A stretch of DNA of 64,000 bases from Aquabacterium commune (GTDB taxonomy: Bacteria > Pseudomonadota > Gammaproteobacteria > Burkholderiales > Burkholderiaceae_C). The stretch lies in contig NZ_SNXW01000008.1 of the NCBI RefSeq assembly GCF_004362855.1, forward strand, positions 124,001 through 188,000. Direction: 5' to 3'. The notes under the pieces were generated by a model. It did not search any database. It was not told where the DNA came from and saw only the letters and a program-made list of their open reading frames with translations. This document shows, piece after piece, positions 1 through 64,000 of the stretch (its first letter is position 1; every line of letters begins with the position of its first letter). The position numbers were made by a program, and so were the translations under genes.

Positions 1-87
1 GAGGTCAAGGGCGCCGTCACCAGCACGAACACCGTGACCGCCACCCGCATCGAGGTCAAGGCACGCACCGTGCCCACCGCGAACTGA
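1..87 (+). CDS. C-terminal fragment of an unknown protein (possibly DUF5666-like)
   Basis: Only the last 28 residues are present, ending at TGA 85-87. The visible part is a beta-strand-like, Thr/Val-rich segment in which an EVKxxV...ATRIEVKA pattern occurs, so the dipeptide-rich strand EVK appears twice. This resembles the repeated beta-barrel strands of DUF5666-type envelope proteins, but the fragment is too short for a firm assignment. The gene runs off the left edge. A rho-independent terminator follows about 55 bp downstream, so this is the last gene of its transcription unit. Confidence 0.55.
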   Translation, partial: EVKGAVTSTNTVTATRIEVKARTVPTAN

Positions 88-143
88 GTCTCCCTGAACC
101 CGAGCAGATCCTCCCTGAGGTCGGGCCTTCGGGCTCGGCATTT

Positions 144-169
144 GGCGCCCTCTGGGGCGCCTTTTTTTT
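144..169 (+). terminator. rho-independent terminator
   Basis: An inverted repeat GGCGCC / GGCGCC (144-149 and 156-161) with a short loop is followed directly by a run of eight or nine T residues (162-169). It sits just after the partial gene ending at 87 and before the DUF1345 gene, so it should end transcription of the former. Confidence 0.85.
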
Positions 170-183
170 GGGCATGATGGGGT

Positions 184-891
184 GTGTTCCTCTTTGCCGG
201 CGTCCTGGTCGGCCTGTTTGCCATGTCCATGCCCGCGCCTTGGGTCCGTGCCCTGCGCCATCGACCGCGCTTGTTGGCCGCGGCCGCAGTGGGGCTGTCG
301 GTTGGGGGCACCGTGCCCTACCTGATGCCGTGCAGCGAGGTGACGCGCTGGTTGATGGGCTGGAATGCGGGCGCCCTGGCCTACCTCGTGCTGGTCGGGG
401 TGATGATGGCGCGCTCCAGCAGCGAGTGCATGCGCCGCCGTGCCCTCACGCAAGACGATGGCGCCGTCACCATCCTGGCTTTCGTCGTCATGGCGGCCTT
501 GGCCAGCCTGGGCGCCATCGTGGCCGAACTGGGGCTGGCGCGCGATGAACACGGCCTGGCCAAGCACTTGCACATCGGCCTGGCGGCGGTGACGGTGGTG
601 TCGTCGTGGACGTTCACACAGGTGATGTTCGCGCTGCACTACGCGCACGAGTTCTACCGCGCACAACAGCGCGGCTTGCCCGGCGGCTTGACCTTCCCCG
701 ACACCACGCAGCCCGGCTACCTCGACTTCGTTTATGCCGCCGCCATCATCGGGACATCGGCGCAAACCGCCGATGTGTCTTTCAGCAGCTCGGGCATGCG
801 CCGCGTCGGCCTGGTCCACTCGGTGCTGGCCTTCCTTTTCAACACGACCTTGCTGGCGCTCATGGTGAACGTTGGCGCCAACCTGATCTGA
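184..891 (+). CDS. DUF1345 family integral membrane protein
   Basis: Up to 235 residues with about five hydrophobic segments and the family-typical features: an N-terminal basic stretch with RHRPRLL, a central HIGLAAVTVVSSWTFTQ helix, the HYAHEFY motif, and an FSSSGMRR segment before the last helix. The family is of unknown function. The first possible start is GTG at 184; an ATG at 223 gives MSMPAPWVRALRHRPRLL, which fits the usual N-terminus of the family better, so the true start may be 223. The next gene begins one base after the stop, suggesting that the two are translationally coupled. Confidence 0.8.
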   Translation: MFLFAGVLVGLFAMSMPAPWVRALRHRPRLLAAAAVGLSVGGTVPYLMPCSEVTRWLMGWNAGALAYLVLVGVMMARSSSECMRRRALTQDDGAVTILAFVVMAALASLGAIVAELGLARDEHGLAKHLHIGLAAVTVVSSWTFTQVMFALHYAHEFYRAQQRGLPGGLTFPDTTQPGYLDFVYAAAIIGTSAQTADVSFSSSGMRRVGLVHSVLAFLFNTTLLALMVNVGANLI

Positions 892-892
892 G

Positions 893-3505
893 GTGCCTGT
901 GGACACGTCATCGCCGCAGGGACTGAGTCAGGCCGAGGCCCGCGCGCGGCTGCAGGCGCACGGCTTCAACGAGCTGCCGCAGGCCCGACGGCGCAGCGTC
1001 TGGCGCATGGCCGCCGAGGTGCTGCGCGAGCCGATGTTGCAGCTGCTGCTGGCCGCGGGCGGCATCTACCTGCTGCTGGGCGACCGCGGTGAAGCGATGA
1101 TGCTGATGACCTTCGTGGCGCTCACCATCGGCATCTCGCTGCACCAGGAGCGCCGCACCGAGCGCGTGCTCGAAGCCCTGCGCGACCTCAGCAGCCCGCG
1201 TGCGCTGGTGCTGCGCGATGGCCAGCGCTGCCGCATCGCTGGGCGCGAGGTGGTGCCCGGCGACTGGCTGGTGCTGGCCGAGGGCGACCGCGTTCCGGCC
1301 GATGCGGTGGTGCGCGAGGCGCAGGCGCTGCAGGCCGACGAGTCCCTGTTGACGGGGGAGTCGGTGCCGGTGCGCAAGGCCGCGAGCGGCGAGGCGGTGT
1401 CGTCCGCAAGCTGGGCCGCGGTGCGACCCGGTGGCGACGACCTGCCCATGGTGTTCGCCGGCTCGCTGGTGGTGGGTGGCCACGGCCTGGCCGAGGTGGT
1501 GGCCACCGGTGCGCGCAGCCAGATGGGCGCCATCGGCCAGGCCTTGCAGGCCATGGAGGCCATGCCCTCGGCCTTGCAGCGCCAGACGCGGCAGATGGTG
1601 CGCCTGTTCGCCGTGCTGGGGCTGGGCCTGAGCGCCCTGGTCATTGCCCTGCACGGGTGCTTGCGCGGCGATTGGCTGGCCGCGGTGCTCAACGGCATCA
1701 CCCTGGCGATGTCGATGTTGCCGCAGGAGTTCCCGCTCATCCTCACCGTGTTCATGGCGATGGGGGCGTGGCGCTTGTCGGCCGTGCGCGTGCTGGTGCG
1801 CCGTGCCAGCGCCATCGAAACGCTGGGCGCGGCCACCGTGCTGTGCACCGACAAGACGGGCACGCTCACGCTCAACCGCATGGCCGTGGCCGAGTTGTGC
1901 GTGGCCGGGCAGACCTGGCGGGTCACGCACAGCCTGCCCGAGGCCTTCCACCCGCTGCTGGAGTACGGCGTGCTGGCCAGCCAGACCGAGCCGCTGGACC
2001 CGATGGAGCAGGCCCTGTGGCGCCTGGCCCGCGAGCAGCTGCCCGAGCCCGAGCGCACCCACATGCAGACCCACCTGCACCCCGACTGGCGCCTGGCGCG
2101 CGAGTACGCCCTGAGCCCCGAGCTGCTGGCGATGTCGCACGTGTGGGCGCAACCGGGGCACCGCCAGCACCTGATCGCGGCCAAGGGCGCTCCCGAGGCC
2201 GTCGCCGATCTCTGCCACCTGCCCGAGGCCTTGCGCGCCGAGTGGCGGCAGCAGGCCGAGGCCATGGCCGCGCGCGGCCTGCGGGTGCTGGGTGTGGCGC
2301 AGGCCCGCCACGAGGGCCCTGCGCCCGGCGAGCCCTGGCCGGCCATCCAGCACGACTACGACTTTGAGTTCCTGGGCCTGATCGGTTGGCTCGACCCGCT
2401 GCGTCCGGGCGTGCAAGCGGCGGTGGCGCGTTGCCGCGAGGCCGGCATCCGCGTGGCCATGGTCACGGGCGACCACCCGGCCACCGCCTTGGCCATCGCC
2501 GAGCAGGCGGGCATCGACGTGCGCGCTGGCGCCTTGCGGGGCGAGGCGCTGGAAGGCCTGTCGGATGCCGACCTGGCCCTGCGCGTGCGCGACACCCATG
2601 TCTTCGCGCGCGTCATGCCCGAGCAGAAGCTGCGCATCGTGCGGGCCTTGCAGGCCAGCGGTGAGATCGTCGCCATGACGGGCGATGGCGTCAACGACGC
2701 GCCTTCGCTCAAAGCGGCCGACATCGGCGTGGCCATGGGCGCGCGCGGCACCGACGTGGCCCGCGAGGCGGCGTCGCTGGTGCTGCTCGACGACGACTTC
2801 CAGGCCATCGCCCAGGCCGTGCACCTGGGCCGACGCATCAACGACAACCTGCGCAAGGCCATGGCCTTCGTGCTGGCCGTGCACGTGCCGATTGCCGGGT
2901 TGACGCTGTGGCCCTTGCTGGCGGGCTGGCCTCTGTTGTTCATGCCGGTGCACATCGCCTTCCTGGAGCTCATCATCGACCCGGTGTGCTCGGTGGTGTT
3001 CGAGGCCGAAGCCGCCGAGCCCGACGCCATGCGGAGGCCGCCGCGGCGACCCGGTGCGCCGCTGATCGACCGCGCGCAGGTGCTCTGGAGCTTGCTGCAA
3101 GGCGCGGTGGTGCTGGCGTGCGTGGGCGGCTGGTACGCTTGGTTGCTCTCGCCCGATGCCGGCGCGCAGGCGTGGCTGGGCGCGCTGGACGAGGCTCAGT
3201 CGCGCACCGCGGGCTTCGTGGCGCTGGTGGTGGCCGATGTGGCGCTGATCTTGAGCAACCGCACGCTCACCCAGCCCGTGTGGGTGGCGCTGGGGCGGGC
3301 CAATGGCGCGCTGTGGCGCATGTTGCTGGCCACCGGCGTGGTGCTGGGCGGCATCCTGCTGTGGGCACCGCTGCGCGGGCTGTTCCACTTCGGGCCGCTG
3401 TCGGCCCCGGTGCTGGGCGGCGCGGTGGCGGTGGGGGTGGCCTGCCTGCTGCTGCTGGAGCTGCTGAAGGCGGTTCGGGCTGCGGCGGCCCCGCGCGCGG
3501 CGTGA
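893..3505 (+). CDS. P-type cation-transporting ATPase (P2-like)
   Basis: 870 residues with the complete P-type ATPase signature set: actuator motif TGES at residues 154-157, phosphorylation motif DKTGTLT with Asp320, and hinge TGDGVNDAP at 596-604. An N-terminal cation-ATPase domain precedes two transmembrane helices, and the C-terminus has the four-helix cation ATPase C domain. The helix before the phosphorylation site carries PQEFP in place of the PEGLP of classical Ca2+ pumps, which places it in a bacterial subfamily whose ion is not settled. Start is GTG (893, or GTG at 899), one base after the DUF1345 stop. Transported ion is unknown; a divalent cation or proton is possible. Confidence 0.9.
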   Translation: MPVDTSSPQGLSQAEARARLQAHGFNELPQARRRSVWRMAAEVLREPMLQLLLAAGGIYLLLGDRGEAMMLMTFVALTIGISLHQERRTERVLEALRDLSSPRALVLRDGQRCRIAGREVVPGDWLVLAEGDRVPADAVVREAQALQADESLLTGESVPVRKAASGEAVSSASWAAVRPGGDDLPMVFAGSLVVGGHGLAEVVATGARSQMGAIGQALQAMEAMPSALQRQTRQMVRLFAVLGLGLSALVIALHGCLRGDWLAAVLNGITLAMSMLPQEFPLILTVFMAMGAWRLSAVRVLVRRASAIETLGAATVLCTDKTGTLTLNRMAVAELCVAGQTWRVTHSLPEAFHPLLEYGVLASQTEPLDPMEQALWRLAREQLPEPERTHMQTHLHPDWRLAREYALSPELLAMSHVWAQPGHRQHLIAAKGAPEAVADLCHLPEALRAEWRQQAEAMAARGLRVLGVAQARHEGPAPGEPWPAIQHDYDFEFLGLIGWLDPLRPGVQAAVARCREAGIRVAMVTGDHPATALAIAEQAGIDVRAGALRGEALEGLSDADLALRVRDTHVFARVMPEQKLRIVRALQASGEIVAMTGDGVNDAPSLKAADIGVAMGARGTDVAREAASLVLLDDDFQAIAQAVHLGRRINDNLRKAMAFVLAVHVPIAGLTLWPLLAGWPLLFMPVHIAFLELIIDPVCSVVFEAEAAEPDAMRRPPRRPGAPLIDRAQVLWSLLQGAVVLACVGGWYAWLLSPDAGAQAWLGALDEAQSRTAGFVALVVADVALILSNRTLTQPVWVALGRANGALWRMLLATGVVLGGILLWAPLRGLFHFGPLSAPVLGGAVAVGVACLLLLELLKAVRAAAAPRAA

Positions 3506-3529
3506 TGGGCCCTCGGCCCAGCCTCAGCC

Positions 3530-4222
3530 TCAGTAGCGGTAGCTGATGCCGATGCTGGCCTGCGGCAGCACGCGCACCTTGGCGACGTTGTCGCGCAGCT
3601 CGCCGGTTTTCACGTCGATGTCGTTCTGCGTGAGGATGCCGGGGTAGTTCTCCAGCAGGTTCTGGTGCACGCTGAGCTTGGCGCGCCCGATGGACACGCC
3701 CACATCGGCGATGAAGCCCCAGCCGGCTTCGCGCGCCTGGTGGCCCCAGCCCAGCCCGAAGTAGGGCGTGATGCGCGGGATTTTCACCGTCGCATCGAAG
3801 CGGTCGTTGGCGGTGGGCGTGATGGTCGTCTGGTTGAACGTGACCGAGGTGTTGCCGTCGAAGCGTGTCTTCAGGGTCAAGGCCGTGTCGTTGATCGTCA
3901 GGCCTGTGGTGAAGCGGAAGCGCCCGCCGAACGGGAAGTAGTCGCCGAACAAACCGATGCGGTTGTACTTGAACTTGACGCTGTAGGGGATGCCCGATTC
4001 CGTGCGGCTGCGGGTGAACGAGCCGGTCGTGCCCGCGTCCACACGCAGGCCCAGGTGTGGGTTCACCGTGTGCGCATAGCCCACCACGACGCCCGGCAGG
4101 CCCACGCTGCCATAGACCTCACCGGCGAGGCTGGCGGGCGCCCAGGTCAGGCAGGCCAGGCTGAAGCCGCTCAGTGCCAGCAGGGACGACAGGGGCAGAG
4201 ATGTGGGCGCACGACGTGCCAT
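3530..4222 (-). CDS. putative outer-membrane beta-barrel protein
   Basis: 230 residues from the chosen start (MARRAPTS...). A signal peptide with a basic N-region, a hydrophobic core (LALSGFSLACL) and a likely cleavage after ASLA is followed by alternating hydrophobic/polar strands rich in Gly, Thr and aromatic residues. The protein ends in SYRY, and a C-terminal aromatic residue is typical of BAM substrates. I do not recognise a named family; the overall look is of an eight-stranded OmpA/OmpW-like barrel of unknown function. An in-frame upstream start at 4270 would add 16 residues before the signal peptide and is less likely. Convergent with the P-type ATPase gene. Confidence 0.7.
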   Translation of the reverse strand: MARRAPTSLPLSSLLALSGFSLACLTWAPASLAGEVYGSVGLPGVVVGYAHTVNPHLGLRVDAGTTGSFTRSRTESGIPYSVKFKYNRIGLFGDYFPFGGRFRFTTGLTINDTALTLKTRFDGNTSVTFNQTTITPTANDRFDATVKIPRITPYFGLGWGHQAREAGWGFIADVGVSIGRAKLSVHQNLLENYPGILTQNDIDVKTGELRDNVAKVRVLPQASIGISYRY

Positions 4223-4357
4223 GGCAAAGCTCCGGATCAGGACGGTGGGGCCTTGACTGTAGGAGCGCACCGTGTCACGCCAAAGGCCAATGAGTGACCT
4301 GAGGCGGGGGCTGTTCGTCGTTTGGGGCCGCCTGGGGAATGCTGGCCCCCGACCGTT

Positions 4358-4618
4358 TCAGCGCTTGCGCGGCGGCGGGGGCATGCCCGGTCCGCGGCCT
4401 TCGATGTGGCGGAAGGTGATGCGGCCCTTGCTCAGATCGTAGGGCGACAGCTCCAGCGACACCTTGTCGCCGGCCAGGATGCGGATGTGGTTCTTGCGCA
4501 TCTTGCCGCCCGAGTAGGCGATCAGGGTGTGGCCGTTGTCCAGGGTCACGCGAAAGCGGGAATCGGGCAAGACTTCGTCCACCTTGCCTTGCATTTCAAT
4601 CAGGTCTTCTTTGGACAA
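4358..4618 (-). CDS. infA: translation initiation factor IF-1
   Basis: 86 residues beginning [19 protein letters not shown] and continuing through [29 protein letters not shown] and [11 protein letters not shown]: the single S1-type OB fold of IF-1, which binds the A site of the 30S subunit during initiation. The tail after HIEGRG is Pro-rich ([10 protein letters not shown]), as in the longer betaproteobacterial IF-1. No ATG is placed where the family starts. A TTG at 4616-4618, preceded by AAGGAAG at a spacing of 5-6 nt, gives the expected N-terminus. A GTGGGG-ACAA-CCCCAC hairpin (4675-4690) lies in the upstream leader. Confidence 0.93.
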
Positions 4619-4674
4619 GGGGGCTTCCTTGAGTGTGTTGGGGAAGGGGGGTTGAACACAGATTTGTCCTGCTT

Positions 4675-4690
4675 GTGGGGACAACCCCAC
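4675..4690. other. perfect hairpin in the infA/oxidoreductase divergent region
   Basis: GTGGGG (4675-4680), loop ACAA, CCCCAC (4685-4690). It lies about 57 bp upstream of the infA TTG start and 89 bp upstream of the divergent oxidoreductase start. No T-run follows on either strand, so it is not a terminator. It could be a leader structure of infA or an operator; neither is shown by the sequence. Confidence 0.4.
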
Positions 4691-4778
4691 AGTGTAGCGC
4701 GGGGTGCAAGAAAGCGCCAGCGTCTGCAGGGCCATCCCAAATCTCGGAAGATGGCTTCCTTGCCCAGGAGCCCCCCCC

Positions 4779-5813
4779 ATGAAAGCCATCGCCTACCGCC
4801 AGGCCCACACCCTCGCCGACGCCCCCGGGCTGGAGGACGTCACCCTGCCGGACCCCGTGCCCCAGGGGCGCGACCTGCTCGTCGAGGTGCGCGCCATCTC
4901 CGTCAACCCGGTGGACACCAAGGTGCGCCGCAGCACCAGCGCACCCGAAGGCGGCTGGCAGGTGCTGGGCTGGGATGCGGCCGGCGTGGTGCGCGCGGTG
5001 GGGCCGGAGGTCACGGCTTTCCGAGTCGGCGACCGGGTCTGGTACGCGGGCGACATCACCCGACCGGGCACGAACGCCGAGCTTCACCTGGTGGGCGAGC
5101 GCCTTGTCGGGCCGATGCCGCAGACGCTGGACTTCGCTCAGGCCGCGGCCCTGCCACTGACCGCCATCACCGCCTGGGAGCTGCTGTTCGACCGCCTCGG
5201 CCTGACCGCCGGCGAAGCTTTCGCGCCGCAGAGCCTGCTCATCGTTGGCGCGGCCGGCGGGGTGGGGTCGGTGCTGACGCAGCTGGCGCGGCAGCTCACC
5301 CGCGCCACCGTCATCGGCACGGCCTCGCGCCCCGAAACCCAGGCCTGGGTGCGCGAGCTCGGCGCCCACCACGTCATCGACCACACGCGCCTGCTGGCCG
5401 AAGAGCTGCAGCGCATCGGTGTGCCGCAGGTCACGCACATCGCCAGCCTGACGCAGACCGACCAGCACTTCGCGCAGTGCGCCGAGGCCATCGCGCCGCA
5501 AGGCCGCATCGCCCTGATCGACGACCCGGCGCCCATCGACGTGCGCTTGCTCAAGCGCAAGAGCGTGTCGCTGCACTGGGAGCTGATGTTCACGCGCTCC
5601 CTGTTCCAGACCGAGGACATGGCCGAGCAGCGCCGGCTGCTGACCGAGGTGTCCCGGCTGGTGGACGCGGGCACCCTGCGCAGCACCGTGGCCGAGCACT
5701 TCGGTGCCATCAACGCGGCCAACCTGCGGCGTGCCCACGCCCTGATCGAGTCAGGACAGGCGCGCGGCAAAGTCGTGCTCGAAGGCTTCGCGCAGGACGA
5801 AACCCCACGCTGA
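4779..5813 (+). CDS. zinc-binding alcohol dehydrogenase family protein / quinone oxidoreductase
   Basis: 344 residues of the medium-chain dehydrogenase/reductase superfamily. An N-terminal GroES-like domain ([16 protein letters not shown]) is followed by a Rossmann domain with the nucleotide-binding loop [12 protein letters not shown]. The Cys/His ligands of zinc alcohol dehydrogenases are absent, so it is a zinc-free quinone-oxidoreductase-like member, probably NADPH-dependent. Start ATG 4779 opens at the family N-terminus MKAIAYRQ; an AGGAG lies close upstream. Its stop is 17 bp from the xth remnant at 5831, which preserves the ancestral convergent arrangement of this gene with xth. Physiological substrate unknown. 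Confidence 0.87.
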
Positions 5814-5830
5814 GCCTCGCCCCACTGTCG

Positions 5831-5945
5831 TCATAGGCTGAACTCGTAATCGATCGTCAGCGGCGCATGGTCGCTGAATCACTGGTCCTTGAAGACGCTG
5901 GCGGCTTTGGCCGTGGCCGCCAGGCCGGGTGTGGCCAGGTGGTAG
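5831..5945 (-). pseudogene. remnant of the 3' end of xth (exonuclease III)
   Basis: 115 bp that match 9896-10010, the last 37 codons plus stop of the intact xth gene, at 110 of 115 positions. In the xth frame three of the five differences are synonymous, one is a missense (Ala266 to Glu) and one turns Trp254 (TGG) into TGA at 5879-5881. The match stops abruptly at 5945/5946. The left edge is the normal stop codon and adjoins the end of the oxidoreductase gene. It is the displaced 3' end of xth, left behind when the 5.95-9.9 kb cassette entered. Confidence 0.9.
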
Positions 5946-6127
5946 CCCATCCGGCAAATGACCCACATTCAGATGACGTCTGTCGGCCCTGACTGGACTT
6001 TCAGTTTCTTGATCTTGTCGCCCCCAAGCGGTCATCCAAGCCTATGCCATTGCGCTTGATGGCTTCTCCCCAGCCATCCCGGCATGCTTGCATGCGTTGC
6101 AGTGCTGGTGCCACTTCGCAAAGGATG
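5946..6127. other. cassette left end, no convincing gene
   Basis: Sequence between the xth remnant and the cassette promoter. Short open frames exist on the minus strand (for example 6001-6201), but they have no ribosome binding site and no recognisable protein, and they cross the promoter of the operon. No integrase, inverted terminal repeat or tRNA is visible. Confidence 0.5.
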
Positions 6128-6155
6128 TTGACAGGCGAATTCAAATGAATACAAT
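6128..6155 (+). promoter_or_regulatory. sigma-70 promoter of the PspA/flotillin operon
   Basis: TTGACA (6128-6133), a perfect -35 box, and TACAAT (6150-6155), one mismatch from the -10 consensus, are separated by 16 bp. The stretch is much more AT-rich than its surroundings. Transcription should begin near 6162, giving a leader of about 28 nt before the ATG at 6190, which has AAGGTGA as ribosome binding site at 6177-6183. Confidence 0.8.
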
Positions 6156-6170
6156 CGAATTCAATCGAAT
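6139..6170 (+). promoter_or_regulatory. candidate operator: palindrome plus tandem repeat over the promoter
   Basis: ATTCA-AA-TGAAT (6139-6150) is an inverted repeat filling the -35/-10 spacer. CAATCGAAT occurs twice with a 10-bp period (6152-6160 and 6162-6170), covering the -10 box and the start site. Repeats spaced by one helical turn are the usual target of ribbon-helix-helix repressors, and the first gene of the operon looks like one. Autoregulation is an inference. Confidence 0.5.
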
Positions 6171-6189
6171 AAAACCAAGGTGACCCGCC

Positions 6190-6699
6190 ATGGTTGCTCA
6201 CGCACCCGCCACTTCAATGGAGCCGCTCTCGGCCCGAATTCCGAGCGACCTCTACCTCTGGCTCGCTCAACTCCAAGTCGAAGGTGCCACCACGAACAGC
6301 GATAAGCTGCGAGTCCTGCTCGGGCAGCTCAAGCGGCAGCACGATGGTGAGCTCGACTACGTTGCCGCACACGCCTGGGCCCGCGATCTGATGCGCCGGT
6401 TGCGCGAATCGCTTGTCCGTACCGAGGGGCGAACTGGCAAGCAATCCGAAGTGGTGAACTTGTTGCTCGACCACCTGACTTCCACGCTGGCCCTGGTGGT
6501 GAGCCAGGCACCGGCCAGCGAAGGCGACGCCACCAAGTTTGAGGAGGCCTTGGTTCGCCGCGCCTTCGCCCTGTGTGAAACCCTGCTGCGCCAAGGCACC
6601 ACGCCGAGCGCGGCAGCTTACGATCCAACCGTTGTTCGGCGCCTGATGGCGCCGACGATCGAACTGGTCATGAACCTGCAAACCTCGAAAGGATCCTGA
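6190..6699 (+). CDS. putative ribbon-helix-helix-like protein, first gene of PspA/flotillin operon
   Basis: 169 residues, family not recognised. Residues about 11-45 (PLSARIPSDLYLWLAQLQ, then a helix ending TTNSDKLRVLLGQL) have the pattern of a ribbon-helix-helix fold: a short basic strand followed by two helices. A second similar segment occurs near RTGKQSEVVNLLLDHL, so the protein may contain two such units or a helical dimerisation region. The remainder is helical. It starts 34 nt after the promoter -10 box and ends one base before the PspA gene. A DNA-binding autoregulator is the most economical role, but it could be an adaptor of PspA. Confidence 0.55.
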   Translation: MVAHAPATSMEPLSARIPSDLYLWLAQLQVEGATTNSDKLRVLLGQLKRQHDGELDYVAAHAWARDLMRRLRESLVRTEGRTGKQSEVVNLLLDHLTSTLALVVSQAPASEGDATKFEEALVRRAFALCETLLRQGTTPSAAAYDPTVVRRLMAPTIELVMNLQTSKGS

Positions 6700-6700
6700 G

Positions 6701-7375
6701 ATGTCCGATACCCTCAAGGCCCGCGTCGGCCGAGTCATTGCAGGCAGCATGCATGCGCTGCTCGATCGAATCGAAGACCAAGCGCCGGAGGCCATGATGG
6801 AGCAATCCATCCGCGAAGCTGACGCAGTCATCGACGACGTCAGGCATGAGCTCGGCGTGGTTTCGGCGAATCGACATCTCTCGCAACAGCACCATGCCAG
6901 CCTGAACAGCCAGCACGCCAAGCTGGCGGCACAGATCGACGATGCCCTCGTGGGCGGCCGCGAGGACCTGGCCCGCGCCGGTGTGGCCCGGCAGCTCGAC
7001 ATCGAAGCGCAACTGCCGGTGCTCGAGACCACGCTCGGCGAGTACACCCGTCAGGAAGGTGAACTGCAGGGCTATGTGGCAGCACTGCTCGCGAAAAAGC
7101 GCGAAATGCAGGAGGCGCTGACCGAGTTTCGCAAGAGCCGCGCAGCGGCAGCGGCTGCGTCCTCGATGGCCGGCGCGGCGGGTGGCACCGCAGCGCATCG
7201 CATCGACGGTGTTGCCGGCGCGTTCGACCGCATCTACGAGCGTCAGACGGGGCTGTCCGGAACGGCACGCGGCAACACTTTGCAGCAAGCTGCCCAACTC
7301 AAAGAGCTCGACGACATGGTGCGCGACAACAAAATTGCCGAGCGCATGGCGCAATTGAAGGCGAACAAGGCATGA
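6701..7375 (+). CDS. PspA/IM30 family protein
   Basis: 224 residues, almost entirely helical coiled coil. It opens MSDTLKARVGRVIAGSMHALLDRIEDQAPEAM-type, the typical PspA/IM30 N-terminus in which an amphipathic helix binds the inner membrane and is followed by P.....-QSIRE. PspA/Vipp1/IM30 proteins are ESCRT-III relatives that polymerise on damaged membranes. The protein resembles E. coli YjfJ more than PspA, and no PspF or PspBC genes are nearby. A short Ala-rich stretch (AAAAAASSMAGAAGG) separates the core from a C-terminal helix. ATGA overlap with the next gene. Confidence 0.85.
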   Translation: MSDTLKARVGRVIAGSMHALLDRIEDQAPEAMMEQSIREADAVIDDVRHELGVVSANRHLSQQHHASLNSQHAKLAAQIDDALVGGREDLARAGVARQLDIEAQLPVLETTLGEYTRQEGELQGYVAALLAKKREMQEALTEFRKSRAAAAAASSMAGAAGGTAAHRIDGVAGAFDRIYERQTGLSGTARGNTLQQAAQLKELDDMVRDNKIAERMAQLKANKA

Positions 7376-7998
7376 GCCTGTTCGCGGCACCGCAGAACCT
7401 GCCTTTTGGCATTGGTTTCGCGCTCATTGTCGGCATCGCCTTGCTCGAAGGGGTGGGCATGCTGGTCTCGATGAGCCCAAGCAATTTTCTGGACGACCTG
7501 CTGCCAGACATCGATGGTGACTCGGGCCTGGACCGCGTGCTGGGCTGGCTGCACGCGGGCAAAGTGCCAGCATTGGTGCTGCTGTTGCTGTTCCTCTGCG
7601 GCTACACGGTGTTTGGGTACAGCCTTCAAGTCGTTGCCAACGGACTGTTCGGCGGCTACCTGCCTGCCTGGTTGGCGGGTCTGCTGGCAGTGCCTGCTGG
7701 CATGGCGACGGTGCGTGGCCTGGGATCGCTGATCGCGCACATCATTCCTCGTGATGAAACGAGCGTGGTCAGCGAGCAGAGTCTCGTCGGCCGGGTGGGG
7801 GTGATCGTCGGTGGCGGCGCTCGCCGTGGTCTGGCCGCGCAGGCGAGGGTGAAAGACAGCCATGGACGATCTCATTACCTGATGGTGGAGCCGGACATCG
7901 ACGACGAGGTCTTCAACGAAGGCACTCAGGTGCTGATCGTCAGGAAGGCGGGCGCTTTTTACCGGTGCATCGCCAACCCACACCCGACACTGATGTGA
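7372..7998 (+). CDS. YqiJ-like membrane protein with OB-fold domain
   Basis: 208 residues. N-terminal half has about three membrane helices (FGIGFALIVGIALLEG; ALVLLLLFLCGYTVFGY; LAGLLAVPAGMATVRGL), followed by IPRDETSVV and a soluble beta-rich domain (VGRVGVIVGG...ARVKDSHGRSHYLMVEP) that ends shortly after VLIVRK. This is the architecture and the IPRD...G...HYL.vEP pattern of E. coli YqiJ, an NfeD-related partner of the flotillin YqiK. It overlaps the PspA gene by four bases (ATGA) and lies 48 bp before the flotillin gene, so the pair is conserved here. Confidence 0.83.
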   Translation: MSLFAAPQNLPFGIGFALIVGIALLEGVGMLVSMSPSNFLDDLLPDIDGDSGLDRVLGWLHAGKVPALVLLLLFLCGYTVFGYSLQVVANGLFGGYLPAWLAGLLAVPAGMATVRGLGSLIAHIIPRDETSVVSEQSLVGRVGVIVGGGARRGLAAQARVKDSHGRSHYLMVEPDIDDEVFNEGTQVLIVRKAGAFYRCIANPHPTLM

Positions 7999-8046
7999 CG
8001 GGCCGGGCCGCCACACCATGAATCAACCTGAGGGAGCAAAGACAAC

Positions 8047-9738
8047 ATGAACAATCTGATTGATCTGATGACCATCGCAGGCATTGCCCTGCTTTCATTG
8101 CTGACCATCGGCATCGTCTTCGCTCGGCTGTACAAGCGATCGACCAAAGAGACTGCCTTCGTCCGCACCGGCCTGGGCGGGCAGAAGGTGATCATGGACG
8201 GTGGCGCCATCGTGCTTCCGGTCTTCCATGAGCGCGTGCTCGTGAATATGAACACGCTCAAGCTGGAAGTCGTCCGCCGCGAGCGTGAGAGCCTCATCAC
8301 CAAAGACCGCATGCGCGTTGACGTCACGGCAGCGTTCTTCGTTCGGGTGAAGCAGACCGAGGAATCGGTGAGCATTGCGGCGCAGACCCTTGGCACGCGA
8401 ACCATGAGCCCCGACGAACTCAAGGCTCTGGTCGAGGACAAGTTCGTCGATTCGCTTCGCGCAACCGCAGCCACGATGACCATCCAGGAGCTTCAGGACA
8501 AGCGCCGCGATTTCGTGCAGGCGGTCCAGAACGCCGTCGCGGAAGACCTGGAGAAGAACGGCCTCGAACTGGAGTCGGTTTCCTTGACGAGCTTGGACCA
8601 GACCGACAAGCAGTTCTTCAACCCGAACAATGCGTTTGACGCAGAGGGTCTGACGCGACTCACCGAGCAAACCGAGGCCCGCCGCAAACAACGCAACGAC
8701 GTCGAGCAGGACACCGAGGTTCAGGTGCGGACCAAGAACCTGGACGCGACGCGCCAGAAGCTCACCATCGAAAAGGACCAGGAGTTCGCGACGCTGGGCC
8801 AGCACCGCGAAATCGAAGTCACGCGTGCCGAGCAGGCCGCACTGATCGCCTCGCAGCAGGCCGATCGCACCCGCGAAGCCGAGGCAGCGAAGATCGAGGC
8901 GGAACGGCAGGTCAGCCAGAAGCGCATCGAAGCCGAACGAGAGATCAAGGCAGCAGAGATCGAGAAGAACCTCGTCATCCAGACGCGCGAGATCGAGTTG
9001 GAGCGCAAGACCGAGATGCAGCGTGCGGAGCAGCGCAAGCAGGTGGAGATCGCGCGTCAGGACACGCAGATCGCGATCGCCAACAAGTCGCGCGAGCAGT
9101 CCGACGCCGATGCCGCAGCCAACTTGGCCCGGGCCGAAGCTGTCAAGGCGGAAGAAGGCGTGAACACCGCTCGCCAGGTGGCCGTGGCTGAGCGCGATAG
9201 GAGCATCCAGTTGATCGAGGCCTCGAAGGAAGCCGAGCAAAACGCCATCGCAGTCAAGGTGTCGGCCTCGGCGGAGAAGGAGGCCGCGCTTGATCGCGCC
9301 GAAGCTGTGACCATCGAGGCCAAGGCGCGGCAAGCCGCTGCGCTGGCGGAAGCCGAGGGCAAGCGGGCGATCAACGAAGCGCTGAACACCTTGTCGGCCG
9401 CGCAGATCGACCTGCAGGTTCGAACGCTGCTGCTGCAACAGCTCCCTCAGATCCTGGAGCAGGCGGTGCGACCCATGGAGAAGATCGAGTCGATCCGCAT
9501 TCTCCAGGTCAGCGGCATGCCGGGCGCGGGGAACGTCACCAGCGATGGCTCGGCACATGGCACCAACGGCGGCGGGGCGACGTTTCCTGAGCAAGTGATG
9601 AACTCGGCGCTGCAGTACCAGCTTGCCAAGCCCATCGTCGATGCCGTGATGAAGGACGTCGGTCTGACAAACGACGGCATCACGGGGATGGCCAGCGCCT
9701 TGTCGGGCATGCTCAAGAAGCCAGAGGAACAAGGCTGA
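8047..9738 (+). CDS. flotillin family protein (YqiK-like)
   Basis: 563 residues. One N-terminal membrane helix (LMTIAGIALLSLLTIGIVFARLY) leads into an SPFH domain (about 40-230: TGLGGQKVIMDGGAIVLPVFHE, RVDVTAAFFVRV). A long Glu/Ala/Lys/Arg-rich coiled coil (about 230-450) and a flotillin C-terminal region follow. Flotillins form membrane microdomains and cages; with YqiJ they are thought to affect membrane fluidity and envelope stress tolerance. Start ATG 8047 has GAGGGAGC upstream. Last gene of the cassette operon; the 157 bp after it hold no recognisable gene before the xth 3' end. Confidence 0.9.
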   Translation: MNNLIDLMTIAGIALLSLLTIGIVFARLYKRSTKETAFVRTGLGGQKVIMDGGAIVLPVFHERVLVNMNTLKLEVVRRERESLITKDRMRVDVTAAFFVRVKQTEESVSIAAQTLGTRTMSPDELKALVEDKFVDSLRATAATMTIQELQDKRRDFVQAVQNAVAEDLEKNGLELESVSLTSLDQTDKQFFNPNNAFDAEGLTRLTEQTEARRKQRNDVEQDTEVQVRTKNLDATRQKLTIEKDQEFATLGQHREIEVTRAEQAALIASQQADRTREAEAAKIEAERQVSQKRIEAEREIKAAEIEKNLVIQTREIELERKTEMQRAEQRKQVEIARQDTQIAIANKSREQSDADAAANLARAEAVKAEEGVNTARQVAVAERDRSIQLIEASKEAEQNAIAVKVSASAEKEAALDRAEAVTIEAKARQAAALAEAEGKRAINEALNTLSAAQIDLQVRTLLLQQLPQILEQAVRPMEKIESIRILQVSGMPGAGNVTSDGSAHGTNGGGATFPEQVMNSALQYQLAKPIVDAVMKDVGLTNDGITGMASALSGMLKKPEEQG

Positions 9739-9895
9739 GAGTGCTCATCGATCCTGCGCGGAAGCGATGGCACAAGGGTTGCTGCAAGACGGCTCATCTT
9801 CCCGGCAAATCCGCCACGTCGAGCAGTACGCATCAGCGAAGGCGTCGCCCTCCAGTGACCTACCGTCTGTGGTTCTCATCCTCGCAAACTCACAC

Positions 9896-10705
9896 TCACA
9901 GGCTGAACGCGTAATCGATCGTCAGCGGCGCGTGGTCGCTGAACCACTGGTCCTTGAAGACGCTGGCGGCTTTGGCTGTGGCCGCCAGGCCGGGTGTGGC
10001 CAGGTGGTAGTCGATGCGCCAGCCCACGTTCTTGGCCCGTGCCTGGCCGCGGTTGCTCCACCACGTGTAGCAGGCGTCGGTCGTGTCGGGGTGCAGGGCG
10101 CGGTACACGTCAACCAGGCCGGTGTCGCCCGCCGGGTCGAGCAGTTGCGTCATCCAGGCGCGCTCCTCGGGCAGGAAGCCGGAGTTCTTGAGGTTGCCCT
10201 TCCAGTTCTTCAGGTCGGCTTCCTGGTGCGCGATGTTGACGTCGCCCACGAGGATGAACTCGCGCTCGGCGCGCAGCCGGGCCAGGTGAGGGCGGATGAC
10301 ATCGAGGAAGCGGAACTTGGCCTGCTGGCGTTCTTCGCTGCTGGAGCCTGAGGGGAAGTAGCAGCTGATGAGCGACAGCTTGCGCCCCGGCTTGTCAAAG
10401 CGCATCTCCACGTACCGGCCTTCGGCGTCGAACTCGCCGTTGTCTGCCTCGCCCAGCCCGACGATGACGTCAGAGGGCGCGATGCGGCTGTACAGGCCCA
10501 CGCCCGAGTAGCCCTTTTTTTCCGCGTGGTGGAAGTGACCCGGCATGCCGGCGATTTCGCGCAGCTCCGGGCCCATGTCGCTCGCCTGGGCCTTGAGTTC
10601 CTGCACGCCCATACAATCGGCGCCGTGGCTCTCAGCCCACTCGCGCATGCCCTTGTTGGCCGCCGAGCGGACGCCATTGAGGTTGAAAGAGACCAGTCTA
10701 AACAC
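9896..10705 (-). CDS. xth: exodeoxyribonuclease III
   Basis: 269 residues of the ExoIII/APE1 family: opens MFRLVSFNLNGVRSA, catalytic Glu36 in QELKAQ, the LISCYFPSGS strand, metal/active-site segment VGDVNIAH, and C-terminal SDHAPL with His258. It repairs AP sites and degrades dsDNA 3' to 5'. All catalytic residues are intact. Divergent from pyrE with 14 bp between the start codons, so the two promoters must overlap the neighbouring coding regions. Its last 115 bp are duplicated at 5831-5945. Confidence 0.96.
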   Translation of the reverse strand: MFRLVSFNLNGVRSAANKGMREWAESHGADCMGVQELKAQASDMGPELREIAGMPGHFHHAEKKGYSGVGLYSRIAPSDVIVGLGEADNGEFDAEGRYVEMRFDKPGRKLSLISCYFPSGSSSEERQQAKFRFLDVIRPHLARLRAEREFILVGDVNIAHQEADLKNWKGNLKNSGFLPEERAWMTQLLDPAGDTGLVDVYRALHPDTTDACYTWWSNRGQARAKNVGWRIDYHLATPGLAATAKAASVFKDQWFSDHAPLTIDYAFSL

Positions 10706-10719
10706 AGCGCACCACCATC

Positions 10720-11409
10720 ATGAGCAACTCCCCCGCACAAGACACCCTGGCCCAGGACTTCGTGGCCTTCGCCGTTGAATCCAGGGTGCTGCGATTCGGG
10801 GAGTTCAAAACCAAGGCAGGCCGGCTGTCGCCCTACTTCTTCAACGCCGGCCTGTTCGACGACGGCGCCAAGCTGGGCCGACTGGCTGAATTCTATGCAC
10901 GCCGCCTGGTCGCCTCCGGCTTGCAGTTCGACATGCTCTTCGGGCCGGCCTACAAAGGCATCACCCTGGCCGCTGCCGTGTCGATTGAACTGGCCCGCCT
11001 GGGGCAGAACAAGCCCTTCGCCTACAACCGCAAGGAAGCGAAAGACCATGGCGAGGGCGGCACCCTGGTGGGCGCGCCGGTGCAGGGCCGTGTGCTCATC
11101 ATCGACGACGTGATCTCGGCGGGCACCTCGGTGCGCGAGTCCATCGAGATGATCAAGGCGGCAGGCGCCACGCCCTGCGGCGTCACCATCGCCCTCGACC
11201 GCCAGGAAAAGGCCACGGTGACCACCGCCACCGGCCCGCAGGAAGCCGCCGAGAGCGCCGTGCAGCAGGTGCAAGGCCAGTACGGCCTGCCGGTCGTGGC
11301 CATCGCCACCCTGGCCGACCTGATGGGCTTCCTCGATGTGCAATCCGACGCGGCCCTGGTGTCCGCCCGCCCGGCTGTGCAGGCCTACCGTCAACGCTAC
11401 GGCGTCTGA
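10720..11409 (+). CDS. pyrE: orotate phosphoribosyltransferase
   Basis: 229 residues with FKTKAGRLSPYFFNAG at the N-terminus, the GPAYKGITLA loop, the flexible basic loop (YNRKEAKDHGEGG), and the PRPP-binding motif VLIIDDVISAGTS. It transfers phosphoribose from PRPP to orotate to form OMP in UMP synthesis. Length and motifs match the proteobacterial enzyme; an insertion around ATGPQEAAESAVQQ precedes the last strand. Monocistronic by appearance, divergent from xth. Confidence 0.97.
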   Translation: MSNSPAQDTLAQDFVAFAVESRVLRFGEFKTKAGRLSPYFFNAGLFDDGAKLGRLAEFYARRLVASGLQFDMLFGPAYKGITLAAAVSIELARLGQNKPFAYNRKEAKDHGEGGTLVGAPVQGRVLIIDDVISAGTSVRESIEMIKAAGATPCGVTIALDRQEKATVTTATGPQEAAESAVQQVQGQYGLPVVAIATLADLMGFLDVQSDAALVSARPAVQAYRQRYGV

Positions 11410-11479
11410 GACGTTCTATGATGGCCTGATCACACCCCCATCAGACCCAGGAGAGGGGCTTTGCGGCCCAGGAGCACAG

Positions 11480-12238
11480 ATGAGCCTGTTGTCGGTCGCC
11501 GATGACCGTCGGTCAAACCGTTTGCATCGCCCGGATGGGCGGGGCGCGCTGCCGTGCGCGATGGCTGGCATGTCGGCGCGTGCCTCGGTGTGGCTGGGCC
11601 TGAGCGCGACCTGGCTGGCGCTGGCCGCACCGGCCCAGGCCGCGGGCATCTACTCCTGCGTGGACGCCAACGGCAAGCGCCACACCTCCGACCGCCCGAT
11701 CGCCGAGTGCCTGGACCGAGAACAGCGCGTCCTCAACAAGGATGGCTCGCAGCGCCAGACCCTGCCGCCGCGCATGAACGCCGAAGAGCGCGCCCTGGCC
11801 GAAGAGCGCCAGCGCCTGCAGGAGCAGGCCCAGGCCGCGCAAAAAGACGCTGTTCGCCGCGACCGCAACCTGATGCTGCGCTTCCCCGACGAGGCCGCGC
11901 ACAACAAGGCCCGCGAGGCCGCGCTCGACGACCTGCGGCGAGGGGTGATCCTGTCCGAGCGGCGCTTGCAGGATTTGCGCGACGAGCGCCAGCCCCTGCT
12001 GGCCGAAACCGAGTTCTACAAGGGCCGCCGCCTGCCCTACAAGCTCAAGTCCAAGCTGGAGGCCAACGACGCCCAGCAGCAAGCGCAGCGCGACATCATC
12101 CAGAACCAGAACGCCGAGACGGTGCGCATCAATGCGCTGTACGACGCCGAGCTGGCCCGCCTGCGCCGCCTGTGGGCCGGGGCTGCGCCAGGGTCGGTGC
12201 CGCCCGCCTCGGACGCCGTGCCTGCCCGCAAGCGCTGA
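11480..12238 (+). CDS. DUF4124 domain-containing exported protein
   Basis: 252 residues from ATG 11480, which has AGGAG at 5 nt spacing. A signal-peptide-like segment (ASVWLGLSATWLALAAPAQA) is followed by GIYSCVDANGKRHTSDRPI, the DUF4124 motif of periplasmic proteins. The rest is a charged helical coiled coil (NAEERALAEERQRLQEQ...) ending in a basic tail. With the 11480 start the signal segment begins near residue 30; ATG at 11561 or 11570 would give a normal signal peptide but lacks a ribosome binding site. Function unknown. Confidence 0.78.
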   Translation: MSLLSVADDRRSNRLHRPDGRGALPCAMAGMSARASVWLGLSATWLALAAPAQAAGIYSCVDANGKRHTSDRPIAECLDREQRVLNKDGSQRQTLPPRMNAEERALAEERQRLQEQAQAAQKDAVRRDRNLMLRFPDEAAHNKAREAALDDLRRGVILSERRLQDLRDERQPLLAETEFYKGRRLPYKLKSKLEANDAQQQAQRDIIQNQNAETVRINALYDAELARLRRLWAGAAPGSVPPASDAVPARKR

Positions 12239-12272
12239 ACCCGCGAGGGAGATGGGGCCTGAACCTCAGCCC

Positions 12273-13106
12273 TCAGCCCAGCACATTGCGGCGCCCCAGG
12301 CCCAGCTTGTTGGCCAGCCAGAAGCGCATGTGGTAGCGGTGCTTGCGCAGATAGACCTGGGCCTTGCGCAGCGGCGGGTAGTCGCGGTACTCGGCGCGGC
12401 CCCCCCCGATCACCGAGGCGGCGATGTCGGCGCCCACCTGCCAGAACAGGTCGGGGCTGGCGGAGTACACGGTCAGGTCGCGCTCCCAGTGATGCTTGAG
12501 TTCGAAGTCCACCGGACGCAGCAGATGCTCGCGCTTCGGGGTGAGCTTGGCCGCGCCGCGGCGCGACACCAGGTAGGCCGTGCCGTCTTCGGGGCCCTTG
12601 CCGCCGAAACACAGGGCCAGCGGCGTGCCTTGGCCCGCATCGCCTGAGACCTGGCCCACGCTGCCCACCCGCTTCGCGCCCTGACGCAGCCGCGTGAGCT
12701 TGAGCACGTCCCAGGGGTGCGCGCCGGTGGCCGAGTCGGCCAGCGCCTGCAGGTTCTGCAACGTGCAGATGTCGTGGGTCTGGAAGTCGTCCTCCAGCAC
12801 CAAGGCGCAGTCCAGGCCGCGTTCCGCGATGAGCTGCCAGCAGCGCAGGTGGCTCAGGAAGCAGCCGATCTCGCCCGGGGTGAGCGGGCGGAACCACTCG
12901 CCGTGCGGCGCCGGATGCGGGTTGAGCGCGGCCAGGCGGGCCGCGTCCAGCCGTTTGCCTTCGATGCCGGGCACGCGCTCCCAAGTCACGCCCAGGGCGT
13001 CGAGGAGGGGGGCGCAACGCGCCAGGCGGTCGGCCGAGCGGTCGAGGTTGATGAGGAAAACGTGCAAGGGCATCGGCTGGGCCGGTGGGGGCGCCGGGCT
13101 CGCCAT
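12273..13106 (-). CDS. glycosyltransferase family 25 (LPS-type)
   Basis: 277 residues of the GT25 family: VFLINLDRSADRLAR at the N-terminus, PGIEGK, LTPGEIGCFLSHLRCWQ, ALVLEDDFQ with the DxD-like acidic pair, and later YLVSRRGAAKL. GT25 enzymes transfer galactose or glucose to lipooligosaccharide. The start ATG overlaps the gatB stop by one base (TGATG), implying translational coupling to gatB; an internal ATG at 13073 opens directly at the domain (MPLHVFLINLDRS). Sugar donor and acceptor unknown; no other LPS gene is adjacent. Confidence 0.85.
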   Translation of the reverse strand: MASPAPPPAQPMPLHVFLINLDRSADRLARCAPLLDALGVTWERVPGIEGKRLDAARLAALNPHPAPHGEWFRPLTPGEIGCFLSHLRCWQLIAERGLDCALVLEDDFQTHDICTLQNLQALADSATGAHPWDVLKLTRLRQGAKRVGSVGQVSGDAGQGTPLALCFGGKGPEDGTAYLVSRRGAAKLTPKREHLLRPVDFELKHHWERDLTVYSASPDLFWQVGADIAASVIGGGRAEYRDYPPLRKAQVYLRKHRYHMRFWLANKLGLGRRNVLG

Positions 13107-14608
13107 CAGCCCGCGAGCTTTTTCTTGAGCAGCTCGTTGACCGCCGCCGGGTTGGCCTTGCCCTTGGTGGCTTTCATGGCCTGACCGACCAGCGCGTTGA
13201 AGGCCTTGTCCTTGCCAGCGCGGAACTCTTCGACCGACTTGGCGTTGGCCGCCAGGATGTCGTCGAGGATCCGGTCGAGCTCGCCCGTGTCGCTCATCTG
13301 CTTGAGGCCCTTGGCCTCGATGACGGCGTCCACGCGGGCTTGCGCATCACCGCTTCCTTCACCCGACCACAGCGCCTCGAACACCTGGCGGGCGCCGTTG
13401 TTCGAGATGGTGCCGTCGGCGATGCGCGAGATCATCGCGGCCAGCAAATCGGGCGTCACGGGCGATTGCCCGATGGTCTGCTCTGCCGCGCTGTCTGCGG
13501 AGTTCAAGCGCCGCGAGACCTCGCCCATCAGCCAGTTCGACACCAGCTTGGGGCTGCCGCAAGCTTTCGCTGCGGCCTCGAAGAAGGCGCCAAAGGCCTT
13601 GGACTGCGTCATCATCGTCGCGTCGTACTCGGGCAGGCCGAAGTCGCGCACGAAGCGCGCGGCCATCACGCGGGGCAGCTCGGGCATCTGCGCGCGCACG
13701 CGCTCGACCCACTCGGGTGCGATCACCAGCGGCGGCAGGTCGGGGTCGGGGAAGTAGCGGTAGTCGTGCGCGTCTTCCTTGCTGCGCATGGCGCGCGTCT
13801 CGCCCGTGTCTGGGTTGAACAGCACGGTGGCTTGCTGGATGGCGCGGCCGTCCTCGATCTCGTCGATCTGCCAGTTGATCTCGTAGTCAGCGGCCTGCAC
13901 GATGTGCTTGAAGCTGTTGAGGTTCTTGATCTCGCGGCGGGTGCCCAGCGGCGCGCCGGGCTTGCGCACCGACACGTTGACGTCGCAGCGGAAGGAGCCT
14001 TCCTGCATGTTGCCGTCGCAGATGCCCAGCCACACCACCAGCGTGTGCAGTGCGCGCGCGTACTCGGCGGCCTCGGCGCTGGTGCGGATGTCCGGCTCGG
14101 TGACGATCTCGATGAGTGGCGTGCCCGCGCGGTTGAGGTCGATGCCCGAGGACTTCTCGCCGTTGAAGCCGCTGAAGTCATCGTGCAGGGACTTGCCCGC
14201 GTCTTCTTCCAGGTGGGCGCGCACCAGGCGCACGGTGTGCGGCGTCTCTCCGACGAAGAAGCTGACCGAGCCGCCTTGCACGACGGGGATCTCGTACTGG
14301 CTGATCTGGTAGCCCTTGGGCAGGTCGGGGTAGAAGTAGTTCTTGCGCGCAAAGATGGAGCGCGGCGCGATGTGCGAGCCGACCGACAGGCCGAAGGCGA
14401 TGGCGCGCTCGACCGCGCCCCGGTTCATCACGGGCAGGGTGCCGGGCAGGGCCATGTCCACGGGGCAGGCCTGCGTGTTGGGCGCGGCGCCGAACTGGGT
14501 CGAGGCGCCGGAGAAAATCTTCGACTGGGTCGAGAGCTGGACGTGGGTTTCGATGCCGATGACGACTTCGTAGCCACGGACCATCTTGGGGGTCGCGGGG
14601 GAGCTCAT
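13106..14608 (-). CDS. gatB: aspartyl/glutamyl-tRNA amidotransferase subunit B
   Basis: 500 residues from [20 protein letters not shown]. The GatB cradle domain has [10 protein letters not shown], the [12 protein letters not shown] segment with a conserved Cys just before it, [18 protein letters not shown], and DVNVSVR; the C-terminal YqeY-like tail binds tRNA. With GatA and GatC it transamidates Glu-tRNA(Gln) and/or Asp-tRNA(Asn). An in-frame ATG at 14632 would add eight residues. Lies 35 bp after gatA in the order gatC-gatA-gatB. Confidence 0.97.
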
Positions 14609-14643
14609 GGGGTGTCTCGCTGGGTTCGTCAACGCTCAGGCCA

Positions 14644-16203
14644 TCAGGCCTGGGCCGTGGGCTGGCGCTGGTGCCAGTCGGTGGCCTGCTGGAAGGCTTG
14701 GCCCGCGTGCAGCAGCCGGGCCTCCTGCCAGTAGTTGCCGATCAGCTGCAGGCCAATGGGCAAGGGGCGCTGCAGCCCGCTGTCGCTGAAGCCGCAGGGC
14801 ACGCTCATGCCCGGCAGGCCGGCCAGGGAGGCGGGCAGGGTGAAGATGTCGGCGAGGTATTCCTGCAGCGGGTCGGTCTGCGAGCCAATCTCGCGGGCCA
14901 CCGTGGGGGCCACCGGCCCGGCGATCACGTCGCACACCTGGAACGCGGCCTGGAAGTCGTCGGCGATCATGCGGCGCAGCTTCTGGGCCTGCAGGTAGTA
15001 GGCATCGTAGTAGCCGTGGCTCAGCACATAGGCGCCGATCATGATGCGGCGCTTGACCTCGGGCCCGAAGCCTTCGGCGCGCGTCTTGCGGTACATGTCG
15101 TTGAGGTCGCTGTACTTCTGCGCGCGGTGGCCGAACTTGACGCCATCGAAGCGGCTCAGGTTGGACGAGGCCTCGGCCGGCGCGATGATGTAGTACACGG
15201 GGATGGACAGCTCGGTGCGCGGCAGGCTGACGTCAACCAGCGTGGCGCCCAGGGCTTCGAGCTGCGCCAGCGCGGCGCGCGTGGCGGCCAGCACGTCGGC
15301 GCTCACGCCTTCACCGAAGAACTCCTTCGGGACGCCCACGCGCAGGCCGGCCAGCGGGTGGGCCTTGTCGGCGAGTTGGGCCGCCAGCGACAGCGCAGCC
15401 AGTTCCCGGCCGATCACGCCGGGGCGGTTGGCCGCCAGGGTGCCGTCGTGCAGGCGGACCTGCTCGGCGCTGGTGGCGTCGCGCTCGTCGAAGCCGCTCA
15501 TCGCGTCCAGCATCAGGGCGCAGTCTTCGGCGGTGCGGGCCATGGGGCCGGCTTGGTCCAGCGACGAGGCGAAGGCGATCATGCCGAAACGCGAGCAGCG
15601 GCCGTAAGTGGGCTTGATGCCGGTGATGCCGGTGAGCGCCGCGGGCTGGCGGATCGAGCCGCCGGTGTCGGTGCCGGTGGTGGCCGACACCAGGCGCGCG
15701 GCCACGGCCACGGCCGAGCCGCCCGAGGAGCCGCCGGGGATGCGGCCGGTGTCCCAGGGGTTGCGGGCCTTGGCGTAGGCCGAGTTCTCGTTGGCGCCGC
15801 CCATGGCGAATTCGTCGCAGTTGAGCTTGCCCACGTTGACCACGCCAGCGGCCTTGAGCTGGGCCACCACGGTGGCGTCGAAGGGGCTCTGGTAGCCCTT
15901 GAGCATTTTCGAGGCCGCGGTGGTGGGCAGGCCTTGCGTGACGAAGATGTCCTTGTGCGCGATGGGCACGCCGTCCAGCGGGCCGAGGGCTTGACCGGCG
16001 GCGCGGCGGGCGTCGGCGGCGGCGGCGGCGGCCAGTGCGCCATCGGCGTCCACGTGCAGGAAGGCGCCGAGGTCGGCGTGCGCGGCGATGCGGTCCAGGG
16101 CGTGCTGGGTCAGGGCCACCGAGGTGGTCTGGCCGGCGTTCAGCGCCTGGCTTTGCTGGGCCAGGGTCAGGTCGTGCAGGGGCAGGGCGGTCATGGCACT
16201 CAT
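14644..16203 (-). CDS. gatA: aspartyl/glutamyl-tRNA amidotransferase subunit A
   Basis: 519 residues of the amidase-signature family. The catalytic Lys lies in VPIAHKDIF; the Gly/Ser-rich signature [13 protein letters not shown] is followed by [13 protein letters not shown] with the cis-Ser and nucleophilic Ser. It releases ammonia from glutamine for the GatB active site. Start ATG 16203 overlaps the gatC stop by four bases; MTALPLHDL at 16194 is an alternative. About 20 residues longer than typical family members, which is within range. Confidence 0.97.
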
Positions 16204-16499
16204 TCGATCACCTTGGGCACCAGGAACAGGCCTTCGTCGCGGGCCGGGGCGTTGGCCATGTTGGCTTCGCGGTTGTCGCCTTCGGTGACGGTGTCTTCCC
16301 GCAGGCGCAGGGTGACGTCCTCGATGGCCGACAGCGGGGTGTACAGGGGCTCGACGCCCGAGGTGTCGATGGCGCGCATCTTCTCGACGATGGCGAAGAA
16401 TTCGTTGAGCTGGGTCAGCATCGCAGCCTGCTCGTCGTCGCGCAATTCAAGGCGCGCCAACTGGGCGATGCGGCTGACTTCCGTGGGGGTCAGGGCCAT
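16200..16499 (-). CDS. gatC: aspartyl/glutamyl-tRNA amidotransferase subunit C
   Basis: 99 residues, opening [19 protein letters not shown] and ending LFLVPKVIE, both family hallmarks. GatC is the small linker that stabilises the GatA-GatB interface. First gene of the gatCAB operon, divergent from mreB across a 352-bp region. Confidence 0.95.
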
Positions 16500-16569
16500 G
16501 GGTTCATCCAGGGGTAACAGTCGGTTGGTGCAACCCCGGAAACGGGGAGACCTTGCGGTATTATCTTAG

Positions 16570-17895
<1,326 letters not shown>

Positions 17896-18000
17896 GCCGA
17901 ACAAGCCGTCACAATCCCCTTGGCGCGAGCGGGGTGGCGGGCGAACGAGCCCTTCCCCTGCTCGTGCGGCGTCTGATGCTTCGGAGCTGAACCGCCCACC

Positions 18001-19005
18001 ATGCCACTGGCCACGCTGGACCGCACCCCGCCCCCCTTCTTCAAGCAGGGGCCGTCGGCCTTCACACGCCTGATGTTTTTTGCCGCCCTGGCCATCTTCC
18101 TGATGGTGGCCGACGCGCGCTGGAACATGACGCAGCCCGCGCGTGCCGCCGTGGCCACGGTGCTCAACCCGGTGCAGCAGGCCTTGCTGGCGCCGTCACG
18201 CGCTTGGGACCAACTCCTGCATTACTTCGCCGGCATGGACGAGGCCCGCGCCGTGCAGGCCCGCGCGCAGCACCTGGTCACGACCCAGGCCGAGCGCGTG
18301 ATGCGCATGGAAGAGCTCGCCCGCGAGAACGCCCGCCTGCGCGCCTTGCTGACGCTGCGCCCGCGCATCGAGGTGGCCACGTCCTCGGCCGAAATCCTCT
18401 ACGACACCCAGGACCCCTTCACCCGCAAGGTCGTGATCGACCATGGCGGCAACCAGGGCGTGGTGCTGGGCTCGCCCGTGGTCGATGAAACCGGCGTGCT
18501 GGGCCAGGTCACGCGCGTGTACCCGCTCACGTCCGAGGTGACGCTGGTGACCGACAAGGACGCGGCCGTGCCCGTGGTCAATGTGCGCACGCAACAGCGC
18601 GGCGTGGCCTACGGCACCGCCCAGGCGCGCGGCATGGAGCTGCGCTTCATGGCTGGCAACGCCGATGTGCAGGTGGGCGACACCTTGCAGACCTCCGGCC
18701 TCGATGGCGTTTATCCGGCCGGCCTGCCGGTGGCCAAGGTCAGCAGCGTGGACCGCCGCGCCGACTCGGCCTTCGCGCGCATCGTGCTGACGCCCCTGAG
18801 CAGCCCGGACAGCACCCGCCACGTGCTGCTGCTGCAGCCGGCCTCCAGCCAGATGCCGGAGCGCCCGGCCGATGCGGCCTCCGGTGCGGCCTCGGTCGCC
18901 GAAGACAAGGGCCGCCACGGCAAGGGTGTCCACCACGGTGGCAGCAAGTCACCCGCTACCGCCTCGGGAGTCACCTCGGCAGCCACCTCGGGAGCCCGCC
19001 CATGA
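18001..19005 (+). CDS. mreC: rod shape-determining protein MreC
   Basis: 334 residues: one N-terminal membrane helix (RLMFFAALAIFLMVAD), a coiled coil (about 80-115), then the periplasmic beta-rich MreC domain with VIDHGGNQGVVLGSPVV and a DTLQTSGLDGVYPAGLPVA segment. It links MreB filaments to PBP2. The C-terminal about 50 residues are a low-complexity Ala/Ser/Gly/His tail beyond the domain. Overlaps mreD by four bases. Confidence 0.95.
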   Translation: MPLATLDRTPPPFFKQGPSAFTRLMFFAALAIFLMVADARWNMTQPARAAVATVLNPVQQALLAPSRAWDQLLHYFAGMDEARAVQARAQHLVTTQAERVMRMEELARENARLRALLTLRPRIEVATSSAEILYDTQDPFTRKVVIDHGGNQGVVLGSPVVDETGVLGQVTRVYPLTSEVTLVTDKDAAVPVVNVRTQQRGVAYGTAQARGMELRFMAGNADVQVGDTLQTSGLDGVYPAGLPVAKVSSVDRRADSAFARIVLTPLSSPDSTRHVLLLQPASSQMPERPADAASGAASVAEDKGRHGKGVHHGGSKSPATASGVTSAATSGARP

Positions 19006-19517
19006 TGCCGCGTGGCAACGAGCTGCTGATGCCGGTCAACCCGGTGTTCATCTGGGTGTCCCTGCTGCTGGCCATGGCGCTCAACATCCTGCCCTGGGGG
19101 CGCTGGCCGGGCGTGCCGGACTTCCTGGCCGTGGCCGTGGTGTTCTGGAACGTGCACCAGCCGCGCCGCGTGGGCGTGGGCGCCGCTTTCGTCTTCGGTC
19201 TGATCATGGACGTGCACCAGGGCGCGCTGCTCGGTCAGCACGCGCTGTCCTACACCTTGCTGAGCTTCTTCGCCATCACCGTGCACCGCCGACTGCTGTG
19301 GTTCACGGTGGGCTCGCAGGCCGTGCAGATCGTGCCCCTGTTCGTGGCCGCGCACGCCGTGTCCCTGCTGGTGCGCATGGCCGCGGGTGCGAGCTTCCCG
19401 GGCTGGAGCCTGACGCTGGCGCCCTTGCTGGAGGCATTGCTGTGGCCGGTGGCCAACTTCATGCTGCTGGCGCCGCAACGCCGTCCGCCCGACCGCGACA
19501 AGAACCGTCCGCTGTGA
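19002..19517 (+). CDS. mreD: rod shape-determining protein MreD
   Basis: 171 residues with about five membrane helices, starting MMPRGNELLMPVNPVFIWVSLL. The helix with FGLIMDVHQGALLGQHALSYTLL is the conserved MreD core. It joins MreC and PBP2-RodA in the elongasome. Start overlaps the mreC stop (ATGA). Confidence 0.94.
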   Translation: MMPRGNELLMPVNPVFIWVSLLLAMALNILPWGRWPGVPDFLAVAVVFWNVHQPRRVGVGAAFVFGLIMDVHQGALLGQHALSYTLLSFFAITVHRRLLWFTVGSQAVQIVPLFVAAHAVSLLVRMAAGASFPGWSLTLAPLLEALLWPVANFMLLAPQRRPPDRDKNRPL

Positions 19518-19545
19518 GGCTCAGGCCCACCGCGCAGCACCCGCC

Positions 19546-21756
19546 ATGACCGAGCTCAAGAACCTCGAACAGGAACTCGGACGCTTCCGTGCCCGCCTGT
19601 GGGCCGCGGCAGGCTTCGTGCTGTTCTGCTTCGGTCTGCTGGTCTTCCGCCTGACGGTGCTGCAGATCCAGCGTCACGAAGACCTGGCCGCGCGCGCCGA
19701 AAACAACCGCACGGCGGTGGTGCCCATCGTGCCCAACCGCGGCCTCATCGTTGACCGCAACGGCGTGGTGCTGGCCAACAACTACTCGGCCTACACGCTG
19801 GAGATCACGCCTTCCAAGGTGGACGACGTGGAGGCCACCATCGACGAGCTGGCCCGCATCGTGGACATCCAGGTGCGCGACCGCCGCCGCTTCAAGCGCC
19901 TGCGGGAAGAGTCCAAGAGCTTCGAGTCCATCCCCATCCGCACGCGCCTGACCGACAAGGAAGTGGCCCGCTTCACCGCGCAGCGCTACCGCTTTCCGGG
20001 AGTCGATATCCAGGCGCGCCTGTTCCGCCACTACCCCTATGGCGAGCTGGCCAGCCACGTGCTGGGCTACATCGGGCGCATCAACCAGCGCGAAGCCGAG
20101 GCCATGGAAGACTGGCCCGACGAGGACCAGGCCAACTACCGCGGCACCGAGTACATCGGCAAGCTGGGCATCGAGCAGAGCTACGAGCGCGAGCTGCACG
20201 GCATCACCGGCTTCGAGCAGGTCGAGACCAGCGCGGGTGGCCGCGCGGTGCGGCGTTTGCGCTCCAACCCGGCCACCCCGGGCAACACGGTGCACCTGTC
20301 CATCGACATCAAGCTGCAGGCCCTGATCGAGCGCCTGTTCGGTGACCGCCGCGGCGCGCTGGTGGCCATCGACCCGCGCAATGGCGAGGTGCTGGCTTTC
20401 GTGTCCAAGCCGACCTTCGACCCCAACCTGTTCGTGGATGGCATCGACGTCGAGAACTGGAAAGAGCTCAACGAATCGGCTGACAAACCCCTGCTGAACC
20501 GGGCCCTGCGCGGCACCTACCCCCCGGGCTCGACCTACAAGCCCTTCATGGCCCTGGCGGCGCTCAACACCGGCAAGCGCAACCCCAACACCATCGTCAT
20601 GGACAGCGGGGTGTTCATGTTCGGCGGCCACAAGTTCCGCAGCCCGGAGAACGAGCGCGGTGGCGCGATGAACATGCGGCGCGCCATCGTTGAATCGTCC
20701 AACGTCTATTTCTACTCGCTGGCCAACGAGCTCGGCGTGGACACCATCCACGACCAGATGGCGCCACTGGGCTTCGGGCGTCTGACCGGCATCGACCTCA
20801 AGGGCGAGGTCACCGGCATCCTGCCCTCCACCGAGTGGAAGCGCCGGGCTTACAAGCGTCCGGAGATGAAGCGCTGGTACGCCGGCGAGACGATTTCGCT
20901 CGGCATCGGCCAGGGCTACAACACCTTCACGATGCTGCAACTGGCCACCGCGATGGCGACCGTGGCCAGCGATGGCCAGCGCTTCCAGCCTCGGGTGGTG
21001 CGCGAGATCGAGAACGTCGTGACGCGCGAGCGGCAGATGACGACCAACGAGGCCCTCGCGCCGGTGGTTTACAAGCCCGAGCACACGGCCTTCATCCGCG
21101 AAGCCATGTTCGGCGTGACGCAGGAGGGCACCGGCACGCGCGTGTTCGCAGGCGCCGCCTACCAGAGCGGTGGCAAGACGGGCACGGCCCAGGCCGTGGG
21201 CCTGCGGCAGAACGAGAAGTACGTGGCATCCAAGGTGGACGAGTACAAGCGCGACCATTCGCTTTACGAAGCCTTCGCCCCCACGGACAAGCCGCGCGTG
21301 GCCCTGGCCGTCATCGTCGAGAACGCGGGCTTTGGCTCGATGTCGGCCGCGCCCATCGCCCGCCGGGTGCTGGACTACCTGTTGACCGACACCTACCCCA
21401 GCGAGGAAGACATCGCCCTGGTGCAGGTGGGCAAGGGCGTCGCGCCGGTGGGCACGCCGCGCAAGGCTTCGGCCATGCCTTTGCCGCGCGGCCTGGACGC
21501 CTTCGGTGCCGACGTGCCCGGGGTGCCGGATGCGGCCAGCGCTGCGGGTGCGGCGGGCGCTGCCAGTGCTGCCAGTGCTGCCGCTGCATCGGCAGCTTCT
21601 GCCGCGTCCTCGGCGTCGGCCCCTGCGGTGGCGACACCCCGCGCGCCGCAGCCATTGCCGCAGCCATTGCCTCAACCGCCACCCGCCCCATCGCGCCCCA
21701 CACCGCCCGCCGCGGCCTTGCCGCTCACGCCGTCCGCCTCCCGGGAGCAGCCATGA
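19546..21756 (+). CDS. mrdA: penicillin-binding protein 2 (peptidoglycan D,D-transpeptidase)
   Basis: 736 residues. A signal-anchor helix (AAGFVLFCFGLLVFRLTVL) precedes the PBP dimerisation domain (with NRGLIVDRNGVVLANN) and the transpeptidase domain: catalytic Ser329 in PPGSTYKP, SSN at 384-386, and KTG at 544-546. It cross-links peptidoglycan during cell elongation with RodA. The last about 110 residues are a low-complexity Ala/Ser then Pro-rich tail (for example PQPLPQPLPQPPPAP), not found in the E. coli enzyme. Overlaps mrdB by four bases. Confidence 0.96.
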   Translation: MTELKNLEQELGRFRARLWAAAGFVLFCFGLLVFRLTVLQIQRHEDLAARAENNRTAVVPIVPNRGLIVDRNGVVLANNYSAYTLEITPSKVDDVEATIDELARIVDIQVRDRRRFKRLREESKSFESIPIRTRLTDKEVARFTAQRYRFPGVDIQARLFRHYPYGELASHVLGYIGRINQREAEAMEDWPDEDQANYRGTEYIGKLGIEQSYERELHGITGFEQVETSAGGRAVRRLRSNPATPGNTVHLSIDIKLQALIERLFGDRRGALVAIDPRNGEVLAFVSKPTFDPNLFVDGIDVENWKELNESADKPLLNRALRGTYPPGSTYKPFMALAALNTGKRNPNTIVMDSGVFMFGGHKFRSPENERGGAMNMRRAIVESSNVYFYSLANELGVDTIHDQMAPLGFGRLTGIDLKGEVTGILPSTEWKRRAYKRPEMKRWYAGETISLGIGQGYNTFTMLQLATAMATVASDGQRFQPRVVREIENVVTRERQMTTNEALAPVVYKPEHTAFIREAMFGVTQEGTGTRVFAGAAYQSGGKTGTAQAVGLRQNEKYVASKVDEYKRDHSLYEAFAPTDKPRVALAVIVENAGFGSMSAAPIARRVLDYLLTDTYPSEEDIALVQVGKGVAPVGTPRKASAMPLPRGLDAFGADVPGVPDAASAAGAAGAASAASAAAASAASAASSASAPAVATPRAPQPLPQPLPQPPPAPSRPTPPAAALPLTPSASREQP

Positions 21757-22907
21757 ACGTCGCCTTCGACAAGCCCTCTCCCTGGCAGCGCATCCAGCCC
21801 GTCTTTCAGGGCTTCGACCTGCCGCTGGTGTTCATCGTCGCTTTCCTGTGCGGGCTGGGCCTGGTCAACATGTACTCTGTTGGCTTTGACAACGGCTCGC
21901 GCTTTTTCGACCAGGCTCGCAACATGCTGCTGGCCGCGGGCGTGCTCTTCCTGGTGGCGCAGGTGCCGCCTCAGCGCCTGATGGCCCTGGCCGTGCCGGT
22001 GTACACCGTGGGCGTGCTGCTGCTGGTGGCGACCGCCCTGTTCGGGCTGACCAAGAAGGGCGCCACCCGCTGGCTCAACTTGGGGCTGGTCATCCAGCCC
22101 TCCGAGGTGATGAAAATCGCCGCACCGCTGATGCTGGCCTGGTGGTTCCAGCGCCGTGAGGGGCAGTTGCGCCCGCTGGATTTCGCCGTGGCCTGCGGTC
22201 TGCTTCTGGTGCCGGTGGCGCTGGTGCTCAAGCAGCCGGACCTGGGCACGTCGCTGTTGGTGTTGTCGTCGGGGCTGTACGTCATCTTCTTCGCGGGCCT
22301 GAACTGGCGCCTCATCCTGCCGGTGCTGCTGGCCGGCGCCATCGGCATCACACTGATCGTCAGCTACCAGGGCGATCTGTGTCAGCCGGGCGTGAAGTGG
22401 GTGGGCCTGCACGACTACCAGAAGAACCGCGTCTGCACACTGCTCGACCCGACCACCGACCCGCTGGGCAAGGGCTTCCACATCATCCAGGGCATGATCG
22501 CCATCGGCTCGGGCGGCGTCACGGGCAAAGGCTTCATGCAGGGCACGCAGACGCATCTGGAGTTCATTCCCGAGCGCACGACCGATTTCGTCTTCGCGGC
22601 CTACTCCGAAGAGCACGGCCTCGTGGGCAACCTGCTGCTCATGGCGGGCTTCCTGGCGCTGATCTTTCGCGGCCTGGTCATCGCGGCGCAGGCGCCGACG
22701 CTGTTCTCGCGCCTGCTGGCGGGCAGCCTGTCGCTGAGCTTTTTCACCTATGCCTTCGTCAACATGGGCATGGTCAGCGGCATCCTGCCGGTGGTGGGGG
22801 TGCCGCTGCCCTTCATCAGCTACGGCGGCACGGCCATGGTCACGCTGGGACTGGCGCTGGGCATGCTGATGTCGATCGCCAAGAGCCGCGGCCTGATGCA
22901 AAGGTGA
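21753..22907 (+). CDS. mrdB: peptidoglycan glycosyltransferase RodA
   Basis: 384 residues of the SEDS family with about ten membrane helices: GLVNMYSVGFDNGSRFF near the N-terminus, GATRWLNLGLVIQPSE, LKQPDLGTSLL, PERTTDFVFAAYSEEHGL, and GVPLPFISYGGTAM. It polymerises glycan strands with PBP2. Carries an extra soluble stretch (DLCQPGVKWVGLHDYQKNRV) before DPTTDPLGKG, as in other betaproteobacterial RodA. Last gene of the operon. Confidence 0.96.
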   Translation: MNVAFDKPSPWQRIQPVFQGFDLPLVFIVAFLCGLGLVNMYSVGFDNGSRFFDQARNMLLAAGVLFLVAQVPPQRLMALAVPVYTVGVLLLVATALFGLTKKGATRWLNLGLVIQPSEVMKIAAPLMLAWWFQRREGQLRPLDFAVACGLLLVPVALVLKQPDLGTSLLVLSSGLYVIFFAGLNWRLILPVLLAGAIGITLIVSYQGDLCQPGVKWVGLHDYQKNRVCTLLDPTTDPLGKGFHIIQGMIAIGSGGVTGKGFMQGTQTHLEFIPERTTDFVFAAYSEEHGLVGNLLLMAGFLALIFRGLVIAAQAPTLFSRLLAGSLSLSFFTYAFVNMGMVSGILPVVGVPLPFISYGGTAMVTLGLALGMLMSIAKSRGLMQR

Positions 22908-22985
22908 CGGGCGCCCGCGCCTGTGCCGATGCAAGGGTGATGCACCGCAAGCGCGGCGTCACGCGGTGGCGCTAACATCGCGCCC

Positions 22986-23705
22986 ATGGACACCGCTGCC
23001 CACCCCACGCTCACCGCGCTGCCACCCGGCGCTGCGCCATCCGCCATCCAGCACGACGGCCGCGACCGCTTGATCATCGCGCTGGACACCGCCTTGCGCG
23101 CCGCCTTCGGCGAGCACGTGGCCGCGCGCCCCTGCCCGAAGCCGGTGGTGGCGAGCGACGCCTTGGGCGCGGACGAGGGCGATGCCGTCCTCAGCCCCGA
23201 AGACAAGCGCCTGTCCGCCGCACTGATGCGCGTCAACCACGTGGGCGAGGTCTGCGCGCAGGCGCTGTACGCCTCGCAATCCTGGGGCACGCGCGACCCG
23301 CTGCTGAAAGCGCAGTTCGAGGCCGCGGCCCGCGAAGAGGTGGACCACCTCGCCTGGACGGAGCAGCGCCTGAAAGAGCTGGGCGGGCGCACCAGCCTGC
23401 TCAACCCGCTGTGGTACGCGGGCTCCTTCGCCATCGGCCTGATCGCTGCGCGCGCGGGCGACCGCCACAGCCTGGGCTTCGTGGTCGAAACCGAACGCCA
23501 GGTCGAGGCCCACCTCAACGAGCACATGGACCGCCTGCCCGCCGCCGACCAGGCCTCGCGGGCCATCGTGGCGCAGATGCGCGACGACGAAGTCGCCCAC
23601 GCTGATGCCGCCGAGAAAGCCGGTGGCTTGCCCCTGCCGGCCCCGGTGCGCGGCTTGATGAAGCTGGTCGCCAAGGTCATGACGGCCACCGCCCACCGCA
23701 TCTGA
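22986..23705 (+). CDS. coq7: ubiquinone biosynthesis hydroxylase Coq7 (demethoxyubiquinone hydroxylase)
   Basis: 239 residues of the di-iron COQ7 family. Ligands are visible as [41 protein letters not shown] and [12 protein letters not shown] (two ExxH pairs plus bridging Glu). It performs the C6 hydroxylation that yields the last methoxylation precursor of ubiquinone, replacing the flavoprotein UbiF in many betaproteobacteria. The N-terminal 65 residues are a low-conservation extension. Convergent with the OsmC gene. Confidence 0.94.
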
Positions 23706-23706
23706 T

Positions 23707-23722
23707 CCCTGGCAGGCCAGGG
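23707..23722. terminator. hairpin between convergent coq7 and osmC-family genes
   Basis: CCCTGG (23707-23712), loop CAGG, CCAGGG (23717-23722), one base past the coq7 stop and 7 bp before the end of the opposing gene. No T-run follows, so it may terminate weakly or with Rho, in either direction. Confidence 0.4.
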
Positions 23723-23729
23723 CTGCGGA

Positions 23730-24152
23730 TCAGGCCGCCACGATCTCGAAGCTGGTGGTGATTTCGGCGGTCTTGCCGATCATGATGCTGGCCGAGCAGT
23801 ACTTCTCGTGCGACATCTGGATGGCCCGCGCCACGGCGGTCTCCGTCAGGTTCACGCCGGTCACGACGAAGTGCATGTTGATTTTGGTGAAGACTTTCGG
23901 GTCCACCTCGGCGCGGTCGGCGGTGAGCTTGACCTGGCAGCCGCGCACGTCGTGGCGACCGCGTTTGAGGATGAGCACCACGTCATAGGCGGTGCAGCCA
24001 CCGGTGCCGGCCAGCACGGTTTCCATGGGCCGGGGCGCCAGGTTGCGGCCGCCGCCGTCCGGGGCGCCATCCATGTTGATGATGTGGCCGCTGCCGGTTT
24101 CGGCCATGAAGGCCATGCCGGAGGCCGGCTGCCAGTGGATGGTGCATTCCAT
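23730..24152 (-). CDS. OsmC family protein
   Basis: 140 residues. Central LAGTGGCTAYDVVLILKRGR holds the first conserved redox Cys, and HEKYCSASIMIGKTAEI the second. OsmC/Ohr proteins are thiol peroxidases or related, and this one is closest in pattern to the YhfA group, which lacks a firm function. ATG 24152; upstream (24186-24197) lies the 12-bp palindrome CCGATCGATCGG, a possible operator. Confidence 0.88.
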   Translation of the reverse strand: MECTIHWQPASGMAFMAETGSGHIINMDGAPDGGGRNLAPRPMETVLAGTGGCTAYDVVLILKRGRHDVRGCQVKLTADRAEVDPKVFTKINMHFVVTGVNLTETAVARAIQMSHEKYCSASIMIGKTAEITTSFEIVAA

Positions 24153-24185
24153 GATGCGGTGTCCTGCGCAAGAAAAAAAGGCGAT

Positions 24186-24197
24186 CCGATCGATCGG
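24186..24197. promoter_or_regulatory. 12-bp palindrome upstream of the OsmC gene
   Basis: CCGATCGATCGG is a perfect palindrome 34-45 bp before the start codon of the OsmC-family gene, inside a stretch with three GATC sites. A regulator binding site is plausible, but nothing else supports it. Confidence 0.3.
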
Positions 24198-24273
24198 TCC
24201 GAGCCCGGATTGTGCCGCGCGCGCCGGATCCGCGTCGGTCTCGGGCGGGGGCAGAAAAATTTTCGTGGGGCCC

Positions 24274-24301
24274 GGAACTTATTGCAACCAGCTGTGTCCT
24301 A
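24274..24301 (+). promoter_or_regulatory. candidate ECF-sigma (sigma-E-like) promoter of a small RNA
   Basis: GGAACTT (24274-24280) is identical to the sigma-E -35 consensus. After a 16-bp spacer comes TCCTA (24297-24301), near the TCxxA-type -10. Downstream, on the same strand, no gene starts, but a strong terminator lies about 90 bp away. Confidence 0.55.
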
Positions 24302-24306
24302 CAGGG

Positions 24307-24395
24307 GCTTGTTTTGTTTGTCATCTCCACGCCTGTTCAGCAACTTGCTGTTCGAAGGATTCCCAGCCCGAGGCACTGCGCTCGGGCTTTTTTTT
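24307..24395 (+). ncRNA. candidate sigma-E-dependent small RNA (about 89 nt)
   Basis: The 315-bp gap between two minus-strand genes contains a plus-strand unit: a GGAACTT-N16-TCCTA promoter, a predicted start near 24306-24308, a U-rich 5' end (GCTTGTTTTGTTTG), a small hairpin CAGCA-ACT-TGCTG (24338-24350), and a terminator AGCCCGAG/CTCGGGCT with eight Ts (24365-24395). The coq7 stop is over 550 bp upstream, beyond an antisense gene, so the terminator is not explained by a coding gene. The layout is that of an Hfq-binding envelope-stress sRNA. No family is recognised. Confidence 0.6.
24365..24395 (+). terminator. rho-independent terminator of the candidate sRNA
   Basis: AGCCCGAG (24365-24372), 8-nt loop, CTCGGGCT (24381-24388), then T-run to 24395. 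Orientation is plus only; on the minus strand no T-run follows, so it does not serve the rep helicase gene. Confidence 0.88.
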
Positions 24396-24467
24396 GCGCG
24401 CCGCCCGGCAGCGTCCACAAAGATTGCCAAGTGAGTGGGTGCCCACTTTCGCTTCGGGTCAGGGAAA

Positions 24468-26546
24468 TCAGGCGGTGGGATCGGGCAGGGCGCTGCGTGC
24501 GCTGGCCTTGGCGGCCATTTCCTCGCGCAGCCGGCGCAGCTTCTCGCGCGGGTCTTCGCGCACCGCGCCCTCGTGGAGCTTCATCTCGGCGACGAAGCGG
24601 CTGGGCACGGCCTGGACGTACTCGCGGCCTTTTTTGCGGCGCTTGAGCACGCTGACGCTCAAACTCAGGCGCGCGCGGGTGATGCCGACGTACATCAGGC
24701 GGCGCTCTTCCTCGATCTGCCCGGGCGGGATCTCGCCCTCCTCGCGGGAGAACGGCAGCACCCCTTCGTTGACGCCCGCCAGCACCACGTGCGGCCACTC
24801 CAGGCCCTTGGAGGCGTGCAGGGTGGACAGCACCACGGCGTTCTGGTCCGAGTCGCGCTCGGCCAGCGAGGTGATCAGCGCGATGGTCTGGGCCACTTCG
24901 ATGACGCTGCGGCGCTCGGTCTCGGTGGTCATGCCGCCGTCGGTGTCGATGTCGCCGCCGCAGCGCTTGGCCACCCAGTCAATGAAGTCCATCACGTTGG
25001 ACCAGCGGGCCGCCGCGACCTTCTCGTTTTCTTCGTTGTCGTGCAGGTGCTGCTCGTAGCCGATGTCTTTGAGCCAGGCCAGCAGCATCTCTTTGGCGCC
25101 TTCGCTGCCGAAGGTCTGGCGGGCTTTGTATTCGAAGTCGTTGATGTAGCGACCGAACTCGTGCAGGCCATCGAGCGCCCGCTGGTTGAGCACCGAACCC
25201 AGCGACTCGGCGAACAGGGCCTCGAACAGGCTGACCTTCCACTTGCCGGCGAACTCACCGAGCGTGGCCAGGGTCTGGTGGCCGATGCCGCGTTTGGGCG
25301 TGGTCACGGCGCGCAGGAAGGCCGGGTCGTCGTCGTTGTTGAGCAGCAGGCGCAGCCAGGCGCAGAGGTCCTTGATTTCGGCGCGGTCGAAGAAGCTCTG
25401 TCCGCCCGAGACCTTGTAGGGGATGTTGGCCTTGCGCAGCGCCTGCTCGAAGGGTCGGGCCTGGTGGTTGGCGCGGTAGAGGATGGCGAAGTTGTGCCAG
25501 TCGGCGTTCTGGCCGCTGCTGACCAGGCCGGCGTGGATGGCGTTGAGGCGGCCCACGGCGCGCTCGGCCTCGTGCTCCTCGTTGTCGCACTCGGCCACCT
25601 TGACGGGCTCGCCCTCGCCCAGGTCGGACCACAGCGTCTTCGGGAAGAGCTTGGGGTTGAGCTGGATGACGTTGTTGGCCGCGCGCAGGATGGCGCTGGT
25701 GGAGCGGTAGTTCTGCTCCAGCGGGATGACCTTGAGGTTGGGGTAGTCCTGCGGCAGGCGCTTCAAATTGTCGAGCGTGGCGCCGCGCCAGCCATAGATG
25801 GACTGGTCGTCGTCGCCCACGGCGGTGAAGATGCCTTGCGGCCCCACCAGCAGCTTGAGCAGCTCGTACTGGGTGGCGTTCGTGTCCTGGTACTCGTCCA
25901 CCAGCACGTGCTTGAGCTGGCGTTGCCATTTTTGCGCCACGTGCGGGTGCTCGGACAGCAGCCGCAGCGGCAGGCCGATGAGGTCGTCGAAGTCCACCGC
26001 CTGGTAGGCCAGCAGGCGCTCCTCGTACAGCTTCATGATGCGCGCCGTCAGGGCCTCGTCGTCGGTGGCGGCCTGGCTGATCGCGGCGGCGCTGTCCAGG
26101 CCCATGTTCTTCCACAGGCTGATCTGCCACTGCCAGCTGCGCGCCAATTTGGCGTCGGTGGTGGCGCCGGCATCCCGCAGGATGCTGGTGACGTCGTCGC
26201 TGTCGAGGATGGAGAACTTGGGCTTGAGGCCCAGCGCCTCGCCGTCTTCGCGCAGCAGGCGCACGCCCAGCGAGTGGAAGGTGCAGACCAGCAGCTTGGA
26301 CGCGGCCTTGGCGCCGATCAGGGCCTTGACCCGGTCGCGCATTTCCGCGGCGGCCTTGTTGGTGAAGGTGATGGCGCCGATCTGCGAGGGGGCGAGGTCG
26401 GCGCCGTCACCCGGCAGCAGCAGCCGCGCGATTTTGTGCGTGATGACGCGCGTCTTGCCCGAGCCGGCGCCGGCCAGCACCAGGCAGGGGCTGTCGAGGT
26501 GCTGCACAGCCGCCATCTGGGCGGGGTTCATGGTGGGGACGGACAT
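24468..26546 (-). CDS. rep: ATP-dependent DNA helicase Rep (UvrD/Rep family)
   Basis: 692 residues, superfamily 1 helicase. Opens MSVPTMNPAQMAAVQ (Q motif), Walker A AGAGSGKT at 25-32, TFTNKAAAEM (Ia), VDEYQDTN (Walker B), GDDDQSIYGWRGA (III), EQNYRSTSAI (IV), LSTLHASKGLEW (V) and YVGITRAR (VI). The spacing and the short C-terminal tail fit Rep rather than UvrD. It removes protein roadblocks ahead of the fork. An upstream in-frame start at 26669 would add 41 low-complexity residues and is not supported. Confidence 0.93.
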   Translation of the reverse strand: MSVPTMNPAQMAAVQHLDSPCLVLAGAGSGKTRVITHKIARLLLPGDGADLAPSQIGAITFTNKAAAEMRDRVKALIGAKAASKLLVCTFHSLGVRLLREDGEALGLKPKFSILDSDDVTSILRDAGATTDAKLARSWQWQISLWKNMGLDSAAAISQAATDDEALTARIMKLYEERLLAYQAVDFDDLIGLPLRLLSEHPHVAQKWQRQLKHVLVDEYQDTNATQYELLKLLVGPQGIFTAVGDDDQSIYGWRGATLDNLKRLPQDYPNLKVIPLEQNYRSTSAILRAANNVIQLNPKLFPKTLWSDLGEGEPVKVAECDNEEHEAERAVGRLNAIHAGLVSSGQNADWHNFAILYRANHQARPFEQALRKANIPYKVSGGQSFFDRAEIKDLCAWLRLLLNNDDDPAFLRAVTTPKRGIGHQTLATLGEFAGKWKVSLFEALFAESLGSVLNQRALDGLHEFGRYINDFEYKARQTFGSEGAKEMLLAWLKDIGYEQHLHDNEENEKVAAARWSNVMDFIDWVAKRCGGDIDTDGGMTTETERRSVIEVAQTIALITSLAERDSDQNAVVLSTLHASKGLEWPHVVLAGVNEGVLPFSREEGEIPPGQIEEERRLMYVGITRARLSLSVSVLKRRKKGREYVQAVPSRFVAEMKLHEGAVREDPREKLRRLREEMAAKASARSALPDPTA

Positions 26547-26595
26547 CGGGGCAGGAACTGGGCGGGGCGTGCTGGACGTGGCGTGGCTGGCGGGG

Positions 26596-27855
26596 TCAGA
26601 TGCTGGCGACGAATTCGCCCAGCACCTCGGCGAACGCATGGGGTTGTTCGACGGCGCTGAGGTGGGCACAGCCTTGCAGCGTCACCATCTCGGCGCGGGG
26701 GATGCTGCGCGCCAGCGTCATGGCCACATCCACCGGTGTGCTGTCGTCCTGGCTGCCGGCCACCACCAGCGTGGGCACGCGGATGTGCTGGAGCTTGCCG
26801 CTGAAGTCGGCCTCGCACAGGGCGGCGGCGCAGGCGGTGTAGCCCTCGGGGTCGGTGGCTTCCAGCAGGCGCTGGTGGCGGGCCACCGTGGCGGGCTGGG
26901 CTTCGCGGAAGGCGGCGCTGAAAAAGCGCGCCATGGTCGGCGTGCTGACGGCCTGCATGCCGTGGGATTCGACCGTGGCGATGCGCTGCGCGATGGCTTC
27001 GCGACCGGCCGGGTTGTAGGCGCTGGTGGTGTTGGCCAGCACGAGCGCCTTGACCTTGTCGGGGAAGCGCAGGGCCAGCTCCTGACCGATCAGCCCGCCC
27101 ATCGACAGGCCCACCCAGATCACCGGTTCGCCGCAGGCGAGTTCGTCGATCAGGCGAGCGGCGTCGGCGGCCAGTTCGGTCATGGACAGCGGCTCGGACG
27201 GGATCTGCGAGCGACCATGGCCGCGGGTGTCGGGGCAAATCACGCGGCAGGTGCCGGCCAGTTCGTTGGCCACCACGTCCCACATCGAGCCGTCCTGGCC
27301 GAGGGCGTGGCTGAGCACGATGGTGTGGGCCGCCTCGCCGTTGCGGGCTTCGCGCACGGTGGCGTGCAGCTTGGGCCGCGTCGAGGTGAAGACGGATCGG
27401 CCCACACCGGTGTGCCAGCACTGGTCGGCGGGGCGGGGTGGCGGCTCGATGCCGAGTTCGCGCATCACGGCCAGGGCCTTGGCGAAGCCGGTGTTGGCCG
27501 CGGGCACGCCGGCGTAGATGGCGATCTGGATGAGCGCCTCGCGGACTTCCTCGACCGACAGCGTGTGGGCATTGCCTGGCGTGAGCGAGCCGCGCAGGTG
27601 GATCTCGAATTCGTCCCAGCGGCCCAGGGCACTGGTCACGGCCAGCACGAGGACGCGGCGCGTTTTCCAGTCCAGGCCCGGACGGCCCCAGGCACCATGC
27701 CAGGCGTACTGGGTGATGTAGTGCTGGAACTCTGCGTTGAAGGCGTTGGCTTTGGCCACCGAGTGGTCCACCCAGGCATCGCCCAGGGCGGCACGGCGGT
27801 TGCGCATGCCGCGCTCAAAATCGTGGTCGAAGGCGGGTGTGGGTTGGGATGACAT
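26596..27855 (-). CDS. fused 4-carboxymuconolactone decarboxylase / 3-oxoadipate enol-lactonase
   Basis: 419 residues in two domains. Residues 1-140 match PcaC (RRAALGDAWVDHSVAKAN, WHGAWGRPGLDWKTRRVLVL, EIHLRGSLTPGNAHTLS...EVREALIQIAIYAGVPAAN). From about 150 on is an alpha/beta hydrolase like PcaD: LSHALGQDGSMWD, nucleophile Ser in GLSMGG, Asp in GSQDDSTP, His in CAHLSAVEQP. The two catalyse successive steps of the protocatechuate branch of the beta-ketoadipate pathway. The order PcaC-PcaD is the reverse of the actinobacterial PcaL fusion. No other pca gene is adjacent. Confidence 0.9.
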   Translation of the reverse strand: MSSQPTPAFDHDFERGMRNRRAALGDAWVDHSVAKANAFNAEFQHYITQYAWHGAWGRPGLDWKTRRVLVLAVTSALGRWDEFEIHLRGSLTPGNAHTLSVEEVREALIQIAIYAGVPAANTGFAKALAVMRELGIEPPPRPADQCWHTGVGRSVFTSTRPKLHATVREARNGEAAHTIVLSHALGQDGSMWDVVANELAGTCRVICPDTRGHGRSQIPSEPLSMTELAADAARLIDELACGEPVIWVGLSMGGLIGQELALRFPDKVKALVLANTTSAYNPAGREAIAQRIATVESHGMQAVSTPTMARFFSAAFREAQPATVARHQRLLEATDPEGYTACAAALCEADFSGKLQHIRVPTLVVAGSQDDSTPVDVAMTLARSIPRAEMVTLQGCAHLSAVEQPHAFAEVLGEFVASI

Positions 27856-28001
27856 GGGGGGCTCAGCAAGGGGTGGCGCCAGACAGCCCTTCATTGTGCC
27901 GTGTGATGTGCCGCGTGATGTGCCGCCCGATGCGCCCTGGCCAGCCCAGGTCGCACGGTATCGCGCCGTGTTTTCTCGCCACCATGGGTTAAGGTGCGGG
28001 G

Positions 28002-29057
28002 ATGCCCGCATGGACATCTTCCACCCGTTTGCCCTGCCATTCCTGGCCGTGGCGCTCGCTCGGCCCCTGGGCCGCGGCCTGCGGCATGGCGGCTTTGCTG
28101 GCCCTGGGCGGCTGCGCCTCGGGGCCGGGGGGCACGGGTGGTGCCCGGGCGCCTGAGCGCGCCTCGGAGCGCCCGCCCGGCCGCGACGGCCCGCCACCGC
28201 AGGGTGCTGCCCCCACGCTGGCCGAGCTGGCCAGCCAACCGGACCCGGTGCCGCAGGTTGAGCCCATCCGCGCGGGCGGGCCGAACAAGCCCTACGTCGT
28301 CATGGGTCAGTCCTACGAGCCCTTGGCCGCGGATGTGCCTTGGCGCGAGCGCGGCGGTGCCTCCTGGTACGGTCACAAATTCCATGGTCGGCGCACCGCC
28401 AGCGGTGAGCTCTACAGCATGTACGGCCTGACCGCGGCCCACAAGACCTTGCCCATCCCGAGCTACGTGCGCGTGCGCAGTGTGCGCAGTGGCAAGGAAA
28501 TCATCGTGCGGGTCAACGACCGCGGGCCCTTCCATGGCAGCCGCGTCATCGACCTGAGTTACGCGGCGGCCGTCAAGCTGGACATCGCGGCATCGGGCAC
28601 GGGCGAGGTGGAGCTGTCGCGCCTGACCTTCGACGAGATCCGCGCCGGGGCCTGGCAGCGCGGCACGGTGCTGGACGCAGACCCTGTCACCGCCAGTGCC
28701 GTGCCACCCAGCGATGACCCCATGGGCGATTTCGCCACCCGTGCGGCCACCCGGCCTGCCTTGCCAAGTGCCCCGCTCGCCGCCGCGGTGCCCGTGAGTG
28801 GCCGCGCCCACACGCCTGCGTCCACGGGCTTTTGGGTGCAACTGGCCACGCTGGGCAAGCGCGAGGGCGTGGACCGCCTGCAGCAGCGCATCGGCCAGCA
28901 GGTCGAGGCCTTGCTGCCCATGCTGGCCGTGTTCCACGAGCCGCCTTTCTTCAAACTGCAGGCGGGGCCGTACACCTCCCGCGCCGAGGCCCAGGCGGCC
29001 GCGGCCCAGGCGCGCCGCGCGCTGCAACTGGACCCGATGGTGGTCGAGCGACGCTGA
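28002..29057 (+). CDS. rlpA: septal ring lytic transglycosylase RlpA family lipoprotein
   Basis: 351 residues. Lipobox LALGGC gives a lipoprotein. The RlpA double-psi beta-barrel has GGASWYGHKFHGRRTASGE, LTAAHKTLPIPSYVRV and VRVNDRGPFHGSRVIDLS, including the catalytic Asp/His pattern. A C-terminal SPOR domain (STGFWVQLATLGKREG...KLQAGPYTSRAEA) binds denuded glycan at the septum. Start ATG 28002 has AAGGTG upstream. In many relatives rlpA follows mrdAB directly; here it is about 5 kb away. The EamA gene starts on the next base after its stop. Confidence 0.92.
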   Translation: MPAWTSSTRLPCHSWPWRSLGPWAAACGMAALLALGGCASGPGGTGGARAPERASERPPGRDGPPPQGAAPTLAELASQPDPVPQVEPIRAGGPNKPYVVMGQSYEPLAADVPWRERGGASWYGHKFHGRRTASGELYSMYGLTAAHKTLPIPSYVRVRSVRSGKEIIVRVNDRGPFHGSRVIDLSYAAAVKLDIAASGTGEVELSRLTFDEIRAGAWQRGTVLDADPVTASAVPPSDDPMGDFATRAATRPALPSAPLAAAVPVSGRAHTPASTGFWVQLATLGKREGVDRLQQRIGQQVEALLPMLAVFHEPPFFKLQAGPYTSRAEAQAAAAQARRALQLDPMVVERR

Positions 29058-29912
29058 ATGCCGTACCTGGGTTTGCTGTTCAATGCCTTCGTCTGGGGGC
29101 TGTCTTGGTGGCCTTTGCGCCAGTTGCAGGCCATGGGCCTGCACGCGGTGTGGGCCACGATGTTGTTCTTCTTGATGGGCGTGCTCGTCGTGGGCGTGAC
29201 GCGCCGCGAAGCCTGGTCGGGCGTGTGGCGCACGCCCACGCTGTGGGTGCTGGCGCTGGCGACAGGCGCCACCAACGCGGCTTTCAACTGGGGCGTCGCC
29301 ACCGGCGAGGTGGTGCGCGTGGTGCTGCTGTTCTACCTGATGCCGCTGTGGGCCGTGGGTCTGGCCTGGTGGTTGCTGGGCGAGCGCATCACGCCCATGG
29401 CGGCAGTGCGCGTGTTGCTGGCCCTGGGCGGCGCCTTGCTGGTGCTGCGCCCGGAAGATGGCGGCTGGCCGCGCTTCAACGGCCAGGCCGACTGGCTGGG
29501 CCTGGTCGGTGGCCTGGGCTTTGCCGTGACCAACGTGATGATGCGGCGCGCCGCGCAGCGCACATCGGCCGAGCGTGCCCTGGCCATGTTCATCGGCGGG
29601 GTGGGGCTGCCCGCGCTGGCCGGGCTGGCCTTGTCGGCCCAGGGCCTCATCCCCGGCTGGCCGGCGTTCGACTGGGCCTGGTTGCTGCTGGCCGGCGCCA
29701 TGGGCGTGGCCTTCTTCGCGGCCAACCTGGCCATGCAGTACGGCGCTTCACAGATCCCGGTGCACCTGACCTCGGTGGTCATGCTCACCGAGATCGTGTT
29801 CGCCTCGGGCTCGGCCGTGTGGTTCGGTGGCGAAACCCTGCGCCCGGTGGTGCTGGTCGGCGGTGCCCTCATCCTGCTGGCGGCCTTGATGGCCACGCGG
29901 GACGAGGCCTGA
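29058..29912 (+). CDS. EamA/DMT family transporter
   Basis: 284 residues with ten predicted membrane helices in two EamA repeats, starting MPYLGLLFNAFVWGLSWWPL. The second repeat holds LGLVGGLGFAVTNVMMRRAA and LTSVVMLTEIVFASGSAVWFGGE. Drug/metabolite transporter family; substrate unknown. Starts immediately after the rlpA stop with no gap, so it is translationally coupled to rlpA. Confidence 0.9.
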   Translation: MPYLGLLFNAFVWGLSWWPLRQLQAMGLHAVWATMLFFLMGVLVVGVTRREAWSGVWRTPTLWVLALATGATNAAFNWGVATGEVVRVVLLFYLMPLWAVGLAWWLLGERITPMAAVRVLLALGGALLVLRPEDGGWPRFNGQADWLGLVGGLGFAVTNVMMRRAAQRTSAERALAMFIGGVGLPALAGLALSAQGLIPGWPAFDWAWLLLAGAMGVAFFAANLAMQYGASQIPVHLTSVVMLTEIVFASGSAVWFGGETLRPVVLVGGALILLAALMATRDEA

Positions 29913-29945
29913 GCGAGCACCTCGCCAGGCCCGCGTCCCTGGCGC

Positions 29946-31094
29946 TCAGCCGCGCAGCTTGCGGCTGTGTGCGTGCACCGTGTCCACCAGCACCGAGACG
30001 CTCTCCGGCGGCGTGAACTGGCTGATGCCGTGGCCCAGGTTGAAGATGTGGCCCGAGCCACCGGCCACGTCGGAGGGCTTGCCGAAGCTGTCCAGCGTCT
30101 GGATGACCTGCTCGCGCACCTGCTCGGGTGAAGCGAACAGCACGTTGGGGTCGAGGTTGCCTTGCAGGGCCACGCGGTCGCCCACGCGGGCACGGGCACG
30201 GCCCAGGTTCATCGTCCAGTCCAGGCCGACGACGTCGCAGCCGCTGTCGGCGATCTCGTCCAGCCAGATGCCGCCGCCCTTGGTGAAGACGATGTGCGGG
30301 ATGCGGAATCCGTTGTGCTCGCGCTTGAGCTGCGAGAGCACGCGCTTCGTGTAGGCCAGGCTGAACTGCTGGAAGGCGCCATCGGCCAGCACGCCGCCCC
30401 AGGAGTCGAAAATCATCGCCGCTTGCGCGCCGGCTTCGATCTGGGTGTTGAGGTAGAGCGCCACGGCGTCGGCGTTGACTTCGAGGATGCGGTGCATCAG
30501 GTCGGGGCGCTGGTACATCAGCGTCTTGACGGCGCGGTAGTCGTCCGAGCCACCGCCTTCGACCATGTAGCAGGCCAGCGTCCAGGGGCTGCCCGAGAAG
30601 CCAATCAGGGGCACTTTGCCCACGCCGTTCTCGTCGGACAGGGCCTTGCGGATGGTGCCGACCGCGTCGAACACGTAGCGCAGCTTGTCCATGTCGGGCA
30701 CGGCCAGCTGGGCCACGGCGGCCTCGTCGCGCACGACCTTGGCGAATTTCGGGCCTTCACCGGCCGCGAAGCTCAGGCCCAAGCCCATGGCGTCGGGCAC
30801 GGTGAGGATGTCGCTGAACAGGATGGCGGCGTCGAGGTCGTAGCGGCGCAGCGGTTGCAGCGTCACTTCGCAGGCCGCCTCGGGGTTGGTGGCCAGGCCC
30901 ATGAAGCTGCCGGCCACGTCGCGCGTGGCGCGGTATTCGGGCAAGTAGCGGCCGGCCTGGCGCATCAGCCACACGGGCGTGGCGTCGGTGGGCAGGCGCA
31001 GGCAGGCGCGCAGGAAGCGGTCGTTGGCCAGCGGGGGCAGGGCGGGCGCGTTGGCGTTGGCGGCGGCGGAGGTCGGGGCGGTGGCAGCACTCAT
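29946..31094 (-). CDS. hemE: uroporphyrinogen decarboxylase
   Basis: 382 residues from [11 protein letters not shown]. Family motifs: [32 protein letters not shown], with the substrate-binding Arg pair, [36 protein letters not shown] and [14 protein letters not shown]. It decarboxylates uroporphyrinogen III to coproporphyrinogen III in haem synthesis. Starts at 31103 or 31142 would add N-terminal residues without support. Convergent with the transporter gene, divergent from the acyltransferase. Confidence 0.96.
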
Positions 31095-31205
31095 GTCGGG
31101 CATTGTAGGCAGTCGCCTTTGTGCGCGTTGGTGCCTGCTCATTCAGGGGGGAGATCCGCAGCAACCATGAGGCGCTTGGCGCGCTGATCTGGCAGCATCG
31201 AACGC

Positions 31206-32651
31206 ATGGCATTTCCGAGCAAGACCGTGACCGGCGACACCGTTCCCCTCAACCGATCCGAGCATGGTTACGCGGCCATCGAGGGCCTGGCCGGCACCAT
31301 GGTGCAGCCCTACCTGATGCGCTTCGACGCGCCCGTGAGCGAGGCCCAGGTGCGCGCGGTGCTGCGCCAGCTGGTGTCGGCCTACCCCAAGCTGCGCGCG
31401 GCGCTGGAGCCCGGCTGGCACCGCTACCACCTGCGCATCCTGCCCGAGGGGCCGCTGATCGACCAGATGTTCGCGCTGGCCTTTCGCGTGCACACCGATG
31501 TCGATCTCGACGACCCCGAGGCGCTGCAGGCCTGGCACTGGCGCGCGCTGCATGAGGTGCTGCCGCTGGAGCGCGGCCTGGGCTTGCGCGCGCACTTCGC
31601 GCCGCACCCGCAGCGTCCGGCCCTGATCTTCGGTGTGCCCCACCTGTTGGCCGATGGCATGACCATGGTCGAGCAGGTGCGCCAGATCCTGCGCGGGCTC
31701 AACGGCCTGCCGGTCGAGGCCATGCCGCTGGAGGCGCCGTCCATGCTGGGCGCGATCGCACCCGAGCGCTGGTGGCAGTGGCCGCGCCAGGTGTGGCGCT
31801 CGCGCCAGCACAAGGTCGCTGAGGCGCGCCGGCTGGCCGGCTTGCACGTGCAGCAGCTGCCCACCGCGCTGGGCGCGCACTACTCGACCACCGGCCTGCG
31901 CCACCACACCGTGCCCACGCCCGTGGCCGATTTGCGCCGTGCGGCGCGGCAGCTCGGGGTGTCGCTCAACACCTTGCTGGTGTCGGCCATCGCGCAAACC
32001 TTTCTGGAGCAGGCGCCCGGTGACCCCTTGGCTGCGGCCGTCATCCGCATCTCGGTGAACCTGCGCAAGTTCTATCCCGCGGCCTCAGCGACGTCGCCCG
32101 CCCATGGTCCGCTGTGGGGCAACCACGTGGGCGCCTTCCTCGTCATCGAACAGGATGCGCGCAAGCCGTGGGCCGAGCGCGTGCGCTCGGTCGATGCCGC
32201 CATCAAGGAAGGGCAGGCCCGCTACGCCCGCCGCGAGATGTGCTGGACCTACCTGCTCGAAGAGCTCACGCCTTGGTTGGGCCGCACGCTGGTCGGCCAC
32301 ATCGGCCTGAAGCTCAAGCGGGCCGGGCGCTTCCCGGCCATCAGTTGCCACGCGACCAGCCTGGGCGATGTCGGTGGCATCCACCCGCGCGAGGCCACGG
32401 GGGCGAAGCCGGTGCGGGTGGCGCAGCTGGTGCCGCTGGTCAACAGCATCTCGCCCCTGCCGGTGCTGGTGGAGCTGGATGGCGTCCTGAGCGTGCCGAT
32501 GGCGTGGCAGCTGGGCGAGACCCCGCCTGCCGCCGTGGCCGATTTCCACGCCCGCCTGGACGCCACCTTGGCGCGGCTGGTGCAGGAGGTGGTGGGCGGT
32601 GCGGCCAGTGATGCCGGCGCACCGATGGCGGCCCGCCAGGCCGCGGCCTGA
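31206..32651 (+). CDS. HxxxD-type acyltransferase / condensation-domain-like protein
   Basis: 481 residues resembling the chloramphenicol-acetyltransferase/condensation superfamily. The first half holds VPHLLADGMTMVEQVRQIL, a variant of HHxxxDG with the second His and Asp-Gly kept. The second half has SLNTLLVSAIAQTFLEQA, RISVNLR, WGNHVGAFL and SNSISPLP-like segments typical of WS/DGAT and alcohol acyltransferases. It probably transfers an acyl group to an alcohol or amine; substrates unknown. Stands alone on the plus strand beside the GNAT/GH3/ABC block on the opposite strand. Confidence 0.72.
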   Translation: MAFPSKTVTGDTVPLNRSEHGYAAIEGLAGTMVQPYLMRFDAPVSEAQVRAVLRQLVSAYPKLRAALEPGWHRYHLRILPEGPLIDQMFALAFRVHTDVDLDDPEALQAWHWRALHEVLPLERGLGLRAHFAPHPQRPALIFGVPHLLADGMTMVEQVRQILRGLNGLPVEAMPLEAPSMLGAIAPERWWQWPRQVWRSRQHKVAEARRLAGLHVQQLPTALGAHYSTTGLRHHTVPTPVADLRRAARQLGVSLNTLLVSAIAQTFLEQAPGDPLAAAVIRISVNLRKFYPAASATSPAHGPLWGNHVGAFLVIEQDARKPWAERVRSVDAAIKEGQARYARREMCWTYLLEELTPWLGRTLVGHIGLKLKRAGRFPAISCHATSLGDVGGIHPREATGAKPVRVAQLVPLVNSISPLPVLVELDGVLSVPMAWQLGETPPAAVADFHARLDATLARLVQEVVGGAASDAGAPMAARQAAA

Positions 32652-32653
32652 GC

Positions 32654-33211
32654 TCAGCGGCCGGCCGCGATGTCGGCCTGGGCCAGGCCTTGGGCCAGGC
32701 AGTGCGCGCTCAGGCGTTCCAGGGCCGCGGCAGCGTCGCGCAGGCGTGCGGCGCGCGCAGGGGTGTCCACGTCGGGCATGGCGACGTAATCGTCCCAGCG
32801 TTGCTGCAGCACGCGCAGCAGCTCGGGCGTGCTGGCGTCCATGCCCGCATGGGGCAGGGCCATCCAGCTGGCGAAGCGGCCGATGTCGTCGCTGATGCGG
32901 CCGCGCAGCTGACCGGGTGTCCAGGCGCTGCGCCGGGTGGCTTCACCGCTCAGGTCTTTCACCTGGGTCTGGATGTCGGCGAGCTTGTCCACCGCGGGCA
33001 TCCAGGTGCTGTGCAGGGCTTCGGAGGCGCGGTCGATGCGGCCCTGGCCGAGGTGGTTGAGCGCCAGCACGGCGAACATCAGCACGCAGCCGGCGATGGC
33101 GATCCAGGGCCAGCGCGGCGCAGATGCTTGTCGGGCCGACGCCGGGCGGCTGGGCGCCTCCAGGGTGGAGGTGCCGTTGAAGGTGCTGGGCAGGAAGGTG
33201 GAGTGGCTCAT
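32654..33211 (-). CDS. membrane-anchored helical protein, possibly an MCP sensor-domain fragment
   Basis: 185 residues: a cytoplasmic Ser/Pro-rich stretch, one membrane helix (WPWIAIAGCVLMFAVLAL), then a periplasmic helical region (ASEALHSTWMPAVDKLADIQTQ...DLSGEATRR) resembling the four-helix ligand-binding domain of chemoreceptors. There is no second membrane helix, HAMP or signalling domain, so it may be the surviving N-terminal half of a methyl-accepting protein. Stop codon is 2 bp from the opposing acyltransferase stop. Confidence 0.55.
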   Translation of the reverse strand: MSHSTFLPSTFNGTSTLEAPSRPASARQASAPRWPWIAIAGCVLMFAVLALNHLGQGRIDRASEALHSTWMPAVDKLADIQTQVKDLSGEATRRSAWTPGQLRGRISDDIGRFASWMALPHAGMDASTPELLRVLQQRWDDYVAMPDVDTPARAARLRDAAAALERLSAHCLAQGLAQADIAAGR

Positions 33212-33350
33212 GGTGCGCGACGAGGAGTGGCACCGTGATGTCGGCGGGCCGGGCCCGGCGCTGAACCCGGGCGGCTGGCCGAGCGTGTATCTCTTGTGTA
33301 AGCGCGGGCGCCGGTGTGCCCTTTGTCACGCCGCGCGGTGCGGCGGCAAA

Positions 33351-33791
33351 TCAGCCGCGCAGCGGGAACACCGCCACCGCGTCCACCCGCTGCTGCGCCT
33401 GGGTGCGCAGGCTTTCGGCCGCGTTCAGCGCGAGGATGTTGGTCTGGAAGGCGATGCTGTCGATCACGCTGGTGATGTCGGCGATGCGCTTGGAGCTGTC
33501 GTTGATGCCGCGCATGGTGCTCACGACCTTGCCGACCTTGCCGACCGCCTCGCCACCTTGCTGCGCGACCGAGCTGGCCTGCTGTGCCGTGTGCTTGGCC
33601 TGGCGGGCGTTTTCGGCGTTCTGCGTCACGGTCGAGTCCAGCTCTTCCATCGAGGCCGAAGTCTGCTGCAGGCAGGCCATCACGCTGTCGCGGTCACCCG
33701 GGCGCACACGGATGCTGGCGGTCAGGTCGCCTTGCGCCATGCCTTGCAGCAGGCGCGCCGCGTCATGGGGTTCGCCACCGAGCTGGCGCAT
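33351..33791 (-). pseudogene. methyl-accepting chemotaxis protein remnant
   Basis: An open frame of 146 codons that starts within the LGGEP linker of betaproteobacterial chemoreceptors, after the sensor and membrane parts have been lost. It keeps [20 protein letters not shown], jumps to [20 protein letters not shown], keeps [20 protein letters not shown], then jumps from NAA directly to [17 protein letters not shown], the normal C-terminal end. The EAARAGEQGRGFAVVA-type hairpin tip that contacts CheA/CheW is missing. Both internal deletions kept the frame. It lies 5 bp after the permease stop. Non-functional as a receptor. Confidence 0.8.
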
Positions 33792-33796
33792 CTGTC

Positions 33797-34924
33797 TCAG
33801 TTCAGCGTGCGCCGGTAGCTCTTGACGGCCAGCAGCCCGAAGATCAGCCCCGCCAGCATGATGGGCCACAGGTGCGGCCACATGTCCACCAGCGTGAACT
33901 CCTTCAGGAACACCCCGCGCGAGCCGCGCACGAAGTAGGTCAGCGGCAGGCCTTGCGAGATGATCTGTGCCCACTTCGGCATGCCGCTGTAGGGGAACAT
34001 GAAGCCCGACAACAGGATGGAGGGCAGGAAGTAGAAGAACGACAGCTGCATGGCCTGCATCTGCGACAGCGCCGCCGACGAAATCAAAATGCCCACCGCC
34101 AGCGTCGTGATGCCGTAGGCCAGCAGCAGCGCGATCAGTGCCAGCGGGTCGCCCGTCAGCGGCATCTTGAACAGGAAGAAGGCGATGCACAGGATGATGG
34201 ACACCTGTCCCACGCCCACCAGGAAGGTCGGGATGATCTTGCCGATGATCATCTCCCAGGGCTCGGTCGGCGTGACCAGCAGGAACTCCATCGAGCCCTG
34301 CTCCTTTTCCTTGGTGATGGACATGGCCGTCATCACCAGCAGCGACACGTTCAGGATCATGCCCACCAGGCCGGGGATGATGAAAAACGTCTGCTCGCCC
34401 TGCGGGTTGAAGCGCCGCTGCACGCGCACCTCCAGTTGCGGGTCGCCCTTCACACGCGTCACGATGCCATCGCGGTGGAAGAGGTGGGCCGCCGTTTGGC
34501 GCGCCACCTCGCCGGTGGACGTGATGGCGCCGTTCAGCGACACCGGGTCGGTCGCATCGGCCTCGACCAGGATCTGCGCGGGCAGGCCCGTCATGAGCTT
34601 GCGCGTGAAGTCCGGCGGGATCTCGATGACCACCGAGGTCTGCGCCTTGCGCAGCATCTCGCTGGCCTGGTCGGAGGTGAGCTGGCGCTGGTCGATCTCC
34701 AGATAGACGGACTGCTGCAACGCGGCCTTGTACAGCCGCGAAAACTCGCTCTTGTCGTGGTCCACCACGATGGTCGGGATGTGGCGCGGGTCCGGGTTGA
34801 TGGCGTAGCCGAACACGACGACGTAGCCGATGGTCACCGACAGCAGCGACACGAAGGTCAGCCGGTCGCGCACCATGTGCAGCAACTCTTTGATGGCGAT
34901 GGCGGCGATGCGGTTGAAGGCCAT
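33797..34924 (-). CDS. ABC-2 type transporter permease
   Basis: 375 residues. One membrane helix near the N-terminus ([18 protein letters not shown]), a large extracytoplasmic domain ([12 protein letters not shown]...[11 protein letters not shown]), then five helices with the ABC-2 signature ([33 protein letters not shown]). It matches the YbhS/YbhR/YhhJ group, which exports drugs or lipids with an HlyD adaptor. ATG 34924 has GAGG at 5 nt; a GTG at 34930 is possible. Gap of 13 bp from the ATPase gene. Confidence 0.9.
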
Positions 34925-34937
34925 GGACACCTCGGCT

Positions 34938-35876
34938 TCAGAATTGCGTGACCGAACCCTGCTGCTGCAGGGTCAGGTAGAAAAAGACGTCTTCAAGGCC
35001 CACGTCGATGGCAGTGGGCTCGCCCGAGGCGATGCCTTGCGCGGCCAAGTCGCGCGTCCACGAGGCGATGTCGTCTGACGAGCGCGCCACCACACGGATG
35101 CTGTTGCCCTGCATGGACAGCCGCACGATGCGCGGGTCGTGCGCCATCTGCGGATTGCGGAACGCCTGCTGCAGCGGCACCTGCGCGGCCACCAGGTTGG
35201 CGTCGGCCAGCACCTTCTCGGGCGCATCGTCCACCAGCAGGCGGCCGTACAGCACGTAGGCGATGCGTTGCGAGCGCATGGCCTCGTCCATGTAGTGCGT
35301 GCTGACCAGCACCGACACGCCTGTTGCGGCGATGTCCTGCAGGATGTCCCAGAAGGCCTCGCGCGCTTTCGGGTCCACACCGGCCGTGGGCTCGTCGAGC
35401 AGCAAGATGCGTGGGCGGTGGGCCATCGCGCAGGCCAGCGCCAGGCGCTGCTTCCAGCCGCCGGACATCGTGCCCACGCGCTGGCGGTCGCGGCCCTCGT
35501 TGTCGAAGGCGAACTGCTTGACCAGCTCGGTGACGCGCCCGGCCACGTCGCGGATGCCGTAGAGCTTGCAGACGAACTGCAGGTTCTCGCGCACGGTCAG
35601 GTCGCGGTAGAGGCTGAAGTGCTGGGTCATGTAGCCCAGCAGCGGCTTGATCTTGTGGGCCTGCTTGCCGATGTCGAAGCCCAGGCAGGTACCGGAGCCC
35701 GAGGTCAGCGGCACCAGCCCGCACATCATGCGGATGGCGGTGGTCTTGCCCGAGCCGTTGGGGCCGAGGAAGCCATACAACTGGCCTTCCTCGATGGTCA
35801 TGTTGAGCTGATCGACGACGGTCTTGTCGCCAAAGGTCTTGGTGAGGTTGCGGACCTCGATGATGGGTGCTGCCAC
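34938..35876 (-). CDS. ABC transporter ATP-binding protein
   Basis: 312 residues with start GTG 35876 (GGAG at 7 nt), giving MAAPIIEVRNLTKTFGDK. Walker A GPNGSGKT, Q-loop YMTQHFSLY, signature MSGGWKQRLALACAMAHRP (SGG variant), Walker B ILLLDEPTAGVD, and switch STHYMDEA. A C-terminal domain of about 80 residues resembles YbhF-type ATPases. Energises the adjacent single permease, presumably as a dimer. Confidence 0.93.
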   Translation of the reverse strand: MAAPIIEVRNLTKTFGDKTVVDQLNMTIEEGQLYGFLGPNGSGKTTAIRMMCGLVPLTSGSGTCLGFDIGKQAHKIKPLLGYMTQHFSLYRDLTVRENLQFVCKLYGIRDVAGRVTELVKQFAFDNEGRDRQRVGTMSGGWKQRLALACAMAHRPRILLLDEPTAGVDPKAREAFWDILQDIAATGVSVLVSTHYMDEAMRSQRIAYVLYGRLLVDDAPEKVLADANLVAAQVPLQQAFRNPQMAHDPRIVRLSMQGNSIRVVARSSDDIASWTRDLAAQGIASGEPTAIDVGLEDVFFYLTLQQQGSVTQF

Positions 35877-35890
35877 GTCCAGGCTCCGGC

Positions 35891-36898
35891 TCAGGAGGCC
35901 TTGGGCGCTTGAGACGTTTGTGGCGCGTTGGACGCCACCACCTTCACGCCCACCGGCGTGCCGGGAGGCGCGGTGCAGCCAGCGGGCGTGTCCAGGCGGG
36001 CTTCGGTGAGGAAGCTCAGGCGGTCGCGCAGTTCCTGGCTGAACATCATCGGCTGGGTGTACTCGGGGCGGGCGCTGACGCGGCTGATGCGCGCCGTCAC
36101 CGGCTTGTCGCAACCCGAAATCGCCACGTTCACAGTGGCACCGGGCATGAACTGCGGGCGCAGGTCGTTGGGCACGAAGAAGCGCACGCGCAAGGAGCCC
36201 GAATGCAGGATGGTCAGCACGGTCGCACCGGTGGCCGAGAACTCACCCTGGCGGATGTAGAGCTCCTGCACCACGCCACCCACAGGCGCGTTCACCTTCT
36301 TTTGCTGCAGCAGCCAGGCCACCTGGTCCACGCCGGCCTGCGCGGCCGAAGCCTGGGCCGCGGCGGCGGCCTGCTCGTCGGTGCGGGCGCCTTCCTTGGC
36401 GGCACGCAGCGCGGCGCGGGCTTCTTCCACTTGGGCCTGGGCCAGCGCGACGTTGGTGCGGTCGGTGTCCACCTGCGCCTCGGACACGAAATTCTTCTTG
36501 ACCAGGGACTCGCTCTTCTTCAGGTTGCTCTCGGCCTGGGCCAGCTGGGCCTTGGTGTAGCGCAGCTTGGCGCGCAGGCTTTCCAGCTCGGCCTGGCGGG
36601 CGCCCTTGCTCAGGTTCTTGGTCTGGGCTTCGGCCTGGGCTTTCTTGGCCTGGGCCTCGGCCAGGCGGGCCTGCTCCTGCTGGGACTCCAGCACGTACAG
36701 GGTCTCGCCGGCCTGCACGTTCTGGCCTTCCTTGACGGCCATGCGCGCCATCGTGCCGGACACCGGCGAGGCCACGGTCGTGATGTCCGCCTCGATGTAG
36801 CCGGGCAGCTGCAACTCGGGCTGGCTCTCAAAGCAGCCGCTCAGCAGCAGGGCCGTGGCACTGACGGCCAGCAGGGTGGGGATCGACAGCAACTTCAT
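35891..36898 (-). CDS. HlyD family periplasmic adaptor (membrane fusion lipoprotein)
   Basis: 335 residues from MKLLSIPTLLAVSATALLLSG with a lipobox-like LLSGC. Biotinyl-lipoyl half (YIEADITTVASPVSGTMARM), a long alpha-hairpin coiled coil (EQARLAEAQAKKAQAEA...AAQASAAQAGVDQ), second lipoyl half (VNAPVGGVVQELYIRQGE), then a beta-barrel. Links the ABC-2 pump to an outer-membrane channel, which is not encoded here. First gene of the exporter triplet, 29 bp after the GNAT gene. Confidence 0.9.
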   Translation of the reverse strand: MKLLSIPTLLAVSATALLLSGCFESQPELQLPGYIEADITTVASPVSGTMARMAVKEGQNVQAGETLYVLESQQEQARLAEAQAKKAQAEAQTKNLSKGARQAELESLRAKLRYTKAQLAQAESNLKKSESLVKKNFVSEAQVDTDRTNVALAQAQVEEARAALRAAKEGARTDEQAAAAAQASAAQAGVDQVAWLLQQKKVNAPVGGVVQELYIRQGEFSATGATVLTILHSGSLRVRFFVPNDLRPQFMPGATVNVAISGCDKPVTARISRVSARPEYTQPMMFSQELRDRLSFLTEARLDTPAGCTAPPGTPVGVKVVASNAPQTSQAPKAS

Positions 36899-36927
36899 GT
36901 CGAGGCTTTCATTCTTGCGTGGGTGGT

Positions 36928-38025
36928 TCACAGGCGGCCCAGTTCCACGTACAGCGGGCGGTTGTCGATGCCAGGGCGGGGGTCTTCACCATAGCTCAGC
37001 CAGAAATGGCTGGAGAACAGTTTCTGGCGCTTGTAGCCGCGCGGCACCTCTTCGAGGGGGTCGCCGTGCGTGATGCCCACGGCCAGCGCGTCGTACTTTT
37101 GCCCCTGGTGCGCCATGACCCAATCGATCAGGCCCTGGAACACGGCCTTGTCGTCTTGGGCGATCAGGATGTTGTAGAGGCTCAGGTAGTTCAGCATGCC
37201 GCCCACCGGTGGCAGCTTGAAGCCCCCGGCGATGCCCACGTACAGGTTGTAGAGCGGGCGCAGCAGCTTGATGGCGGGCTTGAAGCCGACGATGCGTGTC
37301 TGCTTGTAGGCCTTCTGGTTCCAACCCGCCAGCATGCCGACGATCTGGCCGCCGCGCAGCGCCAGCGCGTAGTCCTCGACCTTCAGGCCGTTGTAGTACG
37401 GGTCGCCCGCGGCCATCTTCTGCATGTCATAGACGGGGTAGCCGTTGCGGCGCGGCGCCTCGCGGTCGAAGAAGGCCTGCATGGCCGGGATGTCCGAGGC
37501 GCTGGCCGCGCGGATGGTGACGCCTGCGGGGATGCGCGGCGTGATCTTGCGCGTGAAGATGAAACTCGTCTCGATGCTGTGGCTGATCCAGTACTGGAAC
37601 AGCACGCCGTCGGCGGTCTTGGCCGCGGCGTCCAGCGGCGCGGTGTTCTCTTTCAACACGATGCCTTGCAGCAAATCGGTGGTGCTGCGGTGCTTTTTCT
37701 GCTCGACGAACAGGTTGGACGCGATGCCGCGGCGGCGGTAGTACGGGTCCACGCGGGTGTCGCCCGAGTAGTACACGCGGCGCTTTTGGCCGCTGATGTA
37801 GAGCTCGCGCCCGGAGATCACGGTCAGGCCGGCCAGCACATCGGGGCGCTCGTCGTCGTCGGCCACGGTCAGCACGAACTCGTCACCGATGACTTTGGCG
37901 CCCACGAAGAAATCGGGGTTGCGCTGGAAGCACATCTGCGCCGGGCCGGGCATGGTGATCTTCGTGACCAGATCCTGGATCTTGGCGTTGTCGGCCGGGG
38001 TGCCGATGCGGATGGTGATGGCCAT
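36928..38025 (-). CDS. GNAT family N-acetyltransferase-like protein (365 aa)
   Basis: 365 residues; MAITIRIGTPADNAKIQDLV is a GNAT N-terminus. The acyl-CoA loop lies in RRVYYSGDTRVDPYYRRRGIASNLF. A second domain (about 165-365) starts with VTIRAASASDIPAMQAFF, so it may be a tandem GNAT. It shares a strand-loop pattern (V.GKR.R..SGDT..P.Y....A...F) with the protein encoded at 39723-40604. Substrate unknown. Lies between the GH3 gene and the exporter, same strand. Confidence 0.8.
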   Translation of the reverse strand: MAITIRIGTPADNAKIQDLVTKITMPGPAQMCFQRNPDFFVGAKVIGDEFVLTVADDDERPDVLAGLTVISGRELYISGQKRRVYYSGDTRVDPYYRRRGIASNLFVEQKKHRSTTDLLQGIVLKENTAPLDAAAKTADGVLFQYWISHSIETSFIFTRKITPRIPAGVTIRAASASDIPAMQAFFDREAPRRNGYPVYDMQKMAAGDPYYNGLKVEDYALALRGGQIVGMLAGWNQKAYKQTRIVGFKPAIKLLRPLYNLYVGIAGGFKLPPVGGMLNYLSLYNILIAQDDKAVFQGLIDWVMAHQGQKYDALAVGITHGDPLEEVPRGYKRQKLFSSHFWLSYGEDPRPGIDNRPLYVELGRL

Positions 38026-38085
38026 GGCGGGTCCTGCTGGGAACGGTGTGTCTGGAAAGGGGTTGAGGTGGGTGTCAGGCGGACG

Positions 38086-39720
38086 TCAGGCGTCCAGCAC
38101 CTGGCGCAGCACCTGGGGCACATTGCCACGCCAATGGCGCAGCGGTTCGATCTTGATGTTGCCCTCGATCATCCCGCGCTCGCGGCACTGGTCGAGGTAG
38201 AGGGCGCGCATGTGCGGCAGGGCCACGCAGGCGGCGCGTTGCAGCTGGCCCAACTCGCGGGCGAGCTTGTAGTGGAAGTTCGCCTGCAAGGCCTTCTCCA
38301 CCTGGCTGGCCAAGTCGGACTGCATCGCCGCTTGCGTTTCCGCAGACGTGCCTTCCCCGCACTCCACCAGCAACACATAGCCGGGCGAGCGGTGACGGGC
38401 CTCGTCGAGCGCCAGCAGCGTGACCGGCAGGGCGCCTTGCAGCGCCAGGCCGTCTTGCACCTGCTGGGCCACGGTGGCGCTGGTTTTTTCGCCGACCAGG
38501 TCCACGCCGTCGTTGCGGCCCAGGAAGGTCAGGCTGGGCACCTGGCCGAGCGCGCCGTCCACGCGCAGCACATCGCTCATCTGGTAGCGCGACAGGCCAC
38601 TGCCCGTGGTCAGCAGCGGGATCACGTCCTGGCCCTGGCGCAGCTGCCACGGCGCCAGCACCTTGCCGTCTTGCGCGTCGATGAACTCGAAGGCGTGGCT
38701 GAGGTAGGCCAGCGGGTAGCGGCCCTGGAAAGGGAAGGTCACCACGCCCTCGGTGGCCCACAGGCCCTTGCCCTGGAAGTGCGCTTGCGGCAGGCAGCCC
38801 TGCAGCTTGCGAGCCCAGGGCGTGGCCGCGGCCGTGTCCCAGGCGCTGAGCACGGCCAGGCTGGGCCACAGCGCTTCGAAGAAAGCGGGCGAGAGCTGGC
38901 CATCCCAGCTGCGCAGCAAGGCCGCCGCGCGCATGGAGCGGGGGCAAGGCACGCCCGCCATCTGCGCGTGGCGCGGGCCCCACTGGCCGCTCGACAGCAC
39001 ATCGGCCAGCTCCAGGCGCCAGGCCGACATCTGCTCCAGCAGCCCCAAGCCGAAGGTCGGGCTCCACACCGAGATGAAGCCCAGCGCCTCGTCGGCGGCC
39101 AGGTAGGCGATGGTGGCGAACAGCGAGTCGTCTGAACTCTTGGCCAGCGCGATCTCTTGCGGCGCCGCTTGCGTCAGGTAGGCCAGCAGGCGCTTGCCCC
39201 ACGACAGCATCTTCATGTCGTCGTTGATGTCGCCGGCGGTCTGGCTGCGCAGCTCGGTCGGGATCCACGACAGCGACCAGTAATGCGTGCCCTTGCCCTG
39301 GTCAGGGAACTGCCGGTACAGGTCACCCACCCAGGCCGTGATGACCTGGTCGAGCTCGTCGAGGAACATCTTCGTGTACGGCACCCACTTCACGGCCGAC
39401 GTCGAGCCGCTGGTGGGCTGGTAGCGCATCACCGGCGAATCGATCAGCAGCGATTGCTTGCGCTCGCGCTGCACCTGCACGGCCTCGGCGTAATCGCTCC
39501 AGCCCGTCACCGGCAACTGGCGCGCGTACTCCTCCCAAGACCAATCGGCGCGCACACCGCGGCGCTGGCCTTCGGGTGATCGGGCTGCAGCGGACAACCA
39601 ACGGTTCAGACGGGCGCGCTGGACCGATTCCAGCTCACCGAGGTGCTGTTCGAAGCGCCGTCGCCCGGGGGCGACCAGCAGTCTGAGGAGGTGGTGTCCG
39701 AGGGTGGTTCCGGCCCCCAT
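38086..39720 (-). CDS. GH3 family acyl-adenylate-forming amido synthetase
   Basis: 544 residues of the GH3/ANL superfamily. ATP motif 1 is YQPTSGSTSAVKWVPYT; SWIPTELRSQTAGDI, the central LWATEGVVTFPF, the motif YQMSDVLRV and the hinge TFLGRNDGVDLVGEKTSATV follow. Plant GH3 enzymes conjugate jasmonate or auxin to amino acids; bacterial members are mostly unstudied. It should activate a carboxylic acid as adenylate and join it to an amine. Begins 2 bp before the end of the preceding GNAT-like gene in the operon sense, so the two are coupled. Confidence 0.88.
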   Translation of the reverse strand: MGAGTTLGHHLLRLLVAPGRRRFEQHLGELESVQRARLNRWLSAAARSPEGQRRGVRADWSWEEYARQLPVTGWSDYAEAVQVQRERKQSLLIDSPVMRYQPTSGSTSAVKWVPYTKMFLDELDQVITAWVGDLYRQFPDQGKGTHYWSLSWIPTELRSQTAGDINDDMKMLSWGKRLLAYLTQAAPQEIALAKSSDDSLFATIAYLAADEALGFISVWSPTFGLGLLEQMSAWRLELADVLSSGQWGPRHAQMAGVPCPRSMRAAALLRSWDGQLSPAFFEALWPSLAVLSAWDTAAATPWARKLQGCLPQAHFQGKGLWATEGVVTFPFQGRYPLAYLSHAFEFIDAQDGKVLAPWQLRQGQDVIPLLTTGSGLSRYQMSDVLRVDGALGQVPSLTFLGRNDGVDLVGEKTSATVAQQVQDGLALQGALPVTLLALDEARHRSPGYVLLVECGEGTSAETQAAMQSDLASQVEKALQANFHYKLARELGQLQRAACVALPHMRALYLDQCRERGMIEGNIKIEPLRHWRGNVPQVLRQVLDA

Positions 39721-39722
39721 GC

Positions 39723-40604
39723 TCAGGAGGCCTTCGAGCGCTCAAGCGCATCGTCGGCGTCCCAGGAGGCCGTGCTGGCCGAAGCGGCCGCGCCACGCGC
39801 AGGCTTGTCCGCCAGGTCCAGGCCGGCCGGGCGGTGCGTGCCCAGGATGTGCTTCTTGACCCACTTCCAGGGCACGTCCACGATGGAGCGGAACAGGCTT
39901 TCGTAGTCGCAGGCGGCCAGGCAAGGCACCTCGGTGCCACGGCGCCAGTCGGGGTTCACCTTCTCGAAGAACGCGATGTGCGGGTTCGCGGCCTTCAGCT
40001 CGGGCGTGATCTCGGCCACATCGCCCTTCAGGCGCACATAGCTGTCACCGAAGTCCAGCAGCATGCGTTGCTGGTCGAAGGCCTCGGGGAAGAGCTGCTG
40101 GCAGTACGCCTCGGTGATGTTGTGGTACCGCGCGTTGCGGTCGCCACGGTTGCCGTCCACCTTGGGGTAGTAGTTGTAGAAGTTGTTCGTCATCAACAGG
40201 TAGGTCTTGTAACCCTTGGAGATGAGGAACCAGTAGAACGGCACGAAGGGGCGCTTGATGCGCTCGATGATCAGGCGGCGGTAAAACGTGTTGGCCAGGG
40301 CGTTGTTGCCCCAGTAGGCCGGCTCGATGATCGTGTCGCCACTGAAGATGCCGCGCACACGCTTGCCATCGACCTTCAGGTCGAAGAAGGTCTGCGTCGA
40401 GAAGCCGACGACGCGGTCATCGGACTTGCGCGACACCAGGATCACGCCCGACTTCTTGCTCAGGTCGCTCAGGAAGATGTCCAGCGAGGTGTTTTCATAA
40501 AAAGAGGCATACAGCTCGTACATCTGCTTGATGTGCGTGACCGTGACCGCCTGGATCGGGCGAAAGAAGGTACTGACTTTTTCTTTCTGGGCCGCTGAGG
40601 ACAT
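39723..40604 (-). CDS. GNAT-like protein of unknown function (293 aa)
   Basis: 293 residues from ATG 40604 (GGAG at 6 nt; ATG 40616 is a less likely start). VVGFSTQTFFDLKVDGKRVRG is followed by IFSGDTIIEPAYWGNNALAN, which parallels the acyl-CoA-loop region of the GNAT protein encoded at 36928-38025. Then come aromatic-rich strands (FVPFYWFLISKGYKTYLLM; NNFYNYYP) suggestive of a lipid or aromatic substrate. No named family recognised. C-terminal 30 residues are low-complexity Ala/Asp/Ser. First gene of the GNAT-GH3-GNAT-ABC run. Confidence 0.65.
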   Translation of the reverse strand: MSSAAQKEKVSTFFRPIQAVTVTHIKQMYELYASFYENTSLDIFLSDLSKKSGVILVSRKSDDRVVGFSTQTFFDLKVDGKRVRGIFSGDTIIEPAYWGNNALANTFYRRLIIERIKRPFVPFYWFLISKGYKTYLLMTNNFYNYYPKVDGNRGDRNARYHNITEAYCQQLFPEAFDQQRMLLDFGDSYVRLKGDVAEITPELKAANPHIAFFEKVNPDWRRGTEVPCLAACDYESLFRSIVDVPWKWVKKHILGTHRPAGLDLADKPARGAAASASTASWDADDALERSKAS

Positions 40605-40936
40605 GCTGGTCTCCATCCGGAAGCCGACGGCTTCGTATCGATTGCTTACGCGTTGACGTTGGGGGAAGCATGCCGGCGTGCCTTCGCAGGAGCCACCGGG
40701 CTTGCCCTCGGTGTTCCCTTATATGGGGGGTGTTCAATGTGCATGGTTAGTAATAACGGGTTGCTGTGGGCGGCTGTTCTTCGCCCCTGACCGGGTGTGA
40801 CAGGCTTGCGACGCGGCCCCAAGCCCGACGTTTGTGAAGTCCTGTGAACGGGGGTGTTGGCCGCGGTGCCATGCGTGCGTATAATCTTTAGGTTTTGCCG
40901 ACGCCGGGTGGCGCTCGGTTGGCGTTTCAACCCAGA
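40605..40936. promoter_or_regulatory. divergent control region of the GNAT/GH3 run and the atp operon
   Basis: 332 bp without a gene. It holds a GAAGCC-GAC-GGCTTC hairpin (40620-40634) in the leader of the minus-strand unit, an AT-rich island around 40718-40760, and the atp promoter at 40857-40885. No clear -35/-10 pair for the minus-strand unit was found. Confidence 0.5.
40857..40885 (+). promoter_or_regulatory. sigma-70 promoter of the atp operon
   Basis: TTGGCC (40857-40862) and a perfect TATAAT (40880-40885) with a 17-bp spacer. Start predicted near 40892, about 45 nt before the atpI start. Confidence 0.8.
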
Positions 40937-41494
40937 GTGGATTGCACCTTGAAGTCCTTGCCGTCTTCTGAGTCTCACAAGGCTTCCAAGTCCTTGCGCA
41001 GACAGGAAGAGCAGAAAGCGCAGGACTCAGGCTACGACTCGTTCTGGGGCGAAGACGCCGACCTGCCCATCAGCTCGCTGACGCGCACCGAGGCCCAGGC
41101 CCTGGTCGCCAAGCACCCTTCCATGACCGTGTGGCAGGCCTTGGCCTCCCAGGCGCTGTTCGGAGTGCTGGTCGCGCTGATCTGGGGTTTGCTGTCGCGC
41201 AGCCCGGCCTCGCTGATGTCCGCGCTGTATGGCGTGGCGGTCGCGGTGGTGCCCAGTGGCCTGATGGCCTACGGGGTGTTCGGGCGGCGCGCTGCGAGGG
41301 GTGCGGGCGGCGTGGGTGGATTGCTGGTGTGGGAGATCCTGAAGTTGCTGATGGTCGGCGCGATGCTGGCGATGGCACCGGTCTGGATCGTCCCGCTGGA
41401 CTGGGTGGCCCTGCTGGTCACGCTGGTGCTGAGTTTGAAGATGGTTGGGGTGGCGCTGCTGATCTGGCAGCGTCGCGCAAAGAATAACGTTTGA
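40937..41494 (+). CDS. atpI: ATP synthase subunit I
   Basis: About 185 residues; charged N-terminus (SYDSFWGEDADLP-like: GYDSFWGEDADLPISSL), then four membrane helices as in AtpI (ALFGVLVALIWGLLS, LMSALYGVAVAVVPSGLMAYGVF, LLVWEILKLLMVGAMLAMAPV, VALLVTLVLSLKMVGVALLI). AtpI helps assemble the c-ring. No ATG fits; GTG 40937 or TTG 40949 are the candidates, neither with a strong ribosome binding site. First gene of the operon. Confidence 0.85.
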   Translation: MDCTLKSLPSSESHKASKSLRRQEEQKAQDSGYDSFWGEDADLPISSLTRTEAQALVAKHPSMTVWQALASQALFGVLVALIWGLLSRSPASLMSALYGVAVAVVPSGLMAYGVFGRRAARGAGGVGGLLVWEILKLLMVGAMLAMAPVWIVPLDWVALLVTLVLSLKMVGVALLIWQRRAKNNV

Positions 41495-41506
41495 CGAGAG
41501 TTGCTG

Positions 41507-42394
41507 ATGTCTGCTGACGCTGTTGCGAACCACGGGCCCACGGCCGGTGAATACATCAATCACCACCTGCGCCACCTGCAAAACCATCACACCCCGCAAT
41601 CCATTGCGGACTTTTCGTACATCAACTACGACTCGCTGTTCTGGTCGGTCACCCTGGGCCTGCTGGCCGTGTTCATGTTGTGGCGTGCCGCCAGCAAGGC
41701 CACGTCCGGCGTGCCGGGTCGCTTCCAGGCCGCGATCGAAATGATCGTCGAGCTGGTGGACACGCAAGCCAAGGGCATCGTGCACAACGCCACCTCGCGC
41801 AAGGCCGTGGCGCCTGCCGCCCTGACGGTGTTCGTGTGGATCTTCTTCATGAACGCCATGGACTTGCTGCCCCTGGACCTGCTGCCCACCCTGTGGGAGA
41901 AGGCCTACGCAGCGCAAGGCCTGGATCCGCACCACGCCTACATGCGTTCCGTGCCCTCGGCCGACCTGTCCATCACCCTGGGCCTGTCCATCAGCGTGCT
42001 GTTGATCTGCCTGTACTACAACATCAAGATCAAGGGCCTGTTTGGCTGGATCAAGGAGCTGTTCACCGCTCCCTTCCACGCGCACAGCCCGGTTGGCATC
42101 ATCTTGCTGGCCCCCGCCAACTTCGGTCTGAACCTGATCGAGTTCGGCGCCAAGACCATTTCCCACGGCATGCGACTGTGGGGCAACATGTACGCCGGTG
42201 AGCTGGTGTTCATGCTGATCGCATTGATGGGCGCAGTCGGTTTCTCGTCGCTGGGTGGCATTGGCCTGTGGATTGGCCACGTCATCGCCGGTACCGCCTG
42301 GGCCATCTTCCACATCCTGATCATCACGCTCCAGGCCTTCATCTTCATGATGTTGACCCTGGTGTACATCGGTCAGGCTCACGAAGGTCACTGA
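41507..42394 (+). CDS. atpB: F0F1 ATP synthase subunit a
   Basis: 295 residues. The proton-path helix carries the essential Arg in [18 protein letters not shown], preceded by [14 protein letters not shown]; the last helices are [17 protein letters not shown] 41507 lies 6 nt after ACGAGAG. Confidence 0.97.
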
Positions 42395-42733
<339 letters not shown>

Positions 42734-42780
42734 TCGGTCCTTCTCGACTGACGTTTGATTAACCGAGAAAGGTCCGAGCC

Positions 42781-43251
42781 GTGAATCTGAACGCAACGCT
42801 GATTGCGCAGATCGTGGTCTTCCTGATTCTGTGGGCTTTCACGATGAAATTCGTGTGGCCCCCGATCACGAAGGCTCTCGATGAACGCGCATCCAAGATC
42901 GCGGGCGGTCTCGCTGCGGCCGACAAGGCCAAGGCAGAACTGGCGTCCGCCAACCAGCGCGTGCAGCAGGAACTTGCTCAGTCCCGTGAAGACATCGCCA
43001 AGCGCATCGCCGACGCCGAAAAGCGTGGCAATGCGCTGGTCGAGGAAGCCAAGGCGCGTGCCAGCGCCGAAGCCGCCAAGATCGTGGCCGATGCCAAGGC
43101 AGAGTCCGCTCAACTTGTCGTGCAGGCCCGCGAGGCCCTGCGCGAACAGGTGGCAGGACTGGCCGTCAAGGGTGCCGAGCAGATCCTGCGCCGCGAGGTG
43201 AACGCACAGGTCCATGCCGACCTGTTGAGCCACCTGAAATCGGAGCTGTGA
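42781..43251 (+). CDS. atpF: F0F1 ATP synthase subunit b
   Basis: 156 residues: N-terminal membrane helix ([21 protein letters not shown]) and a long Ala/Lys/Glu-rich helix forming the peripheral stalk dimer. Start is GTG 42781 with AAGG upstream. Confidence 0.97.
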
Positions 43252-43253
43252 TC

Positions 43254-43787
43254 ATGGCTGAGCTTGCCACCATCGCCCGCCCCTACGCAGAAGCCCTGTT
43301 CAAGGCCGTGCCAGCCGCCGAGTTGTCGTCCTTCGTGACCCAGCTCGACGCCCTGGCCGCCGTGGCCAGCGACCCGCAACTGCACCTCCTCGCCGACAAC
43401 CCCAAGGTCACTGACGGCCAGGTGTTCGACGTGATGGTGGCTGCGGCCAAGGTCCAGCTGTCCCCGTTCTTGGCCAACTTCCTGCGCACGGTCCTGGAAA
43501 ACGGTCGCCTGGCGGCCCTGCCCGTGATGAACGTGCAGTTCCTGGCCCTGGCCCAGGCCCAGCAGGGTGTGTCCGAAGCCCGCGTTTTCAGCGCTTACCC
43601 CGTCGATGCGGCCCAGTTGGCCGACATCCTCGGTCCGCTGGAAAAGCGCTTCGGCCGCAAGCTGGAAGCCAAGGTCGAACTCGATCCTGAACTGATTGGC
43701 GGCGTGCGCGTCGTGGTGGGTGACGAGGTGCTGGACACCTCGGTCAAAGCCCGCCTCGAACGCATGAAGGCCACTCTGATGGCCTGA
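43254..43787 (+). CDS. atpH: F0F1 ATP synthase subunit delta
   Basis: 177 residues starting [19 protein letters not shown], the family N-terminus; C-terminal [23 protein letters not shown]. Connects F1 to the peripheral stalk. ATG lies two bases after the atpF stop; a GTG at 43248 overlapping atpF is less likely. Confidence 0.97.
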
Positions 43788-43893
43788 GTCGCGCAATTCC
43801 TACCGGTGGTTTTCATGCCACTCCTGACAACCGCCGGTCGTTGTCAACGAGGTTTGCCTTTGAGCAGCCCTTGACCAGACTGGGAGCAAAGCA

Positions 43894-45447
43894 ATGCAAC
43901 TGAATCCCGCAGAAATTTCCGAACTGATCAAGAGCCGCATCGAGGGTCTCGGCGCGGCTGCCGACATTCGCAACCAGGGCACCGTGATTTCGGTGACCGA
44001 CGGCATCGTCCGCGTGCACGGCCTGTCCGATGCCATGCAGGGCGAAATGTTGGAGTTCCCCGCTGACGCCAACGGCGTCCCCACCTACGGCCTGGCCCTG
44101 AACCTCGAGCGCGACTCTGTCGGCGCCGTGATTTTGGGTGCCTACGAGCACATCTCCGAAGGCGATACCGTCAAGACGACGGGCCGCATTCTGGAAGTGC
44201 CGGTCGGCCCTGAGCTGATTGGCCGCGTGGTCAACGCCCTGGGTCAGCCCATCGACGGCAAGGGCCCGATCAACGCCAAGCTGTCTTCTCCCATCGAGAA
44301 GATCGCCCCGGGTGTGATCGCCCGTGAATCGGTGTCCCAGCCGCTGCAGACCGGCATCAAGTCGATCGACGCGATGGTGCCCGTCGGCCGTGGTCAGCGC
44401 GAGCTGATCATCGGTGACCGCCAGACCGGCAAGACGGCCGTGGCCATCGACGCCATCATCGCCCAGAAGGGCCAGGGCGTCACCTGCATCTACGTCGCCA
44501 TCGGTCAGAAGGCTTCGTCGATCAAGAACGTCGTGCGCTCTCTGGAAGTCGCTGGCGCCATGGAATACACCATCGTCGTGGCGGCTTCGGCCTCCGAGTC
44601 GGCGGCCATGCAGTTCGTCTCGCCGTACTCCGGCTGCGCCATGGGCGAGTACTTCCGCGACCGCGGTGAAGACGCCCTGATCGTCTATGACGACCTGTCC
44701 AAGCAAGCCGTGGCTTACCGCCAAGTGTCGCTGCTGCTGCGCCGTCCTCCCGGCCGCGAAGCTTTCCCCGGCGACGTGTTCTACATCCACTCGCGCCTGC
44801 TGGAGCGTGCAGCCCGTGTGAACGCCGACTACGTCGAAGCCTTCACCAACGGTGAAGTCAAGGGCAAGACGGGTTCGCTGACGGCACTGCCCATCATCGA
44901 AACGCAAGCCGGTGACGTGTCCGCCTTCGTGCCCACCAACGTGATCTCGATCACCGACGGCCAGATCTTCCTGGAAACGTCGCTGTTCAACGCTGGCATC
45001 CGCCCCGCCATCAACGCCGGTATCTCGGTGTCGCGCGTCGGTGGCGCTGCACAGACCAAGATCATCAAGGGCCTGTCCGGCGGTATCCGTACCGACCTGG
45101 CGCAGTACCGTGAGCTGGCTGCGTTCGCGCAGTTCGCTTCCGACCTGGACGCCGCCACCCGCAAGCAGCTGGACCGCGGTGCCCGCGTGACCGAGCTGCT
45201 CAAGCAGGCTCAGTACTCGCCGCTGTCGATCTCCCTGATGGGCGCCACCCTGTATGCCGTGAACAAGGGCTACATGGACGACGTCGATGTCAAGAAGATC
45301 CTGGCTTTCGAAGCTGGTCTGCACCAGTTCCTGAAGACCAGCCACGCCGCTCTGCTGAGCAAGATCGAATCCTCGAAGGCCCTGGACAAGGACGCTGAAG
45401 CCGAAATGCAATCGGCCATCGTCGCGTTCAAGAAAACCTTCGCCTAA
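43894..45447 (+). CDS. atpA: F0F1 ATP synthase subunit alpha
   Basis: 517 residues. Walker A GDRQTGKT at 174-181, and the catalytic-site Arg finger in the VGGAAQ segment ([13 protein letters not shown]). Non-catalytic nucleotide-binding subunit of F1. A 106-bp gap from atpH includes GGGAGC before the start. Confidence 0.98.
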
Positions 45448-45461
45448 GCTAGGAGCACGCC

Positions 45462-46328
45462 ATGGCGGCAGGCAAGGAAATTCGCGGCAAGATCAAGAGC
45501 GTCGAGAACACCAAGAAGATCACCAAGGCCATGGAAATGGTCGCGGCTTCGAAGATGCGCAAGGCGCAGGATCGCATGCGTGCGGCCCGTCCTTACGCTG
45601 ACAAGGTGCGCAACATCGCGGCGAACTTGGCCAAAGCGAATCCGGAGTACGTCCACCCCTTCATGCTGGCCAACCAGGCCGGCAAGAAGGTGGGTTTCAT
45701 CGTCGTCAGCACGGACAAGGGCCTCTGCGGTGGCTTGAACACCAACGTGCTGCGCGCCGTGACCAACAAGCTCCGCGAGCTGGACGGTCAAGGCATCAAG
45801 GCAGACGTGGTGACCATCGGCAACAAGGCGACCGGCTTCTTCGGTCGCATCGGTGCCAATGTGGTGTCGCAAGTGGTCGGTCTGGGCGACACGCCCCACC
45901 TGGAAAAGCTCATCGGCCCCGTCAAGGTGCTGCTGGACGCTTACCAGGCGGGTGAGGTCTCCGAGGTGTATCTGTGCTTCACCAAGTTCATCAACACGAT
46001 GAAGCAAGAGCCCATGGTCGAGCAGTTGCTGCCCCTCAAGGCATCCGACTTCCAAGGTGAAGCCACCCACCAGTGGGACTACATCTACGAGCCGGACGCC
46101 AAGGGCGTCATCGACGACCTGATGGTGCGTTACGTGGAAGCGCTGGTGTATCAGGCCGTGGCCGAGAACATGGCGTCGGAGCAGTCGGCACGCATGGTGG
46201 CCATGAAGGCCGCCACCGACAACGCCGGCAACGTGATCAAGGAACTGAAGCTGGTCTACAACAAGACCCGTCAGGCCGCGATCACGAAGGAACTCTCCGA
46301 GATCGTTGCCGGTGCGGCCGCGGTTTGA
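45462..46328 (+). CDS. atpG: F0F1 ATP synthase subunit gamma
   Basis: 288 residues; N-terminal [20 protein letters not shown] and C-terminal [20 protein letters not shown], the two helices of the rotating central shaft. [11 protein letters not shown] is the conserved core. AGGAG lies 7 nt before the start. Confidence 0.98.
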
Positions 46329-46344
46329 TTCAAGAATTGATTGA

Positions 46345-47775
<1,431 letters not shown>

Positions 47776-47844
47776 GCGGCTGCGCTGGACGCGCGGCCCT
47801 TCGCGGGGCGGCGTCCGGTCGGTCGCTCTCACTGAAAGAGCACC

Positions 47845-48261
47845 ATGTCCACCATTCACGTTGATGTGGTTTCTGCCGAAGAGTCCATCTTCTCCGGCGA
47901 AGCCACCCTGGTGTCCCTGCCGGGTGAGGTGGGCGAACTCGGCATCCTGCCGAAGCACGCCCCCCTGATCACGCGCATCAAGCCAGGCGCCGTGCGCATC
48001 CAGCGCGCCGACAACCAGGAAGAAGAGTTTGTCTTCGTGGCCGGCGGCATCCTGGAAGTGCAGCCTGGCTGCGTGACCGTTCTGGCCGACACCGCCATCC
48101 GCGGCAAGGACCTGGACGAAGCCAAGGCCAGCGAAGCCAAGCGCCTGGCCGAAGAGGCCGTCAGCAACGCCAAGGGCGAGCTGGACCTGGCCGCCGCCCA
48201 AAGCGAGCTGGCCGAACTGGTGGCCCAGCTGGCCGCCATCCGCCGCCTGCGCAAGAAGTGA
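47845..48261 (+). CDS. atpC: F0F1 ATP synthase subunit epsilon
   Basis: 138 residues: beta-sandwich ([34 protein letters not shown]) and a C-terminal helical hairpin that can inhibit ATP hydrolysis. Last gene of the operon, 54 bp before a strong terminator. Confidence 0.97.
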
Positions 48262-48314
48262 TCGCCTGACGCCCGCGTGCGTCAACGGTCCGGGCAGACA
48301 CGCTGCCCGCCAAA

Positions 48315-48343
48315 AACCCGCCACAGCCTGGCGGGTTTTTTTT
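48315..48343 (+). terminator. terminator of the atp operon
   Basis: AACCCGCCA (48315-48323), loop CAGCC, TGGCGGGTT (48329-48337), then T-run to 48343. Strong rho-independent terminator. Confidence 0.93.
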
Positions 48344-48350
48344 CGCCCCC

Positions 48351-48395
48351 CCCCACCACCTCACCACCTCATCCACCTCACCACCTCACCCACCC
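48351..48395. repeat. CCACCTCA-type tandem repeat
   Basis: About five imperfect copies of an 8-10 bp unit based on CCACCTCA follow a C-run just after the atp terminator. It is a simple-sequence tract that could vary by slippage; no coding role is visible. Confidence 0.6.
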
Positions 48396-48562
48396 GTGCG
48401 CCCCGGGATTGCGGGGAGCGAGATACAAGCTCGTTCGGCACGTCGCATCCTCGGTGCATGATCCCACCATGCGCAAGCAACCGCCGAGGCGGCTGGGGTG
48501 ACGCGACAAATACACAGGCAGTTCGGTGCGCGTCCAGCGACGCACCGGTGGGGGATCACGAG
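48396..48562. other. intergenic region before the DUF2236 gene
   Basis: Nothing convincing. The reading frame of the following gene stays open to 48458, but the segment lacks family similarity, and a good ribosome binding site precedes 48563. Confidence 0.4.
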
Positions 48563-49831
48563 ATGGATGCAACGCGCGAAGTGGGGGGCGGCCCCGCACA
48601 AAGCCCAAGACCGGCACCGGGGCGACATGGCGCCGACATGGTGCGTTCGCGGGCGCAGGCGGCGCGTTTGCGCCTGATGATCCCGGGCAACCCGGAGCCC
48701 AGTGAGGCCGAGTGGCAGGCCCTGGGCCAGGCGCATTGGCGCGGTGACCCGCTGGCCGATGCCGTCATCGACTGGATGCAGGCCGAGGGCATGGACCGCA
48801 CCTGGCCTCGGCTGGAGGCCGCGCTGGCGCAAGGCCTGTCTGCCGTGGACCCGCAGGATCATGCCTTGCGCGCCTACCTCCAGGCCACCTCGGTGACGCC
48901 GCCATGGCTGGATGCGGCCCGTGTGCGCCGCGGCGCCGAGGTGCTGCAAACCACCGGGCTGCACGGCATGATGGTGTTGCGCGACGCGGGCTTGATGGCC
49001 GGCTACCAGGCCTCGGCCATCAACCAGACCCTGGTGCAGACCGGCGCCTTGCACGGTGGCGCCCACAAGCGCGTGGCCGAGACCGCTGCCTGGTGGCTGG
49101 ATTGCACGGCCGATGACGGCATGGCCCTGGGCGCCAATGGCCACCGGCAGACGCTGCGGGTGCGCCTCATGCACGCGCTCGTGCGAGGGCGCCTGCAGCG
49201 TTCACCCCAGTGGGACGCGAACTGGCTGGGCTTGCCCATCAACCAGGTGGACATGCAAGCGACCTACCTCGCCTTCAGCGTGGTGCAGCTGCTGGGCCTG
49301 CGCATGACGGGCATGCTGATCAGCCGCAGCGACGCGGATGCCGTGATGCACCTGTGGCGGTGGATCGGTTGGCTCATGGGCGTGGAAGACGCGCTCATGT
49401 GCGACGACGAAGCCACGGGCCGTGTGCTGCTCTACCGCAACGTCATGGGTCAGGCGCCCGCCGATCACACCAGCGCGCAGCTGGCCCAAGCGCTGATGGA
49501 CGAGCCCTTGAGCCGTCCGTATCCCTGGGCCCAGGCCTTGAGGGGCCACATCGACCGTGAGCGCCACCTCAGCCTGGTGAGTTGGTTCGTCGGCGCCCAG
49601 GGCATGCGCAACCTGGGCTTGCCGCAGCGCGCGCCCTGGTACCCCTTGATGTTGCTGGCACCCACCGCCGCTGGCAGCCTGGCCTTGCGGGCCTTGCCCT
49701 TTCTGGAAACGCCCTGGCGGGCGGTATCGCGTTGGCAGCAGACGCGCTTCCACCGGCACATGGTGCGCGAGCCTCTGGCGCATGAAGCCGGTGCCGAGGT
49801 GACGGGGGGTGCCCCGGCGCGCAAACGCTAG
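48563..49831 (+). CDS. DUF2236 / oxygenase MpaB family protein (Lcp-like)
   Basis: 422 residues from MDATREVGGG (GGGGGATC upstream). Helical protein with the family pattern: TTGLHGMMVLRDAGLMAGY, GGAHKRVAETAAWW, RVRLMHALVRGRL with the His expected to ligate haem, and LGLPINQVDMQATYLAFS. Related proteins include rubber oxygenase Lcp (b-type haem dioxygenase) and fungal MpaB. No signal peptide is visible, unlike secreted Lcp, so an intracellular lipid or isoprenoid substrate is likelier. Monocistronic. Confidence 0.78.
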   Translation: MDATREVGGGPAQSPRPAPGRHGADMVRSRAQAARLRLMIPGNPEPSEAEWQALGQAHWRGDPLADAVIDWMQAEGMDRTWPRLEAALAQGLSAVDPQDHALRAYLQATSVTPPWLDAARVRRGAEVLQTTGLHGMMVLRDAGLMAGYQASAINQTLVQTGALHGGAHKRVAETAAWWLDCTADDGMALGANGHRQTLRVRLMHALVRGRLQRSPQWDANWLGLPINQVDMQATYLAFSVVQLLGLRMTGMLISRSDADAVMHLWRWIGWLMGVEDALMCDDEATGRVLLYRNVMGQAPADHTSAQLAQALMDEPLSRPYPWAQALRGHIDRERHLSLVSWFVGAQGMRNLGLPQRAPWYPLMLLAPTAAGSLALRALPFLETPWRAVSRWQQTRFHRHMVREPLAHEAGAEVTGGAPARKR

Positions 49832-49869
49832 ACTGTCGGGCCCTGCACCCGTCCTTCGGAGCCCCGTCC

Positions 49870-51501
49870 ATGTCCACCGCGCGTCCTGCCGCACCTCAGA
49901 AAACCGCCCAGCCAAAAGCTGTTGTGAAGGCAGCAGTCAAAGCGTCCAGCAAGGCGCCAGCCAAGCCCCCCGCCCCACTGAGCATCCAGGACTACCTCCG
50001 CAAGATCCTCACCAGCCATGTCTATGACGTGGCCATCGAGAGCCCGCTGGACGAAGCGCGCAGCCTGTCGCGCCGCCTGGGTCACCACGTCTTCTTCAAG
50101 CGCGAAGACAAGCAACCCGTCTTCAGCTTCAAGCTGCGCGGTGCGTACAACAAGATGGCGGGCCTGAGCAAAGCCCAGCTGGCCAAGGGCGTGATCTGCG
50201 CCTCGGCGGGCAACCACGCGCAAGGCGTGGCCCTGGGCGCCAAGCGCCTGGGCTGCCAGGCCACCATCGTCATGCCGACCACCACGCCGCAGGTCAAGAT
50301 CGACGCGGTGCGGCATTTCGGCGGGGACCATGTCCAGATCGTGCTGCATGGCGAGAGCTACTCCGACGCGGCCCTGCACGCCAAGGAGCTGGAGCGCAAG
50401 AAGGGCATGACCTTCGTGCATCCTTTCGACGATCCGGACGTCATCGCCGGCCAGGGCACGGTGGCCATGGAGATCCTGCGCCAGCACGCCGGCCCGATCG
50501 ATGCCATCTTCGTGGCCATTGGCGGCGGCGGGCTCATCAGCGGTGTGGCGGCCTATGTGAAGGCCGTGCGCCCGGAGGTGAAGGTCATCGGCGTGCAAAT
50601 GAGCGACTCCGACGCCATGGTGCGTTCGGTGAAGGCGGGCGAGCGCGTGACGCTGTCCGACGTCGGCTTGTTCTCCGATGGCACGGCGGTCAAGCTGGTG
50701 GGCGAAGAGACGCTGCGCCTGACGCGCGAGCTGGTCGATGACATCGTCACCGTCAACACGGACGCGGTGTGTGCCGCCATCAAGGACATCTACCAAGACA
50801 CCCGCTCCATCGTCGAGCCCGCAGGCGCACTCGGTGTGGCCGCGCTCAAGCAGTACGCCGAGCGCCATGGCGGCCAGGGCAAGACCTACATCGCCATCAA
50901 CTGCGGCGCGAACATGAACTTCGACCGCTTGCGCTTTGTCGCCGAGCGCGCGGAGGTGGGCGAGGAGCGCGAGGCCTTGCTGGCCGTGACCATCCCCGAG
51001 GAGCGCGGCTCGTTCAAGCGCTTCTGCGAGACGGTGGGCCCGCGCAGCGTCACCGAGTTCAACTACCGCATCTCCGACGAAAAGCGCGCCCACGTGTTCG
51101 TGGGCCTGAGCACGAAAGAGAAGGGCGAGTCCAGGCAGATCGCCAAGGCCTTCAAGGCCGAGGGCTTCGCCACGGTGGATTTGACCCACGACGAGCTGGC
51201 GAAGACGCACATTCGCCACATGGTCGGCGGGAGATCACCCCTGGCCGCAGGCGAGCGGCTCTACAGCTTCATCTTCCCGGAGCGCCCCGGCGCGCTGATG
51301 GGCTTCCTGACCAGCTTGCCGCCGGGCTGGAACATCAGCCTCTTCCACTACCGCAACCAGGGCGCCGACTATGGCCGCATCCTGGTGGGCTTGCAGGTGC
51401 CTGAGAACGAGGCCAAGCGCATCCCCAAGGTGCTGGACAAGCTGGGCTATGTGTACGTGGACGAGACGCGCAACCCTGTGTATCAGTTGTTCCTGCGCTG
51501 A
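49870..51501 (+). CDS. ilvA: threonine ammonia-lyase, biosynthetic
   Basis: 543 residues. PLP Lys in FSFKLRGAYNKM, CASAGNHAQGVALGAKRLG, and the glycine loop AIGGGGLISGVAAYVK form the catalytic domain; two ACT-like regulatory domains follow (EEREALLAVTIPEERGSF and RLYSFIFPERPGALM), as in the isoleucine-inhibited enzyme. Deaminates threonine to 2-oxobutyrate. The first 37 residues are an Ala/Lys/Pro-rich extension before LSIQDYLRKIL. Convergent with gspC. Confidence 0.96.
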   Translation: MSTARPAAPQKTAQPKAVVKAAVKASSKAPAKPPAPLSIQDYLRKILTSHVYDVAIESPLDEARSLSRRLGHHVFFKREDKQPVFSFKLRGAYNKMAGLSKAQLAKGVICASAGNHAQGVALGAKRLGCQATIVMPTTTPQVKIDAVRHFGGDHVQIVLHGESYSDAALHAKELERKKGMTFVHPFDDPDVIAGQGTVAMEILRQHAGPIDAIFVAIGGGGLISGVAAYVKAVRPEVKVIGVQMSDSDAMVRSVKAGERVTLSDVGLFSDGTAVKLVGEETLRLTRELVDDIVTVNTDAVCAAIKDIYQDTRSIVEPAGALGVAALKQYAERHGGQGKTYIAINCGANMNFDRLRFVAERAEVGEEREALLAVTIPEERGSFKRFCETVGPRSVTEFNYRISDEKRAHVFVGLSTKEKGESRQIAKAFKAEGFATVDLTHDELAKTHIRHMVGGRSPLAAGERLYSFIFPERPGALMGFLTSLPPGWNISLFHYRNQGADYGRILVGLQVPENEAKRIPKVLDKLGYVYVDETRNPVYQLFLR

Positions 51502-51526
51502 AACACAAGGGTCGCTGGTGTGCGGC

Positions 51527-52159
51527 TCAGGCGCCTTCAGGCGCTGCGAGCGCACCGCTGGCGGCCTCGTGAGGCGGCGCCATGCGCGCAGGCATTTGGC
51601 CACTCGTTTGCCCGCCCAGACCTGCCTGGCCTGCCATCGGGCCGCCGGCGCCACCTGACAAGGGCATGGGCGTGCTGCCGTTGACCACGCCTGTGGGCGG
51701 GGCCAGCGAGCCTGTGCTGGGGGGAGGCAGCGGCGGGAGGTCCAGCGACACCAGCACGGGCCCTTGGCCTGGGCCGATCTGGGCGCCGCGCTGGTGGATG
51801 GCCAGCAGCGTCATCTCGCCATCGATCACGCCGCCGACGCGCACCGCACGCGCTGGTTTGCCGTCGATGGACAGCAGGGCCACGCCCTGGTCTGTGCCGC
51901 TGCGGGGAGCGATCACACCCAGCAGCTTGAGGCGCGCCGACAGTGTGGCCGCCGCGCCCATGTCCACCACCGGGGCGCCCGGGGTGGCCGTCGCGGGGCC
52001 GGTCAGCAGGCGGCGGCTGTCGCCGTGCGCGCCGCCATCCAGCGTGACCGACGAGGCGTTGTAGGGCACACCCGCGGGACGGGCGATCCAGCGCAGGCCC
52101 CAGAAGGCCAGGCTGGCGGCCACGGCGGCCCAAACGAGGAGTGCAAAGAGACGTGATGC
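51527..52159 (-). CDS. gspC: type II secretion system protein C-like
   Basis: 210 residues from MASRLFALLVWAAVAASLAFWGLRWI: short cytoplasmic start, one membrane helix, then the homology region (AATLSARLKLLGVIAPRSGTDQ, ALLSIDGKPARAVRVGGVIDG) that contacts secretin GspD. A Pro/Gly-rich tail replaces the PDZ domain of enterobacterial GspC. On the opposite strand to the rest of the gsp genes, divergent from gspG across 154 bp. Confidence 0.88.
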   Translation of the reverse strand, partial: ASRLFALLVWAAVAASLAFWGLRWIARPAGVPYNASSVTLDGGAHGDSRRLLTGPATATPGAPVVDMGAAATLSARLKLLGVIAPRSGTDQGVALLSIDGKPARAVRVGGVIDGEMTLLAIHQRGAQIGPGQGPVLVSLDLPPLPPPSTGSLAPPTGVVNGSTPMPLSGGAGGPMAGQAGLGGQTSGQMPARMAPPHEAASGALAAPEGA

Positions 52160-52313
52160 CATGATGTGGACATTATGATGGTTGCCAGGCGCATGGTGCA
52201 TCGAGAAGATGACCGGTGAACCCCGGGTTCATCCCCCGTCGTCGCGGCGGCCCGCTCGGGCATGCTGGCGGCCTTGGTCATGCCGGGCGCTGACTCACAC
52301 CTTGGACTGGAAC

Positions 52314-52772
52314 ATGAAGACGTTTGCACATTCTCCGCGCTGGGCCCGCCAGGCGGCGCAGGCCGCACAGCGCGGCTTCACCCTGATCGAACTGATGGTG
52401 GTGCTGGTCATCATCGGCTTGCTGGCCGCACTGATCGTGCCCAACGTGCTGGACCGCGCCGACGACGCCCGCGTGACCGCCGCGAAAACCGACATCAGCA
52501 ACCTGACGCAGGCGCTCAAGCTGTATCGCCTGGACAACCAGCGCTACCCGACGGGCGAGCAAGGCCTGCAGGCCCTGGTGAGCAAGCCCACCGCAACGCC
52601 GATCCCCAACAACTGGAAGCCCTACCTCGAGAAGCTGCCCATGGACCCCTGGGGCAAGCCATATCAGTATGTGAGCCCGGGTGTGAAGGGCGCGGTCGAT
52701 GTGTTCAGCTTTGGCGCAGACGGCCAGAGCGGCGGCGAAGGTCGGGACGCCGACATCGGTTCCTGGCAGTGA
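52314..52772 (+). CDS. gspG: type II secretion major pseudopilin
   Basis: 152 residues. Prepilin cleavage site RG|FTLIELMVVLVIIGLL, then the GspG fold with RYPTGEQGLQALV, PMDPWGKPYQY and a C-terminal Ca2+ loop region SFGADGQSGGEG. Main subunit of the pseudopilus. Overlaps gspH (GTGA). Confidence 0.96.
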   Translation: MKTFAHSPRWARQAAQAAQRGFTLIELMVVLVIIGLLAALIVPNVLDRADDARVTAAKTDISNLTQALKLYRLDNQRYPTGEQGLQALVSKPTATPIPNNWKPYLEKLPMDPWGKPYQYVSPGVKGAVDVFSFGADGQSGGEGRDADIGSWQ

Positions 52773-53260
52773 CCCTGTCTGGCCGTGACGCCGTCCGGCA
52801 GCGTGGCTTCACCCTGCTGGAGTTGATGGTCGTGGTGGCCATGATCGCCATCACCACGGCGGTGGTCAGCTTCGCCATCCCCGACACCTCGACGACCCGC
52901 CTGGAGCGCGAGGCCGCCCGGCTGATCGCGCTGATCGAGTCGGCCCGCACGCAGGCGCGCTCGGGCGCGTTGACGGTGTTGTGGGTGCCGCAGTCCAAAG
53001 GCGACGAGGCCGATTTCCAGTTCCTCGGCCTGCCGCCGGCCTTGATGCCGCCGGTGCGCTGGATGGAGCGCGAGGTCCGCGCAGAGGTCGTCGGCGGTCG
53101 CAGCATCGTGCTGGGGCCCGAGCCCGTGATCGGCGCGCAAAGCATCATCCTGCGCCTGGAAGGCAAGCAAATCATCATCGGCACCGACGGCCTGGCGCCT
53201 TTCGAAGTCACCACGGGTGAGCCCGCTGGCAATGGCGCAGCCGCGGGGGCGCGGCCATGA
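52769..53260 (+). CDS. gspH: type II secretion minor pseudopilin GspH
   Basis: 163 residues with GTG start overlapping the gspG stop. Cleavage site QRG|FTLLELMVVVAMIAI, then a beta-rich GspH/FimT domain with LIALIESARTQARSGALTV. Minor pseudopilin. Overlaps gspI by four bases. Confidence 0.9.
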   Translation: MTLSGRDAVRQRGFTLLELMVVVAMIAITTAVVSFAIPDTSTTRLEREAARLIALIESARTQARSGALTVLWVPQSKGDEADFQFLGLPPALMPPVRWMEREVRAEVVGGRSIVLGPEPVIGAQSIILRLEGKQIIIGTDGLAPFEVTTGEPAGNGAAAGARP

Positions 53261-53613
53261 CGGCGCGCGGCATGACCCTCATCGAGGTGCTGGTGGCGCT
53301 GGCCATCGTGGCCATCACGCTGACAGCGGGCCTCAAGGCGGCCGGTGGCCTGACGGTCAACGCGCAGCGCATGACCGACCTGACCTCGGCGCAGTGGTGC
53401 GCAGAGAACCAGCTCACCGCGCTCAAGCTGGGCAAGATCTACCCGCCGGTGGGCGACAGCGATTTCACCTGCCAGCAAATGGGCCGCCAGTTGCCGGGCC
53501 AGATGGTGGTGCGGCCCACGCCCAATGTGAACTTCCGTCGGGTCGATGCGGTGGTGATGGACGAGGCGCAGCAGCCCATCGTCAAGCTTTCGACCGTGCT
53601 GTCGCGGTTCTGA
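53257..53613 (+). CDS. gspI: type II secretion minor pseudopilin GspI
   Basis: 118 residues: ARG|MTLIEVLVALAIVAI cleavage site, AQWCAENQLTALKLG as conserved GspI core. Tip-complex pseudopilin with J and K. Confidence 0.94.
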   Translation: MTARGMTLIEVLVALAIVAITLTAGLKAAGGLTVNAQRMTDLTSAQWCAENQLTALKLGKIYPPVGDSDFTCQQMGRQLPGQMVVRPTPNVNFRRVDAVVMDEAQQPIVKLSTVLSRF

Positions 53614-53622
53614 CGGTCCAGC

Positions 53623-54351
53623 ATGGCGCACACCCCTTTCACCCAACGCGGCTTCACCCTCATCGAGGTGCTGGTGGCGTTGCTGATTTTGTCGGTGCTG
53701 GCCGCGACAGCCTCGAAAGGCATCGACGCCATCAGCACGGCCCGCCAGGTCGCCGATGGCAGCCTGAAGCAGACGCTGCGTGTGCAGTCGGTGATGACGC
53801 AACTCGATGCCGATTTGTCGCAGGTGATCGACACCCAGATTGTCATGGGCATGCAGTTCGACGGCGCCAACCTGCGCCTGACGCGCCGCACCTCGGCCGG
53901 CGTGCAGGTGGTGGTGTGGACGGTGCGTGAACGCCGCCTGCTGCGCTGGGCCAGCCCCGAAACCTCCCGCGTGGGCGATTTGCAGGCCTACTGGCGCAAC
54001 TCCAACCAGTTGCAGGGCCGCGAGGTGGGCACCCTGGTGGCGCTCAATGGCGTGGACCAGTGGCAGGTGTTCTGCTTCCGCAATGGCAGCTTGAGCAATT
54101 GCCAGTCCACGGGCAATGTGGTGCGGGTGCCCACGGCGTCAGCGGCGTCGGGCGCTGGGGGCTCGGGCGGCAGCACGACTGGCGGCACCACCAGCGGTAC
54201 AACCGGCGCCACCTCCGGAGAGGGCGCCGTGGCCGCGCTGGCCAACCGCGAGCAGCTGCCGCAGGCCGTGCGTTCCCAGCTGACGCTGGGCGAGGGCAGC
54301 GGCATGGCCGGCATCGTCACGCGCGACATGATGTTGTCGCCTCAGCCATGA
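53623..54351 (+). CDS. gspJ: type II secretion minor pseudopilin GspJ
   Basis: 242 residues: QRG|FTLIEVLVALLILSVL, then RVQSVMTQLDADLSQVIDTQ and LLRWASPE. The C-terminal part holds a Gly/Thr/Ser low-complexity linker (GGSTTGGTTSGTTGATSG) before a last conserved piece. ATGA overlap with gspK. Confidence 0.93.
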   Translation: MAHTPFTQRGFTLIEVLVALLILSVLAATASKGIDAISTARQVADGSLKQTLRVQSVMTQLDADLSQVIDTQIVMGMQFDGANLRLTRRTSAGVQVVVWTVRERRLLRWASPETSRVGDLQAYWRNSNQLQGREVGTLVALNGVDQWQVFCFRNGSLSNCQSTGNVVRVPTASAASGAGGSGGSTTGGTTSGTTGATSGEGAVAALANREQLPQAVRSQLTLGEGSGMAGIVTRDMMLSPQP

Positions 54352-55367
54352 AGCAACAAGCACCCTTGCACCCCCAGCGCGGCGCCGCCCTGCTCATGGC
54401 CATGGTCATCGTGACCCTGGTGGCCACGATCGCCTCGTCGATGGTCTGGCAGCAGTGGCGCGCGGTGCAGGTCGAAGGCGCCGAGCGCGTGCGGGCCCAG
54501 GCCACCTGGGTGCTGAGCGGTGCGCTGGACTGGGCGCGGCTCATCCTGCGCGAAGACGCCCGCAATGGCGGCCCCGATCACCTCGGCGAGCCCTGGGCCA
54601 TCCCGCTGGCCGAGGCCCGCCTGTCCACCTTCCTCGCGTCTGACAGCAACAACACCGCCGCCGAGGACGCGCCCGATGCTTTCTTGTCGGGCAAGGTCGA
54701 TGACGTCACCTCGCGCTACAACTTGCGCAACGTGGTCTCGGCCGATGGCGACGTCGTGCCGGAGGAGCTGACGGTGCTCAAGCGCCTGTGCGAGAACGCC
54801 GGTCTGCCGCCCGCTTTGGGCGATGGCCTGGCGCAGTCGCTGCGGCGTGCCGTGCTGGCCGCCGTGTCGGTGCAGTCCGACAACGCCATTTTCCTGGAAA
54901 AGCTGGGCGGCGATTCGGCCCGCCAGACCGCGCCGCTGATGCCGCAGACCTTCGACCAGGTGACCTGGCTGGGCATCGACGCCGCCACCCTGGAGCGCCT
55001 GCGCCCCTACCTGACCCTGCTGCCCGAGGGCACGCAGGTCAACGTCAACACGGCGCCGAAAGAGGTGATTGCCGCGGTGGTGCCCAACCTGGACCTGGCC
55101 CGCGCTGCCCGCGTGGTGCAAACCCGCCAGCGCGCCGCCTTCAAAACGACCGACGATGCGCGCGCCACGCTGGGGGCGGGCAATTGGGACATGGGCCGCC
55201 TGAACGTCAAGAGCGATTGGTTCGAGGTGCGCGGCCGCCTGCGCCTGGAAGACAACATCATCGAGCAGCGTCACCTGGTGCAGCGCACGGGCGACGATGT
55301 GACCGTGCGCAACCAGTCGCGCTTCTCCGGGGTCGAGCGTGGCGCAGATCAGCCCCCCAACCCATGA
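54348..55367 (+). CDS. gspK: type II secretion minor pseudopilin GspK
   Basis: 339 residues: PQRGAALLMAMVIVTLVATI is the GspK N-terminus, which lacks Glu+5 of other pseudopilins. Helical SAM-like insert, and VNVNTAPKEVIAAVVPNLD. It caps the pseudopilus tip. Confidence 0.94.
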   Translation: MKQQAPLHPQRGAALLMAMVIVTLVATIASSMVWQQWRAVQVEGAERVRAQATWVLSGALDWARLILREDARNGGPDHLGEPWAIPLAEARLSTFLASDSNNTAAEDAPDAFLSGKVDDVTSRYNLRNVVSADGDVVPEELTVLKRLCENAGLPPALGDGLAQSLRRAVLAAVSVQSDNAIFLEKLGGDSARQTAPLMPQTFDQVTWLGIDAATLERLRPYLTLLPEGTQVNVNTAPKEVIAAVVPNLDLARAARVVQTRQRAAFKTTDDARATLGAGNWDMGRLNVKSDWFEVRGRLRLEDNIIEQRHLVQRTGDDVTVRNQSRFSGVERGADQPPNP

Positions 55368-55532
55368 GATCCGTGTGGCGCCATGTGCCAAGACGGTATC
55401 AATCCTTAAAAGACCGCTATTTCAGCGCTCCTACAATGCCCAAGCGCCTAAGCTTGTGGCACGAGCCATTTGTGCGGCTTTGCGCCTTCTTTGTGTTTTT
55501 GTTCCGCCACCCGATCCAATGACCTCACCGGC

Positions 55533-56795
55533 ATGAGCCTCCTCATCATCCAACTGCCGACGCGCGCCCGCCCCCAGGCCGAGGCACCGGCGCCCGATGC
55601 CGCTGCCGCCAGCCCGGGGCCGAAGGAGTACAGCTACGTCCTGAGCGCAGACGGCGTGAGCGTGAGCCGCCAGGGGCGCTGCGTGGCCGCGATGCTGCCG
55701 CGCGCCGACAGCGTGGTGGCCGTGATGCCCGCCACCGACCTCAGCTGGCACCAGGTGAGCGTGCCCAAGGCGCCCGTGGCCCGCTTGCGCGCGGCCTTGG
55801 CCGGCATGCTGGAAGAAGTGTTGCTGGACGACCCCGAAGAGCTCCACCTGGCCCTGGCGCCCCAGGCCAAGGCCGGCGACAAGGCCTGGGTGGCGGTGTG
55901 CGACCACACCTGGTTGACCAGCCAGCTCATGGCGCTGGAAAAAGCCAAGCTGCGCCTGGACCGCGTGGTGCCCGCCGTGGCGCCCGACGAGCCCGCTTCG
56001 GCCTATTTCCACGAGGCCCAAGACAGCGCCTCCAGCGAAACCGACGCCAGTGGCGAGATGCTGTTGACCTGGTCCTCGGCCGATGGCGTGTCCACCTGGC
56101 CGGCCACCGGCAGCCTGGCGCGCAGCCTGCTGCCCGAGCCGCTGCCCGTGCAGACCCGTTTCTTCGCCACCCCGCCCGTGGCCTCGCCGGCCGAGCGCTG
56201 GCTGGGCCGTGCCGTGACGGTGCAGACCCAGGCCGAGCACCTGCTGATGGCGTCGCGCTCGCTGTGGAACCTGCTGCAGTTCGAGCTGACGCCGCGCAGC
56301 AAAGGCGTGAACGCGCTGTCTGATCAGTGGCGCCGTGTCATGAGCCCGCAGTGGCGCCCGGTCCGTGTCGGCCTGATGGCGCTGGTGGGGGTGCAGCTGC
56401 TGGGGCTCAACCTCTGGGCCTGGCAGCAAAAGCAGCAGCTGCAAGGCAAGCGCACCGAGCTCGTGCGCATCCTCAAGCAAGCCCACCCGCAGGTGCAGGT
56501 GGTGCTGGACGCGCCCGTGCAGATGCAGCGCGAAACCGAATCCCTGCGGGCTGCCGCGGGCGCCACGGGCGACAACGACCTCGAGGCCCTGATGGGACTG
56601 GTGGCCATGGCCTGGCCGCCTGAGCGCCCGACGACGTTCCTGCAGTACGACGGCACTGCCCTGACCTTGATGCCCCCGGCTGGCTGGGGCCCGGACGACC
56701 TCACCCAGTTCCGTGCGCGCATGGGCGCCTCGGGCGTGCAGGTCGAGCCCCTGACCGATGGCCGCCTGCAGGTGCGCCGGGCCCCGCGGGGCTGA
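55533..56795 (+). CDS. gspL: type II secretion system protein L
   Basis: 420 residues from MSLLIIQLPTRARPQ. Actin-like cytoplasmic domain (ELHLALAPQAKAGDKAWVAV), one membrane helix (LMALVGVQLLGLNLWAW), periplasmic ferredoxin-like domain. Recruits ATPase GspE to the membrane. A 165-bp gap before it has no gene; TACAAT at 55432-55437 could be a -10 box. Confidence 0.9.
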   Translation: MSLLIIQLPTRARPQAEAPAPDAAAASPGPKEYSYVLSADGVSVSRQGRCVAAMLPRADSVVAVMPATDLSWHQVSVPKAPVARLRAALAGMLEEVLLDDPEELHLALAPQAKAGDKAWVAVCDHTWLTSQLMALEKAKLRLDRVVPAVAPDEPASAYFHEAQDSASSETDASGEMLLTWSSADGVSTWPATGSLARSLLPEPLPVQTRFFATPPVASPAERWLGRAVTVQTQAEHLLMASRSLWNLLQFELTPRSKGVNALSDQWRRVMSPQWRPVRVGLMALVGVQLLGLNLWAWQQKQQLQGKRTELVRILKQAHPQVQVVLDAPVQMQRETESLRAAAGATGDNDLEALMGLVAMAWPPERPTTFLQYDGTALTLMPPAGWGPDDLTQFRARMGASGVQVEPLTDGRLQVRRAPRG

Positions 56796-56816
56796 GGCCG
56801 CGCCACGAAAGTCACC

Positions 56817-57332
56817 ATGAGCGAACAAGTCTCCAAGCTCCAATCCCTGCGCGCCGATGGCCTGGCCCGCTGGGCCGCCATGGCCCCGCGCGAGCGCCGC
56901 CTGGCCACCGCCGCGGCCTGGCTGGCCGGCTTGACCTTGCTGGTGCTGGTCGGCGTGCGGCCGGCCTGGCGCACCCTGTCGCAAGCGCCGCTGCAGTTGC
57001 GCGAGGTCGATGCCCAGCTCGACCAGATGCGCCGCCTGGCCGACGAGTCCACCGCCCTGCGTCAGCGTCCGCCCGTGCCACCGGCCCAGGCCGAAGCCGC
57101 CCTCAAGGCCGCCACCGACCGCCTGGGCGCTGGCGCCCGCCTGGCCGTGCAGCCCGACCGCGCCAACCTGACCCTGACCAACGTGCCGGGCGAGGCCGTG
57201 GCCACCTGGCTGGAAGAAGCCCGTGTGGGCGCGCGCGCCCGCCCGTTGGAGGCCAACCTGCAGCAGGTCAAGCCGGGCGTGTATTCCGGCACCGTGGTCG
57301 TTGCCCTGGCTTCTGCCATGAACAACCGTTGA
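56817..57332 (+). CDS. gspM: type II secretion system protein M
   Basis: 171 residues: short cytoplasmic part, one membrane helix (AAWLAGLTLLVLVGV), coiled region, then a ferredoxin-like periplasmic domain (ANLTLTNVPGEAVATWLEEA). Partner of GspL. Confidence 0.9.
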   Translation: MSEQVSKLQSLRADGLARWAAMAPRERRLATAAAWLAGLTLLVLVGVRPAWRTLSQAPLQLREVDAQLDQMRRLADESTALRQRPPVPPAQAEAALKAATDRLGAGARLAVQPDRANLTLTNVPGEAVATWLEEARVGARARPLEANLQQVKPGVYSGTVVVALASAMNNR

Positions 57333-57358
57333 GGCGCTCCCTGAGCTGATCCCCCCAC

Positions 57359-58288
57359 ATGGCAGGCATCCCCCTCTTCAACCGACGCCCAGGCTGGATG
57401 CGTGGCGCCACCGCGCTCACCACGCGCTGGCTGGAGTCCACGCTTGAGGTGGCGCGTTGGGAAAACATGCGCCGCGCCGGCCGCCGCTGGGGCTGGTGGG
57501 GCGCGGGTGCGGGTGCTGCGCTGGGCCTCATCGTGTTCGCGCCGGCCGCCTGGCTGGCACAGGGCGTGTCGGCCTTGAGCGACGGCAAGCTGCTGCTGGC
57601 CGACGCGTCGGGCACCATCTGGCAGGGCGATGCCGTGGCGGTGCTCACCGGCGGGCGCGGCAGCCGCGATGCCCGCGCGCTGCCGGGCCGATTGAATTGG
57701 GGCATGCGCGTGGCGGGGGGCGGTTTGCGCCTGTCGCTGCAGCAGGACTGCTGCCTGCCCGTGCCGCTTGTGCTGCAGGTCAACCCACGCTGGTCTGGCA
57801 TGCAGGTGCAGGTGGGCAGGCAGGCCGATGCGGCATCCTCTGTGCAACCCGCAGGCGCCACCCACGAGCTGGGCCACTGGCCCGCTGCCTGGCTGGGCGG
57901 CCTGGGCACGCCTTGGAACACCTTGCAGCTCAGCGGCGTGCTGCGCCTGGCCGCCCAAGACCTCCGTTTCGAATGGGTGCAGGGCCGCCTGCGCCTGTCG
58001 GGGCGGGCCGAGATTTCCCTGGACAACGCCGCCTCGCGCCTCACCACCCTGGAGCGCCTGGGCAGCTACCGCCTGAACGTGGACAGCGATGCCGACGGCC
58101 AGGTGCAACTGCGTCTGGGCACCCTGGACGGTGCCCTGCAGCTGTCGGGCACCGGCGGGCTGACCCCCACCGGCATGCGCTTTCGCGGCGAAGCCCGCGC
58201 CAGCGACACGGACCCGGGCGCGTTGGACAATTTGTTGAACATCATCGGGCGTCGCGAAGGCGACCGTTCCGTCATTTCGATCGGATAA
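57359..58288 (+). CDS. gspN: type II secretion system protein N
   Basis: 309 residues: membrane helix (GAGAGAALGLIVFAPAAWLA), then a beta-rich periplasmic part with ADASGTIWQGDAVAVLTGG and LSGRAEISLDNAASRL, matching GspN. Role in secretion unclear and not present in all systems. Internal ATG 57467 is an alternative start. Ends 3 bp before gspD. Confidence 0.85.
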   Translation: MAGIPLFNRRPGWMRGATALTTRWLESTLEVARWENMRRAGRRWGWWGAGAGAALGLIVFAPAAWLAQGVSALSDGKLLLADASGTIWQGDAVAVLTGGRGSRDARALPGRLNWGMRVAGGGLRLSLQQDCCLPVPLVLQVNPRWSGMQVQVGRQADAASSVQPAGATHELGHWPAAWLGGLGTPWNTLQLSGVLRLAAQDLRFEWVQGRLRLSGRAEISLDNAASRLTTLERLGSYRLNVDSDADGQVQLRLGTLDGALQLSGTGGLTPTGMRFRGEARASDTDPGALDNLLNIIGRREGDRSVISIG

Positions 58289-58291
58289 GGC

Positions 58292-60550
58292 ATGAAGACC
58301 CATCCCTTGACCTTCTCCCGTGCCACCGCGCTGGCCACCGCCCTGGCGCTGACCTTCGGGCCCACCGGCCTGATGCCCGGCTTCATGGCTTCGGCCGCGC
58401 TGGCTGCGCCCGTGAAGAAGGGTGGCGCCACCGTCACGCTGAACTTCGTCAACGCCGAGATCGAGGGTGTGGCCCGCGCCATGGCCGTGATCGTGGACAA
58501 GCAGATCATCGTGGACCCCCGCGTCAAGGGCGCCATCACGCTCTACAGCGACCAGCCCCTGACCCCGCGCGAGGCCTACCTGAACTTCCTGGCGGCCCTG
58601 CGTGGCCAGGGCTTCAGCCTCGTCGAGGTGGGTGGCATGCTCAAGATCCTGCCCGAGGCCGAGGCCAAGCTGCAGACGGGCACGGTCGAGGTGGGCTCGG
58701 TCAAGCGCTCGGGCGACCAGGTGCTCACCCAGATCTTCCGCCTGCAGTTCGAGAGCGCGGCCAACATGGTGACGGTGCTGCGTCCGCTGATCAGCCCCAA
58801 CAACACCATCAACGCCAACGCGGGCACGAACACGCTGGTCATCACCGACTACGCCGACAACCTCAAGCGCCTGGGCGAGATGATCGCGGCGCTCGACGTG
58901 CCCTCGGCCACCGACATGGAGGCCATCCCGCTGCAGTACGCCATCGCTGCCGACCTCGCGCCCATGGTGCAGAAGCTGGCCGATGGCGGCGGCACGGCGC
59001 CCGGCGCGGCCGCGGGTGCGGCGGCGGGCCAAGCCACGCTGGTGATGGCCGAAGTTCGCACCAACACGCTGATGGTGCGTGCGCCCAACGCGGCCCGCAT
59101 GTCCCTGGTGCGCGCCCTGATCCAGCGCCTCGACCGGCCCGGCGCCGCTGGCCTGGGTGGCAGCGGCATCCACGTCGTTTACCTCAAGAACGCCGATGCC
59201 GTGAAGCTGGCGCAGGTGTTGCGCGCGGCCTTCCCTGGCGCGGGCGGCTCCAGCAGCAGCGGCGGCGGTGCCAGCAGCACCCCCGGTGGCGGCAGCACGA
59301 CCACGGCGCCTTCCGGCATCAACCTCAGCAGTGGCGGCGGTGCTGCGTCCAGCGGGGCGTCAACGCAGTCCACCTCGCCGGTGGCGGCCTCGGCCCAGCC
59401 CTCCACGGGCGGCTTCATCCAGGCCGACCCGAGCACCAACTCGCTCATCATCACGGCCACCGATGCGCTGTACCGCCAGCTGCGCGCCGTGATCGACCAG
59501 CTTGATGGCCGTCGCGCCCAGATCTACATCGAGGCCATGGTCGTGACGGTCAATGAGCAGAAGCTGGCCGAGGCGGGCTTCCAGTGGGCGGGTGGCGCCG
59601 GCAGCGAGAACCAGGTCGTGGCAGGCACCAACTTTCAGCAAGGTGGTCTCCCCAGTCTGTTCAGCCTGGTGGGTGCGTCCCAGCAGACGGCAGCGGCGGT
59701 CAAGGGCCTGAACGTGGCCTTTGGCCGCAAGCTCTCCGATGGCAGCTACAGCCTCGGCGCCCTGGCCAGCTTCCTGGAGACGAACGGCGATGGCAACGTG
59801 CTGTCCAAGCCGAACCTGATTGCCCTTGACAACGAGGAAGCCAAGATCGTCGTCGGCCAGAACGTGCCCTTCGTGACCGGCTCTTTCACGAATGCCAACA
59901 CGGGCAGCGGGGGCAGTGTCAACCCGTTCACCACCGTGGAGCGCAAGGATGTCGGTCTGACGCTGCGTGTGCGCCCGCAGGTGGGCGAGGGCGGCACGGT
60001 GCGCATGACCGTGTTCCAGGAGAAATCGGATGTCGATGCTTCCAGCCGGGGCAACAGCCAGGGCCTGACCACGAACAAGAGCTCCATCGAGACCACCGTG
60101 GTCATCGACGACGGTGCCACGCTGGTGCTCGGCGGCTTGCTTCAAGATGACTTCAGCAATAACAGCAGCCAGGTGCCCTTGCTGGGCGACATCCCGGTGC
60201 TGGGCAACCTGTTCAAGAACCGATCACGCTCGCGCAACAAGACGAACCTGATGGTGTTCCTGCGCCCCGTGGTCATCCGCAACCAGGACGACGCCAACGC
60301 CCTGACTTCGGACCGCTACGACTACATGCGCCAGCGCCAGATCAACAGCCAGCCCGAGCCCAGCGCGGCGCTCAACAAGATCGATGCCGCGCCGGTGCTG
60401 GACCCGCTCAAGCTCAGCAACCAGCTGACCATGCCGTCGGTGAAGCAGCCGCTGGACGACCCCAACGCGTCCGCCCCGACGGTGCTGATGCCAGGCACTT
60501 CGGGCTACGCGCCCAAGCTGGCGCCGCAAGCCGCCCCCAAGGCCCCCTGA
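58292..60550 (+). CDS. gspD: type II secretion secretin GspD
   Basis: 752 residues: signal peptide (cleavage near SAALAAP), N0 domain (VTLNFVNAEIEGVARAMAVI), N1-N3 domains (TNTLVITDYADNLKRLGEMI; NTLMVRAPNAARMSLV), then the secretin barrel with VPFVTGSFT and LLGDIPVLGNLFKNRS. A Gly/Ser/Thr-rich insert of about 55 residues lies in N3 (about 310-365). Outer-membrane channel; no pilotin gene here. Confidence 0.96.
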   Translation: MKTHPLTFSRATALATALALTFGPTGLMPGFMASAALAAPVKKGGATVTLNFVNAEIEGVARAMAVIVDKQIIVDPRVKGAITLYSDQPLTPREAYLNFLAALRGQGFSLVEVGGMLKILPEAEAKLQTGTVEVGSVKRSGDQVLTQIFRLQFESAANMVTVLRPLISPNNTINANAGTNTLVITDYADNLKRLGEMIAALDVPSATDMEAIPLQYAIAADLAPMVQKLADGGGTAPGAAAGAAAGQATLVMAEVRTNTLMVRAPNAARMSLVRALIQRLDRPGAAGLGGSGIHVVYLKNADAVKLAQVLRAAFPGAGGSSSSGGGASSTPGGGSTTTAPSGINLSSGGGAASSGASTQSTSPVAASAQPSTGGFIQADPSTNSLIITATDALYRQLRAVIDQLDGRRAQIYIEAMVVTVNEQKLAEAGFQWAGGAGSENQVVAGTNFQQGGLPSLFSLVGASQQTAAAVKGLNVAFGRKLSDGSYSLGALASFLETNGDGNVLSKPNLIALDNEEAKIVVGQNVPFVTGSFTNANTGSGGSVNPFTTVERKDVGLTLRVRPQVGEGGTVRMTVFQEKSDVDASSRGNSQGLTTNKSSIETTVVIDDGATLVLGGLLQDDFSNNSSQVPLLGDIPVLGNLFKNRSRSRNKTNLMVFLRPVVIRNQDDANALTSDRYDYMRQRQINSQPEPSAALNKIDAAPVLDPLKLSNQLTMPSVKQPLDDPNASAPTVLMPGTSGYAPKLAPQAAPKAP

Positions 60551-60570
60551 CCCGACCCGCGAGGCTCCAC

Positions 60571-62007
60571 ATGGGCGCACGTCACCCCCTTCCCTACACC
60601 TTCGCGATGGCCAATGGCCTGCTGCTGGAGGTCCTCACCGAGCAGGATGGCGACCGCGCCACGCTGTGGGCCACGCCAGGCGTGTCGCCCTCGGCTCTGT
60701 CCGAGGTGATGCGCAAGTTCACGGTGCATGCCATCGAGCAGGAGCCGGCCGAGACCCTCTCGCAGCGCATCGCCACGGCCTATGCCGCGGGTGAGGGCAG
60801 CGCCGCCGCGGTGGTGGGTGAGGTCGAAAGCGCGGTGGACCTGTCCCGCATGCTGCAGGACCTGCCGGCGGTGGAAGACCTGCTGGAGTCCAGCAACGAC
60901 GCGCCCATCATCCGCATGCTCAACGCGCTGCTGACGCAGGCCGCGAAAGACGGTGCCTCCGACATCCACATCGAGCCCTACGAGCGCTCCTCGGCCGTGC
61001 GCTTCCGCGTGGACGGCACGCTGCGCGAGGTGGTGCAGCCCAACAAGGCCCTGCACGCCGCCTTGATCTCGCGCCTGAAGATCATGGCCGAGCTCGACAT
61101 CTCCGAGAAGCGCATGCCGCAGGACGGCCGCATCTCGTTGCGCATCGGTGGCCGCGCGGTGGACGTGCGGGTGTCAACCTTGCCCTCGGCCCATGGCGAG
61201 CGCGCGGTGCTGCGGATCCTGGACAAGGGCGACGCCAACAAGTTCACCCTCGAATCGCTGGGCATGAGCGGTGACTCGCTCAGCCGTTTCAAGCGCCTGC
61301 TGCGCCAGCCCCACGGCATCGTGCTGGTCACCGGGCCCACGGGTTCGGGCAAGACGACCACGCTGTACGCGGGCCTGAGCACGGTGGACGCGGCCACGAC
61401 CAATGTGCTGACCGTGGAAGATCCGGTCGAGTACGAGCTGCACGGCATCGGCCAGACCCAGGTCAACGCCAAGATCGAGCTGACCTTCGCCAAGGCCCTG
61501 CGCGCCATCCTGCGCCAGGACCCGGACGTCATCATGATCGGTGAAATCCGCGACTTCGAAACCGCGCAGATCGCGGTGCAAGCCTCGCTCACGGGCCACT
61601 TGGTCCTGGCCACGCTGCACACCAACGACGCGCCCAGCGCCGTCACCCGCCTGACCGACATGGGCATCGAGCCTTTCCTGCTGTCCAGCTCGCTGCTGGG
61701 GGTGCTCGGCCAGCGCCTGGTGCGCAAACTCTGCGTGCATTGCAAGCGCCAGGACGGCGGCGGCAAGTGGCACCCGGTGGGGTGCACCGAGTGCGGCATG
61801 AGCGGCTACAAGGGCCGCACCGGCGTGTACGAGCTCATGGTGGCCGACGACGAGATCCGTGGCCTCATCCACGCGCAGGCGGCCGAGGCCAAGCTCTTCG
61901 AGATCGCCCAGCTCAATGGCATGAAGACCATGCGCGAAGACGGTGACCGCCTGGTGGGCGAGGGCGTGACCTCGCTGGAAGAGGTCTTGCGCGTGACCCG
62001 AGAATGA
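60571..62007 (+). CDS. gspE: type II secretion ATPase GspE
   Basis: 478 residues: N1E-like start, NDAPIIRMLNALLTQAAKDG, Asp box SDIHIEPYE, Walker A GPTGSGKT at 255-262, Walker B VIMIGEIRD, His box LATLHTNDAPSA. The zinc site is CVHC...CTEC around a short insert. Powers pseudopilus assembly. Confidence 0.96.
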   Translation: MGARHPLPYTFAMANGLLLEVLTEQDGDRATLWATPGVSPSALSEVMRKFTVHAIEQEPAETLSQRIATAYAAGEGSAAAVVGEVESAVDLSRMLQDLPAVEDLLESSNDAPIIRMLNALLTQAAKDGASDIHIEPYERSSAVRFRVDGTLREVVQPNKALHAALISRLKIMAELDISEKRMPQDGRISLRIGGRAVDVRVSTLPSAHGERAVLRILDKGDANKFTLESLGMSGDSLSRFKRLLRQPHGIVLVTGPTGSGKTTTLYAGLSTVDAATTNVLTVEDPVEYELHGIGQTQVNAKIELTFAKALRAILRQDPDVIMIGEIRDFETAQIAVQASLTGHLVLATLHTNDAPSAVTRLTDMGIEPFLLSSSLLGVLGQRLVRKLCVHCKRQDGGGKWHPVGCTECGMSGYKGRTGVYELMVADDEIRGLIHAQAAEAKLFEIAQLNGMKTMREDGDRLVGEGVTSLEEVLRVTRE

Positions 62008-62033
62008 CCCCCGAATAAAGGCCAGACCGCGCC

Positions 62034-63251
62034 ATGCCCGCTTTCCGCTTCGAAGCCCTGGACGCCTCCGGCAAGACCATCAACGGTCTGGTCGAGGCCG
62101 ACAACCCCAAGGCCGCGCGCGCGCAACTGCGCACCCAGCACATGGTGCCGCTCAACGTCAGCCTGGTGCAGGTGGCCGAGGCCGAGGGCAGCAGCCCGAA
62201 ACTGTTCGCGCGCCGGGTGTTCAACTCGTCGGCGCTGTCGGTGTGGACGCGCCAGCTCTCGGGCCTGGTCGTGGCCGGTCTGCCGCTGGAGCGCGCCTTG
62301 ACCGCCCTGGCCGATGAGGCCGAGGACCCGCGCCAGCGCGAGCTGGTGGCCCACCTGCGCGCCGAGGTCAACGCCGGCTCGCCCTTCGCGCGCGCGCTCA
62401 CGGGCTTCCCGCGCGAGTTCGACGATGTCTATCGCGGCGTGGTTGCCGCCGGCGAGCAAAGCGGCCAGCTCGGTGGCGTGCTCGACAAGCTGGCCAACGA
62501 CCTGGAAGAGCAGCAGCAGCTGAAGTCCAAGCTCATCGGTGCCACGCTGTACCCGGCCATCGTCTCGCTGTTCGCCATCGTCATCGTCATCGCGCTGCTG
62601 GTGTTCGTGGTGCCGCAGGTGGCGCAGGTGTTCTCCAGCAGCAAGCGCGCCTTGCCCTTCCTCACGCAGTTCATGCTGGGCCTGAGCGCGTTCATGCGTG
62701 GCTGGGGCTGGTTGCTGGGCCTGGTCATCTTCGGTGGCCTGGGCGTGCTCATCGTGGCCCGCCGCGAGGAGGCCTTCCGCAAACGCTTCGATGCCTTCTG
62801 GCTGGAGCTGCCCATCATCGGGCGGCTTTCGCGGGGCTACAACGCCGCGCGCTTTGCCGGCACGCTGGCCATGCTGGCCGGCTCGGGCGTGCCCATCCTC
62901 AAGGCCCTGCAGGCGGCGGCCGAGACGCTCTCCAACCGCGCCATGCGGGCCGACGCCATGGAGGCCCTGGTGCAGGTGCGCGAAGGCGCGCCGCTGGCCT
63001 CGGCCCTGGCGGCCAAGAAGCGCTTCCCCGGCTTGCTGTCCATGTTCGCCCGCCTGGGTGAGCAGACCGGCCAGTTGCCGCTGATGCTGCAGCGTGCCGC
63101 GACGCAGCTGTCGGGCGAGGTGCAGCGCCGCGCCCTGGCCATCGCCACCATCCTGGAGCCTTTGCTCATCGTGGTCATGGGCCTGGTGGTGATGCTCATC
63201 GTGATGTCGGTGATGATGCCCATCATGCAGATGAACACCTGGGTCAAATAG
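62034..63251 (+). CDS. gspF: type II secretion inner-membrane protein GspF
   Basis: 405 residues: MPAFRFEALDASGKTINGLV, two GspF/PilC cytoplasmic repeats (FTRQLSGL-like WTRQLSGLVVAGLPLERAL; FAGTLAMLAGSGVPILKAL) and three membrane helices. Platform protein; last gsp gene. A prepilin peptidase gene (gspO) is not in the window. Confidence 0.95.
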   Translation: MPAFRFEALDASGKTINGLVEADNPKAARAQLRTQHMVPLNVSLVQVAEAEGSSPKLFARRVFNSSALSVWTRQLSGLVVAGLPLERALTALADEAEDPRQRELVAHLRAEVNAGSPFARALTGFPREFDDVYRGVVAAGEQSGQLGGVLDKLANDLEEQQQLKSKLIGATLYPAIVSLFAIVIVIALLVFVVPQVAQVFSSSKRALPFLTQFMLGLSAFMRGWGWLLGLVIFGGLGVLIVARREEAFRKRFDAFWLELPIIGRLSRGYNAARFAGTLAMLAGSGVPILKALQAAAETLSNRAMRADAMEALVQVREGAPLASALAAKKRFPGLLSMFARLGEQTGQLPLMLQRAATQLSGEVQRRALAIATILEPLLIVVMGLVVMLIVMSVMMPIMQMNTWVK

Positions 63252-63328
63252 ACCGTCCAGATGGGTGAGCCGTGCGGGGCTGGCGCGTTCTGTCATTCAG
63301 CGACATGCGCATGGCGTAGGATGGCCGC

Positions 63329-64000
63329 ATGAAACTGCTGTTGATTGACGACCATCCTTTGTTCAGGGATGGCCTCAGCCTGCTGATCCAGCACCGACTG
63401 AGCCTGCCCGACCATGCCGCGCTGTCGCTGCTGGAAGCGGGTGACCTGAGCGAGGCCGCTGCCGTGGTGCAGGCACATCCCGATGTGAAGCTGGCCCTGC
63501 TCGACCTCAACCTCGGTGACCGACAGGGCCTCGACACGCTGCAGCAGTGGCGCACCATCGCGCCCGACGTGCCGGTGGTCGTGCTGTCCGCCGACGACCG
63601 CCCGGCCACCATCGTGTCGGCCATCGACCACGGTGCCGCTGGCTTCATCCCCAAGACGGCCCAGGCCACGACCATGCAGGACGCCTTGCGCCGTGTGCTC
63701 GCAGGCGAGGTCTATCTGCCCGAGCTGACGGGGGTCGAAGACGGTGCGGGTGAGGACGCCCTGTTGCCAGCCTTGTCCGACGACGCGCCCCCGGAGTCCT
63801 TGCTGGGCCTGTCGGACCGTCAGCTTGACGTGCTGCGCCTGCTCATCGAGGGCAAGCCCAACAAGGAAATCTGCCGCATGCTGGTGCTGTCGGAGTCCAC
63901 CGTCAAGACGCACCTGTCGGCCATTTTCCGCAAGCTGCGCGTCAACAGCCGCACCCAGGCGGTGGTGGCTGTGGCGCGTGCCGGTGTGGCGCTGGGACCG
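63329..64000 (+). CDS. NarL/FixJ-type response regulator, partial
   Basis: 224 codons visible from ATG 63329, running off the right edge without a stop. Receiver domain: MKLLLIDDHPLFRDGLSLL, phosphoacceptor Asp in LALLDLNLGD, VVVLSADDRP with the Ser/Thr switch, and IPKTAQ with the Lys. A linker of about 25 residues leads to a LuxR helix-turn-helix (LSDRQLDVLRLLIEGKPNKE, STVKTHLSAIFRKL). Sensor kinase not in view. Regulon unknown, although it follows the T2SS operon by 77 bp. Confidence 0.92.
   Translation, partial: MKLLLIDDHPLFRDGLSLLIQHRLSLPDHAALSLLEAGDLSEAAAVVQAHPDVKLALLDLNLGDRQGLDTLQQWRTIAPDVPVVVLSADDRPATIVSAIDHGAAGFIPKTAQATTMQDALRRVLAGEVYLPELTGVEDGAGEDALLPALSDDAPPESLLGLSDRQLDVLRLLIEGKPNKEICRMLVLSESTVKTHLSAIFRKLRVNSRTQAVVAVARAGVALGP

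Follow-up and report, generated by a model that had tools for sequence, protein, structure and literature searches.

The window, a stretch of 64,000 nt from Aquabacterium commune (GCF_004362855.1, NZ_SNXW01000008.1:124,001-188,000, forward strand), contains an intact xth gene whose product scores above the cut-off for TIGR00633 and TIGR00195. The phosphoribosyltransferase gene next to its start, presumably pyrE-like, adjoins xth in nearly all loci examined. The oxidoreductase gene beyond the other end (given as the listed ORF; its real start may lie further in) is a native neighbour, convergent with xth and contiguous with it at the uninterrupted site of a close relative, G009 (locus L038). 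In the window, a second copy of the xth 3' end and a cargo region lie between the two genes (Table 1). Within the 64 kb, tRNA genes were sought and none was found.

Table 1. Features of the xth locus, numbered from the first letter of the window.
Feature	Position	Strand	Basis or remark
Alcohol dehydrogenase/quinone oxidoreductase-type gene	4704..5813	+	ADH_N, ADH_zinc_N, ADH_zinc_N_2
Remnant, the displaced xth 3' end; dead (codon 254 is TGA)	5831..5945	-	110/115 identical to 9896-10010
28-bp junction site, attL-like, GTGGTAGCCCATCCGGCAAATGACCCAC on + strand	5939..5966	-	Matches junction motif of other cassettes
Cassette cargo region, ~3.9 kb	5967..9895	.	Absent from uninterrupted site of G009
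ORF 1, 169 aa, first operon gene	6190..6699	+	ORF listing
PspA/IM30 family protein	6701..7375	+	PF04012 (PspA_IM30), E 7.6e-17
YqiJ-family inner membrane protein with OB fold	7372..7998	+	PF21001, PF07290 (YqiJ_N, YqiJ_OB)
Flotillin	8047..9738	+	PF15975 (Flot), PF01145 (Band_7)
Functional 3' end of xth	9896..10010	-	Repeat of 5831-5945; sister of remnant in tree
xth, exodeoxyribonuclease III, 269 aa, open	9896..10705	-	PF03372
24-bp site GTGGTAGTCGATGCGCCAGCCCAC (+ strand), attB/attR-like, over xth V-G-W-R-I-D-Y-H codons	10004..10027	-	
Phosphoribosyltransferase gene, neighbour of xth start	10720..11409	+	PF00156

As the first-pass annotation had stated, the 3' end of xth is duplicated around a four-gene operon. 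The two tails agree at 110 of 115 positions, compared with a top score of 52 matching positions for the same 115-mer in 20 shuffles of positions 5701-9800, and a repeat search of the window lists them as a 126-nt pair with 93% identity. The mismatches lie at 5834, 5844, 5867, 5879 and 5912. On translation, three are silent, one changes Trp254 to TGA and one gives Glu for Ala, in agreement with the annotation on both the dead left copy and the three synonymous differences. The remnant adjoins the oxidoreductase flank in the same arrangement as in G009.

All four genes of the operon are on the plus strand. ORF 1 has no match in Pfam, NCBIfam or PADLOC, and the flotillin is one that we take to be YqiK-like. 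Judging from the protein families, the operon of ORF 1, PspA, YqiJ and flotillin probably has a membrane-stress function. ORF 1 also accompanies pspA, yqiJ and flotillin genes at loci L216 and L217 and on the Vitreoscilla plasmid pVF1. The operon had been described as foreign-looking. Of the 42 genomes surveyed in the genus, 3 encode a homologue of ORF 1, including that of the window; in the other two, the operon and xth are on different contigs.

Truncated xth tails downstream of xth were detected in 15 of 399 genomes of the family (the window counted; the matches in G149 and G208 are weak, with E-values of 3e-5 and 7e-5). They lie 0.1-11 kb from xth, and all 15 are oriented as xth. Besides the window, 17 genomes of this survey have at least two tail matches, and in 14 of these the contig of xth also bears a truncated tail; G101, G242 and G337 were dropped, their second copies being long or at a contig end. 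Within the genus, 6 of 42 genomes have at least two tail matches; G064 was dropped, as its second match is a long xth on a different contig, and the tail of L037 (G004) stands alone, with a different boundary. The 169 fetched loci contain 30 tail matches in 25 loci, duplicates included, and no opposite-strand match below 1e-5. A survey of the order covered 399 genomes, 12 of them from the same family as the window (which is included), and 54 genomes of other families with two tail matches were searched again. Most second matches in this survey are paralogues with open frames of more than 250 codons; the short second tails are those of G802 (L207, with the junction motif), G587 (L208, a short tail) and G561, where the tail is isolated and xth is on another contig. 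Two remnants each are present in G363, a one-contig genome in which they are in tandem with different cargo, and in G013, where the inner one lacks the junction motif. Roseateles koreensis hw8 is a cultured carrier with a degraded remnant. The first-pass annotation had suggested looking for other cargo at the same xth codons in relatives, and such cargo exists: restriction-modification, toxin-antitoxin, Fic and Abi-like genes, regulators and a class C beta-lactamase, whose top-scoring family model is IDC.

The breakpoint is common to these loci, and most remnants start at the V-G-W-R-I-D-Y-H codons of xth. With a query of the 45 residues of the xth end, 19 of 21 matches with E<1e-6 begin at query positions 1-12, corresponding approximately to codons 225-236; this count omits L106, L107, L132 and L133 (repeats of L035, L033, L085 and L082), and the two strong matches of L171 come from a single remnant whose frame changes, so that the 21 matches represent 20 places. 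The junctions also share a motif (consensus GTRGGTTTTTTGYCGCATTGACTACCAC). Scored as G[TC][AG]GGT, it is present at 16 of 17 clear junctions, against a background of 0.0017 per position, the 17 being partly dependent (L072 and L077 apparently inherited a single insertion, and one cassette is common to L078 and L171). Unclear or degraded junctions were excluded (L035, L036, L061, L084, L085, the inner L034 remnant and the second L074 match); scoring these seven as failures gives 16 of 24. The motif is missing from L084 and the inner L034 remnant, and the L207 junction was added later, by eye. Further upstream of the junction, every 8-mer is confined to at most 5 of 21 rows.

Uninterrupted sites are present in relatives. 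The annotation had proposed an empty-site check for its reading of the cassette as an insertion, and the xth locus of G009 provides such a site: the flanks of the window overlap, relative to L038, over the 112-bp tail. In two pairs from other genera, sequence identity changes abruptly at the core. The xth genes of L079 and L210 are 97% identical and then 67-83% past the core, those of L082 and L211 are 93% and then 60-77%, and the remnant with its flank is 93% identical in both pairs. On these alignments, the functional tail in each pair is foreign and the remnant native, a combination thus established for some genomes. Identity also falls at the core in L075/L196 and L033/L064 and, less clearly, in L078/L203; L080/L204 and L084/L200 show no sharp drop. 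In a table of congeners, the remnant is nearer to the congeners than the functional tail in 9 of 15 rows and the opposite holds in 6; the table comprises 14 loci, with L085 below its E-value limit, and omits other carriers that lacked fetched congeners or were not entered.

The annotation had derived the right copy from a related genome. In the two pairs from other genera, the functional tail did replace the native one, which remains as the outer remnant. In the window, however, identity to L038 and L039 does not fall at the core, and in a tree built on the final 114 nt of xth (41 rows from the genus) the right and left tails are sisters (98/85), by itself the outcome that the annotation had set against its proposal. 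The pair adjoins the two nearest relatives (80/75). The sister relationship also fits pickup of a tail from the same lineage or later gene conversion, and by analogy with L079/L210 and L082/L211, positions 9896-10010 would be the cassette-borne tail.

We propose that the insert is a non-autonomous cassette that entered xth by site-specific recombination within its WRIDYH codons, with the recombinase supplied in trans, and we give this reading a probability of about three in four. The attachment site would be the V-G-W-R-I-D-Y-H codons near codon 230, and the cassette would consist of its cargo, a short end motif (approximately GTRGGTTTTTTG) and a substitute xth end. Recombination at the core would join the body of the host xth to the tail of the cassette, keeping xth whole, while the original host tail would be left on the far side of the cargo, as the remnant. 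With the site restored in the rebuilt gene, a further cassette could enter and give a tandem array. We infer a recombinase as the agent of insertion, its action in trans and a circular form; the 28-bp core with its GTGG...CCAC ends suggests a tyrosine recombinase.

Homologous recombination might suffice if circles or transforming fragments bearing a tail entered by a single crossover anywhere within the 115-bp homology, the motif being a fossil of the founder. The near identity of the two tails in the window agrees with this, as do functional tails that can be mosaic: the carriers of one cassette, L078 and L171 or L079 and L085, share only approximately the last 30 nt of theirs. However, the remnant starts borne by the cassette should then be alike in L078 and L171, which carry one cassette (92-100% identical per 60-nt bin), yet the remnants differ from the core onward. 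The change is also located at the core in L079/L193 and L082/L189, and a fossil junction would hardly keep about 16 bp while the upstream DNA differs between cassettes. We consider recombination by homology alone improbable.

A still less probable explanation is that the tail is not borne by the element at all, but is a long target-site duplication arising at insertion. As this would predict, the two tails pair most closely with one another in the window, in L072 and in L077 (whose xth was alignable over fewer codons than at other loci) and look near-identical by eye in L207, but in L079, L082, L075 and L033 they are only 62-75% identical, against 87-97% identity between the rest of xth and that of a congener. 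For the window alone, the sister tails could have arisen if the xth end was duplicated locally in tandem and the operon later entered between the copies. The junction at 5939-5966 nevertheless bears the motif of other cassettes, and among the second matches in the genus adjacent tails devoid of cargo occur in 0 of 42 genomes; this is marginally the least credible of the three.

An autonomous parent element was also sought. With three mismatches allowed, the junction pattern occurs at five places in the 399 family genomes, all known xth remnants, and the reversed pattern, used as a control, at none. IMG/VR contains no exact match to a junction pattern, and in a tail-profile search of it 28 stretches fit the peptide pattern, none passed tblastn and no relative emerged. 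A 44-residue tail query retrieved two records from the phage collection and seven from the plasmid collection (query coverage 91-98%); of the nine, four carry an exodeoxyribonuclease III annotation and five (2-4 Mb) look like chromosomes. The 141-bp junction query has no match among the plasmids; one phage match, listed twice, lies at a helicase gene. No circular form or autonomous element was found in the databases searched, which counts against the proposed cassette mechanism. The observation in the annotation that no integrase remains is correct for the window. The Pfam-scanned proteins of the other cassettes (part of the listed ORFs) also contain no recombinase, so loss need not explain its absence. 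PF00589 matches are present in 41 of 41 genus genomes.

Islands of the SGI1 type are larger and encode their own integrase, whereas the xth cassettes measure approximately 0.1-8 kb, have varied cargo and show no recombinase among the scanned proteins. Both use a fixed site at the 3' end of a housekeeping gene, trmE in the case of SGI1 (PMC8409611). Integrative genomic islands can rebuild their target gene (PMC12884075, whose main text contains neither xth nor exodeoxyribonuclease), and the single site and replacement 3' end of such islands are seen in L079/L210 and L082/L211. Direct repeats resembling attL and attR flank the cassette in the window and cassettes elsewhere. Integron cassettes are small, carry one or a few accessory genes with an element of about 100 bp at one end, and sometimes occur in tandem. 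The xth cassettes resemble them in all these respects, including a tandem array of different cassettes in G363, but their repeated element is the coding xth tail rather than attC, and their target site is in xth rather than attI. The boundaries of attC are RYYYAAC and GTTRRRY; no GTTRRRY was seen by eye at the xth-cassette junctions. The IDC beta-lactamase family was described from integrons (PMC7148499).

The xth hotspot is similar to that in rulB, a gene linked to DNA repair, in being a site-specific insertion point in a repair-linked gene. Insertions in rulB do not rebuild the target and have an integrase; in contrast, xth is rebuilt and the scanned cassette proteins include no integrase. 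The rulB case is known from integron-like elements in the Pseudomonas plasmid pWW0 (PMC4542609). Unlike insertion sequences or transposons, the scanned cargoes encode no transposase in Pfam searches, and the repeat is a gene end of about 115 bp with a fixed boundary. Elements dependent on Xer/dif lack an integrase and rely for their movement on a trans-acting recombinase at a core of about 28 bp; by eye, the xth core shows no clear resemblance to dif, and an E. coli dif pattern, at up to three mismatches, locates no dif in the A. commune genome. Judged by title and start of abstract, no paper on insertions at xth was among the matches listed in open-licence PMC.

What these cassettes suggest is a platform for gene capture distinct from integrons and from islands at tRNA genes; it would operate in a large bacterial family, at a conserved motif within a repair enzyme. 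Two xth tails with one junction motif are a simple handle for finding cassettes in further genomes, and make the hunt for their recombinase concrete. Whether Burkholderiales possess an undescribed system, in which a recombinase encoded elsewhere acts at a site of about 28 bp in the W-R-I-D-Y-H codons and integrase-less cassettes rebuild xth as a capture platform, is a matter on which we would lay even odds. If so, xth would capture defence, toxin-antitoxin, stress and resistance-type genes chromosomally, in parallel to integrons. As the cargo is partly defence-like and once resistance-like, the platform may mobilise genes of these kinds among environmental Burkholderiales.

The two xth ends of the window share 110 of their 115 positions, whereas none of 20 shuffles gave more than 52, and the repeat is extendable to 126 nt at 93% identity. 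The first-pass annotation had described an xth 3′ end doubled around a four-gene operon, with a dead left copy. Both points are borne out: the operon ORFs lie between the two ends, and Trp254 is TGA in the left copy. Silent changes account for three of the five differences. The empty site expected in relatives was found in genome G009 (locus L038), where a single xth is convergent with the oxidoreductase gene, the stops being separated by ~33 bp as estimated from the alignment. Window positions 4758–5956 align with 2–1237 of L038 and 9910–13064 with 1126–4250, the two alignments overlapping there by 112 bp, the xth tail; of these two loci, only the window has cargo and a second tail. In the close relative G026 (L039), ~1.6 kb of other sequence separates the oxidoreductase from xth, without a remnant (a displaced, truncated xth 3′ end). 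ORFs at 5252–6701 of L039, in window orientation, appear by eye to be PEP-CTERM-like and outer-membrane-like. The 64-kb window yielded no tRNA gene.

Searches with the C-terminal 44 residues of xth matched all 42 genomes of the genus and 380 of 399 genomes of the family. Two or more matches occur in 6/42 genus genomes (G000, whose contig C8 holds the window at 124001–188000, G006, G013, G005, G004 and G064); G013 has two extra matches, that of G005 is partial, and that of G004 sits on a different contig. G064 was rejected as a carrier, its second match being a long xth on a different contig. An isolated tail in G004 (L037, contig C185, 7597–7743) has a slightly different boundary and is perhaps a moved cassette end; the 14 kb of surrounding sequence examined contain no xth gene. 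Besides the window, 17 of the 399 family genomes have two or more matches; on re-examination, 14 of them (two weak) proved to have a truncated tail 0.25–11 kb from the functional one, on its contig and in its orientation. Tail matches downstream of the xth stop were present in 25 of 169 fetched loci (30 matches, duplicates included), with no opposite-strand match below 1e-5. After removal of duplicate loci, 19 of 21 matches with E<1e-6 begin at positions 1–12 of the 45-residue query, most commonly at position 6, which is codon 230. In an order survey (399 genomes, 12 from the same family), 54 genomes were rechecked for second matches; clear remnants beyond the family were found in G802, where the junction motif is present, and in G587, where the remnant is shorter. 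The remnant in G561 is isolated, and the other second matches are mostly full-length paralogues.

Directly before the remnant tail, the cassettes (cargo between functional tail and remnant) have in common a motif of approximately AATGTRGGTTTTTTGYCGCATTGACTACCAC in xth sense; the intact xth of the window has AACGTGGGCTGGCGCATCGACTACCAC at the corresponding site. G[TC][AG]GGT is found in 16/17 clear junctions, or 16/24 if seven omitted unclear ones are counted as failures, with a background frequency inside cassettes of 0.0017 per position. Upstream of the motif, no 8-mer is common to more than 5 of 21 rows. The ends of the window junction (see the table) suggest a putative tyrosine-recombinase core.

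In some genomes, the functional xth joins a native body to a foreign tail, and the native tail persists as the remnant. The xth of L079 (G100) is 97% identical to that of its congener G223 (L193; wider locus L210), with 100% in three 30-nt bins ahead of the core and then 67–83% in the functional tail, and its remnant and following DNA (4903–6855) match L210 (2512–4466) at 93%. Between L082 (G406) and G184 (L189; wider locus L211), identity is 93% in xth, then 60–77% past the core, and remnant and flank (5266–8040) match L211 (3215–5992) at 93%. It is this drop, together with the match of remnant and flank to the congener, that identifies the functional tail as foreign and the remnant as native. 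Identity also drops at the core in L075/L196 and L033/L064 and less clearly in L078/L203; no sharp drop is seen in L080/L204 or L084/L200, and none in the window against L038 and L039. Among 15 remnant rows from 14 loci, the remnant is on average closer to congeners in nine and the functional tail in six, the window included. In a 3′-end tree (41 rows, 114 columns; inner branches mostly weak), the check proposed earlier, the window's right and left tails are sisters (98/85). An origin of the right tail in a related genome, as first suggested, is therefore not demonstrated; the tail may stem from the same lineage, or conversion may have altered it.

Two remnants occur in tandem in the one-contig genome G363, so that assembly error is improbable as a general explanation of the remnants. 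The carrier xth of L077 (G371, 1944–2657) gives an alignment ~30 codons shorter than the query, as if through internal deletion or an assembly fault. L078 and L171, from two species, hold the same cassette (92–100% per 60-nt bin), shared from ~30 nt before the xth stop to the junction; the rest of xth is 65–82% identical, and the remnants differ from the core onward, which argues against a single homologous crossover within the tail. In each of the two genomes, functional tail and remnant agree over their initial stretch (~22 nt in L078 and ~40 nt in L171, from the alignment), taken as later conversion toward native sequence. L079 and L085 likewise share the start of a cassette (75% across the 100 nt beyond the stop, where the mean background is 44.5%) together with the final 30 nt of the tail. 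We infer that a recombinase would join cassette to host at the codon-230 core, over the V-G-W-R-I-D-Y-H codons, with the xth gene end provided by the cassette.

PF00589 matches are present in 41/41 genus genomes searched; thus recombinase candidates exist, none tied to cassettes. No recombinase was found among the scanned cassette proteins (part of the listed ORFs; Pfam). At 36940–39325 of contig C12 in G000, PF00589 matches two adjacent frames, one of 439 and one of 361 aa, without link to xth, and similar pairs occur in G011 and G035. A 3-mismatch search of 399 family genomes, which misses most known junctions, recovered only five known ones and none away from xth remnants; none was found in viral contigs. 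No description of insertions at xth was found among the open-licence papers listed in literature searches.

Junction sites and cargo of the window, and cargoes of other xth cassettes
Locus	Feature	Position	Strand	Source
Window	Junction, 28 bp, GTGG...CCAC ends	5939–5966		
Window	Intact site	10004–10027		
Window	Unknown 169-aa protein (ORF1)	between the two xth ends	+	ORF listing, Pfam scan
Window	PspA/IM30	between the two xth ends	+	ORF listing, Pfam
Window	YqiJ	between the two xth ends	+	ORF listing, Pfam
Window	Flotillin	between the two xth ends	+	ORF listing, Pfam
L033	Fic protein			Pfam
L034	Chemotaxis receptor			Pfam
L035	Nucleotidyltransferase			Pfam
L072	HicB-like antitoxin			Pfam
L073	C5 methyltransferase, EcoO109I-like endonuclease			Pfam
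L075	Flavodoxin, MFS transporter, aldo/keto reductase, LysR and TetR regulators, others			Pfam
L078	AAA_21, RloB-like protein			Pfam; PADLOC: AbiLi and AbiLii
L080	CcdA, CcdB			Pfam
L082	Beta-lactamase family	7806–8969	minus	Pfam, NCBIfam
L083	Phd/YefM antitoxin, ParE toxin			Pfam
L207	AraC regulator			Pfam
L208	GGDEF protein			Pfam

In a Comamonadaceae MAG, the L082 beta-lactamase forms the principal ORF of an xth cassette. It scores above the class C cut-off of NCBIfam; among family models it fits IDC best, with a score below that model's own cut-off, IDC being a family described from integrons (PMC7148499). Pfam gave no match for the scanned proteins of L076 and L079 or for one protein each from L072 and L074, and in L081 only ~120 bp separate stop and junction. 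Related chemotaxis-receptor genes adjoin xth in three genus genomes (L034, L036 and L061); similar sequence ahead of the receptor on the remnant side in L034 and L036 suggests an old shared insertion.

Just upstream of the window operon, two imperfect direct repeats (ACAGGCGAATTCAAATGAAT / ACAATCGAATTCAATCGAAT; 6131–6170) are possibly an operator. ORF1, pspA, yqiJ and the flotillin start are grouped in G010 and G016 on contigs not carrying xth, and plasmid pVF1 of Vitreoscilla filiformis (L218, 4992–8546) is annotated with the identical gene order. The operon, whose protein families point to a probable role in membrane stress, is thus an accessory unit that exists elsewhere too and is kept as a cassette in the window; given its presence on a plasmid, it may also move by routes other than xth cassettes.
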